From positions 2,480,001 to 2,544,000 of the forward strand of contig NZ_WYDQ01000001.1 of assembly GCF_024105635.1 (NCBI RefSeq): DNA of 64,000 nucleotides. Reading direction: 5' to 3'. Every line of letters starts with the position of its first letter. The stretch's first letter is position 1. Positions 1-64,000 of this stretch are shown piece after piece. Under the pieces are notes generated by a model, which saw only the letters and a list, made by a program, of their open reading frames with translations, had not been told where the DNA came from and searched no databases. Origin of the DNA: Oceanicola sp. 502str15 (GTDB lineage: Bacteria; Pseudomonadota; Alphaproteobacteria; Rhodobacterales; Rhodobacteraceae). The position numbers and the translations under genes are program-made.

Positions 1-357
1 GTAGCCCGAGACCGAGCAGAAGATCGCCCGAGGGTTCAGCGCGCGGACCTTCTCCCAGGTCACGCCCAGCTTGGCCGCGACGCCGGGGCGGTAGTTTTCC
101 ACCACCACATCGGCGCCTTCGATCAGCCGGAACAGGATCTCGCGGCCCTCCTCCGACTTCAGGTTGAGGGTCATCGAGCGCTTTCCAGCGTTGGCCCCGG
201 CAAAGGTCAGGGGCCGCCAGCGCCGGAACTCGTCGCCCTTTTCGGGCGGTTCGATCTTGAGCACTTCGGCTCCGAGCAGCCCGAGGTGATAGGTTGCAAA
301 GGCACCGGCCATTGCGTGGGTGAGGTCAACGACCTTGAGTCCTTCGAGAGCTTGCAT
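1..357 (-). CDS. Family III CoA-transferase (CaiB/BaiF), partial at the left edge
   Basis: Only the first 119 codons lie in the window; the rest runs off the left edge. Family III CoA-transferases move CoA between carboxylic acids in the cytoplasm. The visible N-terminus begins MQALEGLKVVDLTHAMAG and contains the family's KRSMTLNLKSEEGRE and VVENYRPGVAAKLGV segments, closely resembling the complete paralogue at 5716-6870. The catalytic Asp, expected near residue 169, is outside the window. The start is the ATG at 357, 14 bases downstream of the TRAP large-permease stop, so the gene is probably the distal part of the same operon. Its substrate is unknown; its position suggests it acts on a compound imported by the TRAP or ABC system. 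Confidence 0.9.
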   Translation of the reverse strand, partial: MQALEGLKVVDLTHAMAGAFATYHLGLLGAEVLKIEPPEKGDEFRRWRPLTFAGANAGKRSMTLNLKSEEGREILFRLIEGADVVVENYRPGVAAKLGVTWEKVRALNPRAIFCSVSGY

Positions 358-371
358 CTGGGTCTCCGGGA

Positions 372-1658
372 TTATCTTGCGCCAAAGGCGACGTCGGGAA
401 GGAAGAGCGAAATCGCGGGGAGGTAAGTGACGAGCAGCAGCAGCGCGACCATCGCCAGAAGGAATGGCGCGACGCCGCGGATGACCGTGCTGACCGAGGC
501 GCCCGATATCAGCTTCATGGTGAAGAGGTTGAGGCCGAAGGGCGGCGTCAGCAGCGCGATTTCCATGTTGATGATCAGGATGATGGCGAAGTGCACGAGG
601 TCGATCTCGAAGGCGCGCAGCAGCGGCAGGATCAGCGGCACCACGACCAGTGTGATCACCAGTGCGTCGAAGAACATACCAAGGATCAGCATCATGACAT
701 TGGCGATCAGCAGGAACTGCCAGCCCGAGAGCTCCCATTGCGACACCGCCGCCACGATGCGCTGCGGCAGGGTTTCCTGGATCGCCCACTGACCGAACAT
801 CAGCGCCCCGCCGACGATGAAGGAAATCGCCGCCGCCGCGATGATGCCCTCGGCCACGAGGTCGGGGATCTGGCGCAGGGTGATGCTGCGATAGCAGAAC
901 AGCGACACCACGATGGCCGCCACCACCGAGAGCGCGGAGGCTTCGGTGACGGTGGCGAAACCGCCGTAGATCGACACGAAGATCAACGCCGGGATCGAAA
1001 GGGCCGGCAGTGCCGAGGCGAGCTTGCGGAGGAGGTCGGCGCGTGGCGGGCGGGGTTCTGTCTCGATCGGCATGCCGCGGATGAAATAGAGGGCGACGAG
1101 CGCAAGCAGGGTGGCCTGCAACAGGCCCGGCACCACGCCGGCGAGGAAGATGCGCGGGATCGAGGTTTCGCTGACAAGGCCGTAGATGATCATTGCGGTC
1201 GAGGGCGGGATCAGGATGCCCAGCGTGCCGGAGGTTGCCACGAGGCCGATGGAAAAGCCCTCGGGGTAACCGCGCTGCTGCATGATCGGGAGCAGGATGG
1301 TGCCGATGGCGAGCGCCGTGGCCACCGAGGAGCCTGAGATGGCGGCAAAGAGCGCCGTGGCCACCACGCAGACCAGGGCGGAACTCCCCTTGAGTCCGCC
1401 GATCAACGCCTCTGCCGCTTCAATCAATCTGCGGGCGATGCCGCCGCGGTGCATGATCACCGCCGCCGTCATGAAGAACGGCACCGGGATCAGCCCCGGG
1501 GAGATGACGCGCTCCACCATGATTTCGGCCAAGGTCACGGGCACGACGCCGCTGGTGATGAAGAGCGCCACAGCCACGCCGCCGATGGCCGCGAAGAGTG
1601 GGGTGCCGACGATCATGAGTAGGATGAAGGCGAGGATGCCGAGTGCGAGGAGAGTCAT
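372..1658 (-). CDS. dctM: TRAP transporter large permease (DctM family)
   Basis: A 428-residue inner-membrane protein of the DctM family, the ion-coupled translocation subunit of a tripartite (TRAP) importer for organic acids. It starts MTLLALGILAFILLMIVGTP and has about 12 hydrophobic segments. The LIPPSTAMIIYGLVSETSI region and the C-terminal stretch around ALLTPPFGLNLF are typical of the family. Its ATG overlaps the stop of the small permease by four bases (ATGA at 1658-1655), which implies translational coupling. Family membership cannot define the substrate; the flanking CoA-transferases point to a carboxylate that is activated to a CoA thioester. Length is normal for the family. Confidence 0.95.
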   Translation of the reverse strand: MTLLALGILAFILLMIVGTPLFAAIGGVAVALFITSGVVPVTLAEIMVERVISPGLIPVPFFMTAAVIMHRGGIARRLIEAAEALIGGLKGSSALVCVVATALFAAISGSSVATALAIGTILLPIMQQRGYPEGFSIGLVATSGTLGILIPPSTAMIIYGLVSETSIPRIFLAGVVPGLLQATLLALVALYFIRGMPIETEPRPPRADLLRKLASALPALSIPALIFVSIYGGFATVTEASALSVVAAIVVSLFCYRSITLRQIPDLVAEGIIAAAAISFIVGGALMFGQWAIQETLPQRIVAAVSQWELSGWQFLLIANVMMLILGMFFDALVITLVVVPLILPLLRAFEIDLVHFAIILIINMEIALLTPPFGLNLFTMKLISGASVSTVIRGVAPFLLAMVALLLLVTYLPAISLFLPDVAFGAR

Positions 1659-2143
1659 TCGACGTTCTCCCCTTGGGGCACATGGGCGTCTTCCAGTTCG
1701 CCGGGGCGGAAGATGCGCCAGAGGTAGGCCAGCGCCATGAGGCTCATGGTGATCGGAAAGATGGCGTGGATCGGTGCAATGGGCAATTGCAGGGTGCTTT
1801 TGGAAACTTCCATCAGCCGCGCGTCGAGCTTGACCAGCGCCAGCCCCTGCCAGGCCATGTAGGCGCAGAATGCCAGCGCGACCGCAAAGCCGAAGCGTTG
1901 CAGCAGGCGGCGCGGCCCGGCGGGAAAGCGCGAGACGATGCCCGCGGTGAGGTGTCGGTTGCCGAGCACCAGCAGGAAGCCCGCGATCAGCACGCCCCAG
2001 AGCAGGGCAAAGACCGTGACCTCCTCGACCCAGTCCGGGGCGAGGCCGGCAAAGGCATAGCGCGCAATGATGCCAAAGCAGTAGGAACCCAGCGCGATGA
2101 GCCCTAGCACGCCGACGGCGCCTCTCAGGAGTGTCTGGATCAT
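1655..2143 (-). CDS. dctQ: TRAP transporter small permease (DctQ family)
   Basis: A 162-residue protein with four predicted membrane helices, beginning MIQTLLRGAVGVLGLIALGS. The motif EEVTVFALLWGVLIAGFLLVL matches the conserved middle of DctQ, where the small subunit pairs with DctM. A longer reading from 2206 adds 21 residues rich in Pro, Gly and Gln, so the ATG at 2143 just before the first helix was chosen. It lies between the binding protein and the large permease in the usual P-Q-M order. It shares a four-base overlap with dctM. Confidence 0.92.
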   Translation of the reverse strand: MIQTLLRGAVGVLGLIALGSYCFGIIARYAFAGLAPDWVEEVTVFALLWGVLIAGFLLVLGNRHLTAGIVSRFPAGPRRLLQRFGFAVALAFCAYMAWQGLALVKLDARLMEVSKSTLQLPIAPIHAIFPITMSLMALAYLWRIFRPGELEDAHVPQGENVE

Positions 2144-2206
2144 GGAATCTACCTGTCGCTGTATCGGGATGTGGGCCGGCCCTTGTTCGGGGCCGGCCCG
2201 ATCCAC

Positions 2207-3217
2207 TCAGTTGGAGGGGGCCGAAAGGGCTGCCTCGGCCGCCGCCATGATGCCCTCATCGGTGCCGGTATCGCTTGCGATACCCGGCTGAAGCTCCATC
2301 AGGGTGTCGCGGAAGGCCGCCACATCCGCCTCCGAGAGGCTGTGCATGGTGATGCCATTGGCCTCGATCTCGGCATTCAGCCGCGCCGCCTCTTCAGCGA
2401 TGTACTCCCGCGCCCAGGGCTGAATTTCGGCCCAAGCATCGGACACCGCTGCCTGCTGCGCCTCGTTCATGCCGCTCCAGGCCGCGCCGGAGACCATCGG
2501 CATCAGCGGGGCCCAGCCGAGGTCGAGATCGACGCCATGCTTGATGCCCAGTTCCCAGAGCTTGCCCTGCACCACGCCGTTGTCGTTGGTCATCACCCCG
2601 TCGACGGTGCCCTGCGTCAGTGCCAGTGCGAGGTCTTCGAACTTGATGAACACCGGCGTCGCACCGAGGGCTTTCAGCCGGGCGATGTGCTTGGGGCCGC
2701 CGGGGGCACGGATCTTCAACCCCTCGAAGGCAGCCAGCGTGTCGGGCAGGGTCTCCGCGGTGAAGAGCACGTCGGCCCCGTTGTCGAAGCCCGCGCCCAG
2801 CACCTTGACGCCAAGCCGCGCCTCAACCCGCGCGATGATCTCGGCGCCAGCCTCACCGTCCATCACGGCATAGAGCTGCTCAGGCGTGGTGCCGAGGAAC
2901 ATCGGCATCGAGAAGATGTCGGCGTTGGGCTCGATTGCCCCAACATGCGCCACGTTGGGGATGGCGAGATCAAGCGCGCCGGAGGCAAGGGCCTTGGGCT
3001 CGCCGGACCCCGGAAAGAGCTGGCTGTCGGGGTAGATCTCGACCTCGACAGAGCCCTGGCTTCTGGCCTCGATGGCCTCGGCGAACTTTTCCGCGATGAC
3101 CCCGCGCGGGGTGGTCAGCGAGGCGGGAACGCCGAACTTGAGCGTGACCTCCTGAGCGGTGAGCGTAGAGCCGGCGAGTGCGGCTGCCATTGCGAGCCAC
3201 AGTGTAGTGATCTTCAT
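2207..3217 (-). CDS. dctP: TRAP transporter substrate-binding protein (DctP family)
   Basis: A 336-residue periplasmic binding protein. Residues 1-21 (MKITTLWLAMAAALAGSTLTA) form a cleavable signal peptide. The mature part contains EIYPDSQLFPGSGEPKALASGALDLAIP and KIRAPGGPKHIARLKALGATP-type segments; the Arg of KIRAP matches the residue that binds the ligand carboxylate in DctP proteins. A strong Shine-Dalgarno (GGAGGAG) lies 6 bases upstream of the ATG. It is followed by dctQ and dctM and preceded by a secreted hydrolase, all on the same strand. The ligand is probably an organic acid but cannot be specified. Confidence 0.93.
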   Translation of the reverse strand: MKITTLWLAMAAALAGSTLTAQEVTLKFGVPASLTTPRGVIAEKFAEAIEARSQGSVEVEIYPDSQLFPGSGEPKALASGALDLAIPNVAHVGAIEPNADIFSMPMFLGTTPEQLYAVMDGEAGAEIIARVEARLGVKVLGAGFDNGADVLFTAETLPDTLAAFEGLKIRAPGGPKHIARLKALGATPVFIKFEDLALALTQGTVDGVMTNDNGVVQGKLWELGIKHGVDLDLGWAPLMPMVSGAAWSGMNEAQQAAVSDAWAEIQPWAREYIAEEAARLNAEIEANGITMHSLSEADVAAFRDTLMELQPGIASDTGTDEGIMAAAEAALSAPSN

Positions 3218-3280
3218 GTCTTTCTCCTCCTCTGAAATTTCGGCCCGCGCCGTGGCGGGCCGGTTGAGTTCATCTGGCCG

Positions 3281-4126
3281 TCAGAACCCCTTGGCGCGGA
3301 TCGACCATCCGTCGGTGCCGCAATAGGCGCAGCTCTCTGCCAGGAAGCGCGCACCGGCCGCCTCGTCGCCCTTGAGGGTGAAATCGAGCCAATCCGTAGT
3401 GAGGCGGATGCCCTTGAAGAGGGCAGTCGCGCTGGGGCTGTTGTTGTCGAGGCCAAGGGTCAGGCCGCTGTGGCCGACCCCTTCGAGCGAGACCAGCAGC
3501 GCCGGGGCGTCGATCTGCTCGAAGTTCAGGATGCTGTTGTCGTGGGCGATATCCTCGGGGCCGCCGTTGAAGATGAGCGTGGGCACAAGCACCGCTGCCA
3601 GCTCGCGGATGTCGACACGGCCCTCGCGGCCCGGCACGCCTTCGGGAAAGAAGCCGCTGTTCAGGGCGAGGACCGACGTGACCCGATCATCCTTGGCGGC
3701 CAGCAGGGCCTCCAGCCCGCCGCAGGACGTTCCGCTGGCGGTCACGGCCTCTGTATCGAGCTTGCCGTCGAGCTGCGTCGCGGCCTCTGTGCTGTTCAGC
3801 CAGTCGAGCGCGGCAATGATGCGCGCCGGCTGCTCCGGGCCGCCCTCGTCGCTTGTGTCCTCCGGTGCGCCGACGGCAACCACCACGTAGCCGGCCTGCG
3901 CCACCCCGGTCAGGTAGGCGATGCGGCTGAAGTGGCTGCTGCGGCAGCCGCCATTGGCCCAGATCATCACGGGAAGGCTGTTCGCCTCGTAGCCGGAAAG
4001 CTCTGCGGGCCGGATCACGGTGAAGCCCGCGAGCCCCTCGGTTGCCTCGCGCAGCGTTGCGCCATTCTCGGCCAGCGCGGGTGCTGCGATGATGGCGGCA
4101 GCAAATGCCTTGATCCAGAATTTCAT
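3281..4126 (-). CDS. Secreted alpha/beta hydrolase
   Basis: A 281-residue protein with a signal peptide (MKFWIKAFAAAIIAAPALA), so it is exported. It has an alpha/beta-hydrolase fold like chlorophyllase- and dienelactone-hydrolase-type enzymes. The nucleophile elbow is G-T-S-C-G with Ser134, and likely partners are Asp192 (GGPEDIAHDN) and His219 (GVGHSG). Just before the C-terminus is a CAYCG motif, perhaps a disulfide. The start at 4126 rather than 4156 gives a clean signal peptide and a GGAGGA ribosome site. It sits between a CoA-transferase and the TRAP binding protein, so it may release an acid from an ester in the periplasm before uptake. That role is an inference. Confidence 0.8.
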   Translation of the reverse strand: MKFWIKAFAAAIIAAPALAENGATLREATEGLAGFTVIRPAELSGYEANSLPVMIWANGGCRSSHFSRIAYLTGVAQAGYVVVAVGAPEDTSDEGGPEQPARIIAALDWLNSTEAATQLDGKLDTEAVTASGTSCGGLEALLAAKDDRVTSVLALNSGFFPEGVPGREGRVDIRELAAVLVPTLIFNGGPEDIAHDNSILNFEQIDAPALLVSLEGVGHSGLTLGLDNNSPSATALFKGIRLTTDWLDFTLKGDEAAGARFLAESCAYCGTDGWSIRAKGF

Positions 4127-4156
4127 CGGTATCTCCTCCTCGGTTGAAACGGGCAA

Positions 4157-5713
4157 TCAGGCCGGCGGCGCGGCCAAGGGAACCTCCGTGGCCAGCATCC
4201 GCGCCGGGTAGAGCCCCGGCCTCTGCGGCACCTCAGGCGCAAAGCCCATGCGGCTCAGGATGTCGCGTTGGAGCTCGATGCCGGGCGCGATGTCGCGCAG
4301 CACAAGCCGGCCGCCGCACAGGGCGAAGCTGGCGCGCTCGGTGACGACCACCACCTCCTGCCCCGCCGCTTCCGGCCACCAGCCGGGCCAGGTGACCTGC
4401 GCAACCTCCCCGACGAATTTTCCGAACCGTCCGGGCTGGTCGATGACGAGCTGCCCCGCCTCGACCCGGCATTTCAGGCCCGAAGCCTCGAAGGTGCCGC
4501 AGAGCACCAGCTTGCGGCAGCTCTGGGCAATGTCCATGAAGGCCCCCGGGCCCACCGGGTTGCCGCCGAGGGCGGAGGCGTTGACGTTGCCGGCGGCGTC
4601 GATCTCGCCGAAGCCGAGAAAGGCCACATCAATGGCGCCGCCATGGATGAAATCGGCCTGATCGGTTGCTGAGATGATGGCTTCAGGCCCAGAGGCCACG
4701 CCGAAGAGTGCCCCTGACAACAGGCGGCCGCCGTGCACGCCGTGGTCAATGATCATCCGGTATCTGTCGGCTTCGCCGCGCCGGGAAATCTCGGCGGCGA
4801 CCGCATCGGGGATGCCGAAGCCGAAACACGCGGTGGCGCCTTCTGGAAGCTCGGCCAGGGCACGCCGGGCGGCGATGGCGCGAGCAAGGTCCGGCGCGGC
4901 CGCTTCAACTGCCTCGCGATCGATGGCCTCGCCCGAGCAGCGCGGATCGTAGACGCGTGCATGGGTCTGGGGCTGGTCCGGCACCACGAGCACCCGGTTT
5001 ACCAGGGCGGCCGGGAGCCGGACGCGGCGGGCGGGTAATATGGGAGCGGGCGACAGTTCCTGCACCTGCGCCAGCACGCGCCCGCCGCAATTGTGGGCCG
5101 CAAGCGCGAGGGCGTAGCTGTCAAGCTCGGCGGGCTCGCGGTCGAAGGTAATGTTGCCTTTCGTGTCCGAGACCGTGCCGCGCAGGATTGCCACATCGAC
5201 CGGAAGGCGTGGAAAGAACAACCAGTCCTCGCCCTCCGCCGTGCGCAGTTCGCAGAGGGGCGTGGTGGCGCGGGCGTTGAGGGCGCCGCCACCGTGGCGC
5301 GGGTCGACGAAGGTGCCGAGGCCGACGCGGGTCCAGAGGCCGGGGCGCCCTGCCCCGGTTTCGCGCAGAAGCAGCGACAGCACACCACCAGGCACGGCAT
5401 AGGCCTCGATCTGCCCTGAGGTAGCCAGCGCCTGCATTCGCGGCGACCACACCCAATGGCTGCCGATCACCCGTTTGACAAGCCCCGCGTGCGCAAGACG
5501 GTTCAGGCCCCGCGCATCCCGGTCGCCAATACCCTGGGCATGCAGCACCGTCAGATCTCGCGGGTGACCGGTCGCCAGGAACCGCGCCTCGATGGCGGCG
5601 AGGATCGCATCGGGTTCGAGCAGACCGCCCCCGGCGCCGACGATCGCAACGGTGGCCCCGTCCGCGACCTCCGCGGCAATCTCCTTTGCTGTGGCGACCA
5701 GAGGCGGGGGCAT
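4157..5713 (-). CDS. Family I CoA-transferase (acetate/propionate type, two domains)
   Basis: A 518-residue protein in which the two halves of a family I CoA-transferase are fused, as in YdiF and propionate CoA-transferase. Signature regions include VAIVGAGGGLLEPDAI near residue 23, GTVSDTKGNITFDREP near 179 and the second-domain segments FGFGIPDAVAAEIS (298) and DVAFLGFGEIDAAGNVNAS. In the family, a catalytic Glu in a V-E-x-G-x-x-G-G context carries the acyl and CoA intermediates. Here the matching sequence reads MIIDHGVHGG, with Asp323 at that position; the codon is GAC. The enzyme may be altered or inactive, or belong to a variant subgroup. It ends 30 bases before the hydrolase start and begins 2 bases after the CaiB-type gene. 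Confidence 0.85.
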   Translation of the reverse strand: MPPPLVATAKEIAAEVADGATVAIVGAGGGLLEPDAILAAIEARFLATGHPRDLTVLHAQGIGDRDARGLNRLAHAGLVKRVIGSHWVWSPRMQALATSGQIEAYAVPGGVLSLLLRETGAGRPGLWTRVGLGTFVDPRHGGGALNARATTPLCELRTAEGEDWLFFPRLPVDVAILRGTVSDTKGNITFDREPAELDSYALALAAHNCGGRVLAQVQELSPAPILPARRVRLPAALVNRVLVVPDQPQTHARVYDPRCSGEAIDREAVEAAAPDLARAIAARRALAELPEGATACFGFGIPDAVAAEISRRGEADRYRMIIDHGVHGGRLLSGALFGVASGPEAIISATDQADFIHGGAIDVAFLGFGEIDAAGNVNASALGGNPVGPGAFMDIAQSCRKLVLCGTFEASGLKCRVEAGQLVIDQPGRFGKFVGEVAQVTWPGWWPEAAGQEVVVVTERASFALCGGRLVLRDIAPGIELQRDILSRMGFAPEVPQRPGLYPARMLATEVPLAAPPA

Positions 5714-5715
5714 GT

Positions 5716-6870
5716 TCAGGCCAAGCCGATCTCGGCGAGGACTTCCTGGGTATGCTCGCCGACCGAAGGCACCTGCGCCTCGGTCAACGCGCCGTCGTGA
5801 CCGAAGCGGAAGCCTGCGCCGGTGAGCTTGAGCGCCCTGTCAATGCCGGGAACCCGTGTGTCGACAAAGAGGTTGCGCTCCTGGCTGTGAGGCATTCCGA
5901 CCGCCTCGATGACATTGCGCACCATCGCCGCGGGCACCTGCTGGCTGGCGAGCTTGTCTTCCAGTTCGCTGGCCTTCTGGCGGCCGAAAAACTCGACGAG
6001 CACAGCACGCAGCTCATCGTTGTTTTCCACCCGCGCCTGATGGGTGGCGAACCGCGGATCGCCGGCGATATCGGCAATACCCAGCACCTCGCAGAGCTTT
6101 TCGAATTGGTGCTGGTGGTTGGCCCCGATCGCGATGTGCCCGTCGGCAGTGGCATAGGTGTCGGCGGTGGCGACCAGACGGTAACCGCGGTTGCCAGTGC
6201 GTATCGGGAGCTCGCCGCTCATGTCGGCGACTGCGATGGCCTGCGAGAGCAGCATCAGCGTGGCATCCAGCATGCCGACGTCGATGAACTGCGGGCCACC
6301 GTCGCGCTGGCGCTGGAACAAAGCGTTGACGATCGAAAAGGCCGCGACATAGCCGCTGATGGTATCGGCAAAGGGCAGGCCCACCTTAAGCGGGCCCTGA
6401 TCGGGCTCGCCGTTGACCCACATGATCCCCGACATAGCCTGCACGATATGGTCATAGGCCGGCCATTCGCGCATCGGGCCGGTGGCACCGAAACCGCTGA
6501 TGGCGCAGTAGATGAGGTTGGGATTTTCCTCCAGCAGGCTGTCGTAGTCCACGCCGAGACGGGCGGCCACGCCAGGCCGGAAGTTCTCGATCACCACATC
6601 GGAGCGCGCGGCCAGACGCCGTACGGCCTCGCGGCCCTCGTTGGACTTGAGATCGAGCGCCACCGAGCGCTTGGCTGCGTTTGCCGCGACGAAGGGCCCC
6701 GAGAAGCCCTGTGGACCGGTGTGCTCGGTGTAGAGCCGCAGGTCGTCGCCATTGCCGGGACGCTCGACCTTCACCACATCCGCGCCCTGAAGCGCGAGGT
6801 GATAGGTGCAGAGCGGCCCGGACAAGGCATGGGTGAAATCGAGGACGCGGACGCCTTCAAGCGGTTTCAA
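5716..6870 (-). CDS. Family III CoA-transferase (CaiB/BaiF)
   Basis: A complete 384-residue cytoplasmic CoA-transferase. It contains DVVKVERPGNGDDLR, VVIENFRPGVAARLGVD and the motif LPFADTISG, whose Asp169 corresponds to the catalytic aspartate that forms the acyl anhydride in formyl-CoA transferase. The reading frame begins with TTG at 6870, preceded by AAGGAG eight bases upstream; no in-frame ATG lies close by, so a TTG start is likely. The gene follows the HgdB-like gene by 50 bases and precedes the family I CoA-transferase by 2. With the partial paralogue at the left edge, the operon holds two family III enzymes, which suggests activation of two acids or exchange between substrate and product. 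Confidence 0.93.
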   Translation of the reverse strand: MKPLEGVRVLDFTHALSGPLCTYHLALQGADVVKVERPGNGDDLRLYTEHTGPQGFSGPFVAANAAKRSVALDLKSNEGREAVRRLAARSDVVIENFRPGVAARLGVDYDSLLEENPNLIYCAISGFGATGPMREWPAYDHIVQAMSGIMWVNGEPDQGPLKVGLPFADTISGYVAAFSIVNALFQRQRDGGPQFIDVGMLDATLMLLSQAIAVADMSGELPIRTGNRGYRLVATADTYATADGHIAIGANHQHQFEKLCEVLGIADIAGDPRFATHQARVENNDELRAVLVEFFGRQKASELEDKLASQQVPAAMVRNVIEAVGMPHSQERNLFVDTRVPGIDRALKLTGAGFRFGHDGALTEAQVPSVGEHTQEVLAEIGLA

Positions 6871-6920
6871 TGTACGATCTCCTTCTTGCGGGGCCCGGCT
6901 GCCAGCGCGATATCGCGCGA

Positions 6921-8210
6921 TCAGCCTCCGAGCCTGTTTTCGATGAATTCAGCAACGGTGCGCTGCATGGCCACGTCGTCCCACGCACGGTTGTCGCTGG
7001 GGTCGACCCGAAGCTCGCACACAGGAATGCCTGCTGCCTCGAGGCTGAGTTTCTGGTATTCGTTGCCGGCGACCTGATGGCGCTGGTTCGACGACACCAG
7101 CATCACCGCACCGTCAACTCGATGGCGCCGCGCCTCCTGGACAACCCATTCGCCCGCCCAGGGCGCGACGTGCATCTGTTCGCCGATGTTGAGATAGCGC
7201 GACGCGATCGCGCGGACCGGGTCCTGCAGGCCGCGCCTGATGTAGCCGTCGGCGGCGATGGCCATGTACATCGACCAGACGAACACCGCGCCATGGCTCT
7301 GCTCGAATGCCGCATAGAAATCGGTGTTCTGCCACAGGCCGACGCCGACCCACATCAGGCGGCGGCGCTCGTCGGCTGTGGCGCAATCGCCGCGCGCCAC
7401 CCGGCCCGCCACCTCGTCGCGGAAGGCGCGGGCATGGGCCACGGCCCAGTCGGAGCCGCGGTGCCACTGCGCTGTCATGGTGTTGGACATCTGCTCGCTC
7501 AGGCGCACCGGCAGCCTGGGTGCCTCGGCCACCATTTCTCGCACCTCGGCAAAGCAGGCCTCTTGATCGTTGACCCGCTCCAGCAGATCCCGCAGCGCAG
7601 CCTCGCTGAACCGGCGGCCCGAAACCTCTTCGGCCAGCGCGATCATCTCACGGTACTGGCGGGTCATCAGGTTGATGCGATGAGTTTCGTAGACCTCTTC
7701 CCAGCGGGTGGCACCATCGCGAAACCAGCAGGGCGAGAACCGGGTGGAAGACGGCACCTCGACGCAGAAATAGGGCACGCCAAGCCGCTCCGCGACCAAC
7801 TCGTAGGCCCGGTTGTTGCCCTGCTCCCGGTGCGGCGCAACCATCATGGCCGGCCGTGGAAGACCGCCCCATGGCGGCTCGGGGTGATCGACCAGGAGGC
7901 TCGCGGCGCCGAGCGAGTTGTAGACGCCAAGGCCTTCGTGAAATCCCTCCTGCGCCAGCAAGTCGAGATAATCGCCCGCGACCCGGCGCGACGAGAGCAC
8001 ACCGCCCCACCATTCCGTGGTCACGACCGGCAGACCCAGCACATCGAAGATTTCATGGGGCGTTTCGGCGCTGGCGAGCACATAGGGTTCGCCCCGTTCG
8101 ATCACGCGCTCACGGATCTCGCCGAACCATTGCTTGGAAAACGCCCGTGCCTCTGCCGTGGTGGCAAGCTGCTTTTCCGGGCGCGGACGGGTTTGCATGT
8201 CAGTTGGCAT
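6921..8210 (-). CDS. 2-hydroxyacyl-CoA dehydratase / benzoyl-CoA reductase family protein (HgdB/BcrC-like)
   Basis: About 429 residues resembling the D-component of 2-hydroxyacyl-CoA dehydratases. Those enzymes are normally radical enzymes with cysteine-bound [4Fe-4S] clusters, activated by an ATPase. Family-like features are the PAMMVAPHREQGNNRAYELV block, LGVPYFCVEVPSS (the 'P-f-x-D-P' region), the C-terminal AAGIPVCELRVDPSDNRAW and a final TVAEFIENRL helix. Where the family usually has cluster cysteines, this protein reads EGLGVYNSLG and VSSNQRHQVAGNEYQ, so the ligands seem to be lost. The start at 8210 overlaps the upstream gene by 11 bases; Met at 8198 is an alternative. No HgdC/BadF-type activator is in the window. 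The reaction is unknown, and a dehydratase role should not be assumed. Confidence 0.75.
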   Translation of the reverse strand: MPTDMQTRPRPEKQLATTAEARAFSKQWFGEIRERVIERGEPYVLASAETPHEIFDVLGLPVVTTEWWGGVLSSRRVAGDYLDLLAQEGFHEGLGVYNSLGAASLLVDHPEPPWGGLPRPAMMVAPHREQGNNRAYELVAERLGVPYFCVEVPSSTRFSPCWFRDGATRWEEVYETHRINLMTRQYREMIALAEEVSGRRFSEAALRDLLERVNDQEACFAEVREMVAEAPRLPVRLSEQMSNTMTAQWHRGSDWAVAHARAFRDEVAGRVARGDCATADERRRLMWVGVGLWQNTDFYAAFEQSHGAVFVWSMYMAIAADGYIRRGLQDPVRAIASRYLNIGEQMHVAPWAGEWVVQEARRHRVDGAVMLVSSNQRHQVAGNEYQKLSLEAAGIPVCELRVDPSDNRAWDDVAMQRTVAEFIENRLGG

Positions 8211-9303
8211 GGGCCGTGGCCTCCCCGTTTGCTGCCTCGGCAAGGGCGGCGGCAAGTTGGCGCTGCGCCTCCCCGGCCCCCTCGTCGGTGTCAACGTCTT
8301 GACGCAGGAGCAGGTGCGGCAGACCCGCCTCTTCGGCGGCGCGCAGGAGGTCGGGGTATTCCCAACCGAAGTGGCCATCTTCAGGGGGCATGTGGAAAAG
8401 GAGGAGTTCGTGGGCCCCGGCGGCGATCCGGCGGCGCAGCCAGGCGGAGCGCAGGGGGCCGGGCATGCGGGGGCTGGAAGCATGTGTCATGTACCACGCC
8501 GCCATACCGGGAAGCCCACTTTGCGGATCGAGCAAGGGGAGACCGGCGGCGCGCGCCCCCGTCCAGTCGTCCTCGGCGGTAATGTTTGCGCCCGCGGCTT
8601 CGACGACCTGATGCAGACGGGCGTTCAGCAGTGGCAAGGCGGGGGCGAGCAACACCCGGACCGGTCGAGCGGGCAATTCGGCAGTCTCGGGCGCGGCGGT
8701 CGAGAGCCGGTCCTGCATCTTGGCAATCAGCCGTTGCGCTCGTGCGCCGGAAACACGGCCTGCCTCGCGCCGCTCCTGAAGCGTGGTGAGCGCGGCGCGG
8801 TGGGCATTGCAAAGGGCCGTCGCTGCCTGCAGCGCGGCCCCTTCCGCCTCGCGCCCGGTTATGGCGGTCAACCGCTGCGAAAGCTCGCGCAGCCTGTCTT
8901 CAACATAGGACCGGATCGAGGGGCGTTGGGTGTAAAGGATATCAAAGGTATGGAGCGGCGGGATCGCGTGGTTGCCGCGCCGTTGCTCCTCCTTGAGATA
9001 CTGGAACAGGAAGCGATGCGCATCGGAGTCGCCGGAGACGATCAGCAAGGCGCATTCGCGGAAGTCGCCCGCGGTGATCCGGGAAAAGAGTGCACGCGTC
9101 TCGCTGTCGTGCTCGGCTTCGAGGGCCCCAACGCTGCTCCGGGGCCCCAGCCCCTCGGCCCGTATCGGCACCGGCAGGCACCCGGCCGCGAGAACGAGTT
9201 CGAGCGGCACCGCATGGCCCACGACCGCAACGCGTGGGGCATCCGCGGCCAGCACGAGACCATGCCGTGCGGCGTCTTGAACGAGGGTGTGACGAGAGGT
9301 CAT
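8200..9303 (-). CDS. 2-hydroxyacyl-CoA dehydratase family protein, second subunit-like
   Basis: A 367-residue protein of the same superfamily as its downstream neighbour. PLELVLAAGCLPVPIRAEG near residue 33 corresponds to the family's 'PeElihAaGl-P' motif. The central HAIPPLHTFDILYTQRPSIRS and YVEDRLRELSQRLTAITGR blocks and the C-terminal GWEYPDLLRAAEEAGLPHLLL also fit. The usual Cys-Asp cluster motif is replaced by IVSGDSDAHRF, and the usual C-terminal Cys before the WEYP-like block reads MPPEDGHFG. The ATG at 9303 was preferred over a GTG at 9312. Overlap with the next gene suggests a heterodimer made in equal amounts, as in genuine dehydratases. Function is unknown. Confidence 0.7.
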   Translation of the reverse strand: MTSRHTLVQDAARHGLVLAADAPRVAVVGHAVPLELVLAAGCLPVPIRAEGLGPRSSVGALEAEHDSETRALFSRITAGDFRECALLIVSGDSDAHRFLFQYLKEEQRRGNHAIPPLHTFDILYTQRPSIRSYVEDRLRELSQRLTAITGREAEGAALQAATALCNAHRAALTTLQERREAGRVSGARAQRLIAKMQDRLSTAAPETAELPARPVRVLLAPALPLLNARLHQVVEAAGANITAEDDWTGARAAGLPLLDPQSGLPGMAAWYMTHASSPRMPGPLRSAWLRRRIAAGAHELLLFHMPPEDGHFGWEYPDLLRAAEEAGLPHLLLRQDVDTDEGAGEAQRQLAAALAEAANGEATAHAN

Positions 9304-9365
9304 GCGGAACACCTGACGGGAGGAATTTTGCCGCCGGGCCCGAAGACCCGGCGGCGGGGAGGAAC

Positions 9366-10379
9366 TCAGGACACGCCGAGCGCGGCAAAGATCTCGGGCT
9401 GCGCCGCCTTGACGGCGTCGAGGTCGATGTCGGTGATGGCGGGAGCCGGAAGCGTTCCGGGAAGCTCGCCCAGCGGCGAGGTGTTGTTGGAGTTATAAAG
9501 CGCCTGCCCTTCCTCCCCGAGGAGGAACGACATCAGCACCTTGGCCGCGTTAGGGTGCGGCGCGTCCTTGGAAATGCCGGCAAGCACCGAGGAGGCCACG
9601 GTGGGCTCGGGCATCGCCAGCTCGATCGGCGCGCCCTGCTCCTTGAGGGTTGGCAGCAGGTTGGGATAGGCGGGCGCGCAGATCGCCGAAGCGCCCGCGG
9701 CAACCTGCTGGGCGCCCAGCGTGGCGCTCTCCACCAGGCGCGGTTCCTGCGCGGCGAGCGCCTTCAGGTAGTCTTCGCCGAAGGCCTCGCGCAGGGCGTA
9801 GTAGAACACCGAGGTATAAAAGCCGTTGCGCGGATCGACCAGCGTGAGGCGGCCCTTCATCGACGGGTCGATCAGGCTCTGCCAGTCGGGCGCGCCCTCG
9901 ACCTGCCCGGTGTTGTAGGCCAGCCCGTGCGGCAGGAGCTGGACCATATAGAAATTCTCGGTGCGGAACTGCTCGGGAAAGTCTGCGCTGTCGTCCAGCT
10001 CCGTGACCGGCGCGAGCCATCCCTTGGCGGAGGCGTCATTCATGAAGAAGCGGTCAGTCATGGCCAGGGCATCGGCCACCACGGCGCCCGCATCCGCCTC
10101 GCCGGCATAGCGCTGGCCCATCGCGCCGGAGGTGAGGCGCTGGTAGTCGAGGTCGATGCCATACTTGGCCTCGAACCCTTCGACGAAGGGCTGCGCGATG
10201 GTCTCGGGCACCACGCTGTAGAAGGTCACGGTGCCCTCTGCCTTGGCGGCGGCAATCACCTCGTCGGTCAGTGCGAAGGCACTGCGCGGCATCAGCGTGG
10301 CCGCACCGACGGCGGCAAGGCCTCCGGCCAGAACGCTGCGCCGGGTGGGCGATGCTGCTTTGGATTTCTTGTAGGTCAT
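9366..10379 (-). CDS. ABC transporter substrate-binding protein, Fe3+/amine type, Tat-exported
   Basis: A 337-residue periplasmic binding protein of the FbpA/AfuA/PotD-like group. The N-terminus has a twin-arginine signal, SPTRRSVLAGGLAAVGAATL, so it is exported folded. The mature protein starts LTDEVIAAAKAEGTVTFYSV and has the family's GKLTLVDPRNGF-like and YNSNNTSPLGELPG segments. The start at 10379 fits the Tat signal and a GGGAGG ribosome site. Proteins of this group bind ferric iron, but also 2-aminoethylphosphonate, polyamines or other organic ligands. The catabolic neighbours favour an organic ligand; that is inference. The 35-base leader between the permease stop and this start resembles the operon's main operator and leader. 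Confidence 0.88.
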   Translation of the reverse strand: MTYKKSKAASPTRRSVLAGGLAAVGAATLMPRSAFALTDEVIAAAKAEGTVTFYSVVPETIAQPFVEGFEAKYGIDLDYQRLTSGAMGQRYAGEADAGAVVADALAMTDRFFMNDASAKGWLAPVTELDDSADFPEQFRTENFYMVQLLPHGLAYNTGQVEGAPDWQSLIDPSMKGRLTLVDPRNGFYTSVFYYALREAFGEDYLKALAAQEPRLVESATLGAQQVAAGASAICAPAYPNLLPTLKEQGAPIELAMPEPTVASSVLAGISKDAPHPNAAKVLMSFLLGEEGQALYNSNNTSPLGELPGTLPAPAITDIDLDAVKAAQPEIFAALGVS

Positions 10380-10391
10380 GTCAGGTCCTCC

Positions 10392-10412
10392 CTTGGTATG
10401 ATCTTGATGTCC
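10392..10412. promoter_or_regulatory. Possible second GntR-type site, internal to the ABC operon
   Basis: The gap before the binding-protein gene contains CTTGGTATGATCTTGATGTC. It matches the main operator region at 13262-13282 almost base for base after one inserted G, although the inverted symmetry is weaker. On the minus strand it runs straight into the GGGAGG ribosome site. It may be an internal regulator site, or a leader duplicated with the gene. Confidence 0.35.
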
Positions 10413-10414
10413 GG

Positions 10415-12130
10415 TCATTTGCCGATGCCTGCGAGCGTGCGGTTGGAGAGCCACAGGATCAGGGCAATGACGGTTGAGTTGATGATGGTGACGCCAATCG
10501 CCAGCGCCGCGACCTGGGGGAAACTTCCGTAGTTCCACAGGTCCATCAGCACCCGGCCGATCACCGGGGTCTGCGAGCCGGCGAGGATGGCCGAGGCCGT
10601 CACTTCGCCGGCAGTCTGGATGAAGATGATCGCCCACCCGGCCGCCAACCCCGGCGCGGCCAGCGGCAGCATGATGCGGAAGAAGATCCGCAGCCCGCTG
10701 GCCCCGCAGACACGTGCGGCTTCGCCAAGCTCCCGGCCGATCCCGGCGGCGGTGGCAATGGCCGTGCGCCCGGCGAAGGGCAGCGCCATCACCACGTAGG
10801 CCGCCAGCAGCACCAGCAGGCTGTTGCGCAGGTTGAAGGGCGGCAGGGCGAAGGCGATGAGAAAGCTCACGCCGATGACCGTGTGCGGAATGGTTGCCGG
10901 AATGGCGGTGAGTGTATCGGCGGCGCGGGCCTCGAACGAGCGGTTGAAGTGGCCGAAGAGCACGATGAAGCCGATCACCAGCATCGTCACAGTGGCAGTT
11001 ATCGCCCCGAGCCCGAGGCTGTTCACAAGCGATTGGCTCACCGGACCGGATTGCAGGAAGGCCACCCGGTAGTTCTGAAGGCTCAGGACCGACCAGTTTA
11101 TGTCGGGCGTCCAGAACGGCTGGAAGGAGACCAGAAGCAGGGCCAGCAGCGGCAAAAGGACGGTGATGGTCACGTAGGCCAGTACGAAGCCCCGCGCCAG
11201 CCAGCGCCAGCGGCCGAGCTGCTCCCGATTGACCCGAAAGCCGCGCCCGCCGATCCCGGCGCTGCGACCCTCACGGGAGAAATACCGCTGCCCGATGAGG
11301 AGAAGTTGCACCACCATCATCATCGCGAAGGCCAGCGCCAGCGCCAGTCCGGTATTGGGCGGGTAATGCTCCAAAAGGCGGAAGACATAGACTGAAAGCA
11401 CGTCGATCCGCGCGCCGGTTCCGATGACGAAGGGCACCGAGAACAGGCCCAGCCCGGCGATGGTGCACATCACCACGGCCGCGCCGATGGCAGGCGCGAT
11501 GGCCGGCAGCGTGACCCTGATGAAAGTCTTGAACGGGCTCGCACCGAAGACCCGTGCGGCCTCTTCGATCGAGGGGTCGATCCGGCGGAAGGCGGCGGAA
11601 AGGATCAGGTAGATATAGGGCACGAGGTAAAGACCGGTGAGCAGCACCAGACCGGCGAAGCTGTAAACTTCGATCGGCCCGGAGTTTGCCTCGAACCCCA
11701 GCGGCGCAAGGAGCTTGCGCAATGCGATGTTGAGAAAGCCCGCGTTGCTGTCGAGCAGGATGCCCCAGCCCATCACACCGGCCACGGGCGGCAGCAGGAG
11801 CGGAAAGAGCGGCATGAGCTGCCCGATCAGCGGCAGGCGGGCGTCTGTGCGCTCGTCGATCCAGGCCAGAAGGGCCGCCACGGCCAGCGCGACAATGGAC
11901 GAGAGCACCACGACCATCGCGGTGTTTCGCAACATTGCGAGGATGGCGGCCCATGGCACGCTGCGCTCGCCTTCAGAGGTCACGCGGGTGGCCGCGTCGA
12001 ACACCGTCATCCCCAGCGGGTAGACGATCAGCAGCGCGAGGGCCCCGAGCAGCAGCATCGAGATCACCCGGATCATGTCGGGCCCGCCGCGCTCGGGCGT
12101 ACCCCCGGCAGGTGTGGTGGCGCCGCTCAT
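10415..12130 (-). CDS. ABC transporter permease, fused two-domain (FbpB/ThiP type)
   Basis: A 571-residue inner-membrane protein made of two fused permease domains, about 12 helices in total. Each half has an EAA loop that contacts the ATPase: EEAARVFGASPFKTFIRVTLP near residue 190 and GEAARVCGASGLRIFFRIMLP near residue 477. Such fused permeases are the rule for Fe3+-type importers. Its ATG overlaps the stop of the ATPase gene by four bases (ATGA at 12130-12127). The first 18 residues are Gly/Pro rich, and the Met of MIRVISMLLLG (12076) is another possible start. It forms one importer with the flanking ATPase and Tat-exported binding protein. Confidence 0.93.
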   Translation of the reverse strand: MSGATTPAGGTPERGGPDMIRVISMLLLGALALLIVYPLGMTVFDAATRVTSEGERSVPWAAILAMLRNTAMVVVLSSIVALAVAALLAWIDERTDARLPLIGQLMPLFPLLLPPVAGVMGWGILLDSNAGFLNIALRKLLAPLGFEANSGPIEVYSFAGLVLLTGLYLVPYIYLILSAAFRRIDPSIEEAARVFGASPFKTFIRVTLPAIAPAIGAAVVMCTIAGLGLFSVPFVIGTGARIDVLSVYVFRLLEHYPPNTGLALALAFAMMMVVQLLLIGQRYFSREGRSAGIGGRGFRVNREQLGRWRWLARGFVLAYVTITVLLPLLALLLVSFQPFWTPDINWSVLSLQNYRVAFLQSGPVSQSLVNSLGLGAITATVTMLVIGFIVLFGHFNRSFEARAADTLTAIPATIPHTVIGVSFLIAFALPPFNLRNSLLVLLAAYVVMALPFAGRTAIATAAGIGRELGEAARVCGASGLRIFFRIMLPLAAPGLAAGWAIIFIQTAGEVTASAILAGSQTPVIGRVLMDLWNYGSFPQVAALAIGVTIINSTVIALILWLSNRTLAGIGK

Positions 12131-13245
12131 GCCGCGGCTCGGTTTGCCGCGAAGACGCGCACGCGCTCGGGGTCCACACCGAAGGAGATGCGGTCGCCGG
12201 CCTGGTAGTTGGCATCGTCGGGAAGCGAGAGGGTCAAATCCTGATCCCCGACACGGAGGATCACATCCACCGAGGTTCCGAGGAAGATCGAGCGCTCGAC
12301 GCTGCCCTCGATACGGTTGGCGGTGTCGGCGCCGGGCGCGCAGACATGGGGGCGGAACATCACAGTTGCGGGCTGACCGGGAGAAAGCGGCTCGGCGCAG
12401 CGGCCGAGGATCTCGCCGAGGCCGGTCGCGATACGGGCCATGTTGCCTTCGACTGCCACCACGGTGCCCGCCACCTCATTGGTCCGGCCCACGAAATCGG
12501 CAACGTAGCGCGATTGCGAATCCTGAAATATGCCGCGCCCACTGCCCTGCTGCGCCACGCACCCCTTGTTCATCACCACGATCCGGTCGCCCAGCACCAT
12601 GGCCTCGTCCTGATCGTGGGTCACGAAGACCGCCGCAAAGCCGATCTCGCGCTGAAGCCGCACCAGTTCGTGGCGCAAGGTCTCGCGCACCTTTGCATCG
12701 AGGTTGGAAAGCGGCTCGTCGAAGAGCACCACATCCGCGCGCCCGACGATCGCGCGGGCAAGCGCCACCCGCTGCTGCTGACCGCCGCTGAGCTGCCCGA
12801 CATAGGAGCGCCGAAAGTCGGCAAGGCCGACGGTTTCGAGCACTTCTGCAACGCGCTCGGCGATTTCGGCCTTGGCCACGCCCGCGCATTTCAGCGGGAA
12901 GGCGATGTTCTCTTCGACGTTGAGATGTGGCCAGAGCGCATAGGACTGGAACACCATGCTGAGGTTGCGCTTTTCCGGCGGTAGCCAGGTGCCGGTATCG
13001 CCGCAAAAGACAGTCCGCCCGCCGACGGCCACTTGCCCGGCTTGCGGGCGCTCCAGCCCCGCAATGCAGCGAAGAAGCGTGGTCTTGCCACACCCGGAGG
13101 GTCCGAGCAGCACGACGAATTCGCCCGCCCCAACCTCGAGACTGACGTCCTTTAGGCCAATGTGACCTGTGACGGGGTCCCCGTAGATCTTGGTCAGCCC
13201 CCGCACCTCAACGGTCGGCTTCCCCTGCGCAGTATTGGCGGTCAC
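12127..13245 (-). CDS. ABC transporter ATP-binding protein (Fe3+/polyamine type)
   Basis: A 372-residue cytoplasmic ATPase of the PotA/FbpC group. It has Walker [10 protein letters not shown] near residue 42, the signature [15 protein letters not shown] near 139, Walker B VVLFDEP and a switch His in [12 protein letters not shown]-terminal TOBE-like regulatory domain occupies about residues 250-372. The start is GTG at 13245, preceded by GGGAGGAG. It is the first gene of the long minus-strand operon, 21 bases downstream of a perfect palindrome, so it should be the most directly controlled gene in the cluster. Confidence 0.95.
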
Positions 13246-13265
13246 GTGCTCTCCTCCCTCTCTTG

Positions 13266-13281
13266 GTATATCTTGATATAC
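13266..13281. promoter_or_regulatory. Palindromic operator of the GntR-controlled catabolic operon
   Basis: GTATATCTTGATATAC is a perfect inverted repeat of two 7-base arms with a 2-base centre. It lies in the 133-base region between the divergent ATPase and GntR genes. Size and AT-rich composition fit operators of FCD-type GntR regulators, which often bind TGGTATACCA-like sites; the left flank here reads TTGGTATA. It is probably the binding site of the adjacent regulator, controlling both directions. Confidence 0.65.
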
Positions 13282-13378
13282 GAAAACATTTTTGGGTCAA
13301 CCAAGTTGTCTCGCGCCTCTCCATATGCCAGCTTCACGCTTGGTCTGGTTGTCGGGCCGAGGCAGCGCATTTTGAGTG

Positions 13379-14065
13379 ATGGCAAGCAAATCCAACGACT
13401 TACTTAGCAAGACCGCCTACACGGAAATCCGAAACGCCCTCCGTGACGGCTCAATTCGGCCCGGAGACCGCATTCGTGAACGCGAGTTGTCCGACACTCT
13501 TGGCCTCGGACGTACGCCGATTCGAGAAGCGTTGAAGCGGCTGGAGTTCGAAGGCTTTCTCGCACATTCGCCCGAGACCGGTCTCGTCTACCGCAAGCTG
13601 ACCCAGACCGACATTGTCGAGATCCATGCTGTGGTCGGCGTATTGCTCGGCCTCGCGGCCTCCGAAGCCGCGCGCAACGCCAACGACGCGGAAATTCACG
13701 CCATGCAAGAGCTCCTCGCGCACCTGAGCGCCAACGTCGAAAAGAGTGACAGCGAAGTGCTTCGCGCGGCCCATCGCCTGGATACAATGATCCTGGCCAG
13801 CGCTCGAAATCAGTTTCTGCTGGCCCAACTCGAACTCATCAGCGACCGCCTGGGCTTGCAGTCCACGGGTAAGTCCACCTTCACCCGGATTGAGCGCAGA
13901 CAGGCATTCAAGGAGGACATGACTCGCACCGTCAACGCAATCTCCAACCGCGACGCCACTGGAGCGGAAAGGGCGGCGCGTGAGCGGAGTGAGCGTGGCT
14001 TGAGGGCCAGGCTTTCCATGGATTTCGAGGAAAGCGACCTGGGCGAGAACGCTGTCCAGTTCTGA
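13379..14065 (+). CDS. GntR-family transcriptional regulator, FCD type
   Basis: A 228-residue DNA-binding regulator. Residues about 10-75 form the winged helix-turn-helix, with ERELSDTLGLGRTPIREALK as recognition region. The rest is an all-helical FCD ligand-binding domain starting near TDIVEIHAVVGVLLGLAASEAA. FCD regulators usually release DNA when they bind an organic acid linked to the pathway. The ATG at 13379 directly follows an in-frame GTG; either could be used. It faces the catabolic operon across a palindromic site and is very likely its repressor. Codon use looks slightly less GC-biased than in the neighbours. Confidence 0.9.
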   Translation: MASKSNDLLSKTAYTEIRNALRDGSIRPGDRIRERELSDTLGLGRTPIREALKRLEFEGFLAHSPETGLVYRKLTQTDIVEIHAVVGVLLGLAASEAARNANDAEIHAMQELLAHLSANVEKSDSEVLRAAHRLDTMILASARNQFLLAQLELISDRLGLQSTGKSTFTRIERRQAFKEDMTRTVNAISNRDATGAERAARERSERGLRARLSMDFEESDLGENAVQF

Positions 14066-14353
14066 ACGCCTGCAAACGCGCGCGCTAATGATCCGAGGGC
14101 AACAATTTGGATCCCAAAGGTCAATCCACATGCCGCTCGCTTGGCCGAAGCAGAAGGTTCCTCACATCAGAGTCGTACCACCGCCCGCCCCTTAGCGTGA
14201 GGATCCCGCGCGCATTTTGCTCGCCCGCAATCGCCCAGGCGACACACGCCCTTCCACCGTATCTCCTCGACGCCTGAGCGCCCTGCCCTGCTTTCCGACC
14301 GGCTCACCGCGCCCGGGATGGCGCCCCGGCACACCGGCCTCCACACACTCCAG

Positions 14354-14380
14354 AGCCGCGCGGGAAACCGGGCGGCTTTT
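14354..14380 (+). terminator. Candidate Rho-independent terminator after the GntR gene
   Basis: The 338-base gap between the convergent GntR and ectR genes holds no credible gene. Near its right end is a hairpin with arms AGCCGCGCGG and CCGGGCGGCT (one mismatch), a GAAA loop and a following run of four T. It points in the plus direction and could stop transcripts from the GntR gene before ectR. Confidence 0.55.
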
Positions 14381-14402
14381 CCGTGCCGCCCCTGCGCGCC
14401 CC

Positions 14403-14879
14403 TCAGCTGGTTTCCCGAAACTCGCCGGTATCCAGCACGGGAGAGGCGTCGATATTCTCGGCGTCCAGCATCGCGGCCACGCGTTCCAGCGCGGCGATCA
14501 GCGAGGCTTGCTCCCAGTCTTCCAGCGCCGAAAACTTGCCCACGAAACGCTGCTGCAACGGGTTGGGCGCATCCTTGATCGCCTGCAGGCCCTTGGCGGT
14601 GGGTTCGATGTTGGTCTGCCGCCGGTCGGTCTGGGAGCGCTCGCGCACCACCATTTCCTGCCGCACCAGCTTGTCGACCAGCGATGTCACCGTGGCCTGC
14701 GTGATCCGCATCTGTTGCGCGATCTGGGTGGCGTTGCGCCGCCCGCTCTCGGCGACGATCTGCAACACGCGAAACTGCGCGGCAGACAGGCCCACCGACT
14801 GCGCCAGCTCATGGCCGAACCGGTCGGTCGCGCGGAGGATGCGGCGCAGGGCAATCAGGCTGGTGTCGATACGATCCAT
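14403..14879 (-). CDS. ectR: MarR-family regulator of ectoine synthesis (EctR-like)
   Basis: A 158-residue MarR-type winged-helix protein. RNATQIAQQMRITQATVTSL is the helix-turn-helix, followed by the wing DKLVRQEMVVRERSQTDRRQT with its conserved DRR. It is divergent from ectA, the standard place for EctR, a repressor of ectABC in methylotrophs and related bacteria that loses its grip at high salt. The ATG at 14879 begins MDRIDTSLIALRRILRATDR; a longer reading to 14984 would add an atypical extension. Assignment as EctR rests on position plus family. Confidence 0.85.
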   Translation of the reverse strand: MDRIDTSLIALRRILRATDRFGHELAQSVGLSAAQFRVLQIVAESGRRNATQIAQQMRITQATVTSLVDKLVRQEMVVRERSQTDRRQTNIEPTAKGLQAIKDAPNPLQQRFVGKFSALEDWEQASLIAALERVAAMLDAENIDASPVLDTGEFRETS

Positions 14880-15100
14880 GGACGGATGCTGGCAGAACAA
14901 GAGAGCCGGATCAATGACGCGTCTGCACGCCCCCGGGCTCAAAACTTCGACTTTCAAAGTAACGAATCGCCGAAAAGCATGCAATACCGCCTTATTTTGC
15001 GGCGTTCATAGCGAATTCCGACTATCTTGGCCGTGCTTCTTGAAAGTGTCACATCGAGCTGTTACTTAGCCAGTCAAAGCAAAATGGAGGCATTGGCCAG
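14880..15100. promoter_or_regulatory. ectR-ectA divergent control region with candidate EctR sites
   Basis: This 221-base region is visibly richer in A and T than the genes on either side. It holds two inverted copies of AAGTAAC/GTTACTT, at 14957-14963 and 15061-15067, and the small palindrome CTTTCAAAG at 14951-14959. A possible ectA promoter is TTGAAA at 15040-15045 with TACTTA at 15063-15068 (17-base spacing); its -10 is weak and overlaps the second site. Binding of EctR here is inferred. The ectA ribosome site is GGAGG, ten bases before the ATG. Confidence 0.4.
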
Positions 15101-15631
15101 ATGCGGCACGCGTTGGAAATTTTCCGGAAGAACACCCCTATGCTACGGGAACCCGTGGCAGAGGACGGGGCGGATATCTGGGAGTTGGTGCGCGCCTGCA
15201 AACCGCTCGACGAAAACTCGATGTATTGCAATCTGATCCAATGCGATCATTTCAAGGACACCTGTGTCGTGGCCGAGCTCGACGGCGATGTCGTCGGCTG
15301 GGTCTCTGCCTATGTGCTGCCCAACGATCCCGAGACCCTGTTTGTCTGGCAGGTCGCCGTGTCGGCGAAGGCCCGCGGCACCGGGCTTGGCACCAAGATG
15401 CTGGGCTCGCTGCTCGAGCGCGAGGTCTGTGCCGGCGTGAAGCGCATGCAAACCACGATCACCGCCGACAACAAGGCGTCCTGGGCCCTGTTCCGCAAGT
15501 TCGCGACCAACATGGACGCGCCGCTTGATGCGCAGGCCCACTTCACCGAGACGCTGCACTTCCGCGAGCGTCACAGCACGGAACACATGGTCACGATCGA
15601 CCTTGAAGAGCAGATGCGCGACGTGGCCTGA
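15101..15631 (+). CDS. ectA: L-2,4-diaminobutyrate acetyltransferase
   Basis: A 176-residue GNAT enzyme that transfers acetyl from acetyl-CoA to the 4-amino group of L-2,4-diaminobutyrate, the second step of ectoine synthesis. LREPVAEDGADIWELVRACKPLDENSMYCN is the typical EctA opening, and VAVSAKARGTGLGTKML is the acetyl-CoA binding motif (RxxGxG type) near residue 88. Length matches the family. It is the first gene of an operon with ectB, ectC and ask. The product gives osmotic protection and is expected to be salt-induced. Confidence 0.97.
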   Translation: MRHALEIFRKNTPMLREPVAEDGADIWELVRACKPLDENSMYCNLIQCDHFKDTCVVAELDGDVVGWVSAYVLPNDPETLFVWQVAVSAKARGTGLGTKMLGSLLEREVCAGVKRMQTTITADNKASWALFRKFATNMDAPLDAQAHFTETLHFRERHSTEHMVTIDLEEQMRDVA

Positions 15632-15694
15632 CACCGGCCGCGTCCCGAAGTGGCGTCTGCTGCTCCGAATTCCCTGATCCGAAGAGGAAACCCT

Positions 15695-16987
15695 ATGTCG
15701 ACTGATACGTCAGCGAACACATCCGTATTTCAACGCCGTGAATCCGAAGCCCGCAGCTACTGCCGGGGCTTCGATGCGGTTTTCACCAAGGCAACCGGCT
15801 CGGAAGTGACCGACGCCGAGGGCCGCAGCTACATCGACTTTCTCGCCGGCTGCTCGTCGCTCAACTACGGCCACAACGACGCCGACATGAAAGCGGCGCT
15901 GATCGACCACATCAGCCGCGATGGCCTGGCCCACGGGCTCGACCTGCACACCGATGCCAAGGCGGGCTTCCTGTCGGCCTTCGAAGAGCACATCCTCCAG
16001 CCGCGTGACATGGACCACAAGGTCATGTTCACCGGCCCGACCGGCGCCAATGCCGTCGAGGCGGCGATGAAGCTGGCCCGCAAGGTGACGGGGCGGACCA
16101 ATATCGTGTCGTTCACCAACGGCTTTCACGGCGTCACCATGGGCGCGCTCGCCGCAACCGGCAACGGCTACCACCGCGGCGGCGCAGGCGCCGACCTCAG
16201 CGGCGTGACCCGGATGCCCTACGACGGCTACCTGCCCGGCACCGGCGACACCGCCGACTACCTCGAGGCCATGCTGTCCGACGGCTCCAGCGGCGTCGAT
16301 GCGCCGGCCGCGATCCTGCTCGAAACCGTGCAGGGCGAAGGCGGGCTCAACGTGGCCAGCAAGGCCTGGGTCAAGCGCGTGGCCGATCTTGCCAAGAAGC
16401 ACGGCGCGCTGCTGATCGTCGACGACATCCAGGCGGGCTGCGGCCGCACCGGCACCTTCTTCTCCTTCGAGGAGATGGGCGTGACCCCTGACATCGTCAC
16501 CATGGCCAAGTCGATCTCCGGCTTCGGCCTGCCGATGGCGCTCATGCTCGTGCGCCCCGAATACGACATCTTCGGCCCGGCCGAGCACAACGGCACCTTC
16601 CGGGGCAACACCCACGCCTTCGTCACCGCCAAGGTGGCGATCGAGAAGTTCTGGGCCGATCCCGCCTTCCAGACCGAGCTGGCCGAAAAGACCCAACTCA
16701 TCCAGGAGCGGCTCACCGAACTGGCCGAGCTCGTTCCGGGCGCCAAGCTCAAGGGGCGCGGGTTGATGCAGGGCGTCGACGTCGGCTCGGGCGAGCTGGC
16801 GGGCGCGATCTGCGGCCGTGCCTTCAAGGGCGGCCTGATCATCGAGACCTCGGGCAACGAGGATCACGTGGTCAAGGTTCTGGCCCCGATCACCACATCC
16901 AAGGAAACCTTCACCAAAGGCTTCGACATCCTCCTGGACGCGGCGCGCGACGTGCTGTCGGGTCCGTCGAAAATTGCAGCGGAGTAA
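15695..16987 (+). CDS. ectB: Diaminobutyrate-2-oxoglutarate aminotransferase
   Basis: A 430-residue class III, PLP-dependent aminotransferase that makes L-2,4-diaminobutyrate from aspartate semialdehyde, using glutamate as amino donor. GPTGANAVEAAMKLARK binds the PLP phosphate, LLIVDDIQAGCGRTG includes the Asp that contacts the PLP nitrogen, and the Schiff-base Lys lies in TMAKSISGFGLPMAL. The ATG at 15695 follows AGAGGA and gives MSTDTSANTSVFQRRESEAR; an upstream reading to 15650 has no family support. It lies 63 bases after ectA and 4 bases before ectC. Confidence 0.97.
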   Translation: MSTDTSANTSVFQRRESEARSYCRGFDAVFTKATGSEVTDAEGRSYIDFLAGCSSLNYGHNDADMKAALIDHISRDGLAHGLDLHTDAKAGFLSAFEEHILQPRDMDHKVMFTGPTGANAVEAAMKLARKVTGRTNIVSFTNGFHGVTMGALAATGNGYHRGGAGADLSGVTRMPYDGYLPGTGDTADYLEAMLSDGSSGVDAPAAILLETVQGEGGLNVASKAWVKRVADLAKKHGALLIVDDIQAGCGRTGTFFSFEEMGVTPDIVTMAKSISGFGLPMALMLVRPEYDIFGPAEHNGTFRGNTHAFVTAKVAIEKFWADPAFQTELAEKTQLIQERLTELAELVPGAKLKGRGLMQGVDVGSGELAGAICGRAFKGGLIIETSGNEDHVVKVLAPITTSKETFTKGFDILLDAARDVLSGPSKIAAE

Positions 16988-16991
16988 CACC

Positions 16992-17384
16992 ATGATTGTC
17001 AGAGATTTCAACAACATCATCGCCAGCGACAGCGACCGCGTCGTATCCGACGCGCAGTGGTCCTCGGTGCGGATGCTCCTTGCCAGCGACGGCATGGGCT
17101 TTTCGTTCCACATCACCACGCTCGACGCCGGGTCCGAGCACACCTTCGAGTACAAGAACCACTTCGAAAGCGTCTACTGCATGCGCGGCACCGGCTCGAT
17201 CACCGACCTTGCCACCGGCGAGACCCACCCGATCAAGCCCGGTGTCATGTATGCGCTGAACGAGCACGATCATCACACCCTGCGCGCCGAAGAAGAGCTT
17301 GTCATGGCCTGTGTCTTCAACCCACCCGTCACCGGGCAGGAGATTCATCAGGAAGACGGCTCCTACGCGCTCCCCGCCGATTGA
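16992..17384 (+). CDS. ectC: L-ectoine synthase
   Basis: A 130-residue cupin that closes N-gamma-acetyl-diaminobutyrate to ectoine by removing water. MIVRDFNNIIASDSDRVVSD is the standard EctC start, and the cupin core carries EYKNHFESVYCMRGTGSI and YALNEHDHHTLRAEEELVM, with Glu, Tyr and His residues matching the metal and substrate site. The ATG at 16992 lies 4 bases after the ectB stop. No ectoine hydroxylase gene (ectD) follows, so hydroxyectoine is not made from this locus. Confidence 0.97.
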   Translation: MIVRDFNNIIASDSDRVVSDAQWSSVRMLLASDGMGFSFHITTLDAGSEHTFEYKNHFESVYCMRGTGSITDLATGETHPIKPGVMYALNEHDHHTLRAEEELVMACVFNPPVTGQEIHQEDGSYALPAD

Positions 17385-17420
17385 CAAGAGGCCCCGGCCC
17401 CCGCGCCGGGTGAAAAACCT

Positions 17421-18857
17421 GTGAGTTTTCCCGAACATACCGTCGAAAAAATCGGCGGCACATCAATGAGCAAGCTGGGCTGGCTCACCGATACCCTCAT
17501 CATCGGTGACCGCGACGCAGCCGATCTGTACCACCGGATCTTCGTGGTGTCCGCCTTTGGCGGCATCACCAACCTGCTGCTGGAGCACAAGAAGACCGGC
17601 GAGCCCGGCGTCTATGCCCTATTTGCCAATGATGACGACGATCACTCCTGGCTCGGGGCCCTTGGCCGCGTCGCCACGGCCATGTCCGAGGCGCATAATG
17701 CCGTGCTCGACGATGCCGCCGACCGGTCCATGGCAGAAGACTTCGTGCGCGAGCGGATCGAAGGCGCGCGCACCGTGCTGTTCGACCTGCGCCGGCTCTG
17801 CTCCTACGGGCATTTCCGGCTGGCGTCGCACATGCAGATCGTGCGCGAGCTGCTCTCCGGTCTGGGCGAGGCGCATTCGGCCTTCGTCGCCACCCTGCTG
17901 CTTCAGCGCAAGGGCGTGAACGCACGGTTCATCGACCTCTCCGGCTGGCGCGACGACTCCGACAGCAACCTTGTCGAGCGCATCGCAGGCGGGCTCGAAA
18001 GCGTTGACCTGACCCGCGAAATGCCCATCGTCACCGGCTATGCCCAGTGCCGCGAGGGGCTGATGCAGGAGTATGACCGGGGCTATTCCGAGGTTACCTT
18101 TTCCTCGATCGCCGCCTTCACCGGCGCGACCGAGGCGATCATCCACAAGGAATTCCACCTCTCCTCCGCCGATCCCCGGCTGGTGGGCGAGGCGGCGGCC
18201 TGCAAGCTCGGCCACACCAACTACGACGTGGCCGACCAGCTCTCGAACATGGGCATGGAAGCGATCCACCCCAACGCGGCCAAGACGCTGCGGCAGGCGA
18301 ATATCTCGCTGCGGGTGACAAATGCCTTCGACCCCCGCGATCCCGGCACGCTGATCGACGAGGCGCCCGCCGAGTCCCCCGCGGTCGAAATCATCACCGG
18401 CCTCAACGTCGTCGCGCTCGAACTCTTCGAGCAGGACATGGTCGGCGTGAAGGGCTACGACGCCCGTGCGCTCGAAGCGCTGCAACGCCACAGCGTGCGG
18501 ATCGTGTCCAAGACCTCCAACGCCAACACCATCACCCATTACGTCGACGCCCCGCTGAAATCGGTGCGCCGCGTGGTCGCCGAGCTGGAAAAGACCTACC
18601 CCTCCGCGCAGATCAACGTGCGCAGCATGGCCATGGTGGCCGCGATCGGCCGCGATCTGAGCGGCCTGAAGGCCTTCAGCCGCGGCCTCACCGCGCTGGA
18701 AACCGCGGATGTCGAGGTGATCGCCGCCCACCAATCCTCGCGCAACGTCGATATCCAGTTCGCCGTGGCGCGTGACGATGCAGACCGCGCGATCAACGTG
18801 CTGCACCGCGCCCTCGTTGCCTCGCGCCTGCACGAGCTCGTCGACAAGGTCGCCTAG
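17421..18857 (+). CDS. ask: Ectoine-associated aspartate kinase (Ask_ect)
   Basis: A 478-residue aspartokinase that phosphorylates aspartate to supply aspartate semialdehyde for ectB. The N-terminal kinase motif HTVEKIGGTSM is present. The first in-frame ATG lies after that motif, so the GTG at 17421 must be used. Two C-terminal ACT-like segments (IITGLNVVALELFEQDM and INVRSMAMVAAIGRDL regions) are the sites where feedback control normally acts. Dedicated kinases of this type are thought to escape feedback by lysine and threonine, allowing high ectoine output. It is the last gene of the operon and is followed by a strong hairpin. Confidence 0.93.
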   Translation: MSFPEHTVEKIGGTSMSKLGWLTDTLIIGDRDAADLYHRIFVVSAFGGITNLLLEHKKTGEPGVYALFANDDDDHSWLGALGRVATAMSEAHNAVLDDAADRSMAEDFVRERIEGARTVLFDLRRLCSYGHFRLASHMQIVRELLSGLGEAHSAFVATLLLQRKGVNARFIDLSGWRDDSDSNLVERIAGGLESVDLTREMPIVTGYAQCREGLMQEYDRGYSEVTFSSIAAFTGATEAIIHKEFHLSSADPRLVGEAAACKLGHTNYDVADQLSNMGMEAIHPNAAKTLRQANISLRVTNAFDPRDPGTLIDEAPAESPAVEIITGLNVVALELFEQDMVGVKGYDARALEALQRHSVRIVSKTSNANTITHYVDAPLKSVRRVVAELEKTYPSAQINVRSMAMVAAIGRDLSGLKAFSRGLTALETADVEVIAAHQSSRNVDIQFAVARDDADRAINVLHRALVASRLHELVDKVA

Positions 18858-18914
18858 GCCCGCGCCCGCCGCCCGGCTGCCCGTCGGCCAAGGCGCGCAG
18901 GACAGAACAGGATC

Positions 18915-18943
18915 AGCCCCGTGCCGACCATCGGCGCGGGGCT
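18915..18943. terminator. Hairpin between convergent ask and tonB genes
   Basis: A 13-base-pair stem, AGCCCCGTGCCGA pairing with TCGGCGCGGGGCT through one U-G pair, has a CCA loop. It lies midway between the two convergent stop codons. The following T tract is weak in both directions, but stem strength and position fit a shared terminator. Confidence 0.6.
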
Positions 18944-18974
18944 AGTCATTTGCGCAAACGCGGCGCGCCTCGTC

Positions 18975-20078
18975 TCAGTTGAAATCCATCGGCAGGTTGA
19001 ACGATTGCGACCCGCCGCCAAGCTGCTGTGGCGCGCGCGGCATCCGCCCTGCGCTCCGCACCGCCTGGATGGCAGCCTTGTCGATCCGCGGGTTACCCGA
19101 CGAGCGCACCAGCCCAAGCCCCGTCACCTGCCCCGACGCCGCCACGGTGATGCGCAGCACCACCCGCCCACGCCCGCCCGGCGAGCGCTTGCGGCGCTCG
19201 ATCCGCGAGCGGATCTGGGCGCCCCACTGGCTCATCAGGCTCTGCTTCTGGCTTGCCGAGATCTTCTTGGGTCCGGCATTGCGCGCCTCCCCGGCCTGAG
19301 ACGAGCCACCCGACCCGGCCGACTTTGCCCCGGCCCGCGCCTGCGAGGTTTCCTGCGCCGGCTTTGCCGCCTGCTTCGGGGCTTGCTGGGCCTGTTGTTT
19401 TCTCGGCTGGGTCCGGGCGGGGGCCTGCGGCTCGGGCCTCGGGGCCTCGGCCACCGGTAGCTCGGGGCGCTCGGGCATCTTTCGCGGGCGCACCGAGCGG
19501 AGCGGCGCGGTCTGCGGCGCCTGCGGCTCGGCATTCGCGGTGTCGATCTCGGGCGCGACCGGGGCCTCCTGCGCCGGCTGAGTCAGCGGCGTGGCAGGCC
19601 GGGCGGGCACCGAGGGGCGCATGGTTTCGGGCAGCGCCGCCGTCTCGGGCAGCGCGGCAGAGGGCAGCTGCACCGGCGCGAGCGCGGCAGGCGCGGTATC
19701 CACATTGGCGGCCACCGGGCTGGCCTGCAGCACCGGGGCGGTGTCGAGCTCCGGCGTGGCCTCCGCGCTTTCTGGGGCCACGGGGGTGGGCAGCGCCGTG
19801 GGGGGCAACGCATCGGGCTGGCTGGCCATATCGGGCGGCGTCACCTCCGGGTCGACCGGCTCGGGCGCGGCCTGCTCCACCGGCGCCTCCACCTCGGGGG
19901 GCCGGTCCCAGTCCTGCACCATGGCGGCCATGGCCTCGCTCGCCGGCACCAGCGAAACCTCGCTCTCCCCGCCCTCGCCGCCTGTCATCGACCCGGCCTC
20001 GGGCGCAGGGAGCGCAAAGGCGATGGCAATGTGCAGCAGCGCGGCCACGCCGACAAATATCGGAAATTCCGCCTTCAC
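18975..20078 (-). CDS. tonB: TonB-like energy transducer
   Basis: A 367-residue envelope protein with one N-terminal membrane anchor (PIFVGVAALLHIAIAFAL). A long Pro/Ala/Glu-rich periplasmic spacer covers about residues 30-265, and the C-terminal domain contains VLRITVAASGQVTGLGLVRSSG and NPRIDKAAIQAVRSAGRMP, as in TonB/TolA C-termini. TonB passes proton-motive energy from ExbBD to outer-membrane receptors. The start is GTG at 20078, overlapping the exbD stop (GTGA). No TonB-dependent receptor is encoded in the window, so the partner is elsewhere. Confidence 0.85.
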   Translation of the reverse strand: MKAEFPIFVGVAALLHIAIAFALPAPEAGSMTGGEGGESEVSLVPASEAMAAMVQDWDRPPEVEAPVEQAAPEPVDPEVTPPDMASQPDALPPTALPTPVAPESAEATPELDTAPVLQASPVAANVDTAPAALAPVQLPSAALPETAALPETMRPSVPARPATPLTQPAQEAPVAPEIDTANAEPQAPQTAPLRSVRPRKMPERPELPVAEAPRPEPQAPARTQPRKQQAQQAPKQAAKPAQETSQARAGAKSAGSGGSSQAGEARNAGPKKISASQKQSLMSQWGAQIRSRIERRKRSPGGRGRVVLRITVAASGQVTGLGLVRSSGNPRIDKAAIQAVRSAGRMPRAPQQLGGGSQSFNLPMDFN

Positions 20079-20455
20079 TGCGGCACCGCCACCAGCTCGA
20101 CCCGGGGCACCCCGGCGGCCGCGAGCTGCTTGAGCACCGCCGCCACCTCCGAGGCCTTGGCCCGCCCGTCCGCCCGCAGCTGCGCCACCTCGCCCGCCAC
20201 CGCCACGAAGGCCGCCAGCGCGGCCTCGCCCCGCACCTCCTCGAAGGCCAGGGTGCCATCGGCCCCGATGTAGAGCGTGGCCGGGCGGCGCTCTGCCTCA
20301 TCGCCCTGCGCCACCGGCGGCTCCACCTCGATCGGCTCGGGCGGGGTGAGGCTGGAGGTCATCAGGAAGAAGATCAGCAGCAGGAAAACAACGTTGATCA
20401 TCGGCACCACCGACTCGGCGGGCTGACGGCGCGGCGTGGAGGAAAAATCCATCAT
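20075..20455 (-). CDS. exbD: ExbD/TolR-family protein, second copy
   Basis: A 126-residue inner-membrane protein with one helix. SVVPMINVVFLLLIFFLMTSS fits the ExbD helix, but the acidic residue that carries protons in ExbD/TolR (normally Asp in 'PLIDV') is replaced by Asn in PMINV; the other copy keeps Asp. The periplasmic part contains LYIGADGTLAFEEVRGEAA. It overlaps both neighbours by four bases. The pair may work as a heteromer in which one subunit lacks the proton carrier. Confidence 0.88.
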   Translation of the reverse strand: MMDFSSTPRRQPAESVVPMINVVFLLLIFFLMTSSLTPPEPIEVEPPVAQGDEAERRPATLYIGADGTLAFEEVRGEAALAAFVAVAGEVAQLRADGRAKASEVAAVLKQLAAAGVPRVELVAVPQ

Positions 20456-20835
20456 TCGACCAGCACCAATCCGGTGTAGCCCGCCGCCCGCAGCGCCTCG
20501 GCCACGCTTACCACCCGTTGCAGGCTGGCCTCGTCGCGGCCGCGCAGAATGATCGTGTCGCCCGGCGCCTCGACCAGCTCCGCCAGCGCCCCCGCCAGCG
20601 CCGCCTCGCCGGTTTCCACCCCGTTCAGCCGCAGCCCCTCGGGCGAGATATCCACCAGCCGCGGCGGCCCCGCATAGGCCTCGCCGCCGCCGCTGCCCGC
20701 CAAGGGCATCGGCAGCATGACCTCGGTACCGAAGCGCGAGGCCAGCATGAAGAAGACCAGCAGCAGGAAGACCACGTCGATCAGCGGGGTCAGGCTGGGC
20801 CTGCGCGGCCTTCGCGGGGCGTCGAACAGGATCAT
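20452..20835 (-). CDS. exbD: ExbD/TolR-family protein, first copy
   Basis: A 127-residue ExbD-like protein. After a basic N-terminus (MILFDAPRRPRRPS) comes LTPLIDVVFLLLVFFMLASRF, with the conserved Asp that carries protons through the ExbBD channel. The C-terminal periplasmic part, DTIILRGRDEASLQRVVSVAEALRAAG, is the dimerisation domain. The ATG at 20835 lies 7 bases after the exbB stop; a longer reading to 20892 adds only Arg-rich sequence. It acts with ExbB to power TonB. Confidence 0.9.
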   Translation of the reverse strand: MILFDAPRRPRRPSLTPLIDVVFLLLVFFMLASRFGTEVMLPMPLAGSGGGEAYAGPPRLVDISPEGLRLNGVETGEAALAGALAELVEAPGDTIILRGRDEASLQRVVSVAEALRAAGYTGLVLVE

Positions 20836-20842
20836 CGGGCGC

Positions 20843-21751
20843 TCACTCCGCCGCCTGCGCCAGTTTCGACTTCGGCGGAACCTCCTGCACAAAGAGCCGG
20901 GCGGCGATGTCTTCCATGTCCTCGCGCACGCCGTCGCGGATCGACTCGAACCACGTGAGCGCGATAGAGGCCGGGATCGCCACCGCCATGCCCGCCGCCG
21001 TGGTCAGCAGCGCCTCCCAGATGCCGCCTGCCAGCAGGGCCGGATCGGCGCGGTTGCCCGCTTCCTGAAGGGTCTGGAAGGCGTCGATCATGCCCAGCAC
21101 GGTGCCGAGCAGGCCGAGCAGCGGGGCGATGGTGGCGATGAGTTCCAGCACCCGCAGCCCGCCCGACAGCCGGGAGAGTTCGCGCTTGGCCACGCGGGAC
21201 ACTTCCTCGCGCGCGCTTTCCTCTTCCAGCGTGAGGCGGGCCTGCATGGCGGCATGGGTCATCCGGCTGCGCACGCCGCGCCGCTGTGCGAGGGCCTGAA
21301 GGGCCGCATCGCGCTGCCCGCCGACCCATGTGTCGACCGCGCTGAAAGAGGCCTTGCGCGACCATGCGCCCGCCACCGAGTAGCGCCAGATCTTCCACAG
21401 GATCAGCGCCAGCGTCAGCACCGAAAGCGCCGCAATCGCCCAGATCGCCGGGCCGCCCTGCCAGAGAAACTCGGCCATCTGCTGCACCGGGGTCAGCGCG
21501 GGCTCGGGCGCGATCTCGGGCACCGGGTCAGCCGTGGACGTGGCCTCGGTCGCCAAGGGCTCCGTCGAATCGGATGGCACCGCCACGCCCGCATCGGCAC
21601 CGCTTTCCGCCTGCGGCGCGGCAGGGGCCTCGGGGGCCTCCATCGGAATGCCCGGAGCCTCGCTGGTGACCGCCCCCGGCGTCCCGCCGCTCTGCGCCAG
21701 CGCCGCCGGCGCCAGGGCTGCCACGGCCAATGCCGTCAAAATCGAGCGCAT
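20843..21751 (-). CDS. exbB: ExbB/TolQ/MotA-family proton channel protein
   Basis: A 302-residue membrane protein. It has a signal peptide (MRSILTALAVAALAPAALAQ), an acidic Ala/Pro/Glu-rich periplasmic stretch and then the ExbB core with three helices: LFLWQ-type entry near residue 110, LELIATIAPLLGLLGTVLGMIDAFQ and LTTAAGMAVAIPASIALTWF. The second helix forms the channel. The start at 21751 has a GGAAGGG ribosome site and gives a clean signal; a Met at 21772 is an alternative. It is the first gene of exbB-exbD-exbD-tonB, which all overlap or nearly touch. Confidence 0.92.
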   Translation of the reverse strand: MRSILTALAVAALAPAALAQSGGTPGAVTSEAPGIPMEAPEAPAAPQAESGADAGVAVPSDSTEPLATEATSTADPVPEIAPEPALTPVQQMAEFLWQGGPAIWAIAALSVLTLALILWKIWRYSVAGAWSRKASFSAVDTWVGGQRDAALQALAQRRGVRSRMTHAAMQARLTLEEESAREEVSRVAKRELSRLSGGLRVLELIATIAPLLGLLGTVLGMIDAFQTLQEAGNRADPALLAGGIWEALLTTAAGMAVAIPASIALTWFESIRDGVREDMEDIAARLFVQEVPPKSKLAQAAE

Positions 21752-21842
21752 GGCCCTTCCGCCAAAGGTCATCGGCCTTCATCCCTTCTTGCCCGGCCCT
21801 GGCGCACCTCCCCTGCTCCAATGCCGCCATATGTTCTGCGCC

Positions 21843-21872
21843 CGCGGGCCCGGCAGCTCTGCCGGGCCCGCG
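21843..21872. terminator. Perfect 14-base inverted repeat downstream of the RND pump gene
   Basis: CGCGGGCCCGGCAG and its exact complement are separated by two bases, CT. It lies in the 236-base space between the RND pump stop and the exbB start, both on the minus strand. No T run follows, so a Rho-independent terminator is only one possibility. The region otherwise shows no recognisable promoter or iron box. Confidence 0.4.
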
Positions 21873-21987
21873 CCGCGCGCGTCCAGTTGAAGCCCAAAAG
21901 GCCCCCGCACGTCCAGAGCGCAAGCCCGGACGGTGCCTTGCGGCAAATCCTGACTATAAAACTCAGAAATGTCCATCCCCTCCGGGA

Positions 21988-24900
21988 TCAGCCCTTCAGC
22001 TTGCCGGGCGAGAACCTGCGCACCAGCACGTAGAAGGCCGGAACCACGAAGATGCCGAGGAAGGTCGCCGCGGTCATCCCGCCCAGAACCCCGATGCCGA
22101 TGGCGTTCTGCGCCTGTGCCCCCGCGCCGGTGGCCAGCGCCAGCGGCAGCACCCCGAGCATGAAGGCGAGCGAGGTCATCAGGATCGGCCGCAACCGCAT
22201 CCGCGCCGCCTCGATCGCCGCCGCCACGGTGCTGCGCCCGGCCACCTCCAGATCGCGGGCGAACTCCACGATCAGGATCGCGTTCTTCGCCGCAAGCCCG
22301 ATGGTGGTGAGAATGCCGACCTTGAAATACACGTCATTCGTCTGCCCGAAGAGCAGCGCGAAGGCGAGCGCCCCGGCAATGCCCACCGGCACGGCGAGCA
22401 TCACGGCAAAGGGGATCGACCAACTCTCGTAGAGCGCCGCCAGCGACAGGAAGACCACAAGCGCCGACAGCGCATAGAGCCACGGTGCCTGGCTGCCCGA
22501 CTGCTGCTCCTGAAAGCTCAGCCCGGTCCAGGCCACGCCATAGCCCCCGTCCAGCCCCTCGGCCAGCTCGGCAATCGCGTCCATCGCCTCGCCCGAGGAG
22601 GTGCCGCTGCCCGGCGAGCCGGAGATCGAAATGGCCGATGTGCCATCCATCCGCGCCAGCGACGGGGTGGAGGACACCCACTTGGTGGTGATGAAGCTGG
22701 CAAAGCTCACCATCTCGCCCGAGGCGTTGATCGCATACCAGTCTTCCACGTTCTCCGGCTGCATCCTGTACTCGGCGGAGGCCTGCACGATCACCGGCTT
22801 GAGGTTGCCGTTCATGTTGAAGTCGTTGACGTTGGAGCCCGAGAAGATCGTCGACAGGATCGCGTTCACCGCCGTGACCGACACGCCGAAGCTCTCCGCC
22901 TTCTGCTGGTCGATCTCCAGCCGCAGCACGGCCTCGCTGTCGGTGCCCCGCGCCTGCACGTTGCTCAACCGGCTGTGTTGCCCGGCGATGGTTTCCAGCT
23001 CCTCGGCGGCGGCGCGCAGCGCGTCGTTGCCGGTGTTGCCGTAGTCCACCAGATACATCGAGAAGCCCGAGGTATTGCCCAGCCCCTGGATCGCCGGAGG
23101 CTGCACGAACAGCACGCGCCCGGCGCGGTTGTTGCCGAACTTCGCCGTCGCCCGCCCGATCAGCGCCGAGGCCGACAGGTCGTCGCCCGGGCGCTCGTCG
23201 AACTCTTTCAGCTTCACGAAGATCATCGCCACGTTCTGCCCCGAGCCGTTGAACCCGAAGCCGAGCGAGGCAAAGGTGCTGTCGACCGTCGCGGTCTCTT
23301 CGGTCAGCAGGTAGTCTTCGATCTCGCCCACCACCTGTGCTGTCTGGGCCGTGGTGGTCCCTTCCGAGAGGTTGACCATCACCATCATCACGCCCTGGTC
23401 TTCCTGCGGCAGGAAGGACGAAGGCAGCCGCGAATAGGTCGCGCCCGCCGCGGCAATAACCGCCGCGAGGATGAGCACCGCCAGCAGCGGCACCTTCGCC
23501 AGCCCTTTCACCGTGCCGGCATAGCCGTTGGTCAGCCGCTCGAACCCGGCGTTGAACCAGCGCGCCGGCGCAAAGCCCGCGCCATGGCCCGCACGCTTCA
23601 GCATCGAAGCGGTGAGCGCCGGGGTGAGGATGAGGGCCACTAGCGCCGAGAGCACCATGGCCGAGATGATGGTGACCGAGAACTGCCGGTAGATCACCCC
23701 GGTCGAGCCGCCGAAGAAGGCCATCGGCAGGAACACCGCCGAAAGCACCAGCGCAATCCCGATCAGGGCGCCGGTGATCTGGCCCATGCTCTTTTCGGTG
23801 GCGGGCAGCGGGTCCAGCCCGTCCTGCTCCATCACCCGCTCCACGTTCTCCACCACCACGATGGCGTCATCCACCAGCAGGCCGATGGCCAGCACCATGG
23901 CAAACATCGTCAGCGTGTTGATCGAAAAGCCAAGGGCCGCCAGCACCGCGAAGGTGCCCGCCAGCACCACCGGCACGGCGAGGATCGGGATGATCGTGGC
24001 GCGCCAGTTCTGCAGGAAGATGAGGATCACGATGAAGACGAGGCCAATGGCCTCCGCCAGCGTGTGATAGACCTTCTCGATCGAAAGCTCGACGAAGGGC
24101 GAGGTGTCGTAGGCGGTTTCAAAGTGCACGCCCTCGGGCAGCGAGGCCTCCAGTTCGGCCAGCGTCTGGCGCACGGCCTCGGCGGTGTCCACGGCATTGG
24201 CCCCGGTGGCGAGGTTCACCCCGAAGCCCGAGGCATTGGCCCCGTTGAACTGCGCATCCCCGCCGTAGCTCTCCTGCCCGATCTCGATCTTCGCCACGTC
24301 ACCCAAGAACACCTGCCCGCCGTCCTCCGCCGATTTCAGCAGGATGTTCTCGAACTCCGCAACCGAGGTGAGCTGGCTCTGGGCGGTGATCGTGGCGGTG
24401 AACTGCTGGCCCTCCACCACCGGCAGAGCCCCCAGCGAGCCGACCGAAACCGTGGTGTTCTGGGCCGAGATCGCACTGGTGATGTCCGAAGGGGTGAGCT
24501 GGTATTCCGCAAGGCTCAGCGGGTCGAGCCAGACCCGCAGCGCATAGCCCGAGCCGAAGCTGTTGATCGAGCCCACGCCCTCGGTGCGCTGCACCGGCCC
24601 CGAAACCCGGGTGTCCATCAGGTCGCCCAGCTCCACGGTCGAGTAGCGCCCGTCGTCCGACACCAGCGCCCCCACCATCAGGATCGACGAGGTCGAGCGG
24701 GTCACACGCACGCCCGAGCTCTGCACCGTATCGGGCAACTGGCCCTCCACCTGGCTGACCTTCGATTGCACGTTGTTCTGGGCGTCCACCGGGTCGACGC
24801 TCTCGTCGAACACCAGCGAAATCGACGAGGAGCCCTCGCGCGAGGTGCTCTCCATATAGAGCACGCCCTCCAGCCCTGTCATCGAATCCTCGATCACCGA

Positions 24901-25086
24901 GGTCACCGAGTTTTCAACCGCCGAAGCCGTGGCCCCGGAGTAGCTGGCCGACACCCGCACGGTCGTGGGGGCGATATCGGGGTATTGCGACACCGCAAGC
25001 TGCGTGAAGGCAAAGGCCCCGGCCAGCATGGTGACGATGGCAAGCACCCAGGCGAAGACCGGGCGATGAATGAAGAACTGTGCCAT
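21988..25086 (-). CDS. RND efflux pump, inner-membrane transporter (AcrB/MexB family)
   Basis: A 1032-residue proton-driven drug efflux pump of the HAE1 group. It starts MAQFFIHRPVFAWVLAIVTM, as AcrB relatives do. Proton relay residues are present: Asp-Asp in AIGLLVDDAIVVVENVERVM near residue 400 and Lys in IGLAAKNAILIVEFARD near 935. The motif PVPIAG-like AVPVGIAGALAFALLFGQ lies in the last membrane bundle. It works as a trimer with the adaptor encoded 3 bases upstream and an outer-membrane TolC-type channel that is not in the window. Length matches the family. Confidence 0.96.
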   Translation of the reverse strand: MAQFFIHRPVFAWVLAIVTMLAGAFAFTQLAVSQYPDIAPTTVRVSASYSGATASAVENSVTSVIEDSMTGLEGVLYMESTSREGSSSISLVFDESVDPVDAQNNVQSKVSQVEGQLPDTVQSSGVRVTRSTSSILMVGALVSDDGRYSTVELGDLMDTRVSGPVQRTEGVGSINSFGSGYALRVWLDPLSLAEYQLTPSDITSAISAQNTTVSVGSLGALPVVEGQQFTATITAQSQLTSVAEFENILLKSAEDGGQVFLGDVAKIEIGQESYGGDAQFNGANASGFGVNLATGANAVDTAEAVRQTLAELEASLPEGVHFETAYDTSPFVELSIEKVYHTLAEAIGLVFIVILIFLQNWRATIIPILAVPVVLAGTFAVLAALGFSINTLTMFAMVLAIGLLVDDAIVVVENVERVMEQDGLDPLPATEKSMGQITGALIGIALVLSAVFLPMAFFGGSTGVIYRQFSVTIISAMVLSALVALILTPALTASMLKRAGHGAGFAPARWFNAGFERLTNGYAGTVKGLAKVPLLAVLILAAVIAAAGATYSRLPSSFLPQEDQGVMMVMVNLSEGTTTAQTAQVVGEIEDYLLTEETATVDSTFASLGFGFNGSGQNVAMIFVKLKEFDERPGDDLSASALIGRATAKFGNNRAGRVLFVQPPAIQGLGNTSGFSMYLVDYGNTGNDALRAAAEELETIAGQHSRLSNVQARGTDSEAVLRLEIDQQKAESFGVSVTAVNAILSTIFSGSNVNDFNMNGNLKPVIVQASAEYRMQPENVEDWYAINASGEMVSFASFITTKWVSSTPSLARMDGTSAISISGSPGSGTSSGEAMDAIAELAEGLDGGYGVAWTGLSFQEQQSGSQAPWLYALSALVVFLSLAALYESWSIPFAVMLAVPVGIAGALAFALLFGQTNDVYFKVGILTTIGLAAKNAILIVEFARDLEVAGRSTVAAAIEAARMRLRPILMTSLAFMLGVLPLALATGAGAQAQNAIGIGVLGGMTAATFLGIFVVPAFYVLVRRFSPGKLKG

Positions 25087-25089
25087 CCG

Positions 25090-26352
25090 TCATTCGCCCC
25101 CGGCCGGAGTTTCTGCCGCATCGGAGGCCGCATCGCCCTCCGCCCCGGCTGCATCGGGCGCGGCGTCTTCCACCACCCCCGTGGCGCTGATCGTCACCGG
25201 CACCGTCGCAATCTCGGCCCCGTCCGACAGGTTGTTCAGCCCGTCGAGGATCACCATGTCGCCCGCCACCACGCCCGAGGTCACGACCCATGCGTTCTCA
25301 TAGGTGCCCGCGGTTTCCAGCAGCACTTGGCTGGCCTTGCCGTCGACGGCCAGAAACACCGTCAGCGTCCCGTCCGACTGCCGCGTGGTCGCCCGCTGCG
25401 GCACCAGAACCGCCCTGCGCGAACCGATCACGATCTCCGTGCGCAAAAACTGCCCGGGCAGAATGCGCCGCGCGTCATTGGCAAACTCGAAGCGCAGATC
25501 GACGGAGCCGGTGGTGGTCGAAACATTGACCCCCGGCGTTACCAGCCGCCCGGTGCTCTCGTAGGTGGTGCCGCTCTCCAGCGTCAGCTTCACCCCGAGC
25601 TGGTCGCCGGGCTGCAAGGCGCCGCTGTCGATCAGCTCGCGCACCCGCCCGATGCGGGCCGAGCTTTCGGCCACGTCCACGTAGATCGGGTCAAGCTGGG
25701 TCACGGTGGCCAGCGCCTCGGTCTGGTTCGCGGTCACGATCGCCCCGACCGAAACCGAGGCCACCGAGGTGATCCCCGCAATCGGGCTCTTCATTTCGGT
25801 GCGGTCCATGTCGAGCTGCGCCGTCTGCACGGCGGCCTCGGCGCTCTTCAGCGCCGCTTCGGCAGAGGCCACATTGGCCCGCGCCGTCTGCACCTCCGAT
25901 ACCGTGGCCCCCACGCCTTCAAGCCGCTCGTAACGCTCCACCGTGGCGCGGGCGGTGCTCAGGCCCGCCTCGGCGCTGGCCTTCTGGGCCTCGGCGGCGG
26001 CCAGCGCGGCCTCGTAGCTGTCGGGCTCCAGCCGGAACAGCGGCGCGCCAACCTCCACCGGGCGGCCCGGCTCGTAGAGGATCTCTTCCACCATGCCGCC
26101 CACCCGCGGGCGTATCTCGGTTTCGGCGCTCGCCACGGCCCGGCCCGGCAGCGTCACCGAATAGGGCACATCCGCCTCTTCCAGCGCCATCACCCCCACC
26201 TGCGTCGGCCCGCGCGACCCGCCGCCCGGCGGCATCCCCTGGGCATGGGCAAGGGCGATGCTCGCCAGCAGGATCAGGGCAGCCAGCGCGGCAGCAAGGA
26301 ACACCGAGGGGCGGCGGGCGCCCCTGGCGTGGGGAAATTCGGAAGCGGACAT
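25090..26352 (-). CDS. RND efflux pump periplasmic adaptor (membrane fusion protein)
   Basis: About 420 residues. An N-terminal membrane anchor or signal (VFLAAALAALILLASIALAHA) is followed by MPPGGGSRGPTQVGVMALE. The lipoyl halves contain ATAETEIRPRVGGMVEEILYEPGRPVEVGAPL-like sequence (here SAETEIRPRVGG), with a helical hairpin in between and a C-terminal beta-barrel and membrane-proximal domain. The ATG at 26352 follows GGAG; the extra 51 codons possible upstream do not resemble the family. It is co-transcribed with the RND gene, 3 bases apart. The C-terminal tail is acidic and Ala-rich. No local regulator was seen. Confidence 0.92.
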   Translation of the reverse strand: MSASEFPHARGARRPSVFLAAALAALILLASIALAHAQGMPPGGGSRGPTQVGVMALEEADVPYSVTLPGRAVASAETEIRPRVGGMVEEILYEPGRPVEVGAPLFRLEPDSYEAALAAAEAQKASAEAGLSTARATVERYERLEGVGATVSEVQTARANVASAEAALKSAEAAVQTAQLDMDRTEMKSPIAGITSVASVSVGAIVTANQTEALATVTQLDPIYVDVAESSARIGRVRELIDSGALQPGDQLGVKLTLESGTTYESTGRLVTPGVNVSTTTGSVDLRFEFANDARRILPGQFLRTEIVIGSRRAVLVPQRATTRQSDGTLTVFLAVDGKASQVLLETAGTYENAWVVTSGVVAGDMVILDGLNNLSDGAEIATVPVTISATGVVEDAAPDAAGAEGDAASDAAETPAGGE

Positions 26353-26506
26353 GAGAACTCCAGTCGGGCGGAAATACGTGTATCTGCGCATGGAACGCCG
26401 CAGCGCAGCAAGTCCGTCGCTCGGAAGGGAGAATTGTGCGCTGGCGCAGGGTGCCATCGGGCAAGTCCCTGCCATGGCGCGTGTTTTTCCCGCGCCCGAA
26501 AGCAAA

Positions 26507-26537
26507 GGCCCTCCCCCGCGCCAGGCGGGAGAGGGCC
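26507..26537 (-). terminator. Terminator of the sugar ABC operon
   Basis: GGCCCTC and GAGGGCC arms enclose a further CCCGCC/GGCGGG-like stem. On the minus strand the hairpin is followed by TTTGCTTT. It begins 33 bases after the binding-protein stop, so it probably ends the importer transcript before the efflux adaptor. Confidence 0.65.
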
Positions 26538-26569
26538 GTTGTCAGGTCCGGATCAGGCCGGATCAGGGT

Positions 26570-27493
26570 TCAGTCGTAAAGGACGGCGGCAACCTCGGGG
26601 CTGTCCATGTTGTCCTTGTCGTACCAGTAGAAGCCGGTGTCGATGACCTCGGGCAGCTCTTCGCCCTTCATCGCCTTGGCCAGCGAGTCCACCACGCATT
26701 CGCCAATGCCCACCGGGTTCTGGGTGATCGAGCCGCGCAGGGTGCCATCCATGATCGCATCCTTCTGGCTCTTGCCGGAGTCAAAGCCCACGCCCACGAT
26801 ATCGGCGCCGGTCTCCTTCAGCGCCACCGCAAGGCCAATCGCCGCGCCCTCGTTGGAGGCAAAGATGCCCTTGAGGTCGGGGTTGGCCTGCAGCATCGCC
26901 TTGGCCGTCTCCGTCGCCTTCAGCGCATCGTTGGCATATTGCACATCGACGATCTCGATGTTCGGATAGGCCGCCTCGATCTGGTTGAGGAAGCCATCGC
27001 GCCGACCGATGCCGGTGGCCGAGGTCTGGTCGTGGATGATGGCGGCCACCTTGCCTTCGCCACCAATCGCATCGGCCAGCCCGTCCGCACCCGCGGCGGC
27101 GGCGGCCATGTTGTCGGTGGTGCAGGTGGTCAGCGGCAGGTCGGACTCAACACCCGAGTCGAAGGCCACGATGGGAATGCCCGCATCGGCCGCCTTGCGC
27201 AGCGCCGGCACCTGGGCCTGGCTGTCGAGCGCGGCAAAGCCGAGGCCCTGCGGCTTCTTGGCGATGGCGGCGTTCAGAATGTCGGTCTGCTTGTCGATCT
27301 CGGCCTCGGTGTTGGGGCCTTCGAAGGTGATCGACACGCCATTACGCTCGGCCGCCGACTCGGCGCCCGCTTTCACCGCCTGCCAGAACTGGTGGCTGAA
27401 GCCCTTGGCGATGATCGGAAAGTAGGTGTCTTGCGCCATGGCGGGGCCAGCCAGCATGGTGGCCGCGCCGAGGGCTGCAATCAGTTTCTTCAT
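26570..27493 (-). CDS. Sugar ABC transporter substrate-binding protein (RbsB type)
   Basis: A 307-residue periplasmic binding protein of the ribose/galactose (type I) class. The signal peptide MKKLIAALGAATMLAGPAMAQ is followed by DTYFPIIAKGFSHQFWQAVKAGAE, then GLGFAALDSQAQVPALRKAAD and GIPIVAFDSGVESD, all typical. The start at 27493 has a GGAGG-type site (GGGAGGAAACC). It is followed by a permease and ATPase in the unusual gene order ATPase-permease-binding protein along the transcript. The downstream sugar enzymes suggest an aldose ligand. Confidence 0.93.
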   Translation of the reverse strand: MKKLIAALGAATMLAGPAMAQDTYFPIIAKGFSHQFWQAVKAGAESAAERNGVSITFEGPNTEAEIDKQTDILNAAIAKKPQGLGFAALDSQAQVPALRKAADAGIPIVAFDSGVESDLPLTTCTTDNMAAAAAGADGLADAIGGEGKVAAIIHDQTSATGIGRRDGFLNQIEAAYPNIEIVDVQYANDALKATETAKAMLQANPDLKGIFASNEGAAIGLAVALKETGADIVGVGFDSGKSQKDAIMDGTLRGSITQNPVGIGECVVDSLAKAMKGEELPEVIDTGFYWYDKDNMDSPEVAAVLYD

Positions 27494-27554
27494 GGTGGTT
27501 TCCTCCCAGATAACCTTTGTTTCACTTCGATAGGCGCGCCTTGCGCCCTGCCCG

Positions 27555-28559
27555 TCAGCTCTTCTTGCGGAGCATGATATCCACGTAGACGGCGGCAATG
27601 ATGATGACGCCGGTGATGACGATCTTCCATTCTTCCTGCACCCCCATGACGCGCAGGCCATTGGTGAGCACAGACATGATGAACGCGCCAATGATGGTGC
27701 CCAGCACCGTGCCCCGCCCGCCCGAAAGCGAGGTGCCCCCGATGACGGCGGCGGCGATGGCATCGAGTTCGTAGCCGAGGCCCAACGCTGGCTGTGCCGA
27801 GTTGAGGCGGGACGAAATCAGCAGGCCCGCAACGCCGCAGATCATGCCGCTGACGCCGTAGGTCACGATCTTCCAGAGGTCGACGTTGACGCCCGAAAGC
27901 CGCGCCGCCTCCTCGTTGGAACCCAGCGAAAAGATGTAGCGGCCAAGGATCGTGCGGGTCAGCACGATGGACGAGATGATGGCGACCCCGAACATGATGA
28001 ACACGCCGTTCGGAATTTCGAGCCCCGGGATCAGCAGCGTGATCGAGCTTTCCGAGGCGAGGTAATAGTAACTCGGCGTGTCGTTGAAGTAGATCGGCTT
28101 GGCCCCCGAGAACACCAGCGCAAGGCCCCGCGCAATCTGCATCATCCCCAGCGTGGCGATGAAGGGCGGGATCTTCAGCTTGGCGATGCACCCGCCCGAG
28201 ATCGAGCCCATGAAGCCGCCGAACAGGATCGCGCCGGCAATCCCGAAGGGCAGCGGCAGCCCGAGGTTGGTCAGGATCAGCCCGGCCACAACCGCCGTCA
28301 GCGTCATCAGCGTGCCGACCGACAGGTCGATCCCGCCGGTGATGATCACGAAGGTCACCGCCACGCCGAGCACGCCGTTTACCGCCGTGGCCTGCATGAT
28401 GTTCACCATGTTCGACCATTGCGCAAAGTTCGGCGCGAAGATCGAGAAGAAGCCGAGCAGCAGGATCAGCACCACGAAGGCCACGGCCTTCTGCAATGTC
28501 CCCACGGCGATGAACCCCCTGCGTGCGTCCTCGGCAGGTGTGGCGGTGGCGTCTGTCAT
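27555..28559 (-). CDS. Sugar ABC transporter permease (RbsC type)
   Basis: A 334-residue inner-membrane permease with about 9-10 helices. FVIITGGIDLSVGTLMTLTAV, GRYIFSLGSNEEAARLSGVNV (the loop that contacts the ATPase) and GGTSLSGGRGTVLGTIIGAFI are hallmarks of ribose-type permeases. It lies between the ATPase and binding-protein genes. The gap of 61 bases to the binding protein contains no clear promoter. Confidence 0.95.
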   Translation of the reverse strand: MTDATATPAEDARRGFIAVGTLQKAVAFVVLILLLGFFSIFAPNFAQWSNMVNIMQATAVNGVLGVAVTFVIITGGIDLSVGTLMTLTAVVAGLILTNLGLPLPFGIAGAILFGGFMGSISGGCIAKLKIPPFIATLGMMQIARGLALVFSGAKPIYFNDTPSYYYLASESSITLLIPGLEIPNGVFIMFGVAIISSIVLTRTILGRYIFSLGSNEEAARLSGVNVDLWKIVTYGVSGMICGVAGLLISSRLNSAQPALGLGYELDAIAAAVIGGTSLSGGRGTVLGTIIGAFIMSVLTNGLRVMGVQEEWKIVITGVIIIAAVYVDIMLRKKS

Positions 28560-28586
28560 CTGGTGGTGTCCCCTCTCATGCCGTTC

Positions 28587-30107
28587 TCACGCGGCGCTTT
28601 CGTGGCGTTCGGTGGCCAGCGTCATGATGTCTTCCTGGCTGGCGGTGCGGCCATCGAGCTCGCCGGTGATCCGGCCCTCGCACATCACCAGAATGCGCTG
28701 TGACAGGCGCAGCACCTCCTCCAGCTCCGAGGAGATGACGATGATCGCCTTGCCCTGTGCCGCGAGGTCTTCGAGCAGGGTATAGATCTCGGCCTTGGCC
28801 CCCACGTCGATGCCCCGCGTCGGCTCGTCGAAAATGAGGATGTCGCAATCGCGCAGCAGCCACTTGGCGATGACCACCTTCTGCTGGTTGCCCCCCGAGA
28901 GCAGGCGGGTTTCCTGCTCCACGGTCGGGGTCTTCACCTTCAGCTTGGCCACGTAGTCCTTCGCCACCTGCGTCAGCGCCCGGTCACGCATGAAGAAGCG
29001 GCCCTTCACGAAGCGTTTCCACGAGGCCATGGTGATGTTGTCGCCCACGCTCATGCCGGTCACGAGGCCAAACTGCTTCCGGTCCTCGGAGAGATAGGCA
29101 ATGCCGTTCTCCACCGCGTCCTTCGGGCTCCTGATCTGCCGGGGGGCGCCGTGCACGTGGACGGTGCCGCTGTCGATCGGGTCGGCGCCGAAGATCGCGC
29201 GGGCCACCTCGGTGCGCCCCGCGCCCATCAGCCCGGCAAACCCGAGGATCTCGCCCTTCCTGAGCGAGAAGCTCACGTCCTGCACCATCCGCCCGTGGTT
29301 CAGCCCCTCCACCCGCAGCACCTCCTCGGCCTGCGCCTCGCCCTCGGCCCGGTGCTGCCCGGCAAGCTCGCGGCCCACCATGAGCTGGATCACCTGCTCG
29401 ATCGAGGTTTCGGCGGCAGGCAGCATGTCGATGTATTCGCCGTCGCGCATCACCAGAATGCGGTCGGCAATGCGCTTCACCTCGGCCATCTTGTGGGTGA
29501 TGTAGATGATCCCCACGCCCTGCGCCTTCAGGTCTTCGACGATGGCGATCAGGTGCTCCACCTCCACCTCGTTGAGCGCCGAGGTCGGCTCGTCCATCAC
29601 CAGCACGCGGGCGTTGAAGCTGAGCGCCTTGGCAATCTCCACCAGCTGCTGGCGGGCCACCGTCAGCTCGCCCACCTCCTGCCCGGGGTCGATATTCACC
29701 TTCATGCGGGCAAAGATGGCGGCGGCATCGGCCCTCATCTTCGCCTCGTCCACGAACATTCCCATCCCCTTGCGCGGCTCGCGCCCGATGTAGATGTTCT
29801 GCGCCGCCGTCAGGTGGTTCATCAGGAACAGCTCCTGATGGATGATCGAAATGCCGAGTTCCTGCGCCGCCGTCGGCCCCGGCACCGTGACCTTGCGGCC
29901 ATCCACACGGATCTCGCCCTCGTCGGGCTGATACACGCCGGTCAGGATCTTCATCAGGGTGGATTTGCCCGCGCCGTTCTCGCCCATCAGGGCCACAACC
30001 TCGCCGGGCCGCAGATCGAGCCGCGCCTCGTGCAGCGCGCGAACCCCCGGAAACGACTTGCCGATTCCGGTCAGCTCCACGATGGGCGCAGACCCCGTCC
30101 GATCCAT
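28587..30107 (-). CDS. Sugar ABC transporter ATP-binding protein, two-domain (RbsA/MglA type)
   Basis: A 506-residue ATPase with two nucleotide-binding halves. The first has Walker [10 protein letters not shown] near residue 43, a [10 protein letters not shown] signature and [11 protein letters not shown]. In the second the Walker A position reads GLMGAGRTE, lacking the Lys, as is usual for this family, with signature [16 protein letters not shown] and [11 protein letters not shown]. It is the first gene of the importer operon and is divergent from the aldose dehydrogenase gene across a 203-base control region. Confidence 0.96.
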
Positions 30108-30310
30108 TGCAATCCTCCCGTTGCGCCGGTCTTTTCTGCGGCGGGTCTCCTCCTCAAGAGCCGCGCCACGGGACTGGTCGCGCTAACACTGTTGCTTTTC
30201 CGCGCGTCCAAGCAAAGGGGTTTTTTCAATTTCTTTCCCCCGCGCGGCGCCTCGCCCTGTCCGCGCCCGCCCGGCTCGGCTACAACGGGCGAACCGCAAG
30301 GGAGGACGCG
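30108..30310. promoter_or_regulatory. Divergent control region of the sugar importer and aldose dehydrogenase
   Basis: This 203-base spacer must hold promoters for both directions. The AT-rich centre (around 30185-30240) includes the short inverted element AACACTGTT at 30185-30193 and a GGGGTTTTTTCAATTTC tract. No regulator gene lies nearby and no standard -35/-10 pair stands out. The ribosome site for the dehydrogenase is GGGAGGA, just before 30311. Confidence 0.35.
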
Positions 30311-31273
30311 ATGACACAGGCGAGTCTGGGCAAGGACGGCCCCGCAATCAGCCCGATCTGCTTTGGCACATCGGCCCTGGGCGACATGCCCGACACCTAC
30401 GGATACGAGGTCAGCGAAGAGCGCGCCGCCCAGACCCTGAGCGCCATATTCGACGGCCCCTGCAATTTTCTGGACACCTCCCGCATCTACGGCTTCGGCC
30501 GGTCCGAGGCGCGCATCGGCGCGGCCATCGCGGCGCGTGGCGGGCTGCCCGAGGGCTTCGTGCTGGCCACCAAGCTCGACCGCGACGCCGAGACCGGCCG
30601 CTTCGATGCCGCCCGCGTCCGCCAGTCGGTCGAGGAGAGCCTCGAGGCGCTCGGCGTGAGCCACATCGACTTGCTGCACCTCCACGACCCCGAGCACGCC
30701 CGCGACCTCGAAGAGATCACCGCGCCGGGCGGCGCGCTCGACGAAATGTTCAAGCTGCGCGACGAGGGCATCGCCGGCAAGGTGGGCCTCGCCATGGGCC
30801 GGGTCGACATGATGTTTCCGCTGGTCCGGGAGCGCCCCTTCGACGCGATCCTCAGCCACAACCGCTTCTCGCTGCTCAACCGCGCCGCCGACGAGATGTT
30901 CAGCTGGGCGCATGAGGCCGGGATCTGCGTGCTCAACGCCGCGCCCTACGCCGGCGGGGTACTGGCCAAGGGCTCGTCGCAGATGAAGCAGATCACCTAC
31001 CAGAAGGCCGACGAGGCCGCGCTGGCCCCGGTCCGCGCGATCGAGGAGGTCTGCTCCCGCCATCAGGTGCCCGTGGGCGCGGTGGCGCTGCAATTCTCGC
31101 TGCGCGACCCGCGCATCGCCTCCACCGTCATCGGCGTCTCCAGCCCCGAGCGGGTGGCCCAAACCGTGGGCTGGGCCGAATGGGAGGTGCCGCCGCAGGT
31201 CTGGGCCGAACTCGAGGCGCTGGGCTACTCCACCGAAGACCCGGAGGCCAACCGCGACTATCGCCCGGGCTGA
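30311..31273 (+). CDS. Aldo/keto reductase, L-fucose (D-threo-aldose) 1-dehydrogenase-like
   Basis: A 320-residue NAD(P)-dependent enzyme with the aldo/keto reductase barrel. FLDTSRIYGFGRSEARIGAA carries the catalytic Asp and Tyr, LATKLDRD the Lys, and SHIDLLHLHDPEHA the His. The C-terminal STVIGVSSPERVAQTV binds the cofactor. Sequence style and neighbours match D-threo-aldose 1-dehydrogenases, which oxidise L-fucose and similar aldoses to lactones. A mutarotase and a lactonase-type protein nearby fit the same pathway. The exact sugar is not proven. Confidence 0.85.
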   Translation: MTQASLGKDGPAISPICFGTSALGDMPDTYGYEVSEERAAQTLSAIFDGPCNFLDTSRIYGFGRSEARIGAAIAARGGLPEGFVLATKLDRDAETGRFDAARVRQSVEESLEALGVSHIDLLHLHDPEHARDLEEITAPGGALDEMFKLRDEGIAGKVGLAMGRVDMMFPLVRERPFDAILSHNRFSLLNRAADEMFSWAHEAGICVLNAAPYAGGVLAKGSSQMKQITYQKADEAALAPVRAIEEVCSRHQVPVGAVALQFSLRDPRIASTVIGVSSPERVAQTVGWAEWEVPPQVWAELEALGYSTEDPEANRDYRPG

Positions 31274-31285
31274 GGCGCGCCTCAG
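31270..31285. terminator. 16-base palindrome covering both convergent stop codons
   Basis: CTGAGGCGCGCCTCAG is a perfect palindrome that includes the TGA of the aldo/keto reductase gene and, on the other strand, the TGA of the mutarotase gene. It has no loop bases, so it is a poor classic terminator. It could still help convergent transcripts pair or stop. Confidence 0.3.
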
Positions 31286-31611
31286 GGCAGGTAGAACACC
31301 TGCTCCATCCCGGCCCACCACTCGCCCTCCTCCCGGCTCTCCAGCGGCCGCTGCATCGGGCCGCAGACCGCCCACCACTCCCGCGTCACCGGGTCGGCGG
31401 CGATGGCCTCCATGTCGGCCTCGAAATCCTCGCCGACATACTCCCAGTAGCCAAACATCAGGTTCTCCGGCTCGCGCAGGAAGATCGAGTAGTTGGTCAC
31501 GTTCGACGCCTTGATCCGCGCCGCCACCTGCGGCCAGATCTCAGCATGAACGCGCTTGTATTCGGCAATCTGTTCGGGCGCGATGCCGATCACGAAGCCC
31601 ATCCTCTGCAT
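31282..31611 (-). CDS. L-rhamnose/L-fucose mutarotase family protein (RhaM type)
   Basis: A 109-residue protein that should interconvert sugar anomers. MQRMGFVIGIAPEQIAEYKRVHAEIWPQV holds the family's Tyr and His, and NYSIFLREPENLMFGYWEYVG, REWWAVCGPMQRPL and WWAGMEQVFYLP complete the RhaM pattern. The ATG at 31611 lies 11 bases after the amidohydrolase stop, with a GAGGGAG ribosome site; longer readings do not resemble the family. It forms an operon with the amidohydrolase and would feed the correct anomer to the dehydrogenase encoded opposite. Confidence 0.9.
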   Translation of the reverse strand: MQRMGFVIGIAPEQIAEYKRVHAEIWPQVAARIKASNVTNYSIFLREPENLMFGYWEYVGEDFEADMEAIAADPVTREWWAVCGPMQRPLESREEGEWWAGMEQVFYLP

Positions 31612-31622
31612 CCCGCTCTCCC

Positions 31623-32450
31623 TCACGTCTCCAACCCGTAGAACCGCCGCGCCGTGCCGCCAAAGACCTCGGCCCGCTCGCGCTCCGATAGCCCGCGCGT
31701 CAGCGCCTGTGCCGCACCAAACCAGCCTTCGTAGTCGCCCACCAGCTCCAGCACCGGCCAGTCGCTGCCCCACATCACCCGATCCGGGCCAAAGACCTTC
31801 AGCACATGCCCCGCCACCTCGCGCAGCCCCTCGGCGCTCCAGCCCGGGCCGTATTCGGTGGCCAGCCCCGAGAGCTTGCAGACCACATGGCGATGCGCCG
31901 CAAGCCGGCTCATCCCCTCGCGCCACGCAGGCCCCGGATCGCTGCCCTCGAACACGGGCTTGGCGCAATGGTCGATCACCACCGGCAGCTCGGGCACCTG
32001 CGCCACGAACTGCGCCAGCATCGGCAGGTGGCGCGGCGTCACCAGCGCGTCAAACCGCAGGCCGGCGCGGGCCACCAGCCGCAACCCCTCCACCACCGCG
32101 GGGCGCAGCAGCCACTCGGTATCCTCGATATCCTGCAACATCGGGCGCAGGCTCTTCAGCGCCGGGTGGGAGATGCGGGCAAGCTGCCCCGGCACGTCGC
32201 CCTCGAGGTCGATCCAGCCGACCACGCACTGCACCAGCGGGCTGTCATCGGCCAACGCCAACAGGTATTCGGTTTCCGCCACGGTCGGCGCCGCCTGCAC
32301 CAGCACCGTGCCGCCTACCCCGCAGGCCGCGGCCATGGGGGCAAGCTGCTCGGGGCCGTAATCCCTGCGGATCGCGGCCACGCTCTCGTCCATCCAGCCG
32401 TAATCGCCCCGGCCGATCTGCCAGAAATGCTGATGTGCGTCGATAATCAT
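31623..32450 (-). CDS. Amidohydrolase family 2 protein, L-fucono/rhamnono-lactonase-like
   Basis: A 275-residue metal-dependent hydrolase. IIDAHQHFWQI gives the H-x-H metal motif at the start, VVIDHCAKP the central His and VMWGSDWPVLEL the late Asp. These are the hallmarks of the lactonase branch of amidohydrolase-2 proteins, which open sugar lactones such as L-fuconolactone. The ATG at 32450 gives the standard opening MIIDAHQHFW. It is divergent from the SDR gene, with about 100 bases between. Confidence 0.88.
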   Translation of the reverse strand: MIIDAHQHFWQIGRGDYGWMDESVAAIRRDYGPEQLAPMAAACGVGGTVLVQAAPTVAETEYLLALADDSPLVQCVVGWIDLEGDVPGQLARISHPALKSLRPMLQDIEDTEWLLRPAVVEGLRLVARAGLRFDALVTPRHLPMLAQFVAQVPELPVVIDHCAKPVFEGSDPGPAWREGMSRLAAHRHVVCKLSGLATEYGPGWSAEGLREVAGHVLKVFGPDRVMWGSDWPVLELVGDYEGWFGAAQALTRGLSERERAEVFGGTARRFYGLET

Positions 32451-32553
32451 CGCGGCCCTCCCCTGCGCCACGTTTTCCGCCCGGCGCGGTGCTGTCAACC
32501 GGCGTTGCCATTCGCCGGGCAGGTGGCCATGGTGCGCCCGGACGGAGGACAGG

Positions 32554-33288
32554 ATGCACGACAGATTTTCGCTCGAAGGCCGCAAGGCGCTCGTCACCGG
32601 CGCCAATGCCGGCATCGGTCAGGCCATTGCCGTGGGGCTGGCCCGCGTCGGGGCCCATGTCACCTGCGCCGGGCGGCGCAGCTGCGCCGAAACCCTCGCG
32701 ATGATCGGCGGCGGGGCCGACGAGATGCTGCTCGATTTCGCCGACCCGATGGCCGCCCGCAATGTGTTCGCAGGCGCGGGCTACGACGTGCTGGTCAACA
32801 ACGCCGGCATCATCCGCCGCGCCGATGCGGTGGAGTTCACCGAGGCCGATTGGGACGCGGTGATGGACGTGAACCTCAAGGCGCTGTTCTTCACCTGCCA
32901 GTCCTTCGCCAAGGCGGCGCTGGCCGAAGAGCGGCCCGCCAAGATCATCAACATCGCCTCGCTGCTGAGCTTTCAGGGCGGCATCCGCGTGCCTTCCTAC
33001 ACCGCCGCCAAGCATGGGGTGGCGGGGCTGACCAAGCTCATGGCCAACGAATGGGCGGCGCGGCGGGTGAACGTGAATGCCATCGCGCCGGGCTACATCG
33101 AGACCGCCAACACCGAGGCCCTTCGCGCCGACACCGCCCGCAACGCCGCCATCCTCGAGCGCATCCCCGCAGGCCGCTGGGGCCAGCCCGAGGACATCGC
33201 CGATACCGCCGTCTTCCTCGCCGCCCCGGCCTCCGATTACCTGCACGGCGCGGTCATCAACGTCGACGGCGGATGGCTCGCCCGGTAA
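32554..33288 (+). CDS. Short-chain dehydrogenase/reductase (KduD-like)
   Basis: A 244-residue NAD(P)-dependent SDR. ALVTGANAGIGQAIAVGLA is the cofactor site (TGxxxGIG), NNAGIIRRADAVEFT the NNAG motif, and Ser, Tyr and Lys appear in NIASLLSFQGG and PSYTAAKHGVAGL. NAGIIRRAD and the C-terminal VINVDGGWLAR closely resemble 2-deoxy-D-gluconate 3-dehydrogenases and 2-keto-3-deoxy-L-fuconate dehydrogenases. In this cluster a role in oxidising a keto-deoxy sugar acid is plausible. It is followed at 20 bases by the DUF3237 gene. Confidence 0.9.
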   Translation: MHDRFSLEGRKALVTGANAGIGQAIAVGLARVGAHVTCAGRRSCAETLAMIGGGADEMLLDFADPMAARNVFAGAGYDVLVNNAGIIRRADAVEFTEADWDAVMDVNLKALFFTCQSFAKAALAEERPAKIINIASLLSFQGGIRVPSYTAAKHGVAGLTKLMANEWAARRVNVNAIAPGYIETANTEALRADTARNAAILERIPAGRWGQPEDIADTAVFLAAPASDYLHGAVINVDGGWLAR

Positions 33289-33308
33289 CGTCTGAACAGG
33301 AGACACCG

Positions 33309-33773
33309 ATGTATTTCAACGCCCCGCCCCTCACCCACGCCTTCGACCTCACCGTCGAGCTCGACCCGATCATGGAGATGGGCCCGGGCCGCGCCGGGCA
33401 GCGGCGGATCATCCCCATCATCGGCGGCACCGTCACCGGCGACCGGATCAGCGGCGAGGTGCTCAACCTCGGCGCCGACTGGCAGACCATCTTCGAGGGC
33501 GGACTGGCCGAGCTCGATACCCGCTACGCCATGCGCACCCACGACGGCGCGGTGATCGAGATCATCAACTTCGGCCTGCGCCACGGCCCCCCCGAGGTGA
33601 TGGCCCGCGTCGCGGCGGGCGAGGATGTCGACCCGCTCGACTACTACATGCGCACCCACTGCCGCCTCGAAACCGGCGATCCGCGCTACGCCTGGGTCAA
33701 CAAGCAGCTCTTCGTCGGCATCGGCGGACGCCGCGCCACCCGCGTCGAAATCTCGGTCTACGAACTCTCATGA
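33309..33773 (+). CDS. DUF3237 family protein
   Basis: A 154-residue protein that opens MYFNAPPLTHAFDLTVELDP and contains RRIIPIIGGTVTGDRISGEVLN, GGLAELDTRYAMRTHDGAVIEI and YYMRTHCRLETGDPRYAWVNKQLFV. These match DUF3237, a small beta-barrel family without a settled function. It has no signal peptide. Its stop overlaps the start of the AGE-family gene by four bases (ATGA), so the two are probably translated together. In this cluster it may handle a sugar-derived intermediate, but no reaction can be assigned. Confidence 0.85.
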   Translation: MYFNAPPLTHAFDLTVELDPIMEMGPGRAGQRRIIPIIGGTVTGDRISGEVLNLGADWQTIFEGGLAELDTRYAMRTHDGAVIEIINFGLRHGPPEVMARVAAGEDVDPLDYYMRTHCRLETGDPRYAWVNKQLFVGIGGRRATRVEISVYELS

Positions 33774-35017
33774 TCCTCAGAAAATCCGCAAAGCCCGCCC
33801 CCGGCGACCCGGAGGCCCCCGGCTTCTGGCTTGACGACGAGGCCCACCGCAGCTGGCTCGCCGCCGATGCGGTCCGCCAGTTCGACTTCTTCCGCAAGGC
33901 CATGCGCCCCGAAGGCGGCTTCTTCTCCCTCGACTGGAAGGGCAAGCCCCGCCGCGACCCGCTGCAGGAGCTGCATTGCACCACGCGGATGATCCACAGC
34001 TACGCGCTGGCCGAACTCTGCGGCGCGGGCGGGGCCGAGATCGTCGGCCACGGGATGGAGTATCTCGCGCAGGGCCACCGCGACGGCGAGGGCTGGGCCT
34101 GGGGCGCCGAGGGCTCGGCCCCCACCGACCGGCGGCGCATGGGCTACGGCCACGTCTTCGTGCTCCTCGCCGCCTCCTCCGCCCATCTCATCGGCCACCC
34201 CGATGCGGCGCAGGTCATCAACGAAGTGACAGAGGTGCTCTGGGAGCATTTCTGGGAGGACGACCCCGGCCTGATCGGCGCCGACTTCGGCCCCGACTGG
34301 CAGCCCCTCGACGGTTACCGCGGCATGAACGCCAACATGCACGGGGTCGAGGCCCTGCTCGCCGCCTACGAGGCCACCGGCTGGGAGATCTACCTCAACC
34401 GCGCCGGCAACATCCTGTGGTTCTTCCTCGGCCAGATGGCCCCGCAATACGGCTGGCGCATCCCCGAGCACTACGACGCCGACTGGACCGTCGACATCGC
34501 CCACGACGGCGACCCGATGTTCCGCCCCGCCGGCACCACCCCCGGCCACAGCCTCGAGTTTGCCCGCCTGCTGCTGCAACACTGGGAGCTTGCCGGACGC
34601 CCCGAAAACGACGTGCCCGCCACCGCCCGCGCACTGGTCGAGCGGGCGCTGGCCGATGGCTGGGCCGAAGAGGGCGGGCTGCACTACACCGTCGGCTTCG
34701 ACGGCGCGCCGCTGCTGACCGACCGCTACTGGTGGCCTGTGAGCGAGGGCATCGGGGCGCTCGCCTCGCTCATCAAGCTCGAGCGGCAGGAGGCCGACGA
34801 AGTCTGGTATCGCCGGCTCTGGACCTTCGCCTCCGATCACCACATCGACCACAAGAATGGCGGCTGGTATCCGGGGCTCGATGCCAAGGGCAAGCCGACC
34901 GAAAGCCAGTTCAAGGGCAAGCCCGACATCTACCACGCGCTTCAGGCCACGCTCTACCCGCTGGCCCCCGGCCTCTCGCGGCAGGGCACGTCGCTGCCGC
35001 TCATCACCGGGGGCTAG
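33770..35017 (+). CDS. AGE-family epimerase/isomerase (mannose isomerase/YihS-like)
   Basis: A 415-residue alpha/alpha-barrel protein of the N-acylglucosamine 2-epimerase family. Motifs include LHCTTRMIHSYALAELCG, NANMHGVEALLAAYEATG, GTTPGHSLEFARLLLQ and KPDIYHALQATLYPLAP; the His residues in MHGVEA, PGHSLE and YHALQA match the catalytic histidines of aldose-ketose isomerases such as YihS and mannose isomerase. It is the last gene of the SDR-DUF3237-AGE operon. It would convert an aldose to a ketose or epimerise it; the substrate is not known. Confidence 0.88.
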   Translation: MILRKSAKPAPGDPEAPGFWLDDEAHRSWLAADAVRQFDFFRKAMRPEGGFFSLDWKGKPRRDPLQELHCTTRMIHSYALAELCGAGGAEIVGHGMEYLAQGHRDGEGWAWGAEGSAPTDRRRMGYGHVFVLLAASSAHLIGHPDAAQVINEVTEVLWEHFWEDDPGLIGADFGPDWQPLDGYRGMNANMHGVEALLAAYEATGWEIYLNRAGNILWFFLGQMAPQYGWRIPEHYDADWTVDIAHDGDPMFRPAGTTPGHSLEFARLLLQHWELAGRPENDVPATARALVERALADGWAEEGGLHYTVGFDGAPLLTDRYWWPVSEGIGALASLIKLERQEADEVWYRRLWTFASDHHIDHKNGGWYPGLDAKGKPTESQFKGKPDIYHALQATLYPLAPGLSRQGTSLPLITGG

Positions 35018-35030
35018 GCGCCCCGCCGGC

Positions 35031-36176
35031 TCAGGCCACCCGCCGCCCCTGGCTCCAGACCGCCCGCACCACGGGCGTGTCGCCCAGCATCGTCACCCGC
35101 ACCATGTCGGCCTTCATCCCCGGCGCGATCCGGCCCCTGTCGGTAAGGCCGGTGGCCTTTGCAGGGGTGGCGGTCACGCAGGCGATGGCGCGGGGCAGGT
35201 CGTCCCACATCCGCGCGAGCCGGAAGGCAGAGGTGAGCAGCGCCGAGGGCACGTAGTCGGACGAGACGATATCGAGCAGGTCGGCCTCCGCCAGCGCCTG
35301 CGCCGCCACGTTGCCCGAATGCGAGCCGCCCCGGATCAGGTTGGGCGCGCCCATCATCACCGCGATCCCATGCGCCTTGCAGGCCCGTGCGGCCTCTTGC
35401 GTCGTCGGAAACTCGGCAAGCCGGATGCCATAGCCCGCCGAGGTCGCCACATGCGCCTCGGTGGTGTCGTCATGGCTGGCCAGCACCGCGCCGAACCGCC
35501 CCGCCGCCGCCACCGTCGCCGCCTCATGGGCCGCGCCATTGGCCTCGCGCAGCGCCTTGAGGTTGGCCACATGCTCCTGCCATTGCGCCTCGGTCAGGCT
35601 GCGTTTGCCCTGCACGTAGGCCTTCAGCTTGCTCATGTCGCGAAACTGCCGCTGCCCCGGCGTGTGATCCATCAGCGAGACAATCCCCACCCGGTCCTCG
35701 GGGCCGAACTGCGCCAGCTCGTCGGCCAGCGTCGCCGAGCAGACTTCGGCCCGCAGGTGCAGAAAATGGCTGATCTTCAGCGCATTCGCCGCCCGAAGCT
35801 GCATCAGCTCGCTGGCCAGCCCACGGGCATAGGCCTCGTAACCGCCGTGCTCGCTGGGCACCGAGCCAACGCGCATGGCGTCGAACACGGTGGTGATGCC
35901 CACGCTGGCCAGCTCGCCGTCATGGGCGAGGATCGCCGCGTCATGGGGCCAGTTCACACGCGGGCGAGGCTGGATATGGCGCTCGAGATTGTCGGTGTGC
36001 AGCTCGATCAATCCGGGGATCAGCAGATCGCCACCCATGTCCTCGCCACGCGCGGCGCCCGGCGACACATCGGCAATCTCCCTGCCCTGCATCCGCACGG
36101 CACCGGTCATCACCTCGCCATCCAGCACGATCCTTGCATTGCTCAGCACGGTTTCGGCGGGGGCCTGCATGTCCAT
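35031..36176 (-). CDS. phnM: Alpha-D-ribose 1-methylphosphonate 5-triphosphate diphosphatase
   Basis: A 381-residue amidohydrolase that removes diphosphate from the triphosphate intermediate before C-P bond cleavage. LIPGLIELHTDNLERHIQPRP has the PhnM metal motif, DHTPGQRQF and VLASHDDTTEAHV carry further ligands, and MMGAPNLIRGGSHSGNV is the family's late motif. The ATG at 36176 overlaps the phnN stop (TGATG). It ends the phnGHIJKLNM operon and is convergent with the AGE-family gene. A second, divergent phnM is at 42160-43344. Confidence 0.95.
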   Translation of the reverse strand: MDMQAPAETVLSNARIVLDGEVMTGAVRMQGREIADVSPGAARGEDMGGDLLIPGLIELHTDNLERHIQPRPRVNWPHDAAILAHDGELASVGITTVFDAMRVGSVPSEHGGYEAYARGLASELMQLRAANALKISHFLHLRAEVCSATLADELAQFGPEDRVGIVSLMDHTPGQRQFRDMSKLKAYVQGKRSLTEAQWQEHVANLKALREANGAAHEAATVAAAGRFGAVLASHDDTTEAHVATSAGYGIRLAEFPTTQEAARACKAHGIAVMMGAPNLIRGGSHSGNVAAQALAEADLLDIVSSDYVPSALLTSAFRLARMWDDLPRAIACVTATPAKATGLTDRGRIAPGMKADMVRVTMLGDTPVVRAVWSQGRRVA

Positions 36177-36742
36177 CACGGGGTCGTCTCCTTGAGGTCG
36201 AGCGCGGCGAGGAGCTGGGCAACAGAGGCCTCCAACGCGCCGGAATTGTCGATTGTGGTCACGTCCAGCCCCTGTGGCAGGGGCAGGTCGGCGCGGGCCA
36301 GACGGCCCTCGATCTGGGCATTGCTCTCGCGGCCCCGCGCGGTGAGCCGCTCGCGCAGCACCTCCTCGCGGGCGGTGACATGCAGCACGCGCAGCCCCGG
36401 AAAGGCGGCCGCAGCCGCCTCCAGCATGGCCCGCGAGCCGTTGAACAGCACCACCTCGCCCCGCCCTGCCCGCTCGGTCGCCTCGCGCGGAATGCCATAG
36501 GAAAGGCCATGGGCCGACCAGCTCAGCGAAAACGCCCCATCGGCGCGAAGCTGGCGAAAGGTATCCTCGGTGACGGGCCGATGATCCTCGCCGGTGGCGG
36601 CCGCGCGGGTGACGACCCGGCGCACGAGGTGGATCTCCGGCCGCGCCGCCCGGGCCGCCTCCATCAGCGTGTCCTTCCCCGCGCCCGAAGGGCCGACAAC
36701 GGCAAAGATGCGCCCTTCGGCAGAGGCGGAAAGCGGGCTCAT
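36176..36742 (-). CDS. phnN: Ribose 1,5-bisphosphate phosphokinase
   Basis: A 188-residue kinase that turns ribose 1,5-bisphosphate into PRPP, recycling the sugar carrier of the C-P lyase pathway. The P-loop GPSGAGKDT is at residues 17-25, followed by guanylate-kinase-like features: RVVTRAA, SAHGLSYGIP and VLFNGSRAML. It overlaps phnL upstream by four bases and phnM downstream by one. Confidence 0.95.
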   Translation of the reverse strand: MSPLSASAEGRIFAVVGPSGAGKDTLMEAARAARPEIHLVRRVVTRAAATGEDHRPVTEDTFRQLRADGAFSLSWSAHGLSYGIPREATERAGRGEVVLFNGSRAMLEAAAAAFPGLRVLHVTAREEVLRERLTARGRESNAQIEGRLARADLPLPQGLDVTTIDNSGALEASVAQLLAALDLKETTP

Positions 36743-37422
36743 GCCGCCCTCGCCGGGGTAAAGCCGGTCACATCCACCACCCGGTCACAGACCCGCGCCC
36801 GCGCCTCCTCGTCATGGAAGATGCCCACAATCGCCGCGCCGCGCGCCTTGGCCTCCTGGATGAGGGAAAGCACCACCTCGCGGTTGGTGGCATCGAGCGA
36901 GGCGGTGGGCTCGTCGAGCAGCAGCGCCGGGAAGGGGTGGGCAAAGCCGCGGGCAATGTTCACCCGCTGCTGCTCGCCCCCCGAAAAGGTGGTGGGCGAG
37001 AGGCCCCAGAGCGTGCGCGGAATGTTGAGCCGCGTCAGCAGCTCCTCGCCCCGTTGCAGGGCCTCATCGCGCGCAACGCCCAGCGCCAACAGCGGCTCGG
37101 CCACCACCTCGCGGGTCGGCACACGGGGCACGACCCGCAGGAACTGGCTGACATAGCCGAGCGTCTCGCGCCGCAGCGCAAGGATCTCACGCGGCTCGGC
37201 GCGGGCCACATCGGTTTGCCCGACGCGGATCGAACCCGAGGCGGCAAGGTAGTTGCCCCAGATCATCCGCATCAGCGTGCTCTTGCCCGCCCCGCTCGCG
37301 CCGGTGAGCGCCACGCAGTCGCCCGGCCCCACCGAAAGCGAGGCCCCGCGCATCACCTCGATTGTCGCGCCGCCCTGGTTGTGGAGGGTGAAGCTCTTGG
37401 AAACGTTCGAGATCTCGATCAT
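36739..37422 (-). CDS. phnL: C-P lyase complex ATP-binding protein PhnL
   Basis: A 227-residue ABC-type ATPase. Walker A GASGAGKST near residue 40, signature TTFSGGEQQRVNIARGF near 144 and Walker B LLLDEPTASLD are complete. The Q-loop context reads GYVSQFLRVVPRVPTREVV, typical of PhnL. It has no membrane partner; PhnL belongs to the phosphonate-degrading machinery and probably associates with the PhnGHIJK core. It lies 1 base after phnK. Confidence 0.95.
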   Translation of the reverse strand: MIEISNVSKSFTLHNQGGATIEVMRGASLSVGPGDCVALTGASGAGKSTLMRMIWGNYLAASGSIRVGQTDVARAEPREILALRRETLGYVSQFLRVVPRVPTREVVAEPLLALGVARDEALQRGEELLTRLNIPRTLWGLSPTTFSGGEQQRVNIARGFAHPFPALLLDEPTASLDATNREVVLSLIQEAKARGAAIVGIFHDEEARARVCDRVVDVTGFTPARAA

Positions 37423-37423
37423 G

Positions 37424-38194
37424 TCACACCTGCAGAACGGAGCTGACGAGCAGCTGGGTATAAGGATGCTGCGGATCGTCCAGCACCTGGTCGGTCAGCC
37501 CGGTCTCGACGACGCGGCCCGATTTCATCACCATCAGACGGTCGGCCAGAAGCCGCACCACTGCAAGGTCATGGGTGACGATGAGCGCAGAAAGGCCCAT
37601 CTCGCGCACGAGACCGCGCAGCAGGTCGAGCAGGCGGGCCTGCACCGATACGTCAAGCCCGCCGGTCGGCTCGTCCATGAACACAAGGCGCGGGCCGGTG
37701 ACGAGGTTGCGGGCGATCTGCAGGCGCTGCTGCATCCCGCCCGAAAAGGCGCGGGGGCGGTCATCAATCCGGTCTTCGGTGATCTCCACGCGGCCCAGCC
37801 AGTCGGTCGCGGTCTCGCGGATCTGCCCGTAATGCCGTGCGCCGACGGCCATCAGCCGCTCGCCCACGTTGCCGCCGGCGCTGACGCTCATCCGCAGCCC
37901 ATCGCGCGGGTTTTGGTGGACGAAGGCCCAATCGGTGCGCGAGAGCATCCGCCGCTCGGGCTCGGACATGGTGACAGTGTCACGCGGGCCCTCGGCGCGG
38001 GTGTCGAAGGTAACGGAGCCGCTGTCGGGCGCGAGGTGGCCGGCGAGGCAGGAGAGCAGCGTGGACTTTCCGGAGCCGCTTTCGCCGACGATGCCCATGA
38101 CCTCGCCGGGGTAGAGGTTGAAGGAGACATCGGTGCAGCCGATACGGGCGCCATAGGTCTTGCGGATGTCGCGGACGGCGAGAAGAGGGGTCAT
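37424..38194 (-). CDS. phnK: C-P lyase complex ATP-binding protein PhnK
   Basis: A 256-residue ABC-type ATPase that docks on the PhnGHIJ core. Walker A GESGSGKST, the family segment WAFVHQNPRDGLRMSVSAGGNVGERL, signature RAFSGGMQQRLQIARNL and Walker B LVFMDEPTGGLDVSVQ are present. The ATG at 38194 gives MTPLLAVRDIRKTYG; the longer reading to 38392 runs through an intergenic hairpin and is rejected. It is separated from phnJ by 127 bases, the only wide gap in an otherwise overlapping operon. Confidence 0.95.
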   Translation of the reverse strand: MTPLLAVRDIRKTYGARIGCTDVSFNLYPGEVMGIVGESGSGKSTLLSCLAGHLAPDSGSVTFDTRAEGPRDTVTMSEPERRMLSRTDWAFVHQNPRDGLRMSVSAGGNVGERLMAVGARHYGQIRETATDWLGRVEITEDRIDDRPRAFSGGMQQRLQIARNLVTGPRLVFMDEPTGGLDVSVQARLLDLLRGLVREMGLSALIVTHDLAVVRLLADRLMVMKSGRVVETGLTDQVLDDPQHPYTQLLVSSVLQV

Positions 38195-38246
38195 GATCCG
38201 GCGGTTCCTCTGGTGGCGCGGGTCGGAGTGGGGGGCCAGCCCCCGT

Positions 38247-38317
38247 CGCCACTGGGCTCGAACCAGTGGCGCCACAGTGGCGACCCCCCCGGAGATATTT
38301 GCAGCAAGAAAATGGAA
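38247..38317. repeat. Hairpin plus dispersed intergenic motif between phnJ and phnK
   Basis: The gap has an inverted repeat CGCCACTGG (38247-38255) and CCAGTGGCG (38263-38271), flanked by another GCCAC/GTGGC pair, then GGAGATATTTGCAGCAAGA leading into AAATGGAA at 38291-38317. The second element recurs in reverse orientation at 61135-61154, also next to a GC-rich hairpin. It may stabilise or attenuate the mRNA inside the operon. Confidence 0.55.
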
Positions 38318-38321
38318 CAGG

Positions 38322-39158
38322 TCATGCCGCTGCCTCCTGCCGGGTGGCGCAATGGTCGGTGTCGGAGCAGACGTAGAGACGGCTGCCGGCATCGTCGGTG
38401 ATGACCTCGTCGAGATAGGTGTCAGGCGCGTTGCAGAGGGCGCAGCTGTGGGGCGCCTTGCTGGCCTCGAAGGGGTGATCCTCGAAGTCGAGGCTGACCA
38501 CCTGTGTGTAGGGCGGGATCGCGTAGATGCGCTGCTCGCGGCCGGCGCCGAACAGTTGCAGGGCGGCCATTTCGAGCTTGGGGTTGTCGAACTTGGGGAT
38601 AGGGGAAGGGTCCATCACGTAGCGGCCCTCGACTTTCACCGGGTAGGCATAGGCGGTGGCGATCTCGCCGTGGCGGGCGATGTCTTCGTAGAGCTTCACG
38701 TGCATCAACCCGTAGTCTTCCAGCGCATGCATCCGCCGGGTTTCGGTTTCGCGCGGCTCCAGAAAGCGCAGCGGCTCGGGGATCGGCACTTGGTAGACGA
38801 GGATCTGCCCCTCGGTGAGCGGGGTTTCGGGGATGCGGTGCCGGGTCTGGATCACCGTTGCCTCGGCGGTGCGCTCGGTGGTGGCCACCCCCGCCGTGCG
38901 CTCGAAGAACTTGCGGATCGAGACGGCGTTTGTGGTGTCATCCGCGCCCTGGTCGATCACCTTGAAGCAGTCTTCCGGGGTCAGGCAGGCGGCGGAAACC
39001 TGCACCCCGCCGGTGCCCCAGCCGTAGGGCATGGGCATTTCGCGGCTGGCGAAGGGCACCTGGTAGCCCGGGATCGCCACGCCCTTGAGGATCGCGCGGC
39101 GGATCATCCGCTTGGTCTCTTCGTCGAGGTAGGCGAAGTTGTAGGCGTGGTCGGTCAT
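38322..39158 (-). CDS. phnJ: C-P lyase, radical SAM subunit PhnJ
   Basis: A 278-residue radical SAM enzyme that breaks the carbon-phosphorus bond of ribose 1-phosphonate 5-phosphate and releases methane or another alkane. The four cysteines are in SCALCNAP and YVCSDTDHCATRQ at residues 239, 242, 264 and 270, with the same spacing as Escherichia coli PhnJ (241, 244, 266, 272). YGWGTGGVQVSAACL and AIPPYTQVVSLDFEDHPFE are other family blocks. The start ATG at 39158 overlaps phnI by four bases. Function should be intact. Confidence 0.97.
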   Translation of the reverse strand: MTDHAYNFAYLDEETKRMIRRAILKGVAIPGYQVPFASREMPMPYGWGTGGVQVSAACLTPEDCFKVIDQGADDTTNAVSIRKFFERTAGVATTERTAEATVIQTRHRIPETPLTEGQILVYQVPIPEPLRFLEPRETETRRMHALEDYGLMHVKLYEDIARHGEIATAYAYPVKVEGRYVMDPSPIPKFDNPKLEMAALQLFGAGREQRIYAIPPYTQVVSLDFEDHPFEASKAPHSCALCNAPDTYLDEVITDDAGSRLYVCSDTDHCATRQEAAA

Positions 39159-40240
39159 TCTGCCGCCTCCCTGTGCTCGGCCATGGCCTCGGCCCGAAGC
39201 CTGCGCACAAGCTCCAGCTCGGACTGGAAATCGACGTAATGGGGCAGCTTGATGTGCTCCAGAAAGCCGGTGGCCTGGATGTTGTCGGAATGGGCGATGA
39301 CGAACTCCTCGTCCTGCGCCGGGGCGCCGAGGTTGTCTTCGCCCAGCTCCTCCCAGCGCAGCGCCCGGTCGACCAGTGCCATCGAGATTGCCTTGCGCTC
39401 GGTCTGGCCGAAGACCAGCCCGTAGCCGCGGGTGAACTGGGGCGGCTCGGTCTTGCTTCCTGTAAACTGGTTTACGGTTTCGCATTCTGTCAGGGTGACC
39501 TCGCCGATCTCTACCGCGAAGCCCAGCTCGGGGATCTCCATCTCCACCGGCACCGCGCCGATGCGCAGCTCGCCCACGAACGGATGATTGCGCCCGTAGC
39601 CGCGCTGGGTGGAATAGGCCATCGACAGCACGAAGCCCTCGTCGCCCCGGGTCAGCGCCTGAAGCCGAAGCGGGCGGGTGGCGGGAAATTCCAGCGGCGC
39701 GCGGGTGAGGTCGGGCGGGCTCTCGTCGCTCGCGGCCTCCTGCTGGATCAGCCCGTCGCGGCCCAGCATCTCGGTGATGCGCGGCATCGGGGCCCCGCTG
39801 GCCGTGCCCTCCCGTGCTACCGGCGGCTCGCCCTCGGCGGCCAGCGCAAAGTCGATCAGGCGGTGGGTGTAATCGAAGGTCGGCCCCAGCACCTGCCCGC
39901 CCGGCGCATCCTTGAAGGTGGCCGAGATGCGCCGGTCGCAGGCCATCTCGCCGGTCTCCACCGGCTCGGCAGAGCCGAAGCGCGGGAGGGTGGTGCGATA
40001 GGCGCGGATCAGGAAGATCGCCTCGATCAGGTCGCCCCGCGCCTGCTTGATCGCCAGCGCCGCAAGGTCGGGGTCGTAAAGCGAGCCCTCGGCCATCACC
40101 CGGTTGACCGCAAGCGCCATCTGCTCGCGGATCTGCGCAAGGCTCAGCTCGGGCACGGTCACATCGCCGCGCCGCTCCTCGGCCAACCATTCATGCGCCG
40201 CGTCGATCGCCTGCTCGCCGCCCTTTACCGCAACATACAT
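39155..40240 (-). CDS. phnI: C-P lyase core subunit PhnI
   Basis: A 361-residue protein opening MYVAVKGGEQAIDAAHEWLAE, the standard PhnI start. With PhnG, PhnH and PhnL it links phosphonate to the ribose of ATP; PhnI alone is a nucleosidase. Other family blocks are YRTTLPRFGSAEPVETGEM, YGLVFGQTERKAISMALVDRAL and SHSDNIQATGFLEHIKLPHYVDF (His-rich near the C-terminus). It begins 3 bases after phnH and overlaps phnJ. Confidence 0.97.
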   Translation of the reverse strand: MYVAVKGGEQAIDAAHEWLAEERRGDVTVPELSLAQIREQMALAVNRVMAEGSLYDPDLAALAIKQARGDLIEAIFLIRAYRTTLPRFGSAEPVETGEMACDRRISATFKDAPGGQVLGPTFDYTHRLIDFALAAEGEPPVAREGTASGAPMPRITEMLGRDGLIQQEAASDESPPDLTRAPLEFPATRPLRLQALTRGDEGFVLSMAYSTQRGYGRNHPFVGELRIGAVPVEMEIPELGFAVEIGEVTLTECETVNQFTGSKTEPPQFTRGYGLVFGQTERKAISMALVDRALRWEELGEDNLGAPAQDEEFVIAHSDNIQATGFLEHIKLPHYVDFQSELELVRRLRAEAMAEHREAAE

Positions 40241-40243
40241 GGC

Positions 40244-40810
40244 CTAGCCCTTTACCCTTGTGCTGCGCGGCACCCCGGCCAGCCGGTCGCCCGCGCAGAA
40301 GATGAAATCATGCCCAAGCGGAAACAGCGCCCGGTTGGCACGGTGGGCCTCGGGCGCGGGCAGGTTCAGCTGCGCCTCGGTCTGGATGCCGGGGCCGGTG
40401 AGCCTTGCGCCCTCATGGGCAAGGCGCTCGACCTCCACGATCAGCGTGGTGGAGCGGTCGGGGTATTCCGGCGTTCCGATCGGATAGGCCGAAAGCGGGG
40501 CGAGCGCCGCCCAGCCGCCAAGGGCAAAGACCGCTTCGCCGCGCGGCACCACCGGGGCGGCGCAGTGGAAGGCGAGCCATTGGCGCAGGGCAGGGCTGTC
40601 GATGTCCTCGGCGAGAAAGATCGGGGTGGTGCCATCGACCAGCGTCAGCAGCACGACCGAGGCCGCAACCGAAAGGCCCGGGGCCTGCGCCCCCTCCACC
40701 CGCTCGATCCGGCCGGGGCGCGCCATGGCTTCCAGCACCGCGCGAAACGCCCGCGAGGCCTGCTCCGGCGCATTGGCAAATCCGCCCTCGAGGGCTGCTT
40801 CCGGGCTCAT
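40244..40810 (-). CDS. phnH: C-P lyase core subunit PhnH
   Basis: A 188-residue structural subunit of the C-P lyase core complex. It opens MSPEAALEGGFANAPEQASRAFRAVLEAMARPG, the typical PhnH N-terminus with FRAxLxAMARPG. It continues with LLTLVDGTTPIFL and GTPEYPDRSTTLIVEVERL, and ends LPLGHDFIFCAG-like (FPLGHDFIFCAGDRLAGVPR). The ATG at 40810 overlaps the phnG stop by four bases. A longer reading is rejected because it would run through phnG. Confidence 0.96.
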   Translation of the reverse strand: MSPEAALEGGFANAPEQASRAFRAVLEAMARPGRIERVEGAQAPGLSVAASVVLLTLVDGTTPIFLAEDIDSPALRQWLAFHCAAPVVPRGEAVFALGGWAALAPLSAYPIGTPEYPDRSTTLIVEVERLAHEGARLTGPGIQTEAQLNLPAPEAHRANRALFPLGHDFIFCAGDRLAGVPRSTRVKG

Positions 40811-41247
40811 GCGTCCTCTCCCCTGACAAGCGTGAAGAACTCCACCTTCGTGGCCGCGGCCCGGGCGGCGCGGGCCTGCCGCGCCTGCTTCCGGGCCGCG
40901 TCCAGCGGGCCCAGGACCAGGCGCCTGACATCGCCCGCCCGCCCCGTCTGCATCAGAGCATCCATCAGGGCGGCGCGCTCGGCATGGGCCTTGTCGCGGC
41001 CCTGCACATAGGCATGGCCGACCTCGCCGCTCTCCAGCTTCAGGGCGCAGCGGGTCACGGTGATTTCGCCGAGGTTGAAGGGGGCGCCGGTGCCGCCCAT
41101 CCTGCCCGGCACCATGACGCCACCCACCTCGGGGCGGCGCAGCCAGGTGAAGCCGGGCAGCGCGCCCAGCGCGGCCACTCCCGCCTCCAGCGCCGCCGGT
41201 CCTGCCACCGCGAGGGTGGCCATCCATGTCTTGCGATCTTCGTTCAT
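40807..41247 (-). CDS. phnG: C-P lyase core subunit PhnG
   Basis: A 146-residue core subunit. MNEDRKTWMATLAVAGPAALE is the expected N-terminus (RxxWMxxLA); LRRPEVGGVMVPGRMGGTGAPFNLGE and TRCALKLESGEVGHAYVQGRDKAHAERAAL are PhnG blocks. The start at 41247 was chosen because 41283 would add residues inside the operator. It is the first gene of phnGHIJKLNM, 13 bases after a 12-base inverted repeat that should bind PhnF. Confidence 0.95.
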   Translation of the reverse strand: MNEDRKTWMATLAVAGPAALEAGVAALGALPGFTWLRRPEVGGVMVPGRMGGTGAPFNLGEITVTRCALKLESGEVGHAYVQGRDKAHAERAALMDALMQTGRAGDVRRLVLGPLDAARKQARQARAARAAATKVEFFTLVRGEDA

Positions 41248-41260
41248 GAGACAACTTGCC

Positions 41261-41294
41261 GATTTGTCTAGTGATCTATACAACTAGACAAATC
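41261..41294. promoter_or_regulatory. PhnF operator candidate between phnG and phnF
   Basis: GATTTGTCTAGT (41261-41272) and its exact complement ACTAGACAAATC (41283-41294) are separated by ten bases. This AT-rich element stands out in very GC-rich DNA and lies in the 103 bases between divergent phnG and phnF. It is the obvious binding site for the HutC-type regulator encoded next door, allowing repression of phnG and self-control of phnF. Confidence 0.7.
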
Positions 41295-41350
41295 ATGGCC
41301 CGAGTCGCCCGCCGCGTCCAGTGCCGTTTCATGAAGTTTCGGTAACAGGA

Positions 41351-42067
41351 ATGGCCCGCACACCCGTCTGGAAGTCCATCGCCGCCACGCTCGAGGGCGA
41401 AATCGCCCAGGGCCTCTACCGCACCGGCGACAAGCTGCCGACCGAGGCCGCGCTCTCGGCCCGCTTCGGGGTCAACCGGCACACGGTGCGCCATGCGCTC
41501 GGCGCGCTGGCCGAGGCGGGGGTGGTGCGGGCCCGGCGCGGCGCCGGGGTCTTCGTGGAGGCCCCGCCCACCGAGTATCCCATCGGCCGCCGCGTGCGCT
41601 TCCACCAGAACATCCGCGCCTCCGGCCGCCTGCCCGAAAAGCGCGTGCTCAGGGTCGAAACCCGCCCGCCAACCAAGGCCGAGGCCGATGCGCTCGGGCT
41701 TGCGCCCGACGCGCAGGTGGTGGTCTACGAGGGGCTGTCGCTCTCCTCCGGCGCGCCCATCGCCCACTTCACCTCCACCTTCCCCGCCGCCCGCTTCCCC
41801 GGCCTCGCCGCCCGGCTTGCCGAGACCGCCTCCGTCACCGAGGCGCTGCGGCTCGAAGGGCTGGCCGATTACATCCGCGCCGAAACCCGGCTCACCGCCG
41901 AGCGCGCCAGCCCCACGCAGGCGCTCCACCTCGGGCTGCGCGAGGGCGATCCGCTGCTCAAGACCACCGGCCTCAACCGCGACCTCTCGGGCCGCCCGGT
42001 GGAGCATGGCGAAACATGGTTCGCCGGCGACAGGGTGGTGCTGACCGTCGCCCATGATGAGCACTGA
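41351..42067 (+). CDS. phnF: Phosphonate regulator, GntR/HutC family (PhnF)
   Basis: A 238-residue regulator. The N-terminal winged helix (LPTEAALSARFGVNRHTVRHAL as reading helix region) is followed by a UTRA effector domain with FHQNIRASGRLPEKRVLRVE and PVEHGETWFAGDRVVL. The ATG at 41351 gives MARTPVWKSIAATLEGEI; ten extra upstream codons are possible but lie close to the operator. PhnF proteins repress phn genes and respond to a phosphonate-pathway metabolite or to phosphate limitation. It is followed by the second phnM at 92 bases. Confidence 0.92.
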   Translation: MARTPVWKSIAATLEGEIAQGLYRTGDKLPTEAALSARFGVNRHTVRHALGALAEAGVVRARRGAGVFVEAPPTEYPIGRRVRFHQNIRASGRLPEKRVLRVETRPPTKAEADALGLAPDAQVVVYEGLSLSSGAPIAHFTSTFPAARFPGLAARLAETASVTEALRLEGLADYIRAETRLTAERASPTQALHLGLREGDPLLKTTGLNRDLSGRPVEHGETWFAGDRVVLTVAHDEH

Positions 42068-42088
42068 TCCGCCAGCCTCCCGGAATCG

Positions 42089-42118
42089 TTAACCTTTTCG
42101 TCACGTAACCGATACAAT
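42089..42118 (+). promoter_or_regulatory. Candidate promoter for the second phnM
   Basis: TTAACC at 42089-42094 and TACAAT at 42113-42118 are separated by 18 bases and match sigma-70 boxes at 4 and 5 of 6 positions. They lie 42 bases before the ATG in a short AT-rich patch. This would let the second phnM be expressed apart from phnF. Confidence 0.45.
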
Positions 42119-42159
42119 CCGGGCGCAGACTGCCGGCAAAAGCGAGAGCAGGCACCGCC

Positions 42160-43344
42160 ATGGCACATCCCCTCCCTCCCCTCCGTCTCACCGGTGGCCA
42201 GGTTCTGACCGGCCCCGCGCTGGAGGAGCGCGCCCTCACCCTTGCCGACGGCATCCTCACCGATGGCAACGCCCCCGAGGTCGACCTCTCGGGCTACCTC
42301 GTGCTGCCCGGCATCATCGACCTGCACGGCGACGGCTTCGAGCACCAGATCGCGCCCCGCGCCTCCGCCCAGCTTCCGCTCGGCCCGGCCCTGCTGGCGG
42401 CTGACCGCGAGGCCGCGGCCAACGGCGTCACCACGCTCTGGCTGGCGCAGGGCTGGGGCTGGGAAGGCGGCCGCCGCAGCCCCGAGTTCGCCGAAGAGCT
42501 GATGGCCGCGCTGGCCCAGGCCCGCCCCTCGCTGCTCACCGACATGCGCGTGCAACTGCGCTGCGAAACCCACATGCCCGACAGCGCCGAGCGGATGCTG
42601 GCGGCGATCCGCTGCTGGGGCGTCGACTACGTGGTGTTCAACAATCACCTCCCCGAGGCCGAGCACCGGCTGGCCGAGCAGCCCCAGGCCCTCGCCTCAT
42701 GGGCCGAAAAGCGCGGCCAGACGGTCGAGGCCTTCACCGCCCGCATCCAGGCCGCCCGCAGCACCGCCCCCCGCGTGCCGCGCCATCTCTGCACCCTCGC
42801 CGGGGCCTTCGACGAGATCGGCGTCCGCTACGGCTCCCACGACGACCCCGATGGCGAAACCCGCGAGCGGATGCACATCCTCGGCGCCACGATCTGCGAG
42901 TTTCCCACCCGCGAGGCCGCCGCCAAGGTGGCCCGCGCCAACGGCGACCCGGTGCTGATGGGGGCCCCCAACGTGGTGCGCGGCGGCTCGCAATCGGGCG
43001 GGGTCTCGGCGCTCTCGCTCGTCACCCGTGGCCTCTGCGACGCGCTGGTGAGCGACTACCACCTGCCCTGCCTGCCCGCCGCCGCCTGGGCGCTGGCCGA
43101 CATGAAGGCCCTGCCCTTCGCCACCGCATGGGAGCTGATCTCGACCCGCCCGGCGGCGATCATGGGGCTGCACGACCGCGGCCACCTGTCGCCCGGCAAA
43201 CGGGCCGACCTCGTGGTGATGCATCCGCAGACCCGCCAGATCGAGGCGACCATCGCCGGCGGCCAGCTGGCCCATCTCTCGGGCGCCCTCGCCCTGCGCG
43301 TCCTCGCCCGCCCCGAGGCCGCACGCGCACTGGCCGCCGAATAG
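42160..43344 (+). CDS. PhnM paralogue (alpha-D-ribose 1-methylphosphonate 5-triphosphate diphosphatase family)
   Basis: A 394-residue amidohydrolase clearly related to PhnM: LPGIIDLHGDGFEHQIAPR, GVTTLWLAQGWGWEGGRR, RYGSHDDPDGETRERMH and LMGAPNVVRGGSQSGGVSAL. The metal motif differs from the operon copy (HGDGFEH instead of HTDNLERH), and WLAQGW-type sequence replaces VFDAMRVG. Substrate preference may therefore differ. It lies alone on the plus strand after phnF and is convergent with the hexapeptide transferase. It may process another phosphonate-derived nucleotide or act as backup. Confidence 0.88.
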   Translation: MAHPLPPLRLTGGQVLTGPALEERALTLADGILTDGNAPEVDLSGYLVLPGIIDLHGDGFEHQIAPRASAQLPLGPALLAADREAAANGVTTLWLAQGWGWEGGRRSPEFAEELMAALAQARPSLLTDMRVQLRCETHMPDSAERMLAAIRCWGVDYVVFNNHLPEAEHRLAEQPQALASWAEKRGQTVEAFTARIQAARSTAPRVPRHLCTLAGAFDEIGVRYGSHDDPDGETRERMHILGATICEFPTREAAAKVARANGDPVLMGAPNVVRGGSQSGGVSALSLVTRGLCDALVSDYHLPCLPAAAWALADMKALPFATAWELISTRPAAIMGLHDRGHLSPGKRADLVVMHPQTRQIEATIAGGQLAHLSGALALRVLARPEAARALAAE

Positions 43345-43384
43345 CCTGGGCCGGGCGCAGCCGGAGTAAGACGGGTTGCAGACC

Positions 43385-43996
43385 CTAGGCGTATTTCTCC
43401 AGAAACGCCTCCGCCTCCAGGGCGCGAAAATCCTCCAGCGCCGCCCGGATCGCCGCATGGCTCCAATCCCACCACGCCAGCGCGATGAGCCGCTCGGCCA
43501 CCGCCTCGGGCTGGCGCCGCCGCAGCACCCGCGCCGGGTTGCCCGCCACGATCACATAGGGCGCCACATCGCGGGTCACGATCGCCCCGGCCGCCACCAC
43601 CGCGCCATGCCCCACCGTGACCTCCGGCTTGATCATCGCGCCATGGCCGATCCAGGTGTCATGCCCCACCACGGCCCGCCGCGCCCGCCGCTTCGCAAAC
43701 CACGCGGCATCGCGCTCTGCATCCTCCCAGAGATCATCGGAGCGATACATGAAGTGGTGCAGCGAGGCGCGATCCAGCGGGTGATCCGTCGCCCCGATCC
43801 GCACGAAACTGGCGATATTGGCAAACTTGCCCACGCTGGCATTGGCAATGTCGCAGTAACGGTCGCAATAGGCGTAGTCGCCAAACTCCGACCACGCCAC
43901 CCGGCTGCCCCGCTTCACCTCGCAGTAGCGACCAAAGCTGGACCCTTCGATATCGCACTCCGGCTCGATCGCCGGCTCGAACTCGCGCAGCATCAT
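43385..43996 (-). CDS. Phosphonate-cluster hexapeptide-repeat transferase
   Basis: A 203-residue left-handed beta-helix acetyltransferase-like protein. Repeats run from SSFGRYCEVKRGSRVAWSEFG through YAYCDRYCDIANASVGKFANI, and WIGHGAMIKPEVTVGHGAVVAAGAIVTRDVAPYVIVAGNPARVLRRR ends the helix, as in xenobiotic acetyltransferases. DHPLDRASLHHFMYRSDD supplies a likely catalytic His. Such proteins occur in phn clusters and may acetylate an aminophosphonate or an intermediate; the substrate is unproven. The ATG at 43996 overlaps the phnE stop by four bases. It is the last gene of the phnCDE transcript. Confidence 0.85.
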   Translation of the reverse strand: MMLREFEPAIEPECDIEGSSFGRYCEVKRGSRVAWSEFGDYAYCDRYCDIANASVGKFANIASFVRIGATDHPLDRASLHHFMYRSDDLWEDAERDAAWFAKRRARRAVVGHDTWIGHGAMIKPEVTVGHGAVVAAGAIVTRDVAPYVIVAGNPARVLRRRQPEAVAERLIALAWWDWSHAAIRAALEDFRALEAEAFLEKYA

Positions 43997-45297
43997 TCGC
44001 CCCGGATCAGCCGCCGCCGGAGCCAGCCCGAGAGGCTGTCCATCACCATGACCATCAGCACCACCAGCACGATGTAATAGGTCACTTCTTCCCAGTCCTT
44101 CTGGGTGATCATCGCCTGTGTCAGCAGCAGGCCGATGCCGCCGCCGGTGATCGCGCCGATGATCGTGGCGCTGCGGGTGTTGGATTCCAGGTAGTAGAGC
44201 ACCTGACTCAGCAGCACCGGCGCCACCTGCGGGATCACGCCAAAGCGGTAGCGATGCAGCCGCGCCGCGCCGGTGCTGGCCACCCCCTCGATCTGCTTTT
44301 TGTCCACGTTCTCCAGCGCCTCGGAGAACATCTTGCCAAAGCTCCCGGTGTCGGTGAGCAGAATGGCGAGCGAGCCGGTCAGCGGCCCCGGCCCGAAGGC
44401 GCGGCTCAGAACAATCGTCCAGATCAGCCCGTCCACCCCGCGCAAAAAGTCGAACACCCGGCGAAAGGCAAAGCGCAGCGACTGAAGCGGCGCAAAGTTC
44501 TTCGCCGCCAGAAAGGCAATCGGCAGAGAGATCAGCGCCGCCCCGAAGGTGCCCAGAAAGGCCATGAGCACGGTCTCGAAAATCGCCCAGGCCACCGCCG
44601 AATGCATCCACATCGGGTTCTGCCAAAAGTCATGCCAGGCCCCTGCAACATTGCCCCGCGCCGGGTCGATCTGCGCGCCGAACAGGATGCTGCCCAGCCC
44701 GTGCCCGTGATAGGGGCTGTCGAGCGTGAAGAAAAACAGCTCCCAGCCGCCGAAATACCGGAAGGTCTCGCTGCGCGACCGGGTGAAGGTCAGCCGCGCG
44801 CCCGGCAGCGTCACCTGAAGTCGCGAGTTCGAAACCGACACGTAGTCGGGATAGGGCTCGCTGAGGTTCGTCACCACCCGCCGCCCGTCCAGCCGCGCCT
44901 CAATGGTGCGCTCGCCCGGAATGACCAGCTCAACCGCATTGCCGGGCAGGAAGGTCGCCACCCGGCCCCGGCCAAGGTCGATCACCGTGGTCTCGCCCGT
45001 GCCGCTCACCCAATCGGGCCGCTCGCCCTCGGGATAGGCCCCCTTGCGCTCGCCCTCCACCGCATAGCTCAGCTCGCCATTGCGGTTGTCGCGGGCCACG
45101 TGGGTCTTGTAACTCCACGTGTCGCGCAACAGGATCTGCGCATTCTCCGGGCGGGCCCGCTCGAGCAGGCCCGGCACGTCGAAGGCAAAAAAGATGTAGA
45201 CGAAATACAGCAGCACCAGCCCCGGCAGGGCGAAGGCCAGCAGCTTCTTGCGCGAGATGATCCGCTCGGCTTCGGTGTATCGTGCAGCGAGGTCCAT
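43993..45297 (-). CDS. phnE: Phosphonate ABC transporter permease, long form
   Basis: A 434-residue permease. Helix 1 is at residues 19-38. About 190 extracytoplasmic residues follow, including a beta-rich part (TTVIDLGRGRVATFLPGNAVELVIPGE), and then the PhnE core with the remaining helices from about residue 232. The core has the ATPase-contact region ENVDKKQIEGVASTGAARLHRYRFGVIPQV and ITGGGIGLLLTQAM. It pairs with the short PhnE encoded upstream, since the ABC importer needs two permease units. The ATG at 45297 overlaps that gene's stop (TGATG); a TTG at 45300 is less likely. Confidence 0.92.
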   Translation of the reverse strand: MDLAARYTEAERIISRKKLLAFALPGLVLLYFVYIFFAFDVPGLLERARPENAQILLRDTWSYKTHVARDNRNGELSYAVEGERKGAYPEGERPDWVSGTGETTVIDLGRGRVATFLPGNAVELVIPGERTIEARLDGRRVVTNLSEPYPDYVSVSNSRLQVTLPGARLTFTRSRSETFRYFGGWELFFFTLDSPYHGHGLGSILFGAQIDPARGNVAGAWHDFWQNPMWMHSAVAWAIFETVLMAFLGTFGAALISLPIAFLAAKNFAPLQSLRFAFRRVFDFLRGVDGLIWTIVLSRAFGPGPLTGSLAILLTDTGSFGKMFSEALENVDKKQIEGVASTGAARLHRYRFGVIPQVAPVLLSQVLYYLESNTRSATIIGAITGGGIGLLLTQAMITQKDWEEVTYYIVLVVLMVMVMDSLSGWLRRRLIRGE

Positions 45298-46169
45298 CAA
45301 TGCGCTCCCGGTCCGGCCAGCTTGTGGCGGGCATAGCTCGAAAGCTGGTCGAACAGGACGATGGTGAGGAACAGCAGGATGAAGATCGCCGCCGCCTCGT
45401 CAAACTTGCCCTGCCCCCAGCTCATCGCGTTCTTCAGCTCGTAGCCGATGCCCCCCGCCCCGACGAAGCCGAGGATGGCGCTGGCGCGAATGTTGATTTC
45501 AAACCGCAGCAGCGCGTAGCTCAGCCAGTTCGGCGCCACCTGCGGGATCACCCCCAGCCACATCCGCTGGGTCCACGTGGCCCCCACCGAAGACAGCCCC
45601 TCCACCGGCTTCAGGTCGGCATTCTCCGCCACCTCCGAAAACAGCTTGCCCAGCGCCCCGGCGGTGTGAAACGCGATGGCGATCATCGCCGGCACCGGCC
45701 CGCCGCCGAGCACGAAGATCAGCATCAGCGCAATCACGATCTCGGGCACCGCCCGCATGATGTCCATGGCGCGGCGAAACAGCGGAATGGCGCGGGGCCA
45801 GCGGGCAAGGCCACGGGTGGCGAGGAGCGAAAACACCATTGCCGCAACCGCGCCCAGCAGGGTCGATACGGCGGCAATGTTGATGGTCTCGATCAGCGCC
45901 GGAAAGTAGCGGGCGATGTGCTCGGGCAGCAGGTGCAGCCGCGGGATCGTGTCGGCCACCACATCGGCGGGAAAGTCGAAGATCTGGGGCAGCCCGTTCC
46001 AGAACCCGCCCGCATTGCGCTCATCGGCGAGCATGAAGCCCGACACGAGCAGCAGCACGAATATCGCCAGCGTGATCCCGCCATAAAGGCGGCGCTTCTG
46101 CACCAGCGCGAGGTAATGCGCGCGGGTGGCCTCCAGCCCCTGCGGGCCATGCTGCGAGATATCTGCCAT
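45297..46169 (-). CDS. phnE: Phosphonate ABC transporter permease, short form
   Basis: A 290-residue permease with about six helices. The ATPase-contact loop is SEVAENADLKPVEGLSSVGATWTQRMWLGVIPQVAP, and GFVGAGGIGYELKNAMSWGQ is typical of PhnE. It starts MADISQHGPQGLEATRAHYLALVQKRR. A strong hairpin separates it from phnD, which probably lowers its level compared with the binding protein. It is co-transcribed with the long permease. Confidence 0.95.
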   Translation of the reverse strand: MADISQHGPQGLEATRAHYLALVQKRRLYGGITLAIFVLLLVSGFMLADERNAGGFWNGLPQIFDFPADVVADTIPRLHLLPEHIARYFPALIETINIAAVSTLLGAVAAMVFSLLATRGLARWPRAIPLFRRAMDIMRAVPEIVIALMLIFVLGGGPVPAMIAIAFHTAGALGKLFSEVAENADLKPVEGLSSVGATWTQRMWLGVIPQVAPNWLSYALLRFEINIRASAILGFVGAGGIGYELKNAMSWGQGKFDEAAAIFILLFLTIVLFDQLSSYARHKLAGPGAH

Positions 46170-46192
46170 GGAGCTGCCTTGAAAAAAGAGGT

Positions 46193-46219
46193 GGCCCCGC
46201 CCTTTCGTGGGGCGGGGCC
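46193..46219. terminator. Intercistronic hairpin between phnD and phnE
   Basis: GGCCCCGCCC and GGGCGGGGCC arms enclose a 7-base loop. On the plus strand five T follow directly; on the minus strand (phn transcript) six T follow after ACCTC. In the middle of a binding protein-permease operon such a hairpin usually causes partial termination and protects the upstream mRNA, giving more binding protein than permease. Confidence 0.65.
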
Positions 46220-46237
46220 TTTTTGCGGCGAGGCCGC

Positions 46238-47143
46238 TTAGTTGCTCTTCGCCTGACGGGCGGCGACGATGCTCTCGTAGGCTTCGTGGGTGATCGGGTC
46301 GAAGCCCAGGCTCTCACCGGCAGAGATGTTGTAGGTGCACTCGGCGTCGGCCTCGTACATGCCGTCGACCAGCGCGGTCATCTTCACCTTCACCTCTTCG
46401 GGCAGCGCGGTGCGCAGCACAATCGGGCCTTCCGGGATCGGCTTGGAGCGCCAGATCTCGACCAGATCGTTCATGTCGACGAGGCCCGCATCAACCGCCT
46501 TGCGCAGCGCGCCGGAGTTGTAGCCGTCTTCCCACTCGCCCTGACCGTCGGCCCAGGTCACACCGGCGTCGACGTCGCCGTTGTTCACCGCAACGATGGT
46601 CTGCTCGTGGCCGCCGGTAAAGGTGACATCGGCAAAATAGGCGCCGGGCTCCATGGTGATGCCCTCACCGGCAGTGGGGATCTCGACCGAAGGGATCAGG
46701 TAGCCCGAGGTGGAGTTGGGATCGCCGAAACCGAAGGTCTTGCCCTGCATGTCGGCCAGCGAGGTGATGCCGCTGTCCTTGCGGGCAAAACCGATCGAGT
46801 GGTAGCCATAGGAGCCGTCGAGGTTGATCTTCACCAGCACCGGGGTCACCGCCTCGGGGTCTTGCAGGTAAACACCGGCATAGGCCGAGGCGCCGAGCCA
46901 GGCCATGTCGAGCGTGCCGCCGAGCAGGCCCTGCATCACGCCGTTGTAGTCGGCCGGGGCGAAGAGCTTCACCGGAACGCCGAGCGCCTCTTCGGTGTAG
47001 TTCTTCAGGCATTCATGGTTGTTCATCCGGTCCTGGGCGTTTTCGCCGCCGAGGATGCCGATGTTGAACTCGCTGATGTCCTGCGCGGCGGCGGCGCCTG
47101 CGAGGGCGGTGGTCGCCAGGGCGGCGGCAATAAGGTGTTTCAT
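46238..47143 (-). CDS. phnD: Phosphonate ABC transporter substrate-binding protein
   Basis: A 301-residue periplasmic protein with signal peptide MKHLIAAALATTALAGAAAAQ. Family blocks are FNIGILGGENAQDRM, LFAPADYNGVMQGLLGGTLDMAWLG, FGFGDPNSTSGYLIPSVE and TFTGGHEQTIVAVNNGDVDAGVT; the STSG stretch and nearby His and Asp residues bind the phosphonate group. The ATG at 47143 gives the signal peptide; the extra 13 codons upstream do not. It follows phnC by 63 bases. Confidence 0.96.
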   Translation of the reverse strand: MKHLIAAALATTALAGAAAAQDISEFNIGILGGENAQDRMNNHECLKNYTEEALGVPVKLFAPADYNGVMQGLLGGTLDMAWLGASAYAGVYLQDPEAVTPVLVKINLDGSYGYHSIGFARKDSGITSLADMQGKTFGFGDPNSTSGYLIPSVEIPTAGEGITMEPGAYFADVTFTGGHEQTIVAVNNGDVDAGVTWADGQGEWEDGYNSGALRKAVDAGLVDMNDLVEIWRSKPIPEGPIVLRTALPEEVKVKMTALVDGMYEADAECTYNISAGESLGFDPITHEAYESIVAARQAKSN

Positions 47144-47206
47144 CTCTGTCTCTCTCTTTCCGGTTTGGTCTGGATGCCCCATGCGTGTGCAGGGCGGGTT
47201 GGAAAC

Positions 47207-48055
47207 TCAGGCGCCGAGCGGCGGGTGCTCCATTTCGTCGGCGCGGGGGTGGGCGGTGCGGTCAGGCGCGGCGGCGTCAACGCTCTCGATCTCGGTCGAG
47301 GTGGCCGCTTCGCTGAAGCTCTGGTCAGCGCCGTAGATCTCGCGGGCCATGTCGGTGGTGAGCTGCTCGGGCAGCCCGTCGAACACGATGCGCCCGTCGC
47401 GCATGCCAATCACCCGGTCGCAATAGCGCCGCGCGGTGTCGAGCGTGTGCAGGTTGGCAATGACGGTGCGCCCGTCTTCCTCGTGGATGCGGCGCAGCGA
47501 TTGCATGACGACCTGGGCATTCATCGGGTCGAGCGAGGCAATCGGCTCGTCGGCCAAAATGATCTTCGGGTCCTGCATCAGCGCCCGGGCAATCGCCACG
47601 CGCTGCTGCTGCCCGCCGCTGAGCGCCTCGGCCCGCTTGGGCGCCTGCTCGGCAATGCCGAGCCGGTCGAGGATGTCGATGGCGCGGTGGATGTCCGCGG
47701 CGGGGTAGAGGTTGAAGAAGGTCGCAAAGCTGGAGCGGCGCCCGAGCGTGCCGTGCAGCACGTTCGACACCACGTCCATCCGCGGCACCAGGTTGAATTG
47801 CTGAAAGATCATCGCGCAGTCGGCCTGCCACGCCCGCCGGCCCGCCCCACTCAGCGACAGCACATCGCGGCCCTCGTAACGGACCGCCCCCTCCGAGGCA
47901 TCGGTCAGCCGGTTGAGCATCCGCAGCAGCGTCGATTTCCCGGCACCGGAGCGCCCGATGATCCCGATCATCATCGGCTTGTCGACGCTGAAGCTCGCAG
48001 CGCTTACGGCCGTATTTGCGCCAAAGCGCTTGGTCAGCTTGTCGATGACGAGCAT
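47207..48055 (-). CDS. phnC: Phosphonate ABC transporter ATP-binding protein
   Basis: A 282-residue ATPase with Walker [10 protein letters not shown] near residue 35, [18 protein letters not shown], signature [16 protein letters not shown] and Walker [13 protein letters not shown]. The last 35 or so residues are an acidic tail ([19 protein letters not shown]) beyond the usual PhnC end. The start [12 protein letters not shown] at 48055 fits the family; an upstream Met at 48100 is rejected. It is the first gene of phnC-phnD-phnE-phnE-transferase and lies 52 bases downstream of a Pho-box-like element. Confidence 0.96.
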
Positions 48056-48107
48056 GCAGTCCCCCGGTTCAGTCCGGGGCAGGTAGCAGGGAAGGCGCAA
48101 AGCCCGT

Positions 48108-48136
48108 GTGACACTCCCGTAAAGCTTTCATGACAC
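48108..48136 (-). promoter_or_regulatory. Three-part Pho box upstream of phnC
   Basis: Read on the minus strand, GTGTCAT (48136-48130), GCTTTAC (48125-48119) and GTGTCAC (48114-48108) are 7-base units, each separated by 4 bases, giving the 11-base period of PhoB sites. The outer two match the CTGTCAT consensus at 5-6 positions; the middle one is degenerate. It should link phnCDE expression to phosphate starvation through PhoB. Confidence 0.6.
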
Positions 48137-48590
48137 CACGCAGCCAGGACGACATGGCAGCACGTGCCCCGCCATCGGTCAGGCACTGCGCTACAGCACG
48201 GTCGGGACCAACGATGGCCCACGACCGGATGCGCACACGAAACAGGGAGGTCGAAGCGGGCAGCCCGATGGTGCCGTTCCGCTTCGCCTCCGCGCTCCCT
48301 GCGGAACCGCCCTCCATATGAGCCGCGCCTTCCGGCGCGGCGTTCCCGCCTGCAGAGCGTGCTGTGCCTTCGGCTAGGCAATGCGCTTCAGTACCGTCTG
48401 TACCGCCGCTGCCACACGACCGGGCGCGCCACCCGACGGAGAGGTCGAAACTCCAAGCCCGGTTGCGCCCTTCGGCGAGGCATCCCGCCATGTGGCGCTG
48501 CCTGCGGCAGCGCTCCTCTCTGCGGCCACGCCTTGCGGCGCGGCGATCTCGTCGGCACCACGTGCCGCGCCATCGGCTGTTCACTACGCT

Positions 48591-48980
48591 TCAGTAAGGT
48601 CTGTACCGTTGCTGGCTCATGGCCGGATGCGCCCACCAACGAAGAGCTAGAACCGCCCTGCACGGTGAAGCCTCTACGCGCCGCCTGTGGCGCCGTAGCG
48701 CTGCCTGTGTCACCGCTCCCTTCGTGGGCCGCGCCTTGCGGCGCGGCGTTCCCGTCTGCAGAACGTGCCGTGCCTTCGGCAAGGCACTGCGCTTCAGTAC
48801 GGACTGTACCGTTGCTGCCTCACGACCGGGCGCGCCGCCCGACAGAGAGGTCGAAGCGGGCAGCACGGTGGCACCCTTCGGCGACGCCTCCCGCCCCGTG
48901 GCGCTGCCTGCGGCAGCGCTCCTCTCGGCGGCCACGCCTTGCGACGCGGCGATCTCGTCGGCACCACGTGCCGCTACCGG
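48591..48980 (-). other. Open frame through repeat units 4 and 3, related to the chemoreceptor tail
   Basis: Directly after the TAG that ends unit 5's frame, the same frame stays open for about 130 codons. Its first part reads like the receptor tail: ERSAAAGSATGREASPKGAT, then [21 protein letters not shown], where the stop codon is replaced by Leu-Pro-Lys. The rest loses similarity because the 203-base period of unit 3 shifts the frame. It is probably not a gene by itself; it lacks a convincing start site and ribosome site. It is listed because it preserves the coding character of the repeat. Confidence 0.5.
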
Positions 48981-48983
48981 CTA

Positions 48984-49181
48984 GGCACTCCGCTTCAGTA
49001 AGGTCTGTACCGTTTCTGGCTCATGGCCGGATGCGCCCGCCAACGAGGAGGTCGACGCGGGCAGCCCGCTGGCACCCTTCGGCAATGCCTCCCGCCCCGT
49101 GGCGCTGCCTGCGGCAGCGCCACCCTCGGTGGCCACGCCTTGCGGCGCGGCACCCTCGTCGGCAGCACGTGCCGCTATCGG
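48984..49181 (-). other. Second receptor-tail cassette in unit 5 (66 codons, stop to stop)
   Basis: Reading on past the chemoreceptor TAG in the same frame gives exactly 66 sense codons and another TAG. The translation includes AADEGAAPQGVATEGGAAAG, LPKGASGLPASTSSLAG and ETVQTLLKRSA, plainly similar to the real receptor tail ([17 protein letters not shown] and AQTVLKRSA). A single read-through of the first stop would add this cassette. No start codon or ribosome site of its own is evident. Confidence 0.6.
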
Positions 49182-52085
49182 CTAGGCACTGCGCTTCAGA
49201 ACAGTCTGTGCCGCTGCTGCCTCACGACCGGGTGCGCCCCTCGATGAAGAGCTCGAACCGCTCAGCACGGTGGTGCCGCTTCGCGACCCCTTCGGCGCCT
49301 TGGCGCTGCCTGCGGCAGCGCTCCCTACGGGGGCCGCGCCTTCAGGCGCGGCGCTCTCGTGGGTGCGGAACCGGGCGGAAAGATCAAACAGGGTGCGGGC
49401 CTCTTCGGTCAGCAGCTGGCTGGAGGCCGCGGATTGCTCGAACATCGCGGCATTGTCCTGGGTCGCCCGGTCGAGCTGGGCCACCGCATGGCTGATTTCG
49501 CGCACGCCGGAGGATTGCTCGTTGGCGGCCCCGGCGATCGCCGTGATCTGGCCCGAAACCTCGCTGACCAGGTCGAGGATCCCGTCGAGCGCATCGCCGG
49601 CCTCGCCCACCTGAGAGACACCGCGGGTGATCCTGTCGCGGGTCGCATTGATGAGCCCGTTGATCTCCTTGGCCGCATCGGACGACCGATGGGCCAGCGA
49701 GCGCACCTCCATGGCCACGACCGCAAAGCCGCGGCCCTGCTCGCCGGCCCGTGCCGCCTCGACCCCGGCGTTCAGCGCCAGCAGGTTGGTCTGAAAGGCA
49801 ATGTCGTCGATCAGGTCGACGATCTTGGAGATGGCGGCAGAAGAGGCCTCGACCTCCGTCATCGTCGCCACCGCGCCGCGCACCGTGCTCTGGCTCGACT
49901 CTGCATTGTCGCGGGTGACCTGCATGATGCGATCCGCCTCGCGGGCCCGGTCGGCGGTGGCACCGGCGCTTTCGCTCAACTCGGTCACGGCGGCGCTGGT
50001 CTGTTCGAGGGTTGCGGCGCTGCTTTCGGTGCGGCGGGCAAGGTCCTTCGCCGCCGCAGAAATATCCTGCGAAGTGGTCTTCACCGTGTCGGCACTGGCC
50101 GAGAGGGCGGTGATGAGCTGCTCCAGCGTAAGCACGGCGGCGTTGAAATTCCGGCGCAGGCTCTCGTAGGTTCCCGCAAATTCGGTGTCGATGCTCACAG
50201 TCAGATCGCCGGCAGCAAGCTGATCGAGCGCCGTGGCCAGGCGTTCCACCACCAGCTCCTGCTCGTCCGCCCGCGCCTTGCGCTCTTCCTCTGCGGCGGC
50301 CCGGATGCGTTCGCGCTCCTCGGCCTCGGCGGCCTCGCGCTGGCGGGTCTCCTCTTCGCGCTTGCGCTCCGCGGCTTCGGCCTCCGCCGCCCTTGCACGC
50401 TCGCGGGCCTCCGCCTCTCTTTCCTTTTCGCGCGCCTGCGCCTCGCGCTCCGCCTCGGCCTCCTGCATCTTCTGCCGTTCGATCATCCCGTCCCGGAACA
50501 CCTTCAGGGCGCCCGCCATCCGGCCGATCTCCCCCCCGGTGCGGTCAAATCCCTCCACCGGCGCCAAGTCACCGCGCGACAGCCGCTCGGTCGCCTGGGT
50601 CACGCGCGCCATGGGGCGCAGGATCAGCGCCCAGGTCAGGATCGGTGCGGCCAGCAGGAGAATCAGGCTCGCAATCGCAATGATCTTGAACTCCGCGCGC
50701 GCTACATCGGCCTGCGACAGGATCTCCTCGCTGCTCGCCACCACCTCGGTCATCGCCAGCTGGGCATTGCCGCGTGCCGCCTCGACGATCTGCGCGATCG
50801 CGGCCCCCGACACATTCGACCGTCTGAAGGCCGCATTGCGGGCCTCGAGCATCTGACGGCGGGCGTCGACGACGCCGCCTTCCGCGGCAACGATCTGGTG
50901 CATTTCGTCCATCACCGCCACGAGGCTCTCGGGCAGCTCGTGCCCTGCAAGCAAGCCGTCGAGGTGGTTCAGCGCATCGTCGACAGAGGCCTGCGCCCCG
51001 GCCGCGGTGCCAACATCCTGCGCCGCCGCCCCGAGCAGAGCCTTGGCGAGCACCGCCTTCACCGAGATGCCGATCTCGCTCGAAGTGCGCATCTTGCTCA
51101 CCTGCTCGTCCAGCAGGGTCCGGATCGCCGCCTCGTTTCCGCTGGCGGCCTCTTGCGCCCGCTCCGTCAGCGCGGCATTCATCGCCTCGATCGCGCCGTT
51201 CACCGCCGTTGCGCTCGCCTGCCGCTGCGACAGCACCTCCTGCCGGAGATCGGCGCGTTGGTAGTCATTCTGCTCCTGCCGTGCCCGGAAGAACTCGGCG
51301 CTCGCGGCGATCTCGCCCATCAGCACGGCAGGCACCGCGCCCTCGGGCAGTTCGGACAGGGCGGTGTCGAGCTGGGCGAGGCTCTCTGCCGCCAGGTCGC
51401 CGAGGATCACCTCCATGAACATGTCCGGCTCATCCGCCAGCACCAGGGTCAAGCCGCTGAGAAGGTTGATCTCCGCCCGCGCGCGCATCAGCGCCAGCAT
51501 CTGGCTGAACTCCTCCTTCACCAGCGCCCCAAGCGTGGCCTTCACCGTTTCCACGGTATCCTCGCCGCCGATCTGAAGCTCGAAATAGGCATCATCGCCG
51601 AGCCCCACCATCGCGCCATTCGCCTCGTCCGAAAGCGTCACGAAGGCCTCCACCATCTCGCGCACCCGGTCCTGCTCGGAGAACCGCTCTTCCAGCGCCC
51701 GGACCATCGCCGCATTGGCGATGTCGAGTTCGGCCAGGAGCGGGTCGATCTCTTCGCGGGCGCCCGGGGCAAGGCGGCGGGTGGCGGCCTTGAGCGCGGT
51801 CACACCGTCCTGCAGCTCGGTGCCGGCGGTCTTGAGCGCCCCGGCGTCCCCGGCGAGCAGCACCCCGTTCAGCGCGCCCTGCACCGCGCCGGTCTGCGCC
51901 GTCACCTCCATGCTCGCCTCGATCCCCGGCAGGTTCTCGTCGATGAAGGCCTGCAGCGCGCCCGACAGGGCGCCGAACACGAACATCCCGATCGCCACAG
52001 CCGCCAGGACCATGGCACCGAGGGCCATGAAGATGAGGCCGAACTTGGTGGCGATGCCGCCGAAGAAAGATCTGATACGGGTCAC
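49182..52085 (-). CDS. Methyl-accepting chemotaxis protein with large sensory domain
   Basis: A 967-residue chemoreceptor. Helix 1 is at about residues 10-38 ([21 protein letters not shown]), and a mostly helical extracytoplasmic domain of about 430 residues follows. Helix 2 ([20 protein letters not shown]) lies near 480, then a HAMP domain. Next comes a highly charged Glu/Arg/Ala helix (about 540-610), a second HAMP-like segment ([21 protein letters not shown]) and the signalling hairpin, with its conserved tip [33 protein letters not shown] (given here only to locate it, near 780-810). The last 59 residues are Ser/Ala/Gly-rich and come from a tandem repeat unit. The start is GTG at 52085 with a GGAGA site. 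The upstream orphan binding protein may present ligands to it. Confidence 0.93.
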
Positions 52086-52164
52086 GTTGCGTCTCCGCGC
52101 CTTGAAACTCTGCAATCGTCCCGGCGCGGCACCGAGGCCGGCCGGGACGGGTAAATCATGCCGG

Positions 52165-53325
52165 TCAGGAACCGCCACCGCTCACCACCGTCTCGAAGCC
52201 GCCACCGGCGGTGATCCGGGTGAGAAACACGGCATCCAAGCCTTGGTTGTCGCCCGGCCCGTAGCTGAAGCCGAGGCCCCCGAGGTCGAAGCTGCCAAGC
52301 CCGGCCAGCGCCGCCAGAAAGCTCTCGCGGGTCACATCCTTGCCGGCAGCCTCCAGGGCGCGCAGCGCGACGCGGCCGGTCAGATAGCCCTCGAGGGTCA
52401 CGAACCCGGGGTGCGCATCGGGGCTCATCGCCAGCATTGCGGCCTGATACTCGGCCACCACCGGCAGCGAGGCATCCCAGGGGAAGGGCACCACCTGGCT
52501 GATGATCACCCCTTCGCCCGCCTCGCCCAGCTCCCCGGCCAGCGCCTCGGAGCCGACAAAGGAGATGTTCACGAAGGTCGGCTCGAACTTCAGCTTCTTC
52601 GACAGCCGGATGAACTCTGCAATCGGCTTGTACGCCCCCACCATCACCACGGCATCGGGCTTGGCCTTGCGGATCTCGATCAGCGCAGACTTCACGGCCA
52701 CGGTGTTGCGGGTGTAGCTGCCCGAGGCGGCAAGGCTCATGCCGCGCCGGTCGAGCGCCGCCGTCACCCCCTCGAGGCCGACCCGGCCGAAGCCGTCATC
52801 CTGATAGAGAATTGCGATGTTCTGCATCCCGAGCTCATCGACCAGATGGGCGATCCAGGCCTCGGTTTCCGCCCCATAGGTGGCGCGCACGTTGACCACA
52901 TTCGTCAGCTCCGGCGCCCGCAGAAAGCCCGCCCCGGTGAAGGGGCCGACATAGGGCATGTTGGCCGCCGTCGCCTCGGGCTGGGTGGCAAGGGCGGTGG
53001 GGGTGCCGACCGGGCCGATGAAGCCGATATGCCCGCCCCCTTCGATCACATGCAGCACATGGGCCACCGAGCGATCGGGCTCATACCCGTCATCAAGGCT
53101 CTCCAGCCGCACCATGCGACCATGCACGCCACCGGCGCGGTTGGCCTCCTCGAAGGCCGCGAGAATGCCGCTTCGCATCCCCTGCCCGAGCGCCGCAGCC
53201 GGGCCCTCCATGGCCGCCACCTGGGCGAAATGAACTGCATCCGGCTCCACCCCGTCGGCAGCCATCAGCGGGCTGCTCATCATCAGGGCGGCAAGGGGGG
53301 CGGCGAATTTACGCAGGGCTCTCAT
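52165..53325 (-). CDS. ABC-type substrate-binding protein, branched-chain amino acid/amide type
   Basis: A 386-residue periplasmic protein of the LivJ/AmiC class. [22 protein letters not shown] is the signal peptide. [31 protein letters not shown] and [19 protein letters not shown] are typical of the class, as is [13 protein letters not shown]. The ATG at 53325 follows GGAG at 6 bases; an upstream in-frame ATG at 53337 is possible. No permease or ATPase gene accompanies it, and the chemoreceptor gene starts 79 bases downstream on the same strand. It may therefore work as a sensing partner, not only a transport protein. Confidence 0.9.
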
Positions 53326-53489
53326 CCTGGTCTCCATGTCACGAGAAAATCCCGGTTCGCCTAGCATCCCGAGCCTTAAGGAAAGGTTCACTCCGGCCCC
53401 GAAAATTGCAGCGCAATTGCCCGGATCTTCCCGCCACCCGGCCCCGCAGGGCTTGCAGCCGGGCGCGTCAGGGCCGACAAGACAGGGCA

Positions 53490-54050
53490 ATGCCAGCCGC
53501 ACCAGAAACCCCGCCCGATCAGCCCCACCAGGTCCGCCGCAAGATCATCGACGGCGGCTTTCTCGTGCTGCTCGCCGTCACCCTGCTCGCCGCCGGGCTG
53601 GTCGCGGCACGGTTCGGTGCCGGTCACGCGCTGGCCACCGCCCTCGGGGCGCTCGGCTTTCTGGCGCTGTTGCTGCCCAAGGTCGGCGCCGGGCTCTTCG
53701 TGGCGGCGGCAATTCCGCTGCTGCTCCCGCGCGAGAGGGTCTCGGCCCTGATCGGGCAGGAGAGCGGCTGGCGCGGGCTGGTGCTGGCCTCTGCCGCCGG
53801 GGCGCTGCTGCCGGGCGGGCCGGGCATGACCTTTCCGCTCGCCGCCGCGCTGCTCGTGGCCGGGGCCGACCTTGGCGCAACGCTCGCACTCATCACCGGC
53901 TGGTCGCTGCTCTCGCTCAACCGCACCCTGATCTGGGAGCTGTCGTTTCTCGACTGGCACCTCGTCGCGCTGCGGGTCGCCCTCTGCCTGCCGGTGCCGC
54001 TGGCGGTGGGGCTGGTGGCGCGGGCGCTGGTGGGGAGGCAACGGGCATGA
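53490..54050 (+). CDS. Small permease-like membrane protein, first half of a split pair
   Basis: A 186-residue protein with about five helices (e.g. GGFLVLLAVTLLAAGLVAARF). LLPGGPGMTFPLAAALLVAGADLGATLALITGWSLLSLNRTLI resembles the repeat seen in ArsP/DUF318 permeases, which consist of two such halves. The next gene encodes a matching half and overlaps this one by four bases (ATGA), so both probably form one transporter. Conserved cysteines of metal-exporting ArsP are absent. The start at 53490 avoids an unlikely Arg-rich extension. The substrate is unknown. Confidence 0.7.
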   Translation: MPAAPETPPDQPHQVRRKIIDGGFLVLLAVTLLAAGLVAARFGAGHALATALGALGFLALLLPKVGAGLFVAAAIPLLLPRERVSALIGQESGWRGLVLASAAGALLPGGPGMTFPLAAALLVAGADLGATLALITGWSLLSLNRTLIWELSFLDWHLVALRVALCLPVPLAVGLVARALVGRQRA

Positions 54051-54529
54051 ACATCCTCATCGGCACCGTGCTGCTCTATGCCCTCGCCGCCTTCACATGG
54101 GCCAAGCTGGCCACCCCCGCCCGGCGCCGCGCCGCGTTGGCCGACACCGCCCGGCTCGCCGCCTTCTCCCTGCCCCGGCTCTTCGTGGCGATGATCGGCG
54201 CGGCCCTGCTGGCCGAGCTGATGCCCGCCGACCGGATCGAGGCGCTCTTCGGCACCGACGCCGGGCTGCGCGCCCTGCTGCTCGCCACGCTCCTCGGCCC
54301 GATCACCCCGGGCGGCGCCTTCGTCAGCTTCGCCCTCGCGGCCGCCGCGCTGAAGGCCGGGGCCACCCCGGCGGCGGCAATCACCTATGTCACCTCCTGG
54401 AGCCTGTTCTCCCTGACCAAGATCCTCGCCTACGAGATCCCCTTCATGGGCACCCGCACCATGGCGCTCCGCCTCGCCATCTCGCTCCCGATCCCGCTGG
54501 TGGTGGGCAGCCTGAGCCTGCTCTTCTGA
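54047..54529 (+). CDS. Small permease-like membrane protein, second half of a split pair
   Basis: A 160-residue protein with about four helices. LLGPITPGGAFVSFALAAAALKAGATPAAAITYVTSWSLFSLTKIL parallels the PGG-containing block of the upstream partner, indicating an internal duplication that is split over two genes. It ends LRLAISLPIPLVVGSLSLLF. It is translationally coupled to the first half by ATGA. It resembles YraQ/DUF318-like permeases, but the family call is tentative. Confidence 0.7.
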   Translation: MNILIGTVLLYALAAFTWAKLATPARRRAALADTARLAAFSLPRLFVAMIGAALLAELMPADRIEALFGTDAGLRALLLATLLGPITPGGAFVSFALAAAALKAGATPAAAITYVTSWSLFSLTKILAYEIPFMGTRTMALRLAISLPIPLVVGSLSLLF

Positions 54530-54634
54530 GCGCCAACGGCGGGCTGCCGCCAGCCACGGGCTTGTGACCGACGCCCCGTAGCCGCACCGCTCTGCGCCGG
54601 AGTATAAGCACCCCGACCCAACCCCGGAGCCCCC

Positions 54635-55036
54635 ATGCCCACGCGCCGCCTCACCCCCTGCATCGCCGCCGCCCTGACCGCGCTCCTTGCGCTGACAGGC
54701 TGCGATTCCACCGGCAACAAGGGGATCTCGGAGGAAACCGAGGAAAGCGTGCAATCCAAGCTGACCGAAGGGGTCACCACCCAGGCCGAGGTCCGGCAGA
54801 TGTTCGGCGCGCCGGGCAACGTGACCTTCAGCGCCGGCGGGCATGACATCTGGTCCTACGACTACTCCGAGATGAAGCAGAGCGCGCTCAACTACATCCC
54901 CTACATCAACCAGCTCGGCAGCTCGGCCAAGGGCACCCGCAAGCAGCTAGTGATCCTGTTCAACGCCCGCAAGGTCGTGCGCCGCTACACGCTGATGGAA
55001 TCGGAGATGGTCGAGCGCAGCGGCCTCTTCCCCTGA
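54635..55036 (+). CDS. BamE/SmpA-like outer-membrane lipoprotein
   Basis: A 133-residue lipoprotein. The signal ends in the lipobox LTGC (Cys about residue 23). The mature part has KLTEGVTTQAEVRQMFGAPGNVTFSAGGHDIWSYDYSE, in which the helix-turn-'G-x-P' pattern is that of SmpA/OmlA proteins, and ends with QLVILFNARKVVRRYTLMES. It is probably anchored in the outer membrane. It is shorter on recognisable detail than true BamE, so it may be one of several related lipoproteins. A lone TATAAG at 54603 is a possible -10, without a clear -35. Confidence 0.75.
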   Translation: MPTRRLTPCIAAALTALLALTGCDSTGNKGISEETEESVQSKLTEGVTTQAEVRQMFGAPGNVTFSAGGHDIWSYDYSEMKQSALNYIPYINQLGSSAKGTRKQLVILFNARKVVRRYTLMESEMVERSGLFP

Positions 55037-55111
55037 TCCGCAAACCCCGCCGCGCTTGATCCCCGCCCCCACCCTGCTAGAACCTCCCGACCCCGGGAGG
55101 AGACGGCACCT

Positions 55112-56404
55112 ATGACACAGCCCCACGTTCTCATCGCAGGCGGCGGCATCGGCGGCCTTGCCATGGCGCTGACGCTGCACCAGATCGGCGTGCCCTGCAC
55201 CGTGTTCGAAAGCTCCCGCGAGCTGAAGCCGCTGGGGGTGGGGATCAACCTGCAACCCAACGCGGTGCGCGAACTCTTCGATCTCGGCATCGGCCCCGAG
55301 GCGCTCGACACCATCGGCCTTCCGGCCCGCGAATGGGCGCTGGTCGGGCTGAACGGCAACGATGTCTACGCCGAACCCCGCGGCCTCGATGCCGGCTACA
55401 ACTGGCCGCAATACGCGGTGCACAGGGGCGAGCTGCACATGCTGCTGGCCCGCACCTTCACCGAGCGCGCCGGGGCCGATGCGCTGCGGCTCGGCTGCCG
55501 CGTCACCGGCTACAGCAAGAGCGGCGCGGGCGTCACCGCCCATATCGAGCACACCGACAACACCACCTCCGAAACAACCGGCACCCTGCTCATCGGGGCC
55601 GACGGCATCCACTCTGCGATCCGCGCCCAGATGCACCCCGAGCAGCCGCCGATCCACTGGGGCGGCGCGCTGATGTGGCGCGGCACCACGCTGGCGCGGC
55701 CCATCCGCACCGGCTCCTCCTTCATCGGGCTCGGGACCCATCGCCAGCGCATGGTGATTTACCCGATCTCCCACCCTGACCCCGAGACAGGGCTGGCCCT
55801 GATCAACTGGATCGCCGAAGTCACCTTCGACGAGGCCGAAGCCCGCAAGTCCGGCTGGTTCCGCCCCGCGCCGATCTCCGACTTCATCCACATGTTCGAA
55901 GACTGGCGCTACGACTGGCTCGACGTGCCCGCGCTGATCTCGGGCGCGGGCGAGGCCTTCGAAAACCCGATGATCGACCGCGACCCGGTGCGAACATGGG
56001 CCGACGGGCCGGTGGTGCTGATGGGAGACGCCGCCCATGCGATGTATCCCACCGGCTCCAACGGCGCCTCGCAGGCGGTGGTCGATGCCCGCGAGATCGG
56101 CGCGGCGATGCTGGAGCACGGTGTCACCCCCGCGGCGCTGGCCGCCTTCGACAACAAGCTCTGCGGCCCGATTTCCGAGGTGATCCTGCGCAACCGCGGG
56201 GCCGGACCCTTCGGCCTGCTGAACATGGTGAACGACCGCTGCGGCGGCGAGTTCGACGACATCGACGCGGTGATCCCGCCCGCCGAACGGGCCGAGTTCA
56301 TGGCCCGCTACCAGTCGGCGGCAGGCTTTGCACGCGATGCACTCAACGCCGCCGCCCCCACCATCGCGCCCGGTGCCCGGGTCGCGGCACCCAGCCCGGC
56401 CTGA
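55112..56404 (+). CDS. FAD-dependent monooxygenase
   Basis: A 430-residue flavoprotein of the PHBH/salicylate hydroxylase class. The FAD-binding GGGIGGL is at residues 9-15, TLLIGADGIHSAIR is the DG motif near 165, and VVLMGDAAHAMYPTGSNGASQAV the GD motif near 300. Such enzymes hydroxylate aromatic or similar rings with NAD(P)H and oxygen; this version resembles those annotated 'flavin-dependent oxidoreductase' (PhzS-like). GGGAGGAG lies just upstream of the ATG. A GntR regulator follows on the same strand. The substrate is not evident. Confidence 0.9.
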   Translation: MTQPHVLIAGGGIGGLAMALTLHQIGVPCTVFESSRELKPLGVGINLQPNAVRELFDLGIGPEALDTIGLPAREWALVGLNGNDVYAEPRGLDAGYNWPQYAVHRGELHMLLARTFTERAGADALRLGCRVTGYSKSGAGVTAHIEHTDNTTSETTGTLLIGADGIHSAIRAQMHPEQPPIHWGGALMWRGTTLARPIRTGSSFIGLGTHRQRMVIYPISHPDPETGLALINWIAEVTFDEAEARKSGWFRPAPISDFIHMFEDWRYDWLDVPALISGAGEAFENPMIDRDPVRTWADGPVVLMGDAAHAMYPTGSNGASQAVVDAREIGAAMLEHGVTPAALAAFDNKLCGPISEVILRNRGAGPFGLLNMVNDRCGGEFDDIDAVIPPAERAEFMARYQSAAGFARDALNAAAPTIAPGARVAAPSPA

Positions 56405-56531
56405 GCGGCGGAGGGGCGGCTGTGGCCCGCCCGACAACATCGACAATCCCCGGTTTTCCGACGATAGCCGCCTCTGTCGTTGATCGCCCCCGCGCCGCCT
56501 GCTAGCCTCACGGAAAATCACAGGCCGCCCC

Positions 56532-57194
56532 ATGAACATCGCCCAGGAAACCCTGTCAGATCGCGCCCACGCCATGTTGCGCGGCGATATCGTCTCAGGC
56601 CGCCTCCCGCCCGAAACCCGCCTGCGCATCGCCCAGCTCTCCGAAACCTACGGCATCGGCGCCAGCCCGCTGCGCGAGGCGCTCTCCAAGCTCACCGCCG
56701 AATTTCTGGTGATCTTCGAGGCCCAGCGCGGCTTTTCCGTCGCGCCGGTCTCCGCCGAGGAGCTGCGCGACATCTCCCGCGTGCGCTGCGACCTCGAGAG
56801 CGAGGCGCTCCAGCGCGCCATCGCCGCCGGCGACGACAGCTGGGAGGCCGGCATCGTCGCCGCCTTCTACGCCTTGGGCAAAGCCGACAGCCGCCGCCGC
56901 GAAAACCCCTCGGACGGGGCCTCCGACTGGGAAGACAAGAACCGCGCCTTCCACGAGGCCCTCGTCGCCGCCTGCGAAAGCCCGTGGCTCAAGCGCCTGC
57001 GCGGGCTGATCTACTACCAGCACGAACGCTACCGCCGCATCTCGCTGACCCACCCCGACCCGGCGCGCGACCTTCAGGCCGAGCATCAGGCCATCATGGA
57101 CGCCACCCTCGCCCGCGACACGCCAACAGCCATCCGCCTGTCGAACGCGCATATCGACAGAACCACCCAGGCCGTCCTCAAGGTCATCGCGTAG
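56532..57194 (+). CDS. GntR-family transcriptional regulator, FCD type
   Basis: A 220-residue regulator. ETRLRIAQLSETYGIGASPLREALSKL is the winged helix reading region, and the FCD domain starts near ELRDISRVRCDLESEALQRAIAAG. The Asp, Arg and His residues (DLESEA, FHEALVAAC, HQAIMDATLARD) that bind metal or acid in FCD domains are present. It probably controls the monooxygenase gene 127 bases upstream, but no palindrome was obvious between them. Confidence 0.9.
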   Translation: MNIAQETLSDRAHAMLRGDIVSGRLPPETRLRIAQLSETYGIGASPLREALSKLTAEFLVIFEAQRGFSVAPVSAEELRDISRVRCDLESEALQRAIAAGDDSWEAGIVAAFYALGKADSRRRENPSDGASDWEDKNRAFHEALVAACESPWLKRLRGLIYYQHERYRRISLTHPDPARDLQAEHQAIMDATLARDTPTAIRLSNAHIDRTTQAVLKVIA

Positions 57195-57212
57195 GGCGGG
57201 ACTTGTCCCGCC
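57195..57212. terminator. Hairpin between convergent GntR and GNAT genes
   Basis: GGCGGGAC and GTCCCGCC arms with a TT loop start directly after the GntR stop codon. Convergent genes share it. The T tract is poor, so termination strength is uncertain. Confidence 0.5.
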
Positions 57213-57242
57213 TTGGCAGAAGCCCCCCGCCGAGGCACCGCC

Positions 57243-57689
57243 TCACAGGTACTTCTTGAACCCCAGGTGGCTCGCCTCGAACCCCAGCCCCTCGTAAAAC
57301 CGGCGGCTGTCCACCCGGGCGGCATTCATCGTCAGCTGCACAAGGCTGCACCCCGCCGCCTTCGCCCGCGCCTCGATGTCGGCAAACATCAGCTGCCCCA
57401 CGCCCTGGCCCCTCAAGGCGCCCGCGACCCGCACGCTCTCCACCTGCGCCCGCCGCGCGGCGGCCAGCGAGAGCCCCGAAATGAAGGTCAGCTGATAGGT
57501 CGCCACCACCACGCCGTCGCGCTCACCCACGAACACCCGGTTGCCCGGCTCGCGCTGCATTGCATCGAAAGCGGCAAGATAGGGCTCCAGCCCGGCCCGC
57601 TCGCGGCCCTGCCCGAGCATGTCATCGGCCAGCAGCGCCACCACGGCAGGCACATCCTCGCGCCGCGCCTCGCGGAACCGCAGGCTCAT
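57243..57689 (-). CDS. GNAT-family N-acetyltransferase
   Basis: A 148-residue acetyltransferase. [23 protein letters not shown] is a typical opening; [31 protein letters not shown] has the RxxGxG acetyl-CoA loop near residue 90, and [33 protein letters not shown] the C-terminal NxxRxxRFYxxLGF pattern. The ATG at 57689 overlaps the trpF stop by four bases, so it is translated after trpF. The substrate is unknown, possibly a small amine or amino acid. Confidence 0.85.
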
Positions 57690-58336
57690 CCGTCGATCTC
57701 CGCGACAGCCTCCATGAAGGCGCGGATCATCCCGGCGTCCTTCACCCCCTTCTCGCGCTCCACGCCCGACGAAAGGTCCACCTGCCGCGCCCCGGTCCGC
57801 GCCACCGCCTCGGCCACGTTGCCCGCGTGCAGACCGCCCGCCAGCAACCACGGCACGCCCCAGCGCCGCCCGGCGATGAGCCGCCAGTCGAAGGGCAGGC
57901 CATTGCCGCCGGGCAGCTCGTCGCCCGGCGCGGGCTTGGCATCGACCAGCAGCATGTCCGCCACCCGGCCATGCTCGTCCAGCGCCGACAGATCCGCCTC
58001 GCCGGCCACGCCCACCGCCTTCATCACCGGCAACCCGTAGCGCGCGCGCACCTCGGCCACCCGCTCCGGGCTCTCCTTGCCATGCAGTTGAATGATATCC
58101 AGCGGCACCGCCTCGATGATCCGGTCCAGCAGCGCGTCATCCGCATCCACCACCAGCCCCACCTTGGCCAAGCCCTCGGGCGCCACCAGCGCCAGCTCGC
58201 GCGCCCGCTCGGGGCTGACATATCGCGGCGAGGGCTCGAAGAAGTTCAGCCCCGCATAGGCCGCCCCGGCCTCGGCCACGGCACGCATGTCCTCCGGGCG
58301 CTTCAGCCCGCAGATCTTCACCCGGATGTCCGCCAT
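57686..58336 (-). CDS. trpF: Phosphoribosylanthranilate isomerase
   Basis: A 216-residue barrel enzyme of tryptophan synthesis, converting phosphoribosylanthranilate to carboxyphenylamino-deoxyribulose phosphate. [12 protein letters not shown] at the start has the catalytic Cys, [13 protein letters not shown] the Asp region, [12 protein letters not shown] is the family block, and [16 protein letters not shown] and [15 protein letters not shown] bind the phosphate. Length is normal. It lies 1 base after the lapA-like gene and is separated from other trp genes, as in many Rhodobacteraceae. Confidence 0.96.
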
Positions 58337-58337
58337 G

Positions 58338-58697
58338 TCAGCTTGCCTTGCGATCGTCCAGCAGCGCCAGAACGTCGTCCTGCTCCTGCCCGGTCTCGCG
58401 CTTCACCTGATCCAGTTCCTTCTTCGCCCGCCGCGCCTCCTTGGCCTGGCGTGCGGCCTCGGCCCGGTGCTTGTGCTCGCGGAACCACTCCCAGATGAAC
58501 CCGACCAGAATGCCGAGCGCGATCATCGCAAAGAGCGAGACGAACAGCGGCAGCGTGATCTGATAGGGCAGCCCCAGCAGGTCGGCCAGCTCGCCGGGCA
58601 ACAGCTTCAGCGTCACCGGCTCGCGATTGGCGAGAGCAAGGGTAATGAGAACAATGGCGAGGGCGGCCAGAAAGCCGTAGCGGAGATACCGGATCAT
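58338..58697 (-). CDS. LapA-domain (DUF1049) membrane protein
   Basis: A 119-residue membrane protein with two helices, residues about 5-24 and 44-66. [23 protein letters not shown] and [30 protein letters not shown] match the LapA/YciS family. The C-terminal half is a charged coiled coil in the cytoplasm. In Enterobacteria the relative helps lipopolysaccharide assembly regulation; here the role is inferred. It is 9 bases after ihfB, in the conserved ihfB-lapA-trpF order. Confidence 0.85.
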
Positions 58698-58706
58698 GTC
58701 CCCGTT

Positions 58707-58988
58707 TTACTTGCCGTTCAGCCGGTCGCGCAAGAGCTTCCCGGTCTTGAAGAACGGCACGTGCTTTTCTTCCACGTCCACGGCGTCGCCGGTACGCGGA
58801 TTGCGGCCCACGCGGGCATCCCGCTTCTTCACCGAAAAGGCGCCGAACCCGCGAAGCTCCACCCGGTCGCCATCGGCCATGGCGCCAATGATCTCTTCGA
58901 AGATGGTGTTCACGATCCGCTCAACGTCGCGCTGATAGAGATGCGGATTCTCGTCAGCGACCTTCTGGATCAATTCCGATCGGATCAT
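58707..58988 (-). CDS. ihfB: Integration host factor, beta subunit
   Basis: A 93-residue DNA-bending protein. [30 protein letters not shown] is the usual start; [29 protein letters not shown] contains the beta-ribbon arm with the NPRTG tip that intercalates into DNA, and [15 protein letters not shown] ends it. It works as a heterodimer with IhfA. In Rhodobacterales ihfB usually neighbours rpsA; here an MFS and a GNAT gene lie between the two. Confidence 0.97.
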
Positions 58989-59046
58989 GTTTCCCCCCGT
59001 TCAGGACGTGTTCTGCCCACGATTCCGTGTCGTGATTTGCCCTGCG

Positions 59047-59075
59047 ACTATAGGCACAAAATTTAATATCCGAAA
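59047..59075 (-). promoter_or_regulatory. Candidate ihfB promoter with AT-rich tract
   Basis: On the minus strand TATAGT (59052-59047) follows the AT-rich stretch ATATTAAATTTTGTG. The -35 position (17-base spacing) is poor, TTTCGG. The AT-rich tract is rare in this DNA and suggests a real promoter about 60 bases before ihfB. The rest of the 220 bases up to the MFS stop is featureless. Confidence 0.35.
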
Positions 59076-59208
59076 CGGGGCGAATGCGTCATTTCACGGC
59101 TTTTCCGCGCCCATGGTCAATTTTCCGCCTGAAAAACCAAGGCTTTGGCAGTGCAGAATGCTCTCAGCACACATGCCGCAGCGCAGCATCAACCGAATCG
59201 CCCCCGCC

Positions 59209-60426
59209 TCAGAACCGCAGCCGCGCGGCGCCGTAACAGGCCAGCACGAACATCCCCGTACCGCCGATCACATAGGGCATCCGCAGCGCCAGTTCGCGGC
59301 CAAGGCCGGGCTCGGCCAGGGCCACCACGGCGCCCCCCGCAAGCGCGCCCAGCGGCATCATTCCCCAGCCGAAAAAGCGATAGAGCGCATTCACCCGGCC
59401 CATCAGCGCATCGGGAATCATCCGCTGCCGCCAGCTCACGGTGACGATGTTCCACAGCATCCCCGCCACCGCCTCCATGAACAGCGCCAGCCCGGCCAGC
59501 ACCGGATGCGCGCCGAGCCCGATCATGAAGAAGGGCAGCGGCATCAGGCAGAGCGCAAGGCGCACCGTGGCCGTGGCCCCGAGCCGCCCGCTCACCCGCG
59601 GGCCCAGCATGCCGCCCAGCACCGCACCGCAGGCGCCCACCGCCAGCAGCAGCCCGTGGCCCGCCGCGTTCAGCCCCAGAATCTCCTGGCTGAACAGCAC
59701 CAGCACCGTCAGCCACATCATGTGCATGAAGTTGATCAGCCCCAGCATCACCGCCAGCCGCAGCAGCAACGCCTGCCCCCGAAGCCAGTGCCAGCCCTCG
59801 GCCAGCTCCTCGCGCAGCCGCCGCCGTGCGGGCAGCACCCGGCGCGGCGTGGCAATCGCCCAGACCAGCCAGGCCGCGAGGGCGAAGGTCACCGCATCAA
59901 GCACAAAGGGCGCCGGCACCGCCCAGGCAATCAGAAATCCCGCCAGCGGCGGCCCGATGAAATGCCCCGCCACCTGCTCGGCGCTCCAGAGCTGGCCATT
60001 GGCGGTTTCAAGGTCGCCCGGCTCCACCACGGCGGGCAGAAAGGTCTGCGCCGCGTTGTCGCGCACCACTTCCGCCGATCCGAGCAGAAAGGCCAGCCCC
60101 GCCAGCGCCAGCACCGGCCAGGCGCTGTCGCCCTCCGGCATCCGCAGCGCCAGCGCCACGATCCCCACCGTCAGCAGCATCCGCAGAATATCCGCCCGCA
60201 CCATCAGCGCCTGCCGGTCCGACCGGTCCACCAGCGCACCCGCCGGGATCGCAAACAGCATCCACGGCAGCGAGGCAGCAAAGGGCACCAGCGCAATGAG
60301 CAGCGGATCGCGGGTCAGCAGGCTCGCGAGCCAAGGCACCGCCATGGCCGACACCCCGTCCCCGAGGTTGGACACCGAGGTCGAGGAAAACAGCAGGCGA
60401 AAGTTCCGGTTGCGCGCAATCAACAT
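59209..60426 (-). CDS. MFS transporter (EntS-like exporter)
   Basis: A 405-residue membrane protein with about 11-12 helices. RNFRLLFSSTSVSNLGDGVSAMAVPWLA at the N-terminus and AIPAGALVDRSDRQALMVRADILRM (the MFS loop D-R-x-x-R) resemble the enterobactin-exporter/MFS_3 branch. GHFIGPPLAGFLIAWAVPAPFVLDAVTFALAA is another family block. The ATG at 60426 gives the usual N-terminus. It probably exports a small molecule or drug. It is inserted between ihfB and rpsA together with the divergent GNAT gene. Confidence 0.88.
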   Translation of the reverse strand: MLIARNRNFRLLFSSTSVSNLGDGVSAMAVPWLASLLTRDPLLIALVPFAASLPWMLFAIPAGALVDRSDRQALMVRADILRMLLTVGIVALALRMPEGDSAWPVLALAGLAFLLGSAEVVRDNAAQTFLPAVVEPGDLETANGQLWSAEQVAGHFIGPPLAGFLIAWAVPAPFVLDAVTFALAAWLVWAIATPRRVLPARRRLREELAEGWHWLRGQALLLRLAVMLGLINFMHMMWLTVLVLFSQEILGLNAAGHGLLLAVGACGAVLGGMLGPRVSGRLGATATVRLALCLMPLPFFMIGLGAHPVLAGLALFMEAVAGMLWNIVTVSWRQRMIPDALMGRVNALYRFFGWGMMPLGALAGGAVVALAEPGLGRELALRMPYVIGGTGMFVLACYGAARLRF

Positions 60427-60645
60427 GCGCGGATCTGGCCATTTTCCGCGCCGGAACGCCAGACTTGTCGTGTGTCCGGCAAGGTTTTACAACCACGCCA
60501 TCAATGGAGATTTGATGCACTGATGGTTCTGTCGGCACCCCGTTGAGGTGCCACACCGGGCAAAGCCCCACGCGCAATCCGCCCCCCGGGCGGATGCTGG
60601 TCGCCTGCGCCCCCAGATCAGACACATCCTCAAGGGACAGATCCA
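60427..60645. promoter_or_regulatory. MFS-GNAT divergent control region
   Basis: The 219-base region has several small inverted elements: CATCAA/TTGATG around 60499-60520, GGCACC/GGTGCC around 60534-60552 and ATCCGCC/GGCGGAT around 60578-60597. None matches a riboswitch or operator I recognise. The GNAT ribosome site is AGGGA before a TTG start. Confidence 0.3.
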
Positions 60646-61083
60646 TTGATACGACCCTACACTCCGGGCGTCGACGACGACGCCATCGTTCATATCTTCA
60701 CCGCGGCCAGCCGGCTCGCCCATGGCTTCCTGGGCGAGACCTTCATCCTCGCCGCCGCCGAAGACGTCCGCAAACTCTACCTCCCCCATGCCGAAACCCA
60801 TGTCTGGGACGAAGGCAGCGGGCCGCAGGGCTTCATCGCGCTCATCCCCGGCACCCCAACCGAGGTCGGCGGCTTCTTCATGGACCCCGCCCATCGCGGC
60901 CATGGCCATGGCCGGGCGCTGATGGATGACGCCCTGCGCCGCCACGGCAGACTCGAACTCGATGTCTTCGCCCGCAACGCGATCGGACGGCGCTTCTACG
61001 CGCGCTACGGCTTCACGCCACTGCAAGACCGGCACGACCCGCGCTTCGACCAGCGCGTGATCCGCCTGCGCTCTCCGGGCTGA
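60646..61083 (+). CDS. GNAT-family N-acetyltransferase
   Basis: A 145-residue acetyltransferase. IRPYTPGVDDDAIVHIFTAASRLAHGFLGE is the opening, FMDPAHRGHGHGRALMDDAL the acetyl-CoA loop (RxxGxG-like) near residue 85, and LDVFARNAIGRRFYARYGFTP the C-terminal pattern. It resembles YjaB-type enzymes. The start appears to be TTG at 60646, since no in-frame ATG is close upstream and the fold needs the IRPYTP strand. It is divergent from the MFS gene and may acetylate the exported compound. Confidence 0.82.
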   Translation: MIRPYTPGVDDDAIVHIFTAASRLAHGFLGETFILAAAEDVRKLYLPHAETHVWDEGSGPQGFIALIPGTPTEVGGFFMDPAHRGHGHGRALMDDALRRHGRLELDVFARNAIGRRFYARYGFTPLQDRHDPRFDQRVIRLRSPG

Positions 61084-61097
61084 GCGCCCTCCCTAAA

Positions 61098-61154
61098 GTG
61101 GCGCCCGCCCAACCGCGGGCGCCACACCCCTGCATTTTCTTGCTGAAAATACTC
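61098..61154. repeat. GC-rich hairpin plus dispersed TTTTCTTGCTG motif
   Basis: GTGGCGCCCGC (61098-61108) and GCGGGCGCCAC (61115-61125) form a perfect 11-base stem with a six-base loop right after the GNAT gene. TTTTCTTGCTGAAAATACTC follows at 61135-61154. The second element is also in the phnJ-phnK gap in reverse orientation. The hairpin may end the GNAT transcript. The rest of this 248-base gap is GC-rich filler. Confidence 0.55.
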
Positions 61155-61271
61155 ACCCCGAAGGCGCCAACCAAACCGCCGCCAGAGGCAGATCGCACCC
61201 GCGCACCCCGGCGCGGGGCGGGGGCGCGGGGTGGGCGGGCGGGAGCGCCCCCGCCCCGCGCCGGCCCAACG

Positions 61272-61302
61272 AAAAAGGGCCCCCGTCAAAGACGGAGGCC
61301 CC
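61272..61302 (-). terminator. Rho-independent terminator of rpsA
   Basis: On the minus strand GGGGCCTCCGTC pairs with GACGGGGGCCC-like sequence (stem 61277-61302 with a TTT loop), followed by TTTTTCG. It begins 29 bases after the rpsA stop, a classic terminator. Confidence 0.85.
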
Positions 61303-61331
61303 AATCTCACGCAGCAGCTGCGTCCGGACGA

Positions 61332-63011
61332 TCAGTCGTCCTTGTTGAGCGCGGCGCCCAGGATGTCGCCGAGCGAAGCACCGGAGTCCGACGAGCCATA
61401 CTGCTCCACGGCCTCTTTTTCTTCGGCAATCTCGCGCGCCTTGATCGACAGGCCCAGACGGCGGGTCTTGCTGTCCACGTTGGTCACGCGCACATCCACC
61501 TTGTCGCCCACGCCAAAGCGCTCGGGGCGCTGCTCGGCACGGTCACGGCTCAGGTCGGAACGGCGGATGAAGGACTTCATGCCCTCGTATTCCACCTCGA
61601 TGCCGCCATCCTCGATCGCCGTCACTTCCACGGTGATGATCTGGCCACGCTTCACGCCGCCAACAGCCTCGGCAAACTTGTCACCGCCCAGCGCCTTGAT
61701 GGAGAGCGAGATGCGCTCCTTCTCCACGTCGGTCTCGGTCACCACGGCCTGAACGATGTCGTTCTTGTGGTAGGACTGAATGGCATCCTCGCCACGCTCG
61801 TCCCAGCTGAGGTCGGAGAGGTGCACCATGCCGTCGATGTCGCCGGGCAGGCCGATGAACAGACCGAACTCGGTGATGTTCTTGACCTCGCCTTCCACTT
61901 CGGTCCCCTCGGGGTGGGTTTCTGCAAACACCTCCCACGGGTTGCGCATGGTCTGCTTGAGGCCGAGAGAAACCCGGCGCTTGGCGGGGTCGATCTCGAG
62001 CACCATGACTTCCACTTCCTGCGAGGTGGAGACGATCTTGCCGGGGTGCACGTTCTTCTTGGTCCAGCTCATCTCGGAGACGTGGACAAGACCTTCCACA
62101 CCCGGCTCCAGCTCGACGAACGCACCGTAGTCGGTGATGTTGGTCACGCGGCCGGTGTGCACGGAGTCGAGCGGGAACTTGGCTTCCACCGAATCCCACG
62201 GATCGTCCTGCAGCTGCTTCATGCCAAGGCTGATGCGGTGCGTCTCTTTGTTGATCTTGATGACCTGCACCTTGATCGTCTCGCCGATCGACAGGATCTC
62301 GCTCGGGTGGTTCACCCGGCGCCAGGCCATGTCGGTCACGTGCAGCAGGCCGTCAACGCCGCCGAGGTCAACGAAGGCACCGTATTCGGTGATGTTCTTC
62401 ACCACGCCGTCCACGGTCTGGCCTTCGGTCAGGTTGCCGATCACTTCGGCACGCTGCTCGGCGCGGGACTCCTCGAGGATCGCACGGCGCGACACAACGA
62501 TGTTGCCCCGGCGACGGTCCATCTTCAGGATCTGGAACGGCTGCTTGAGGCCCATCAGCGGGCCGGCATCGCGCACCGGGCGCACATCGACCTGGGAGCC
62601 GGGCAGGAAGGCCACGGCGCCGCCGAGATCGACGGTAAAGCCACCCTTGACGCGGCCGAAGATGGCGCCTTCAACGCGCTCTTCGTCGGCATAGGCCTTC
62701 TCCAGACGGTCCCACGCCTCTTCGCGGCGGGCCTTGTCACGGGAGATGCTGGCCTCGCCCCGGGCGTTCTCGACGCGATCGAGGAACACCTCGACCTCAT
62801 CGCCAACGGCAATCTCGGGAGCTTCGCCGGGGTTGGCAAATTCTTTCAGTTCAACGCGGCCTTCCATCTTGTAGCCGACGTCGATAATGGCCTGGCCCGC
62901 TTCGATCGCGATAACCTTGCCTTTGACAACAGAGCCCTCGTCGGGCGTGTCAATTTCGAAGCTTTCAGACAGGAGGGCTTCGAATTCCTCCATCGTTGCG
63001 TTTTGAGCCAT
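61332..63011 (-). CDS. rpsA: 30S ribosomal protein S1
   Basis: A 559-residue mRNA-binding ribosomal protein with six S1 domains. Typical repeats include GQTVDGVVKNITEYGAFVDLGGVDGLLHVTDMAW, VHTGRVTNITDYGAFVELEPGVEGLVHVSEMSW and VEGEVKNITEFGLFIGLPGDIDGMVHLSDLSW (segments about 87 residues apart). It brings mRNA to the 30S subunit. The start MAQNATMEEFEALL at 63011 fits alphaproteobacterial S1; four extra codons are possible. The last residues are GASLGDILGAALNKDD. It is followed by a strong terminator. Confidence 0.98.
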   Translation of the reverse strand: MAQNATMEEFEALLSESFEIDTPDEGSVVKGKVIAIEAGQAIIDVGYKMEGRVELKEFANPGEAPEIAVGDEVEVFLDRVENARGEASISRDKARREEAWDRLEKAYADEERVEGAIFGRVKGGFTVDLGGAVAFLPGSQVDVRPVRDAGPLMGLKQPFQILKMDRRRGNIVVSRRAILEESRAEQRAEVIGNLTEGQTVDGVVKNITEYGAFVDLGGVDGLLHVTDMAWRRVNHPSEILSIGETIKVQVIKINKETHRISLGMKQLQDDPWDSVEAKFPLDSVHTGRVTNITDYGAFVELEPGVEGLVHVSEMSWTKKNVHPGKIVSTSQEVEVMVLEIDPAKRRVSLGLKQTMRNPWEVFAETHPEGTEVEGEVKNITEFGLFIGLPGDIDGMVHLSDLSWDERGEDAIQSYHKNDIVQAVVTETDVEKERISLSIKALGGDKFAEAVGGVKRGQIITVEVTAIEDGGIEVEYEGMKSFIRRSDLSRDRAEQRPERFGVGDKVDVRVTNVDSKTRRLGLSIKAREIAEEKEAVEQYGSSDSGASLGDILGAALNKDD

Positions 63012-63095
63012 GTGGCGTTTCAATCCTTAGGTTTCGGTTTCTGGCCGTGCGGTTGTCTCCGCCGGTCTTGGGTTGGTCTCTGCCGTGCACTTTCG

Positions 63096-63130
63096 AAAAA
63101 CAAAATCAGGGCCGGACGGTCCCGACCCTG
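63096..63130. terminator. Orphan terminator-like hairpin in the rpsA leader region
   Basis: On the minus strand CAGGGTCGGG pairs with TCCGGCCCTG around an ACCG loop and is followed by ATTTTGTTTTTC. The plus side also has a T run (GAGTTTTTC). No gene ends here: rpsA starts 85 bases further on and the next gene to the right reads the other way. It may end a short leader RNA or be a remnant of a gene that once lay upstream of rpsA. Confidence 0.55.
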
Positions 63131-63175
63131 CCTGAGTTTTTCGTCAGCAGCTCTCACGGCGGCTTGACGAAGCGG

Positions 63176-63204
63176 CGTTTAGCCGCCCAGAGCCCGCTTT
63201 GCAA
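63176..63204 (-). promoter_or_regulatory. Candidate promoter upstream of the rpsA leader hairpin
   Basis: On the minus strand TTGCAA (63204-63199) and TAAACG (63181-63176) are spaced by 17 bases. Start of transcription around 63169 would give either a long rpsA leader or a short RNA of about 75 bases ending at the hairpin. Box matches are modest. Confidence 0.3.
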
Positions 63205-63253
63205 GGGGTTTCACCGCTTTTCGGCGGTGCCGCGCCGGCCTAATGTCGCGCTC

Positions 63254-64000
63254 ATGCGTGCCCTTCTCGCCCTCCCGCTCCTGCTCGCCGCCTGTGCCGC
63301 GCCCCCCACCCTTCCGGTGGGAGAGAGCCCGCTGGCCACCAATCCCGCCCGCAGCGCCCGCGCCGCAGAGGCGCCCCGCCTCACGGTGATGATCCCCGGC
63401 GCGCTCGCCTCGGTCGATATCTTCGCGCCCACCAACGGCTGGGCGGCGCGGGGCCATGCGCTGGCCTACTACCGCTTTCCCGGCATGGACGGGCTGGAGC
63501 TGGATCACCAGCTTTCCATCACCGCCGCGGCCGAGGAAATCGCCCGCTACGCCCGCCAGCACCCCGACAAGCAGCTTACCCTCGTGGGCTATTCCGCCGG
63601 CGGCGCCATCGCGCTCGAGGCCGCCGCCCTGCTGGCGCCGCGCCCGGTGACCGTGGCCGCTATCTCGCCCTCCCCCGAGCACGCGGGCGGGCTGCAAACC
63701 ATCCTGCGCGGCGCGGGCGACGTGATCTCCGCCGCCACCCGGGCCGGGAGCTTCACCCGCAAGGCCATCTGGGACGAGTACTGGAAAACCCTGCTCTATG
63801 GCCGGAACAACCGCGACAACCCGCGCTTTACCAACCAGATAGAGACCCTCTCCAAAGAGCACGCCCCCCGCATCGCGGACCCGAGCCCGGCGCTCGTGCG
63901 CGCCCATTCCTCCGGGCTGCGGCGTTGGGAGCTGTCGGAGGGGGCAGACCTCAGCCATGCCCGCATCGGCTTCTTCATCGGCATGGAAGACCCGGTGTTC
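63254..64000 (+). CDS. Lipoprotein alpha/beta hydrolase, partial at the right edge
   Basis: The first 249 codons are present; the gene runs off the right edge. MRALLALPLLLAAC is a lipoprotein signal with lipobox LAAC (Cys14). TVMIPGALASVDIFAPTNGW and LTLVGYSAGGAIALEAAALL contain the oxyanion region and nucleophile elbow G-Y-S-A-G of an alpha/beta hydrolase. The acid and His of the triad are expected further on. It is likely an envelope esterase or lipase, and it diverges from rpsA. The substrate is unknown. Confidence 0.8.
   Translation, partial: MRALLALPLLLAACAAPPTLPVGESPLATNPARSARAAEAPRLTVMIPGALASVDIFAPTNGWAARGHALAYYRFPGMDGLELDHQLSITAAAEEIARYARQHPDKQLTLVGYSAGGAIALEAAALLAPRPVTVAAISPSPEHAGGLQTILRGAGDVISAATRAGSFTRKAIWDEYWKTLLYGRNNRDNPRFTNQIETLSKEHAPRIADPSPALVRAHSSGLRRWELSEGADLSHARIGFFIGMEDPVF

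Follow-up and report, generated by a model that had tools for sequence, protein, structure and literature searches.

A hairpin-bearing tandem array at the 3′ end of a chemoreceptor gene in Oceanicola sp. 502str15

DNA mini-hairpins with GNA loops, such as GCGAAGC, are unusually stable in single-stranded DNA and are known from replication origins and aptamers. A literature search for a link between chemoreceptors or chemotaxis and tandem repeats returned none, subscription journals lying mostly outside its reach. For tandem repeats elsewhere, the study of Borg elements describes fast-evolving, independently arisen arrays within and between genes, lists a conserved repeat hotspot and reports very strong selection on the protein sequence of the in-frame repeats (PMC9879509). 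Short palindromes 3′ of genes are familiar as REP/BIME elements, which may act in RNA, are dispersed in many copies and carry GTAG or CGTC tags (PMC3733652).

Here, we analysed a 64,000-nucleotide window of the 4.44 Mb genome of the marine bacterium Oceanicola sp. 502str15 (G000 below), in which the end of a chemoreceptor gene is repeated. Tandem arrays of this general type are known, but the seed and the setting are unusual here. On balance, we take the array to be noncoding and to have arisen in this lineage by tandem amplification of the receptor 3′ end with its hairpins, and we take the gene end to be a duplication hotspot of the genus.

The receptor gene and its repeat units

On the minus strand, the receptor gene is followed by the array, a direct repeat that we take to be a Pho box, phnC, phnD and two phnE genes (Table 1). 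The longest receptor frame comprises 998 aa, but the true start is probably internal to it, giving about 964-967 aa; the closest orthologs belong to Vannielia litorea and Oceanicola sp. D3. The receptor ends in LKRSA, its orthologs in the genus in ARSA or ALSA, and the W-x-x-F ending, i.e. the CheR-binding pentapeptide of MCPs, is absent from this C-terminus.

A terminal W-x-x-F/Y pentapeptide is present in 58 of the best 120 of 578 MCP relatives (P0001-P0120). The other 62 have A, S or G as the final residue in 58 cases, and 32 of the 62 carry a basic residue one to three places earlier (RSA, KSA, RAA, RAG). Such endings, counted here among MCP relatives only, may constitute a second C-terminal signal. 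Caulobacter receptors bear a protease tag at the C-terminus, and by analogy these endings could perhaps be a protease tag as well.

Table 1. Positions, in the window, of the receptor gene, the repeat units and their hairpins, and the neighbouring phn genes
Feature	Position	Strand	Remarks
Methyl-accepting chemotaxis receptor gene	49182..52178	-	Pfam MCPsignal and HAMP; orthologs P0002-P0005 at 74-76% identity
Unit U1, repeat copy within the receptor gene	49182..49366 (cut as 49382-49182)	-	201 bp as cut; last ~59 residues, LKRSA-TAG
HP1 of U1	49333..49352	-	8-bp stem, 4-nt loop; exact stems also at 48728-48747 (U4) and 48322-48341 (U6)
HP2 of U1	49303..49321	-	8-bp stem, GCA loop; exact copies at 49102-49120 (U2), 48901-48919 (U3) and 48495-48513 (U5)
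Unit U2	48981..49181	-	201 bp; stop-to-stop tail frame, 66 sense codons then TAG, LKRSA end
Unit U3	48780..48980	-	201 bp; tail frame open, TAG to TTG
Unit U4	48577..48779	-	203 bp; tail frame off the receptor's register, no terminal stop
Unit U5	48374..48576	-	203 bp; tail frame off register, ends LKRIA-TAG
Unit U6	48180..48373	-	degenerate 194-bp copy, 9-bp gap
Pho-box-like direct repeat TGTCAT-N15-GTGTCA, 5′ of phnC	48109..48135	-	sole window match at up to 1 mismatch; 0.09 expected
phnC, phosphonate ABC transporter ATPase	47207..48055	-	NCBIfam TIGR02315 above cut-off
phnD, phosphonate-binding protein	46238..47182	-	NCBIfam TIGR03431 and TIGR01097 above cut-off (phnD/phnE)
Two phnE genes, after phnD	to 43993	-	NCBIfam TIGR03431 and TIGR01097 above cut-off (phnD/phnE)

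The array is real. Tandem Repeats Finder (TRF) reports one array (48322-49360, period 203, 5.1 copies) with a score of 1089, while the runner-up of the window's 17 rows reaches 62; the array also fits a higher-order period of 406 bp (2.6 copies). It extends from 48180 to about 49366 and has five copies downstream of the gene. The six units, including a partial one adjoining the phnC side, share 67-88% pairwise identity and measure 201, 201, 201, 203, 203 and 194 bp from U1 to U6. As cut, the initial ~15 bases of U1 are receptor sequence unmatched in the other units. The first-pass annotation is thus confirmed in the points checked, except that its six units near 201 bp do not follow a uniform period, U4 and U5 being 203 bp long. 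One unit indeed encodes the final ~59 residues of the receptor up to LKRSA-TAG (U1), the adjacent one is an exact 66-codon stop-to-stop frame with the same ending (U2), and the next keeps the tail frame with its stop lost (U3).

No unit copies were found elsewhere in the genome, since all 3 matches lie within the array (40 of 138 first-look candidates scored); a protein search recovered the tail in 1 of 198 family genomes, the window's own, and a near-match search of plasmids gave no match. Of the three other MCP genes of G000, two were readable (L137, L140) and had behind them only TRF scores of at most 50; the frames chosen for the third (L138) gave no recognizable MCP tail. Across 464 kb of G000, i.e. 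a 400-kb sample plus the window, arrays with a TRF score of at least 100 occur at six further places, four of them within long open frames. Separately, we noted a 238-bp unit present twice at L172:4822-5294, apparently mostly intergenic and with short palindromes, and a 39-bp unit repeated 17.5 times in a 400-kb sample of a relative, G004 (L195:5520-6190, TRF score 845).

Coding content of the units

Are the downstream copies spare tails? The first-pass annotation had suggested that they might be silent cassettes, whose tail frames would swap into the receptor tail by recombination or lengthen it by stop read-through. The exact in-frame stop-to-stop tail of U2, and U3, in frame with its stop lost, speak for this proposal. 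However, U4 and U5, each 203 bp long, do not keep the receptor's register, leaving only two downstream units in its frame. In the tail frame, dN/dS for the ten U1-U5 pairs ranges from 0.46 to 1.21 with a mean of 0.84 (the initial 24 bases of the unit, the terminal codon and U6 left out) and gives no clear sign of purifying selection; the corresponding averages in the two shifted frames are 1.66 and 0.89. The pairs with the lowest values, U3-U5 (0.46) and U2-U5 (0.51), count in favour of cassettes and leave room for weak constraint. Variable columns number 19, 30 and 28 of 58 each at codon positions 1, 2 and 3, and third codon positions are therefore not outstanding. In a neutral simulation starting from the majority tail with the observed number of changes, all five frames stay open in 20% of cases, so that five open frames are within chance expectation (P about 0.20). 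By dN/dS, codon positions and neutral simulation, coding constraint of the kind expected in unexpressed copies that are kept as cassettes was not found in U2-U5.

Sequence exchange was assessed over segments of 50 bases. U2-U5 reach up to 47-48/50 mutually in a patchy manner, parts of U2 matching U4 at 47/50 and parts of U3 matching U5 at 48/50, whereas U1 reaches at most 43/50 with any unit. This mosaic identity suggests exchange among U2-U5, a point in favour of cassettes; since U1 stands apart, the exchange or duplication took place among the downstream units and not recently with the expressed tail. Indeed, by segment identity in this one genome, U1 is not a recent mosaic of donor units. 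In the relative G005, moreover, the repeat unit at this site is 31 bp long and the tail end therefore runs through all frames, which again argues against cassettes. The cassette reading, which we regard as very unlikely, is thus not supported by dN/dS, by the spread over codon positions, by the neutral simulation or by the segment comparison.

In our reading, U1 alone acts as a protein tail, and the other units drift near-neutrally as protein; we presume that they are untranslated. In G+C-rich DNA, gene-like open copies behind a gene are no evidence of spare coding cassettes. On the plus strand, a 443-aa open frame (window 48164-49495) spans the entire array and is probably a side effect of the high G+C content and the repeats.

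The near-neutral codon pattern also fits a plain decaying tandem duplication, in which an old unequal crossover would have copied the gene end, the hairpins being incidental and the arrays of relatives coincidental. The 67-88% identity of the units agrees with decay, as does the mosaic 406-bp structure, which is expected from nested duplication. Raised already in the first-pass annotation, decay accounts well for the coding content, but alone it is unable to explain the conservation of the hairpins and the unrelated arrays of relatives described below. We consider it possible, though rather doubtful.

Hairpins in the units and in receptor tails of the genus

The strong hairpins noted at first sight were borne out: between 48151 and 49362, a scan for exact hairpins of at least 7 bp gave 12 rows, whereas 100 sequences simulated from this stretch with a first-order Markov model averaged 0.7, although several rows are one hairpin at two loop sizes and the rows are not independent because the units are copies. 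Two hairpins recur. HP1 is present as wobble-paired copies in U2, U3 and U5, with GCAA, GGAA or TGAA as loop; HP2 is imperfect in U4 and U6, and its GCA loop is ACA in U4. Of the HP1 and HP2 stem columns, 26/32 are invariant across the six units compared to 56/143 elsewhere, and in a circular-shift test 1 of 175 shifts, the true position counted, was as good. HP1 and HP2 are hence the best-kept part of the units. A conservation so far beyond the rest of the unit stands against plain decay.

Among 31 genomes, the exact HP1 pattern was found solely at this receptor tail in G000, G002, G003 and G004, with one copy elsewhere in G006 and one or two copies in each of 10 genomes outside the genus. 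HP1 is in place in four of five relatives, in three of them exactly; read by eye, it is broken in G005. The exact HP2 pattern occurred in G000 only.

We then compared the receptor tails, from the signalling domain to the stop, of six species, each represented by one genome (Vannielia and kin: G000, G002-G006); a seventh genome, G001, which also belongs to the genus and is 87% complete, had no ortholog-level match and is absent from the counts. In these tails, perfect hairpins with GNA or GNNA loops and a stem of at least 5 bp number 15 on the sense strand and 1 on the antisense strand, the loop class having been picked after inspection of these very tails. The remainder of the same loci holds 0.09-0.26 such hairpins per kb on the sense strand. 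Protein-preserving codon shuffles gave a mean of 1.2 (maximum 5 in 1000), and permuting each tail's own codons a mean of 1.5 (maximum 6). With any loop of 3-4 nt the excess is smaller (21 versus 8.9, largest shuffle 18). The independent cases are fewer than six, since G002 and G003 are close kin. Taken singly, the tails of G002, G003 and G004 are strong (0/1000) and that of G005 moderate (0.015), while G000 and G006, with one GNA hairpin each, are not significant (P about 0.15). By comparison, 59 other alphaproteobacterial MCP tails (80 loci taken, of which 21 gave no tail) contain 1 such hairpin in 5526 bp, i.e. 0.18 per kb versus 0.20 in the remainder of these loci, a figure that includes several tails cut to the 30-bp minimum and at least one (L102) apparently in the wrong frame.

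At least three GNA hairpins within 200 bp occur once in 464 kb of G000, at a REP-like-looking repeat array, and nowhere in 400 kb of G004; the receptor locus of G000 is itself below this measure. A 49-bp unit repeated 3.5 times between converging genes (L170:17211-17383) forms a hairpin array that by eye resembles a REP-type palindrome cluster.

Could the hairpins be a structured RNA under selection? They would then make up the 3′ end of the receptor transcript, protecting it, pausing ribosomes or insulating the phn operon. A structured 3′ region had been suggested in the first-pass annotation, and HP1 and HP2 as the most conserved columns lend it partial, local support. The GNA/GNNA loops lie nearly all on the sense strand, as RNA would have it, yet this bias equally fits DNA hairpins of one strand or a Glu/Ala/Gly-rich tail. 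HP1, retained in most relatives, pairs in 48/48 cells when G-U is counted, i.e. partly via wobble pairs, and the three helices together pair in 92.9% of cells. Covariation is weak, however: of 21 tested pairs, 2 had both partners altered (one pair belonging to HP2, the other to a third small helix), and 18 of 500 shuffles were as high. Folding is likewise only mildly unusual. The z-scores of 12 units and tails range from +0.5 to -4.5, and 5/12 lie below -2 compared to 15% of 39 background windows (mean -0.35, sd 1.38), but the other 7 lie above -2, the G000 tail at -0.29. No Rfam family matched at E up to 1 in 47900-49600, and no intrinsic terminator was found. Furthermore, three species have just 67-84 bp from the stop to the Pho box. 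Selection for a structured RNA thus appears improbable to us.

The tails of the sister species G002 and G003 differ at 12 of 160 sites, and the differences fall at 7/19 loop, 2/76 stem and 3/65 other positions (Fisher P 0.0009 for loops versus the rest), three loops having two bases changed each. This result is based on those 12 differences, with classes assigned by hand and one 4-bp hairpin that overlaps two others omitted; a base counted as stem if it pairs in either species or in both, a rule that favours few stem changes. Measured against third codon positions in the body of the receptor (124/800), the loop excess has a P of 0.02. We speculate that the receptor tail could be a built-in instability module, in which a chain of special-loop hairpins within coding DNA would keep its stems by self-templated repair, change its loops two bases at once and throw off tandem copies downstream of the gene. 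Although we hold this to be unlikely, it would mean that the variety in tail and spacing of a single chemoreceptor within the genus comes from DNA structure and not from protein selection.

The same site in related species

The distance from the receptor stop to the Pho box is 1046 bp in G000, 347 in G005, 109 in G004, 84 in both G002 and G003 and 67 in G006. G005 carries a 31-bp unit repeated 9.9 times, starting in the last receptor codons, and G004 a 30-bp unit repeated 3.3 times, starting just past the stop; G002, G003 and G006 have no array at the site. The array thus differs by lineage, being absent in three of five relatives and replaced by unrelated arrays in two. The units of G000, G004 and G005 resemble each other no better than shuffles do, and a common origin of the three arrays is therefore not supported, with little power given the short units. 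In the receptor tree, G004 and G006 are separated from a group of G000, G005 and the G002/G003 pair; one fork is unclear, and the phnC tree is weak. Separate origins are likely; alternatively, an ancestral array might have been lost.

Among the 59 other MCP ends, one carries an array with a TRF score of at least 60, compared to three of six species at this site (Fisher P about 0.002, by hand), which counts against coincidental arrays and a plain decaying duplication. Unrelated arrays at the same spot in two relatives make the site look like a hairpin-linked duplication hotspot, and we propose that the gene end is a hotspot because its coding DNA is a chain of short G+C-rich GNA/GNNA-loop hairpins. 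The array, its near-neutrality as protein, the best-kept hairpins, the hairpin-dense orthologous tails and the unrelated arrays at one site are established observations; the hairpins as cause of the duplications is what we infer. In vivo, the hairpins would form in single-stranded DNA at the gene end and stall or break replication, and slippage or break repair might then leave tandem copies. The stems could persist through palindrome-templated repair, one arm templating the other, through mild selection or through both. Two observations run counter to a hotspot of this kind: G002 and G003, with 3 and 4 hairpins, match any tail in number yet have no array, and HP1 is broken in G005 although its array is the second largest.

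The locus offers a compact natural case in which to ask if tandem duplication and loop-focused mutation of bacterial chromosomes are driven by short, G+C-rich, special-loop hairpins: at one site, three of six related species have arrays, each with a different unit length, and three have none.

How does the locus compare with the systems described so far? Like the reported repeats of Borg elements, the array is rapid and independent in origin; unlike them, it drifts as protein, mainly keeps its hairpins and resides in a G+C-rich chromosome (PMC9879509). HP1 and HP2, like REP/BIME elements, are short palindromes downstream of genes, but their exact patterns in G000 are confined to the array locus instead of being dispersed genome-wide, and no GTAG or CGTC tag was seen by eye (PMC3733652). 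With its head-to-tail copies at one locus, the array is a minisatellite, and it shares with bacterial minisatellites/VNTRs the nested higher-order repeats and the lineage-dependent presence and unit number. It differs from them in that its units are diverged, about 200 bp in length and thus long, and derived from the end of a gene, and in the unrelated arrays that occupy one site in related species. Finally, the hairpins belong to the GNA loop class closed by C-G pairs, as in the known mini-hairpins, but here they form a chain within the coding tail of a receptor.
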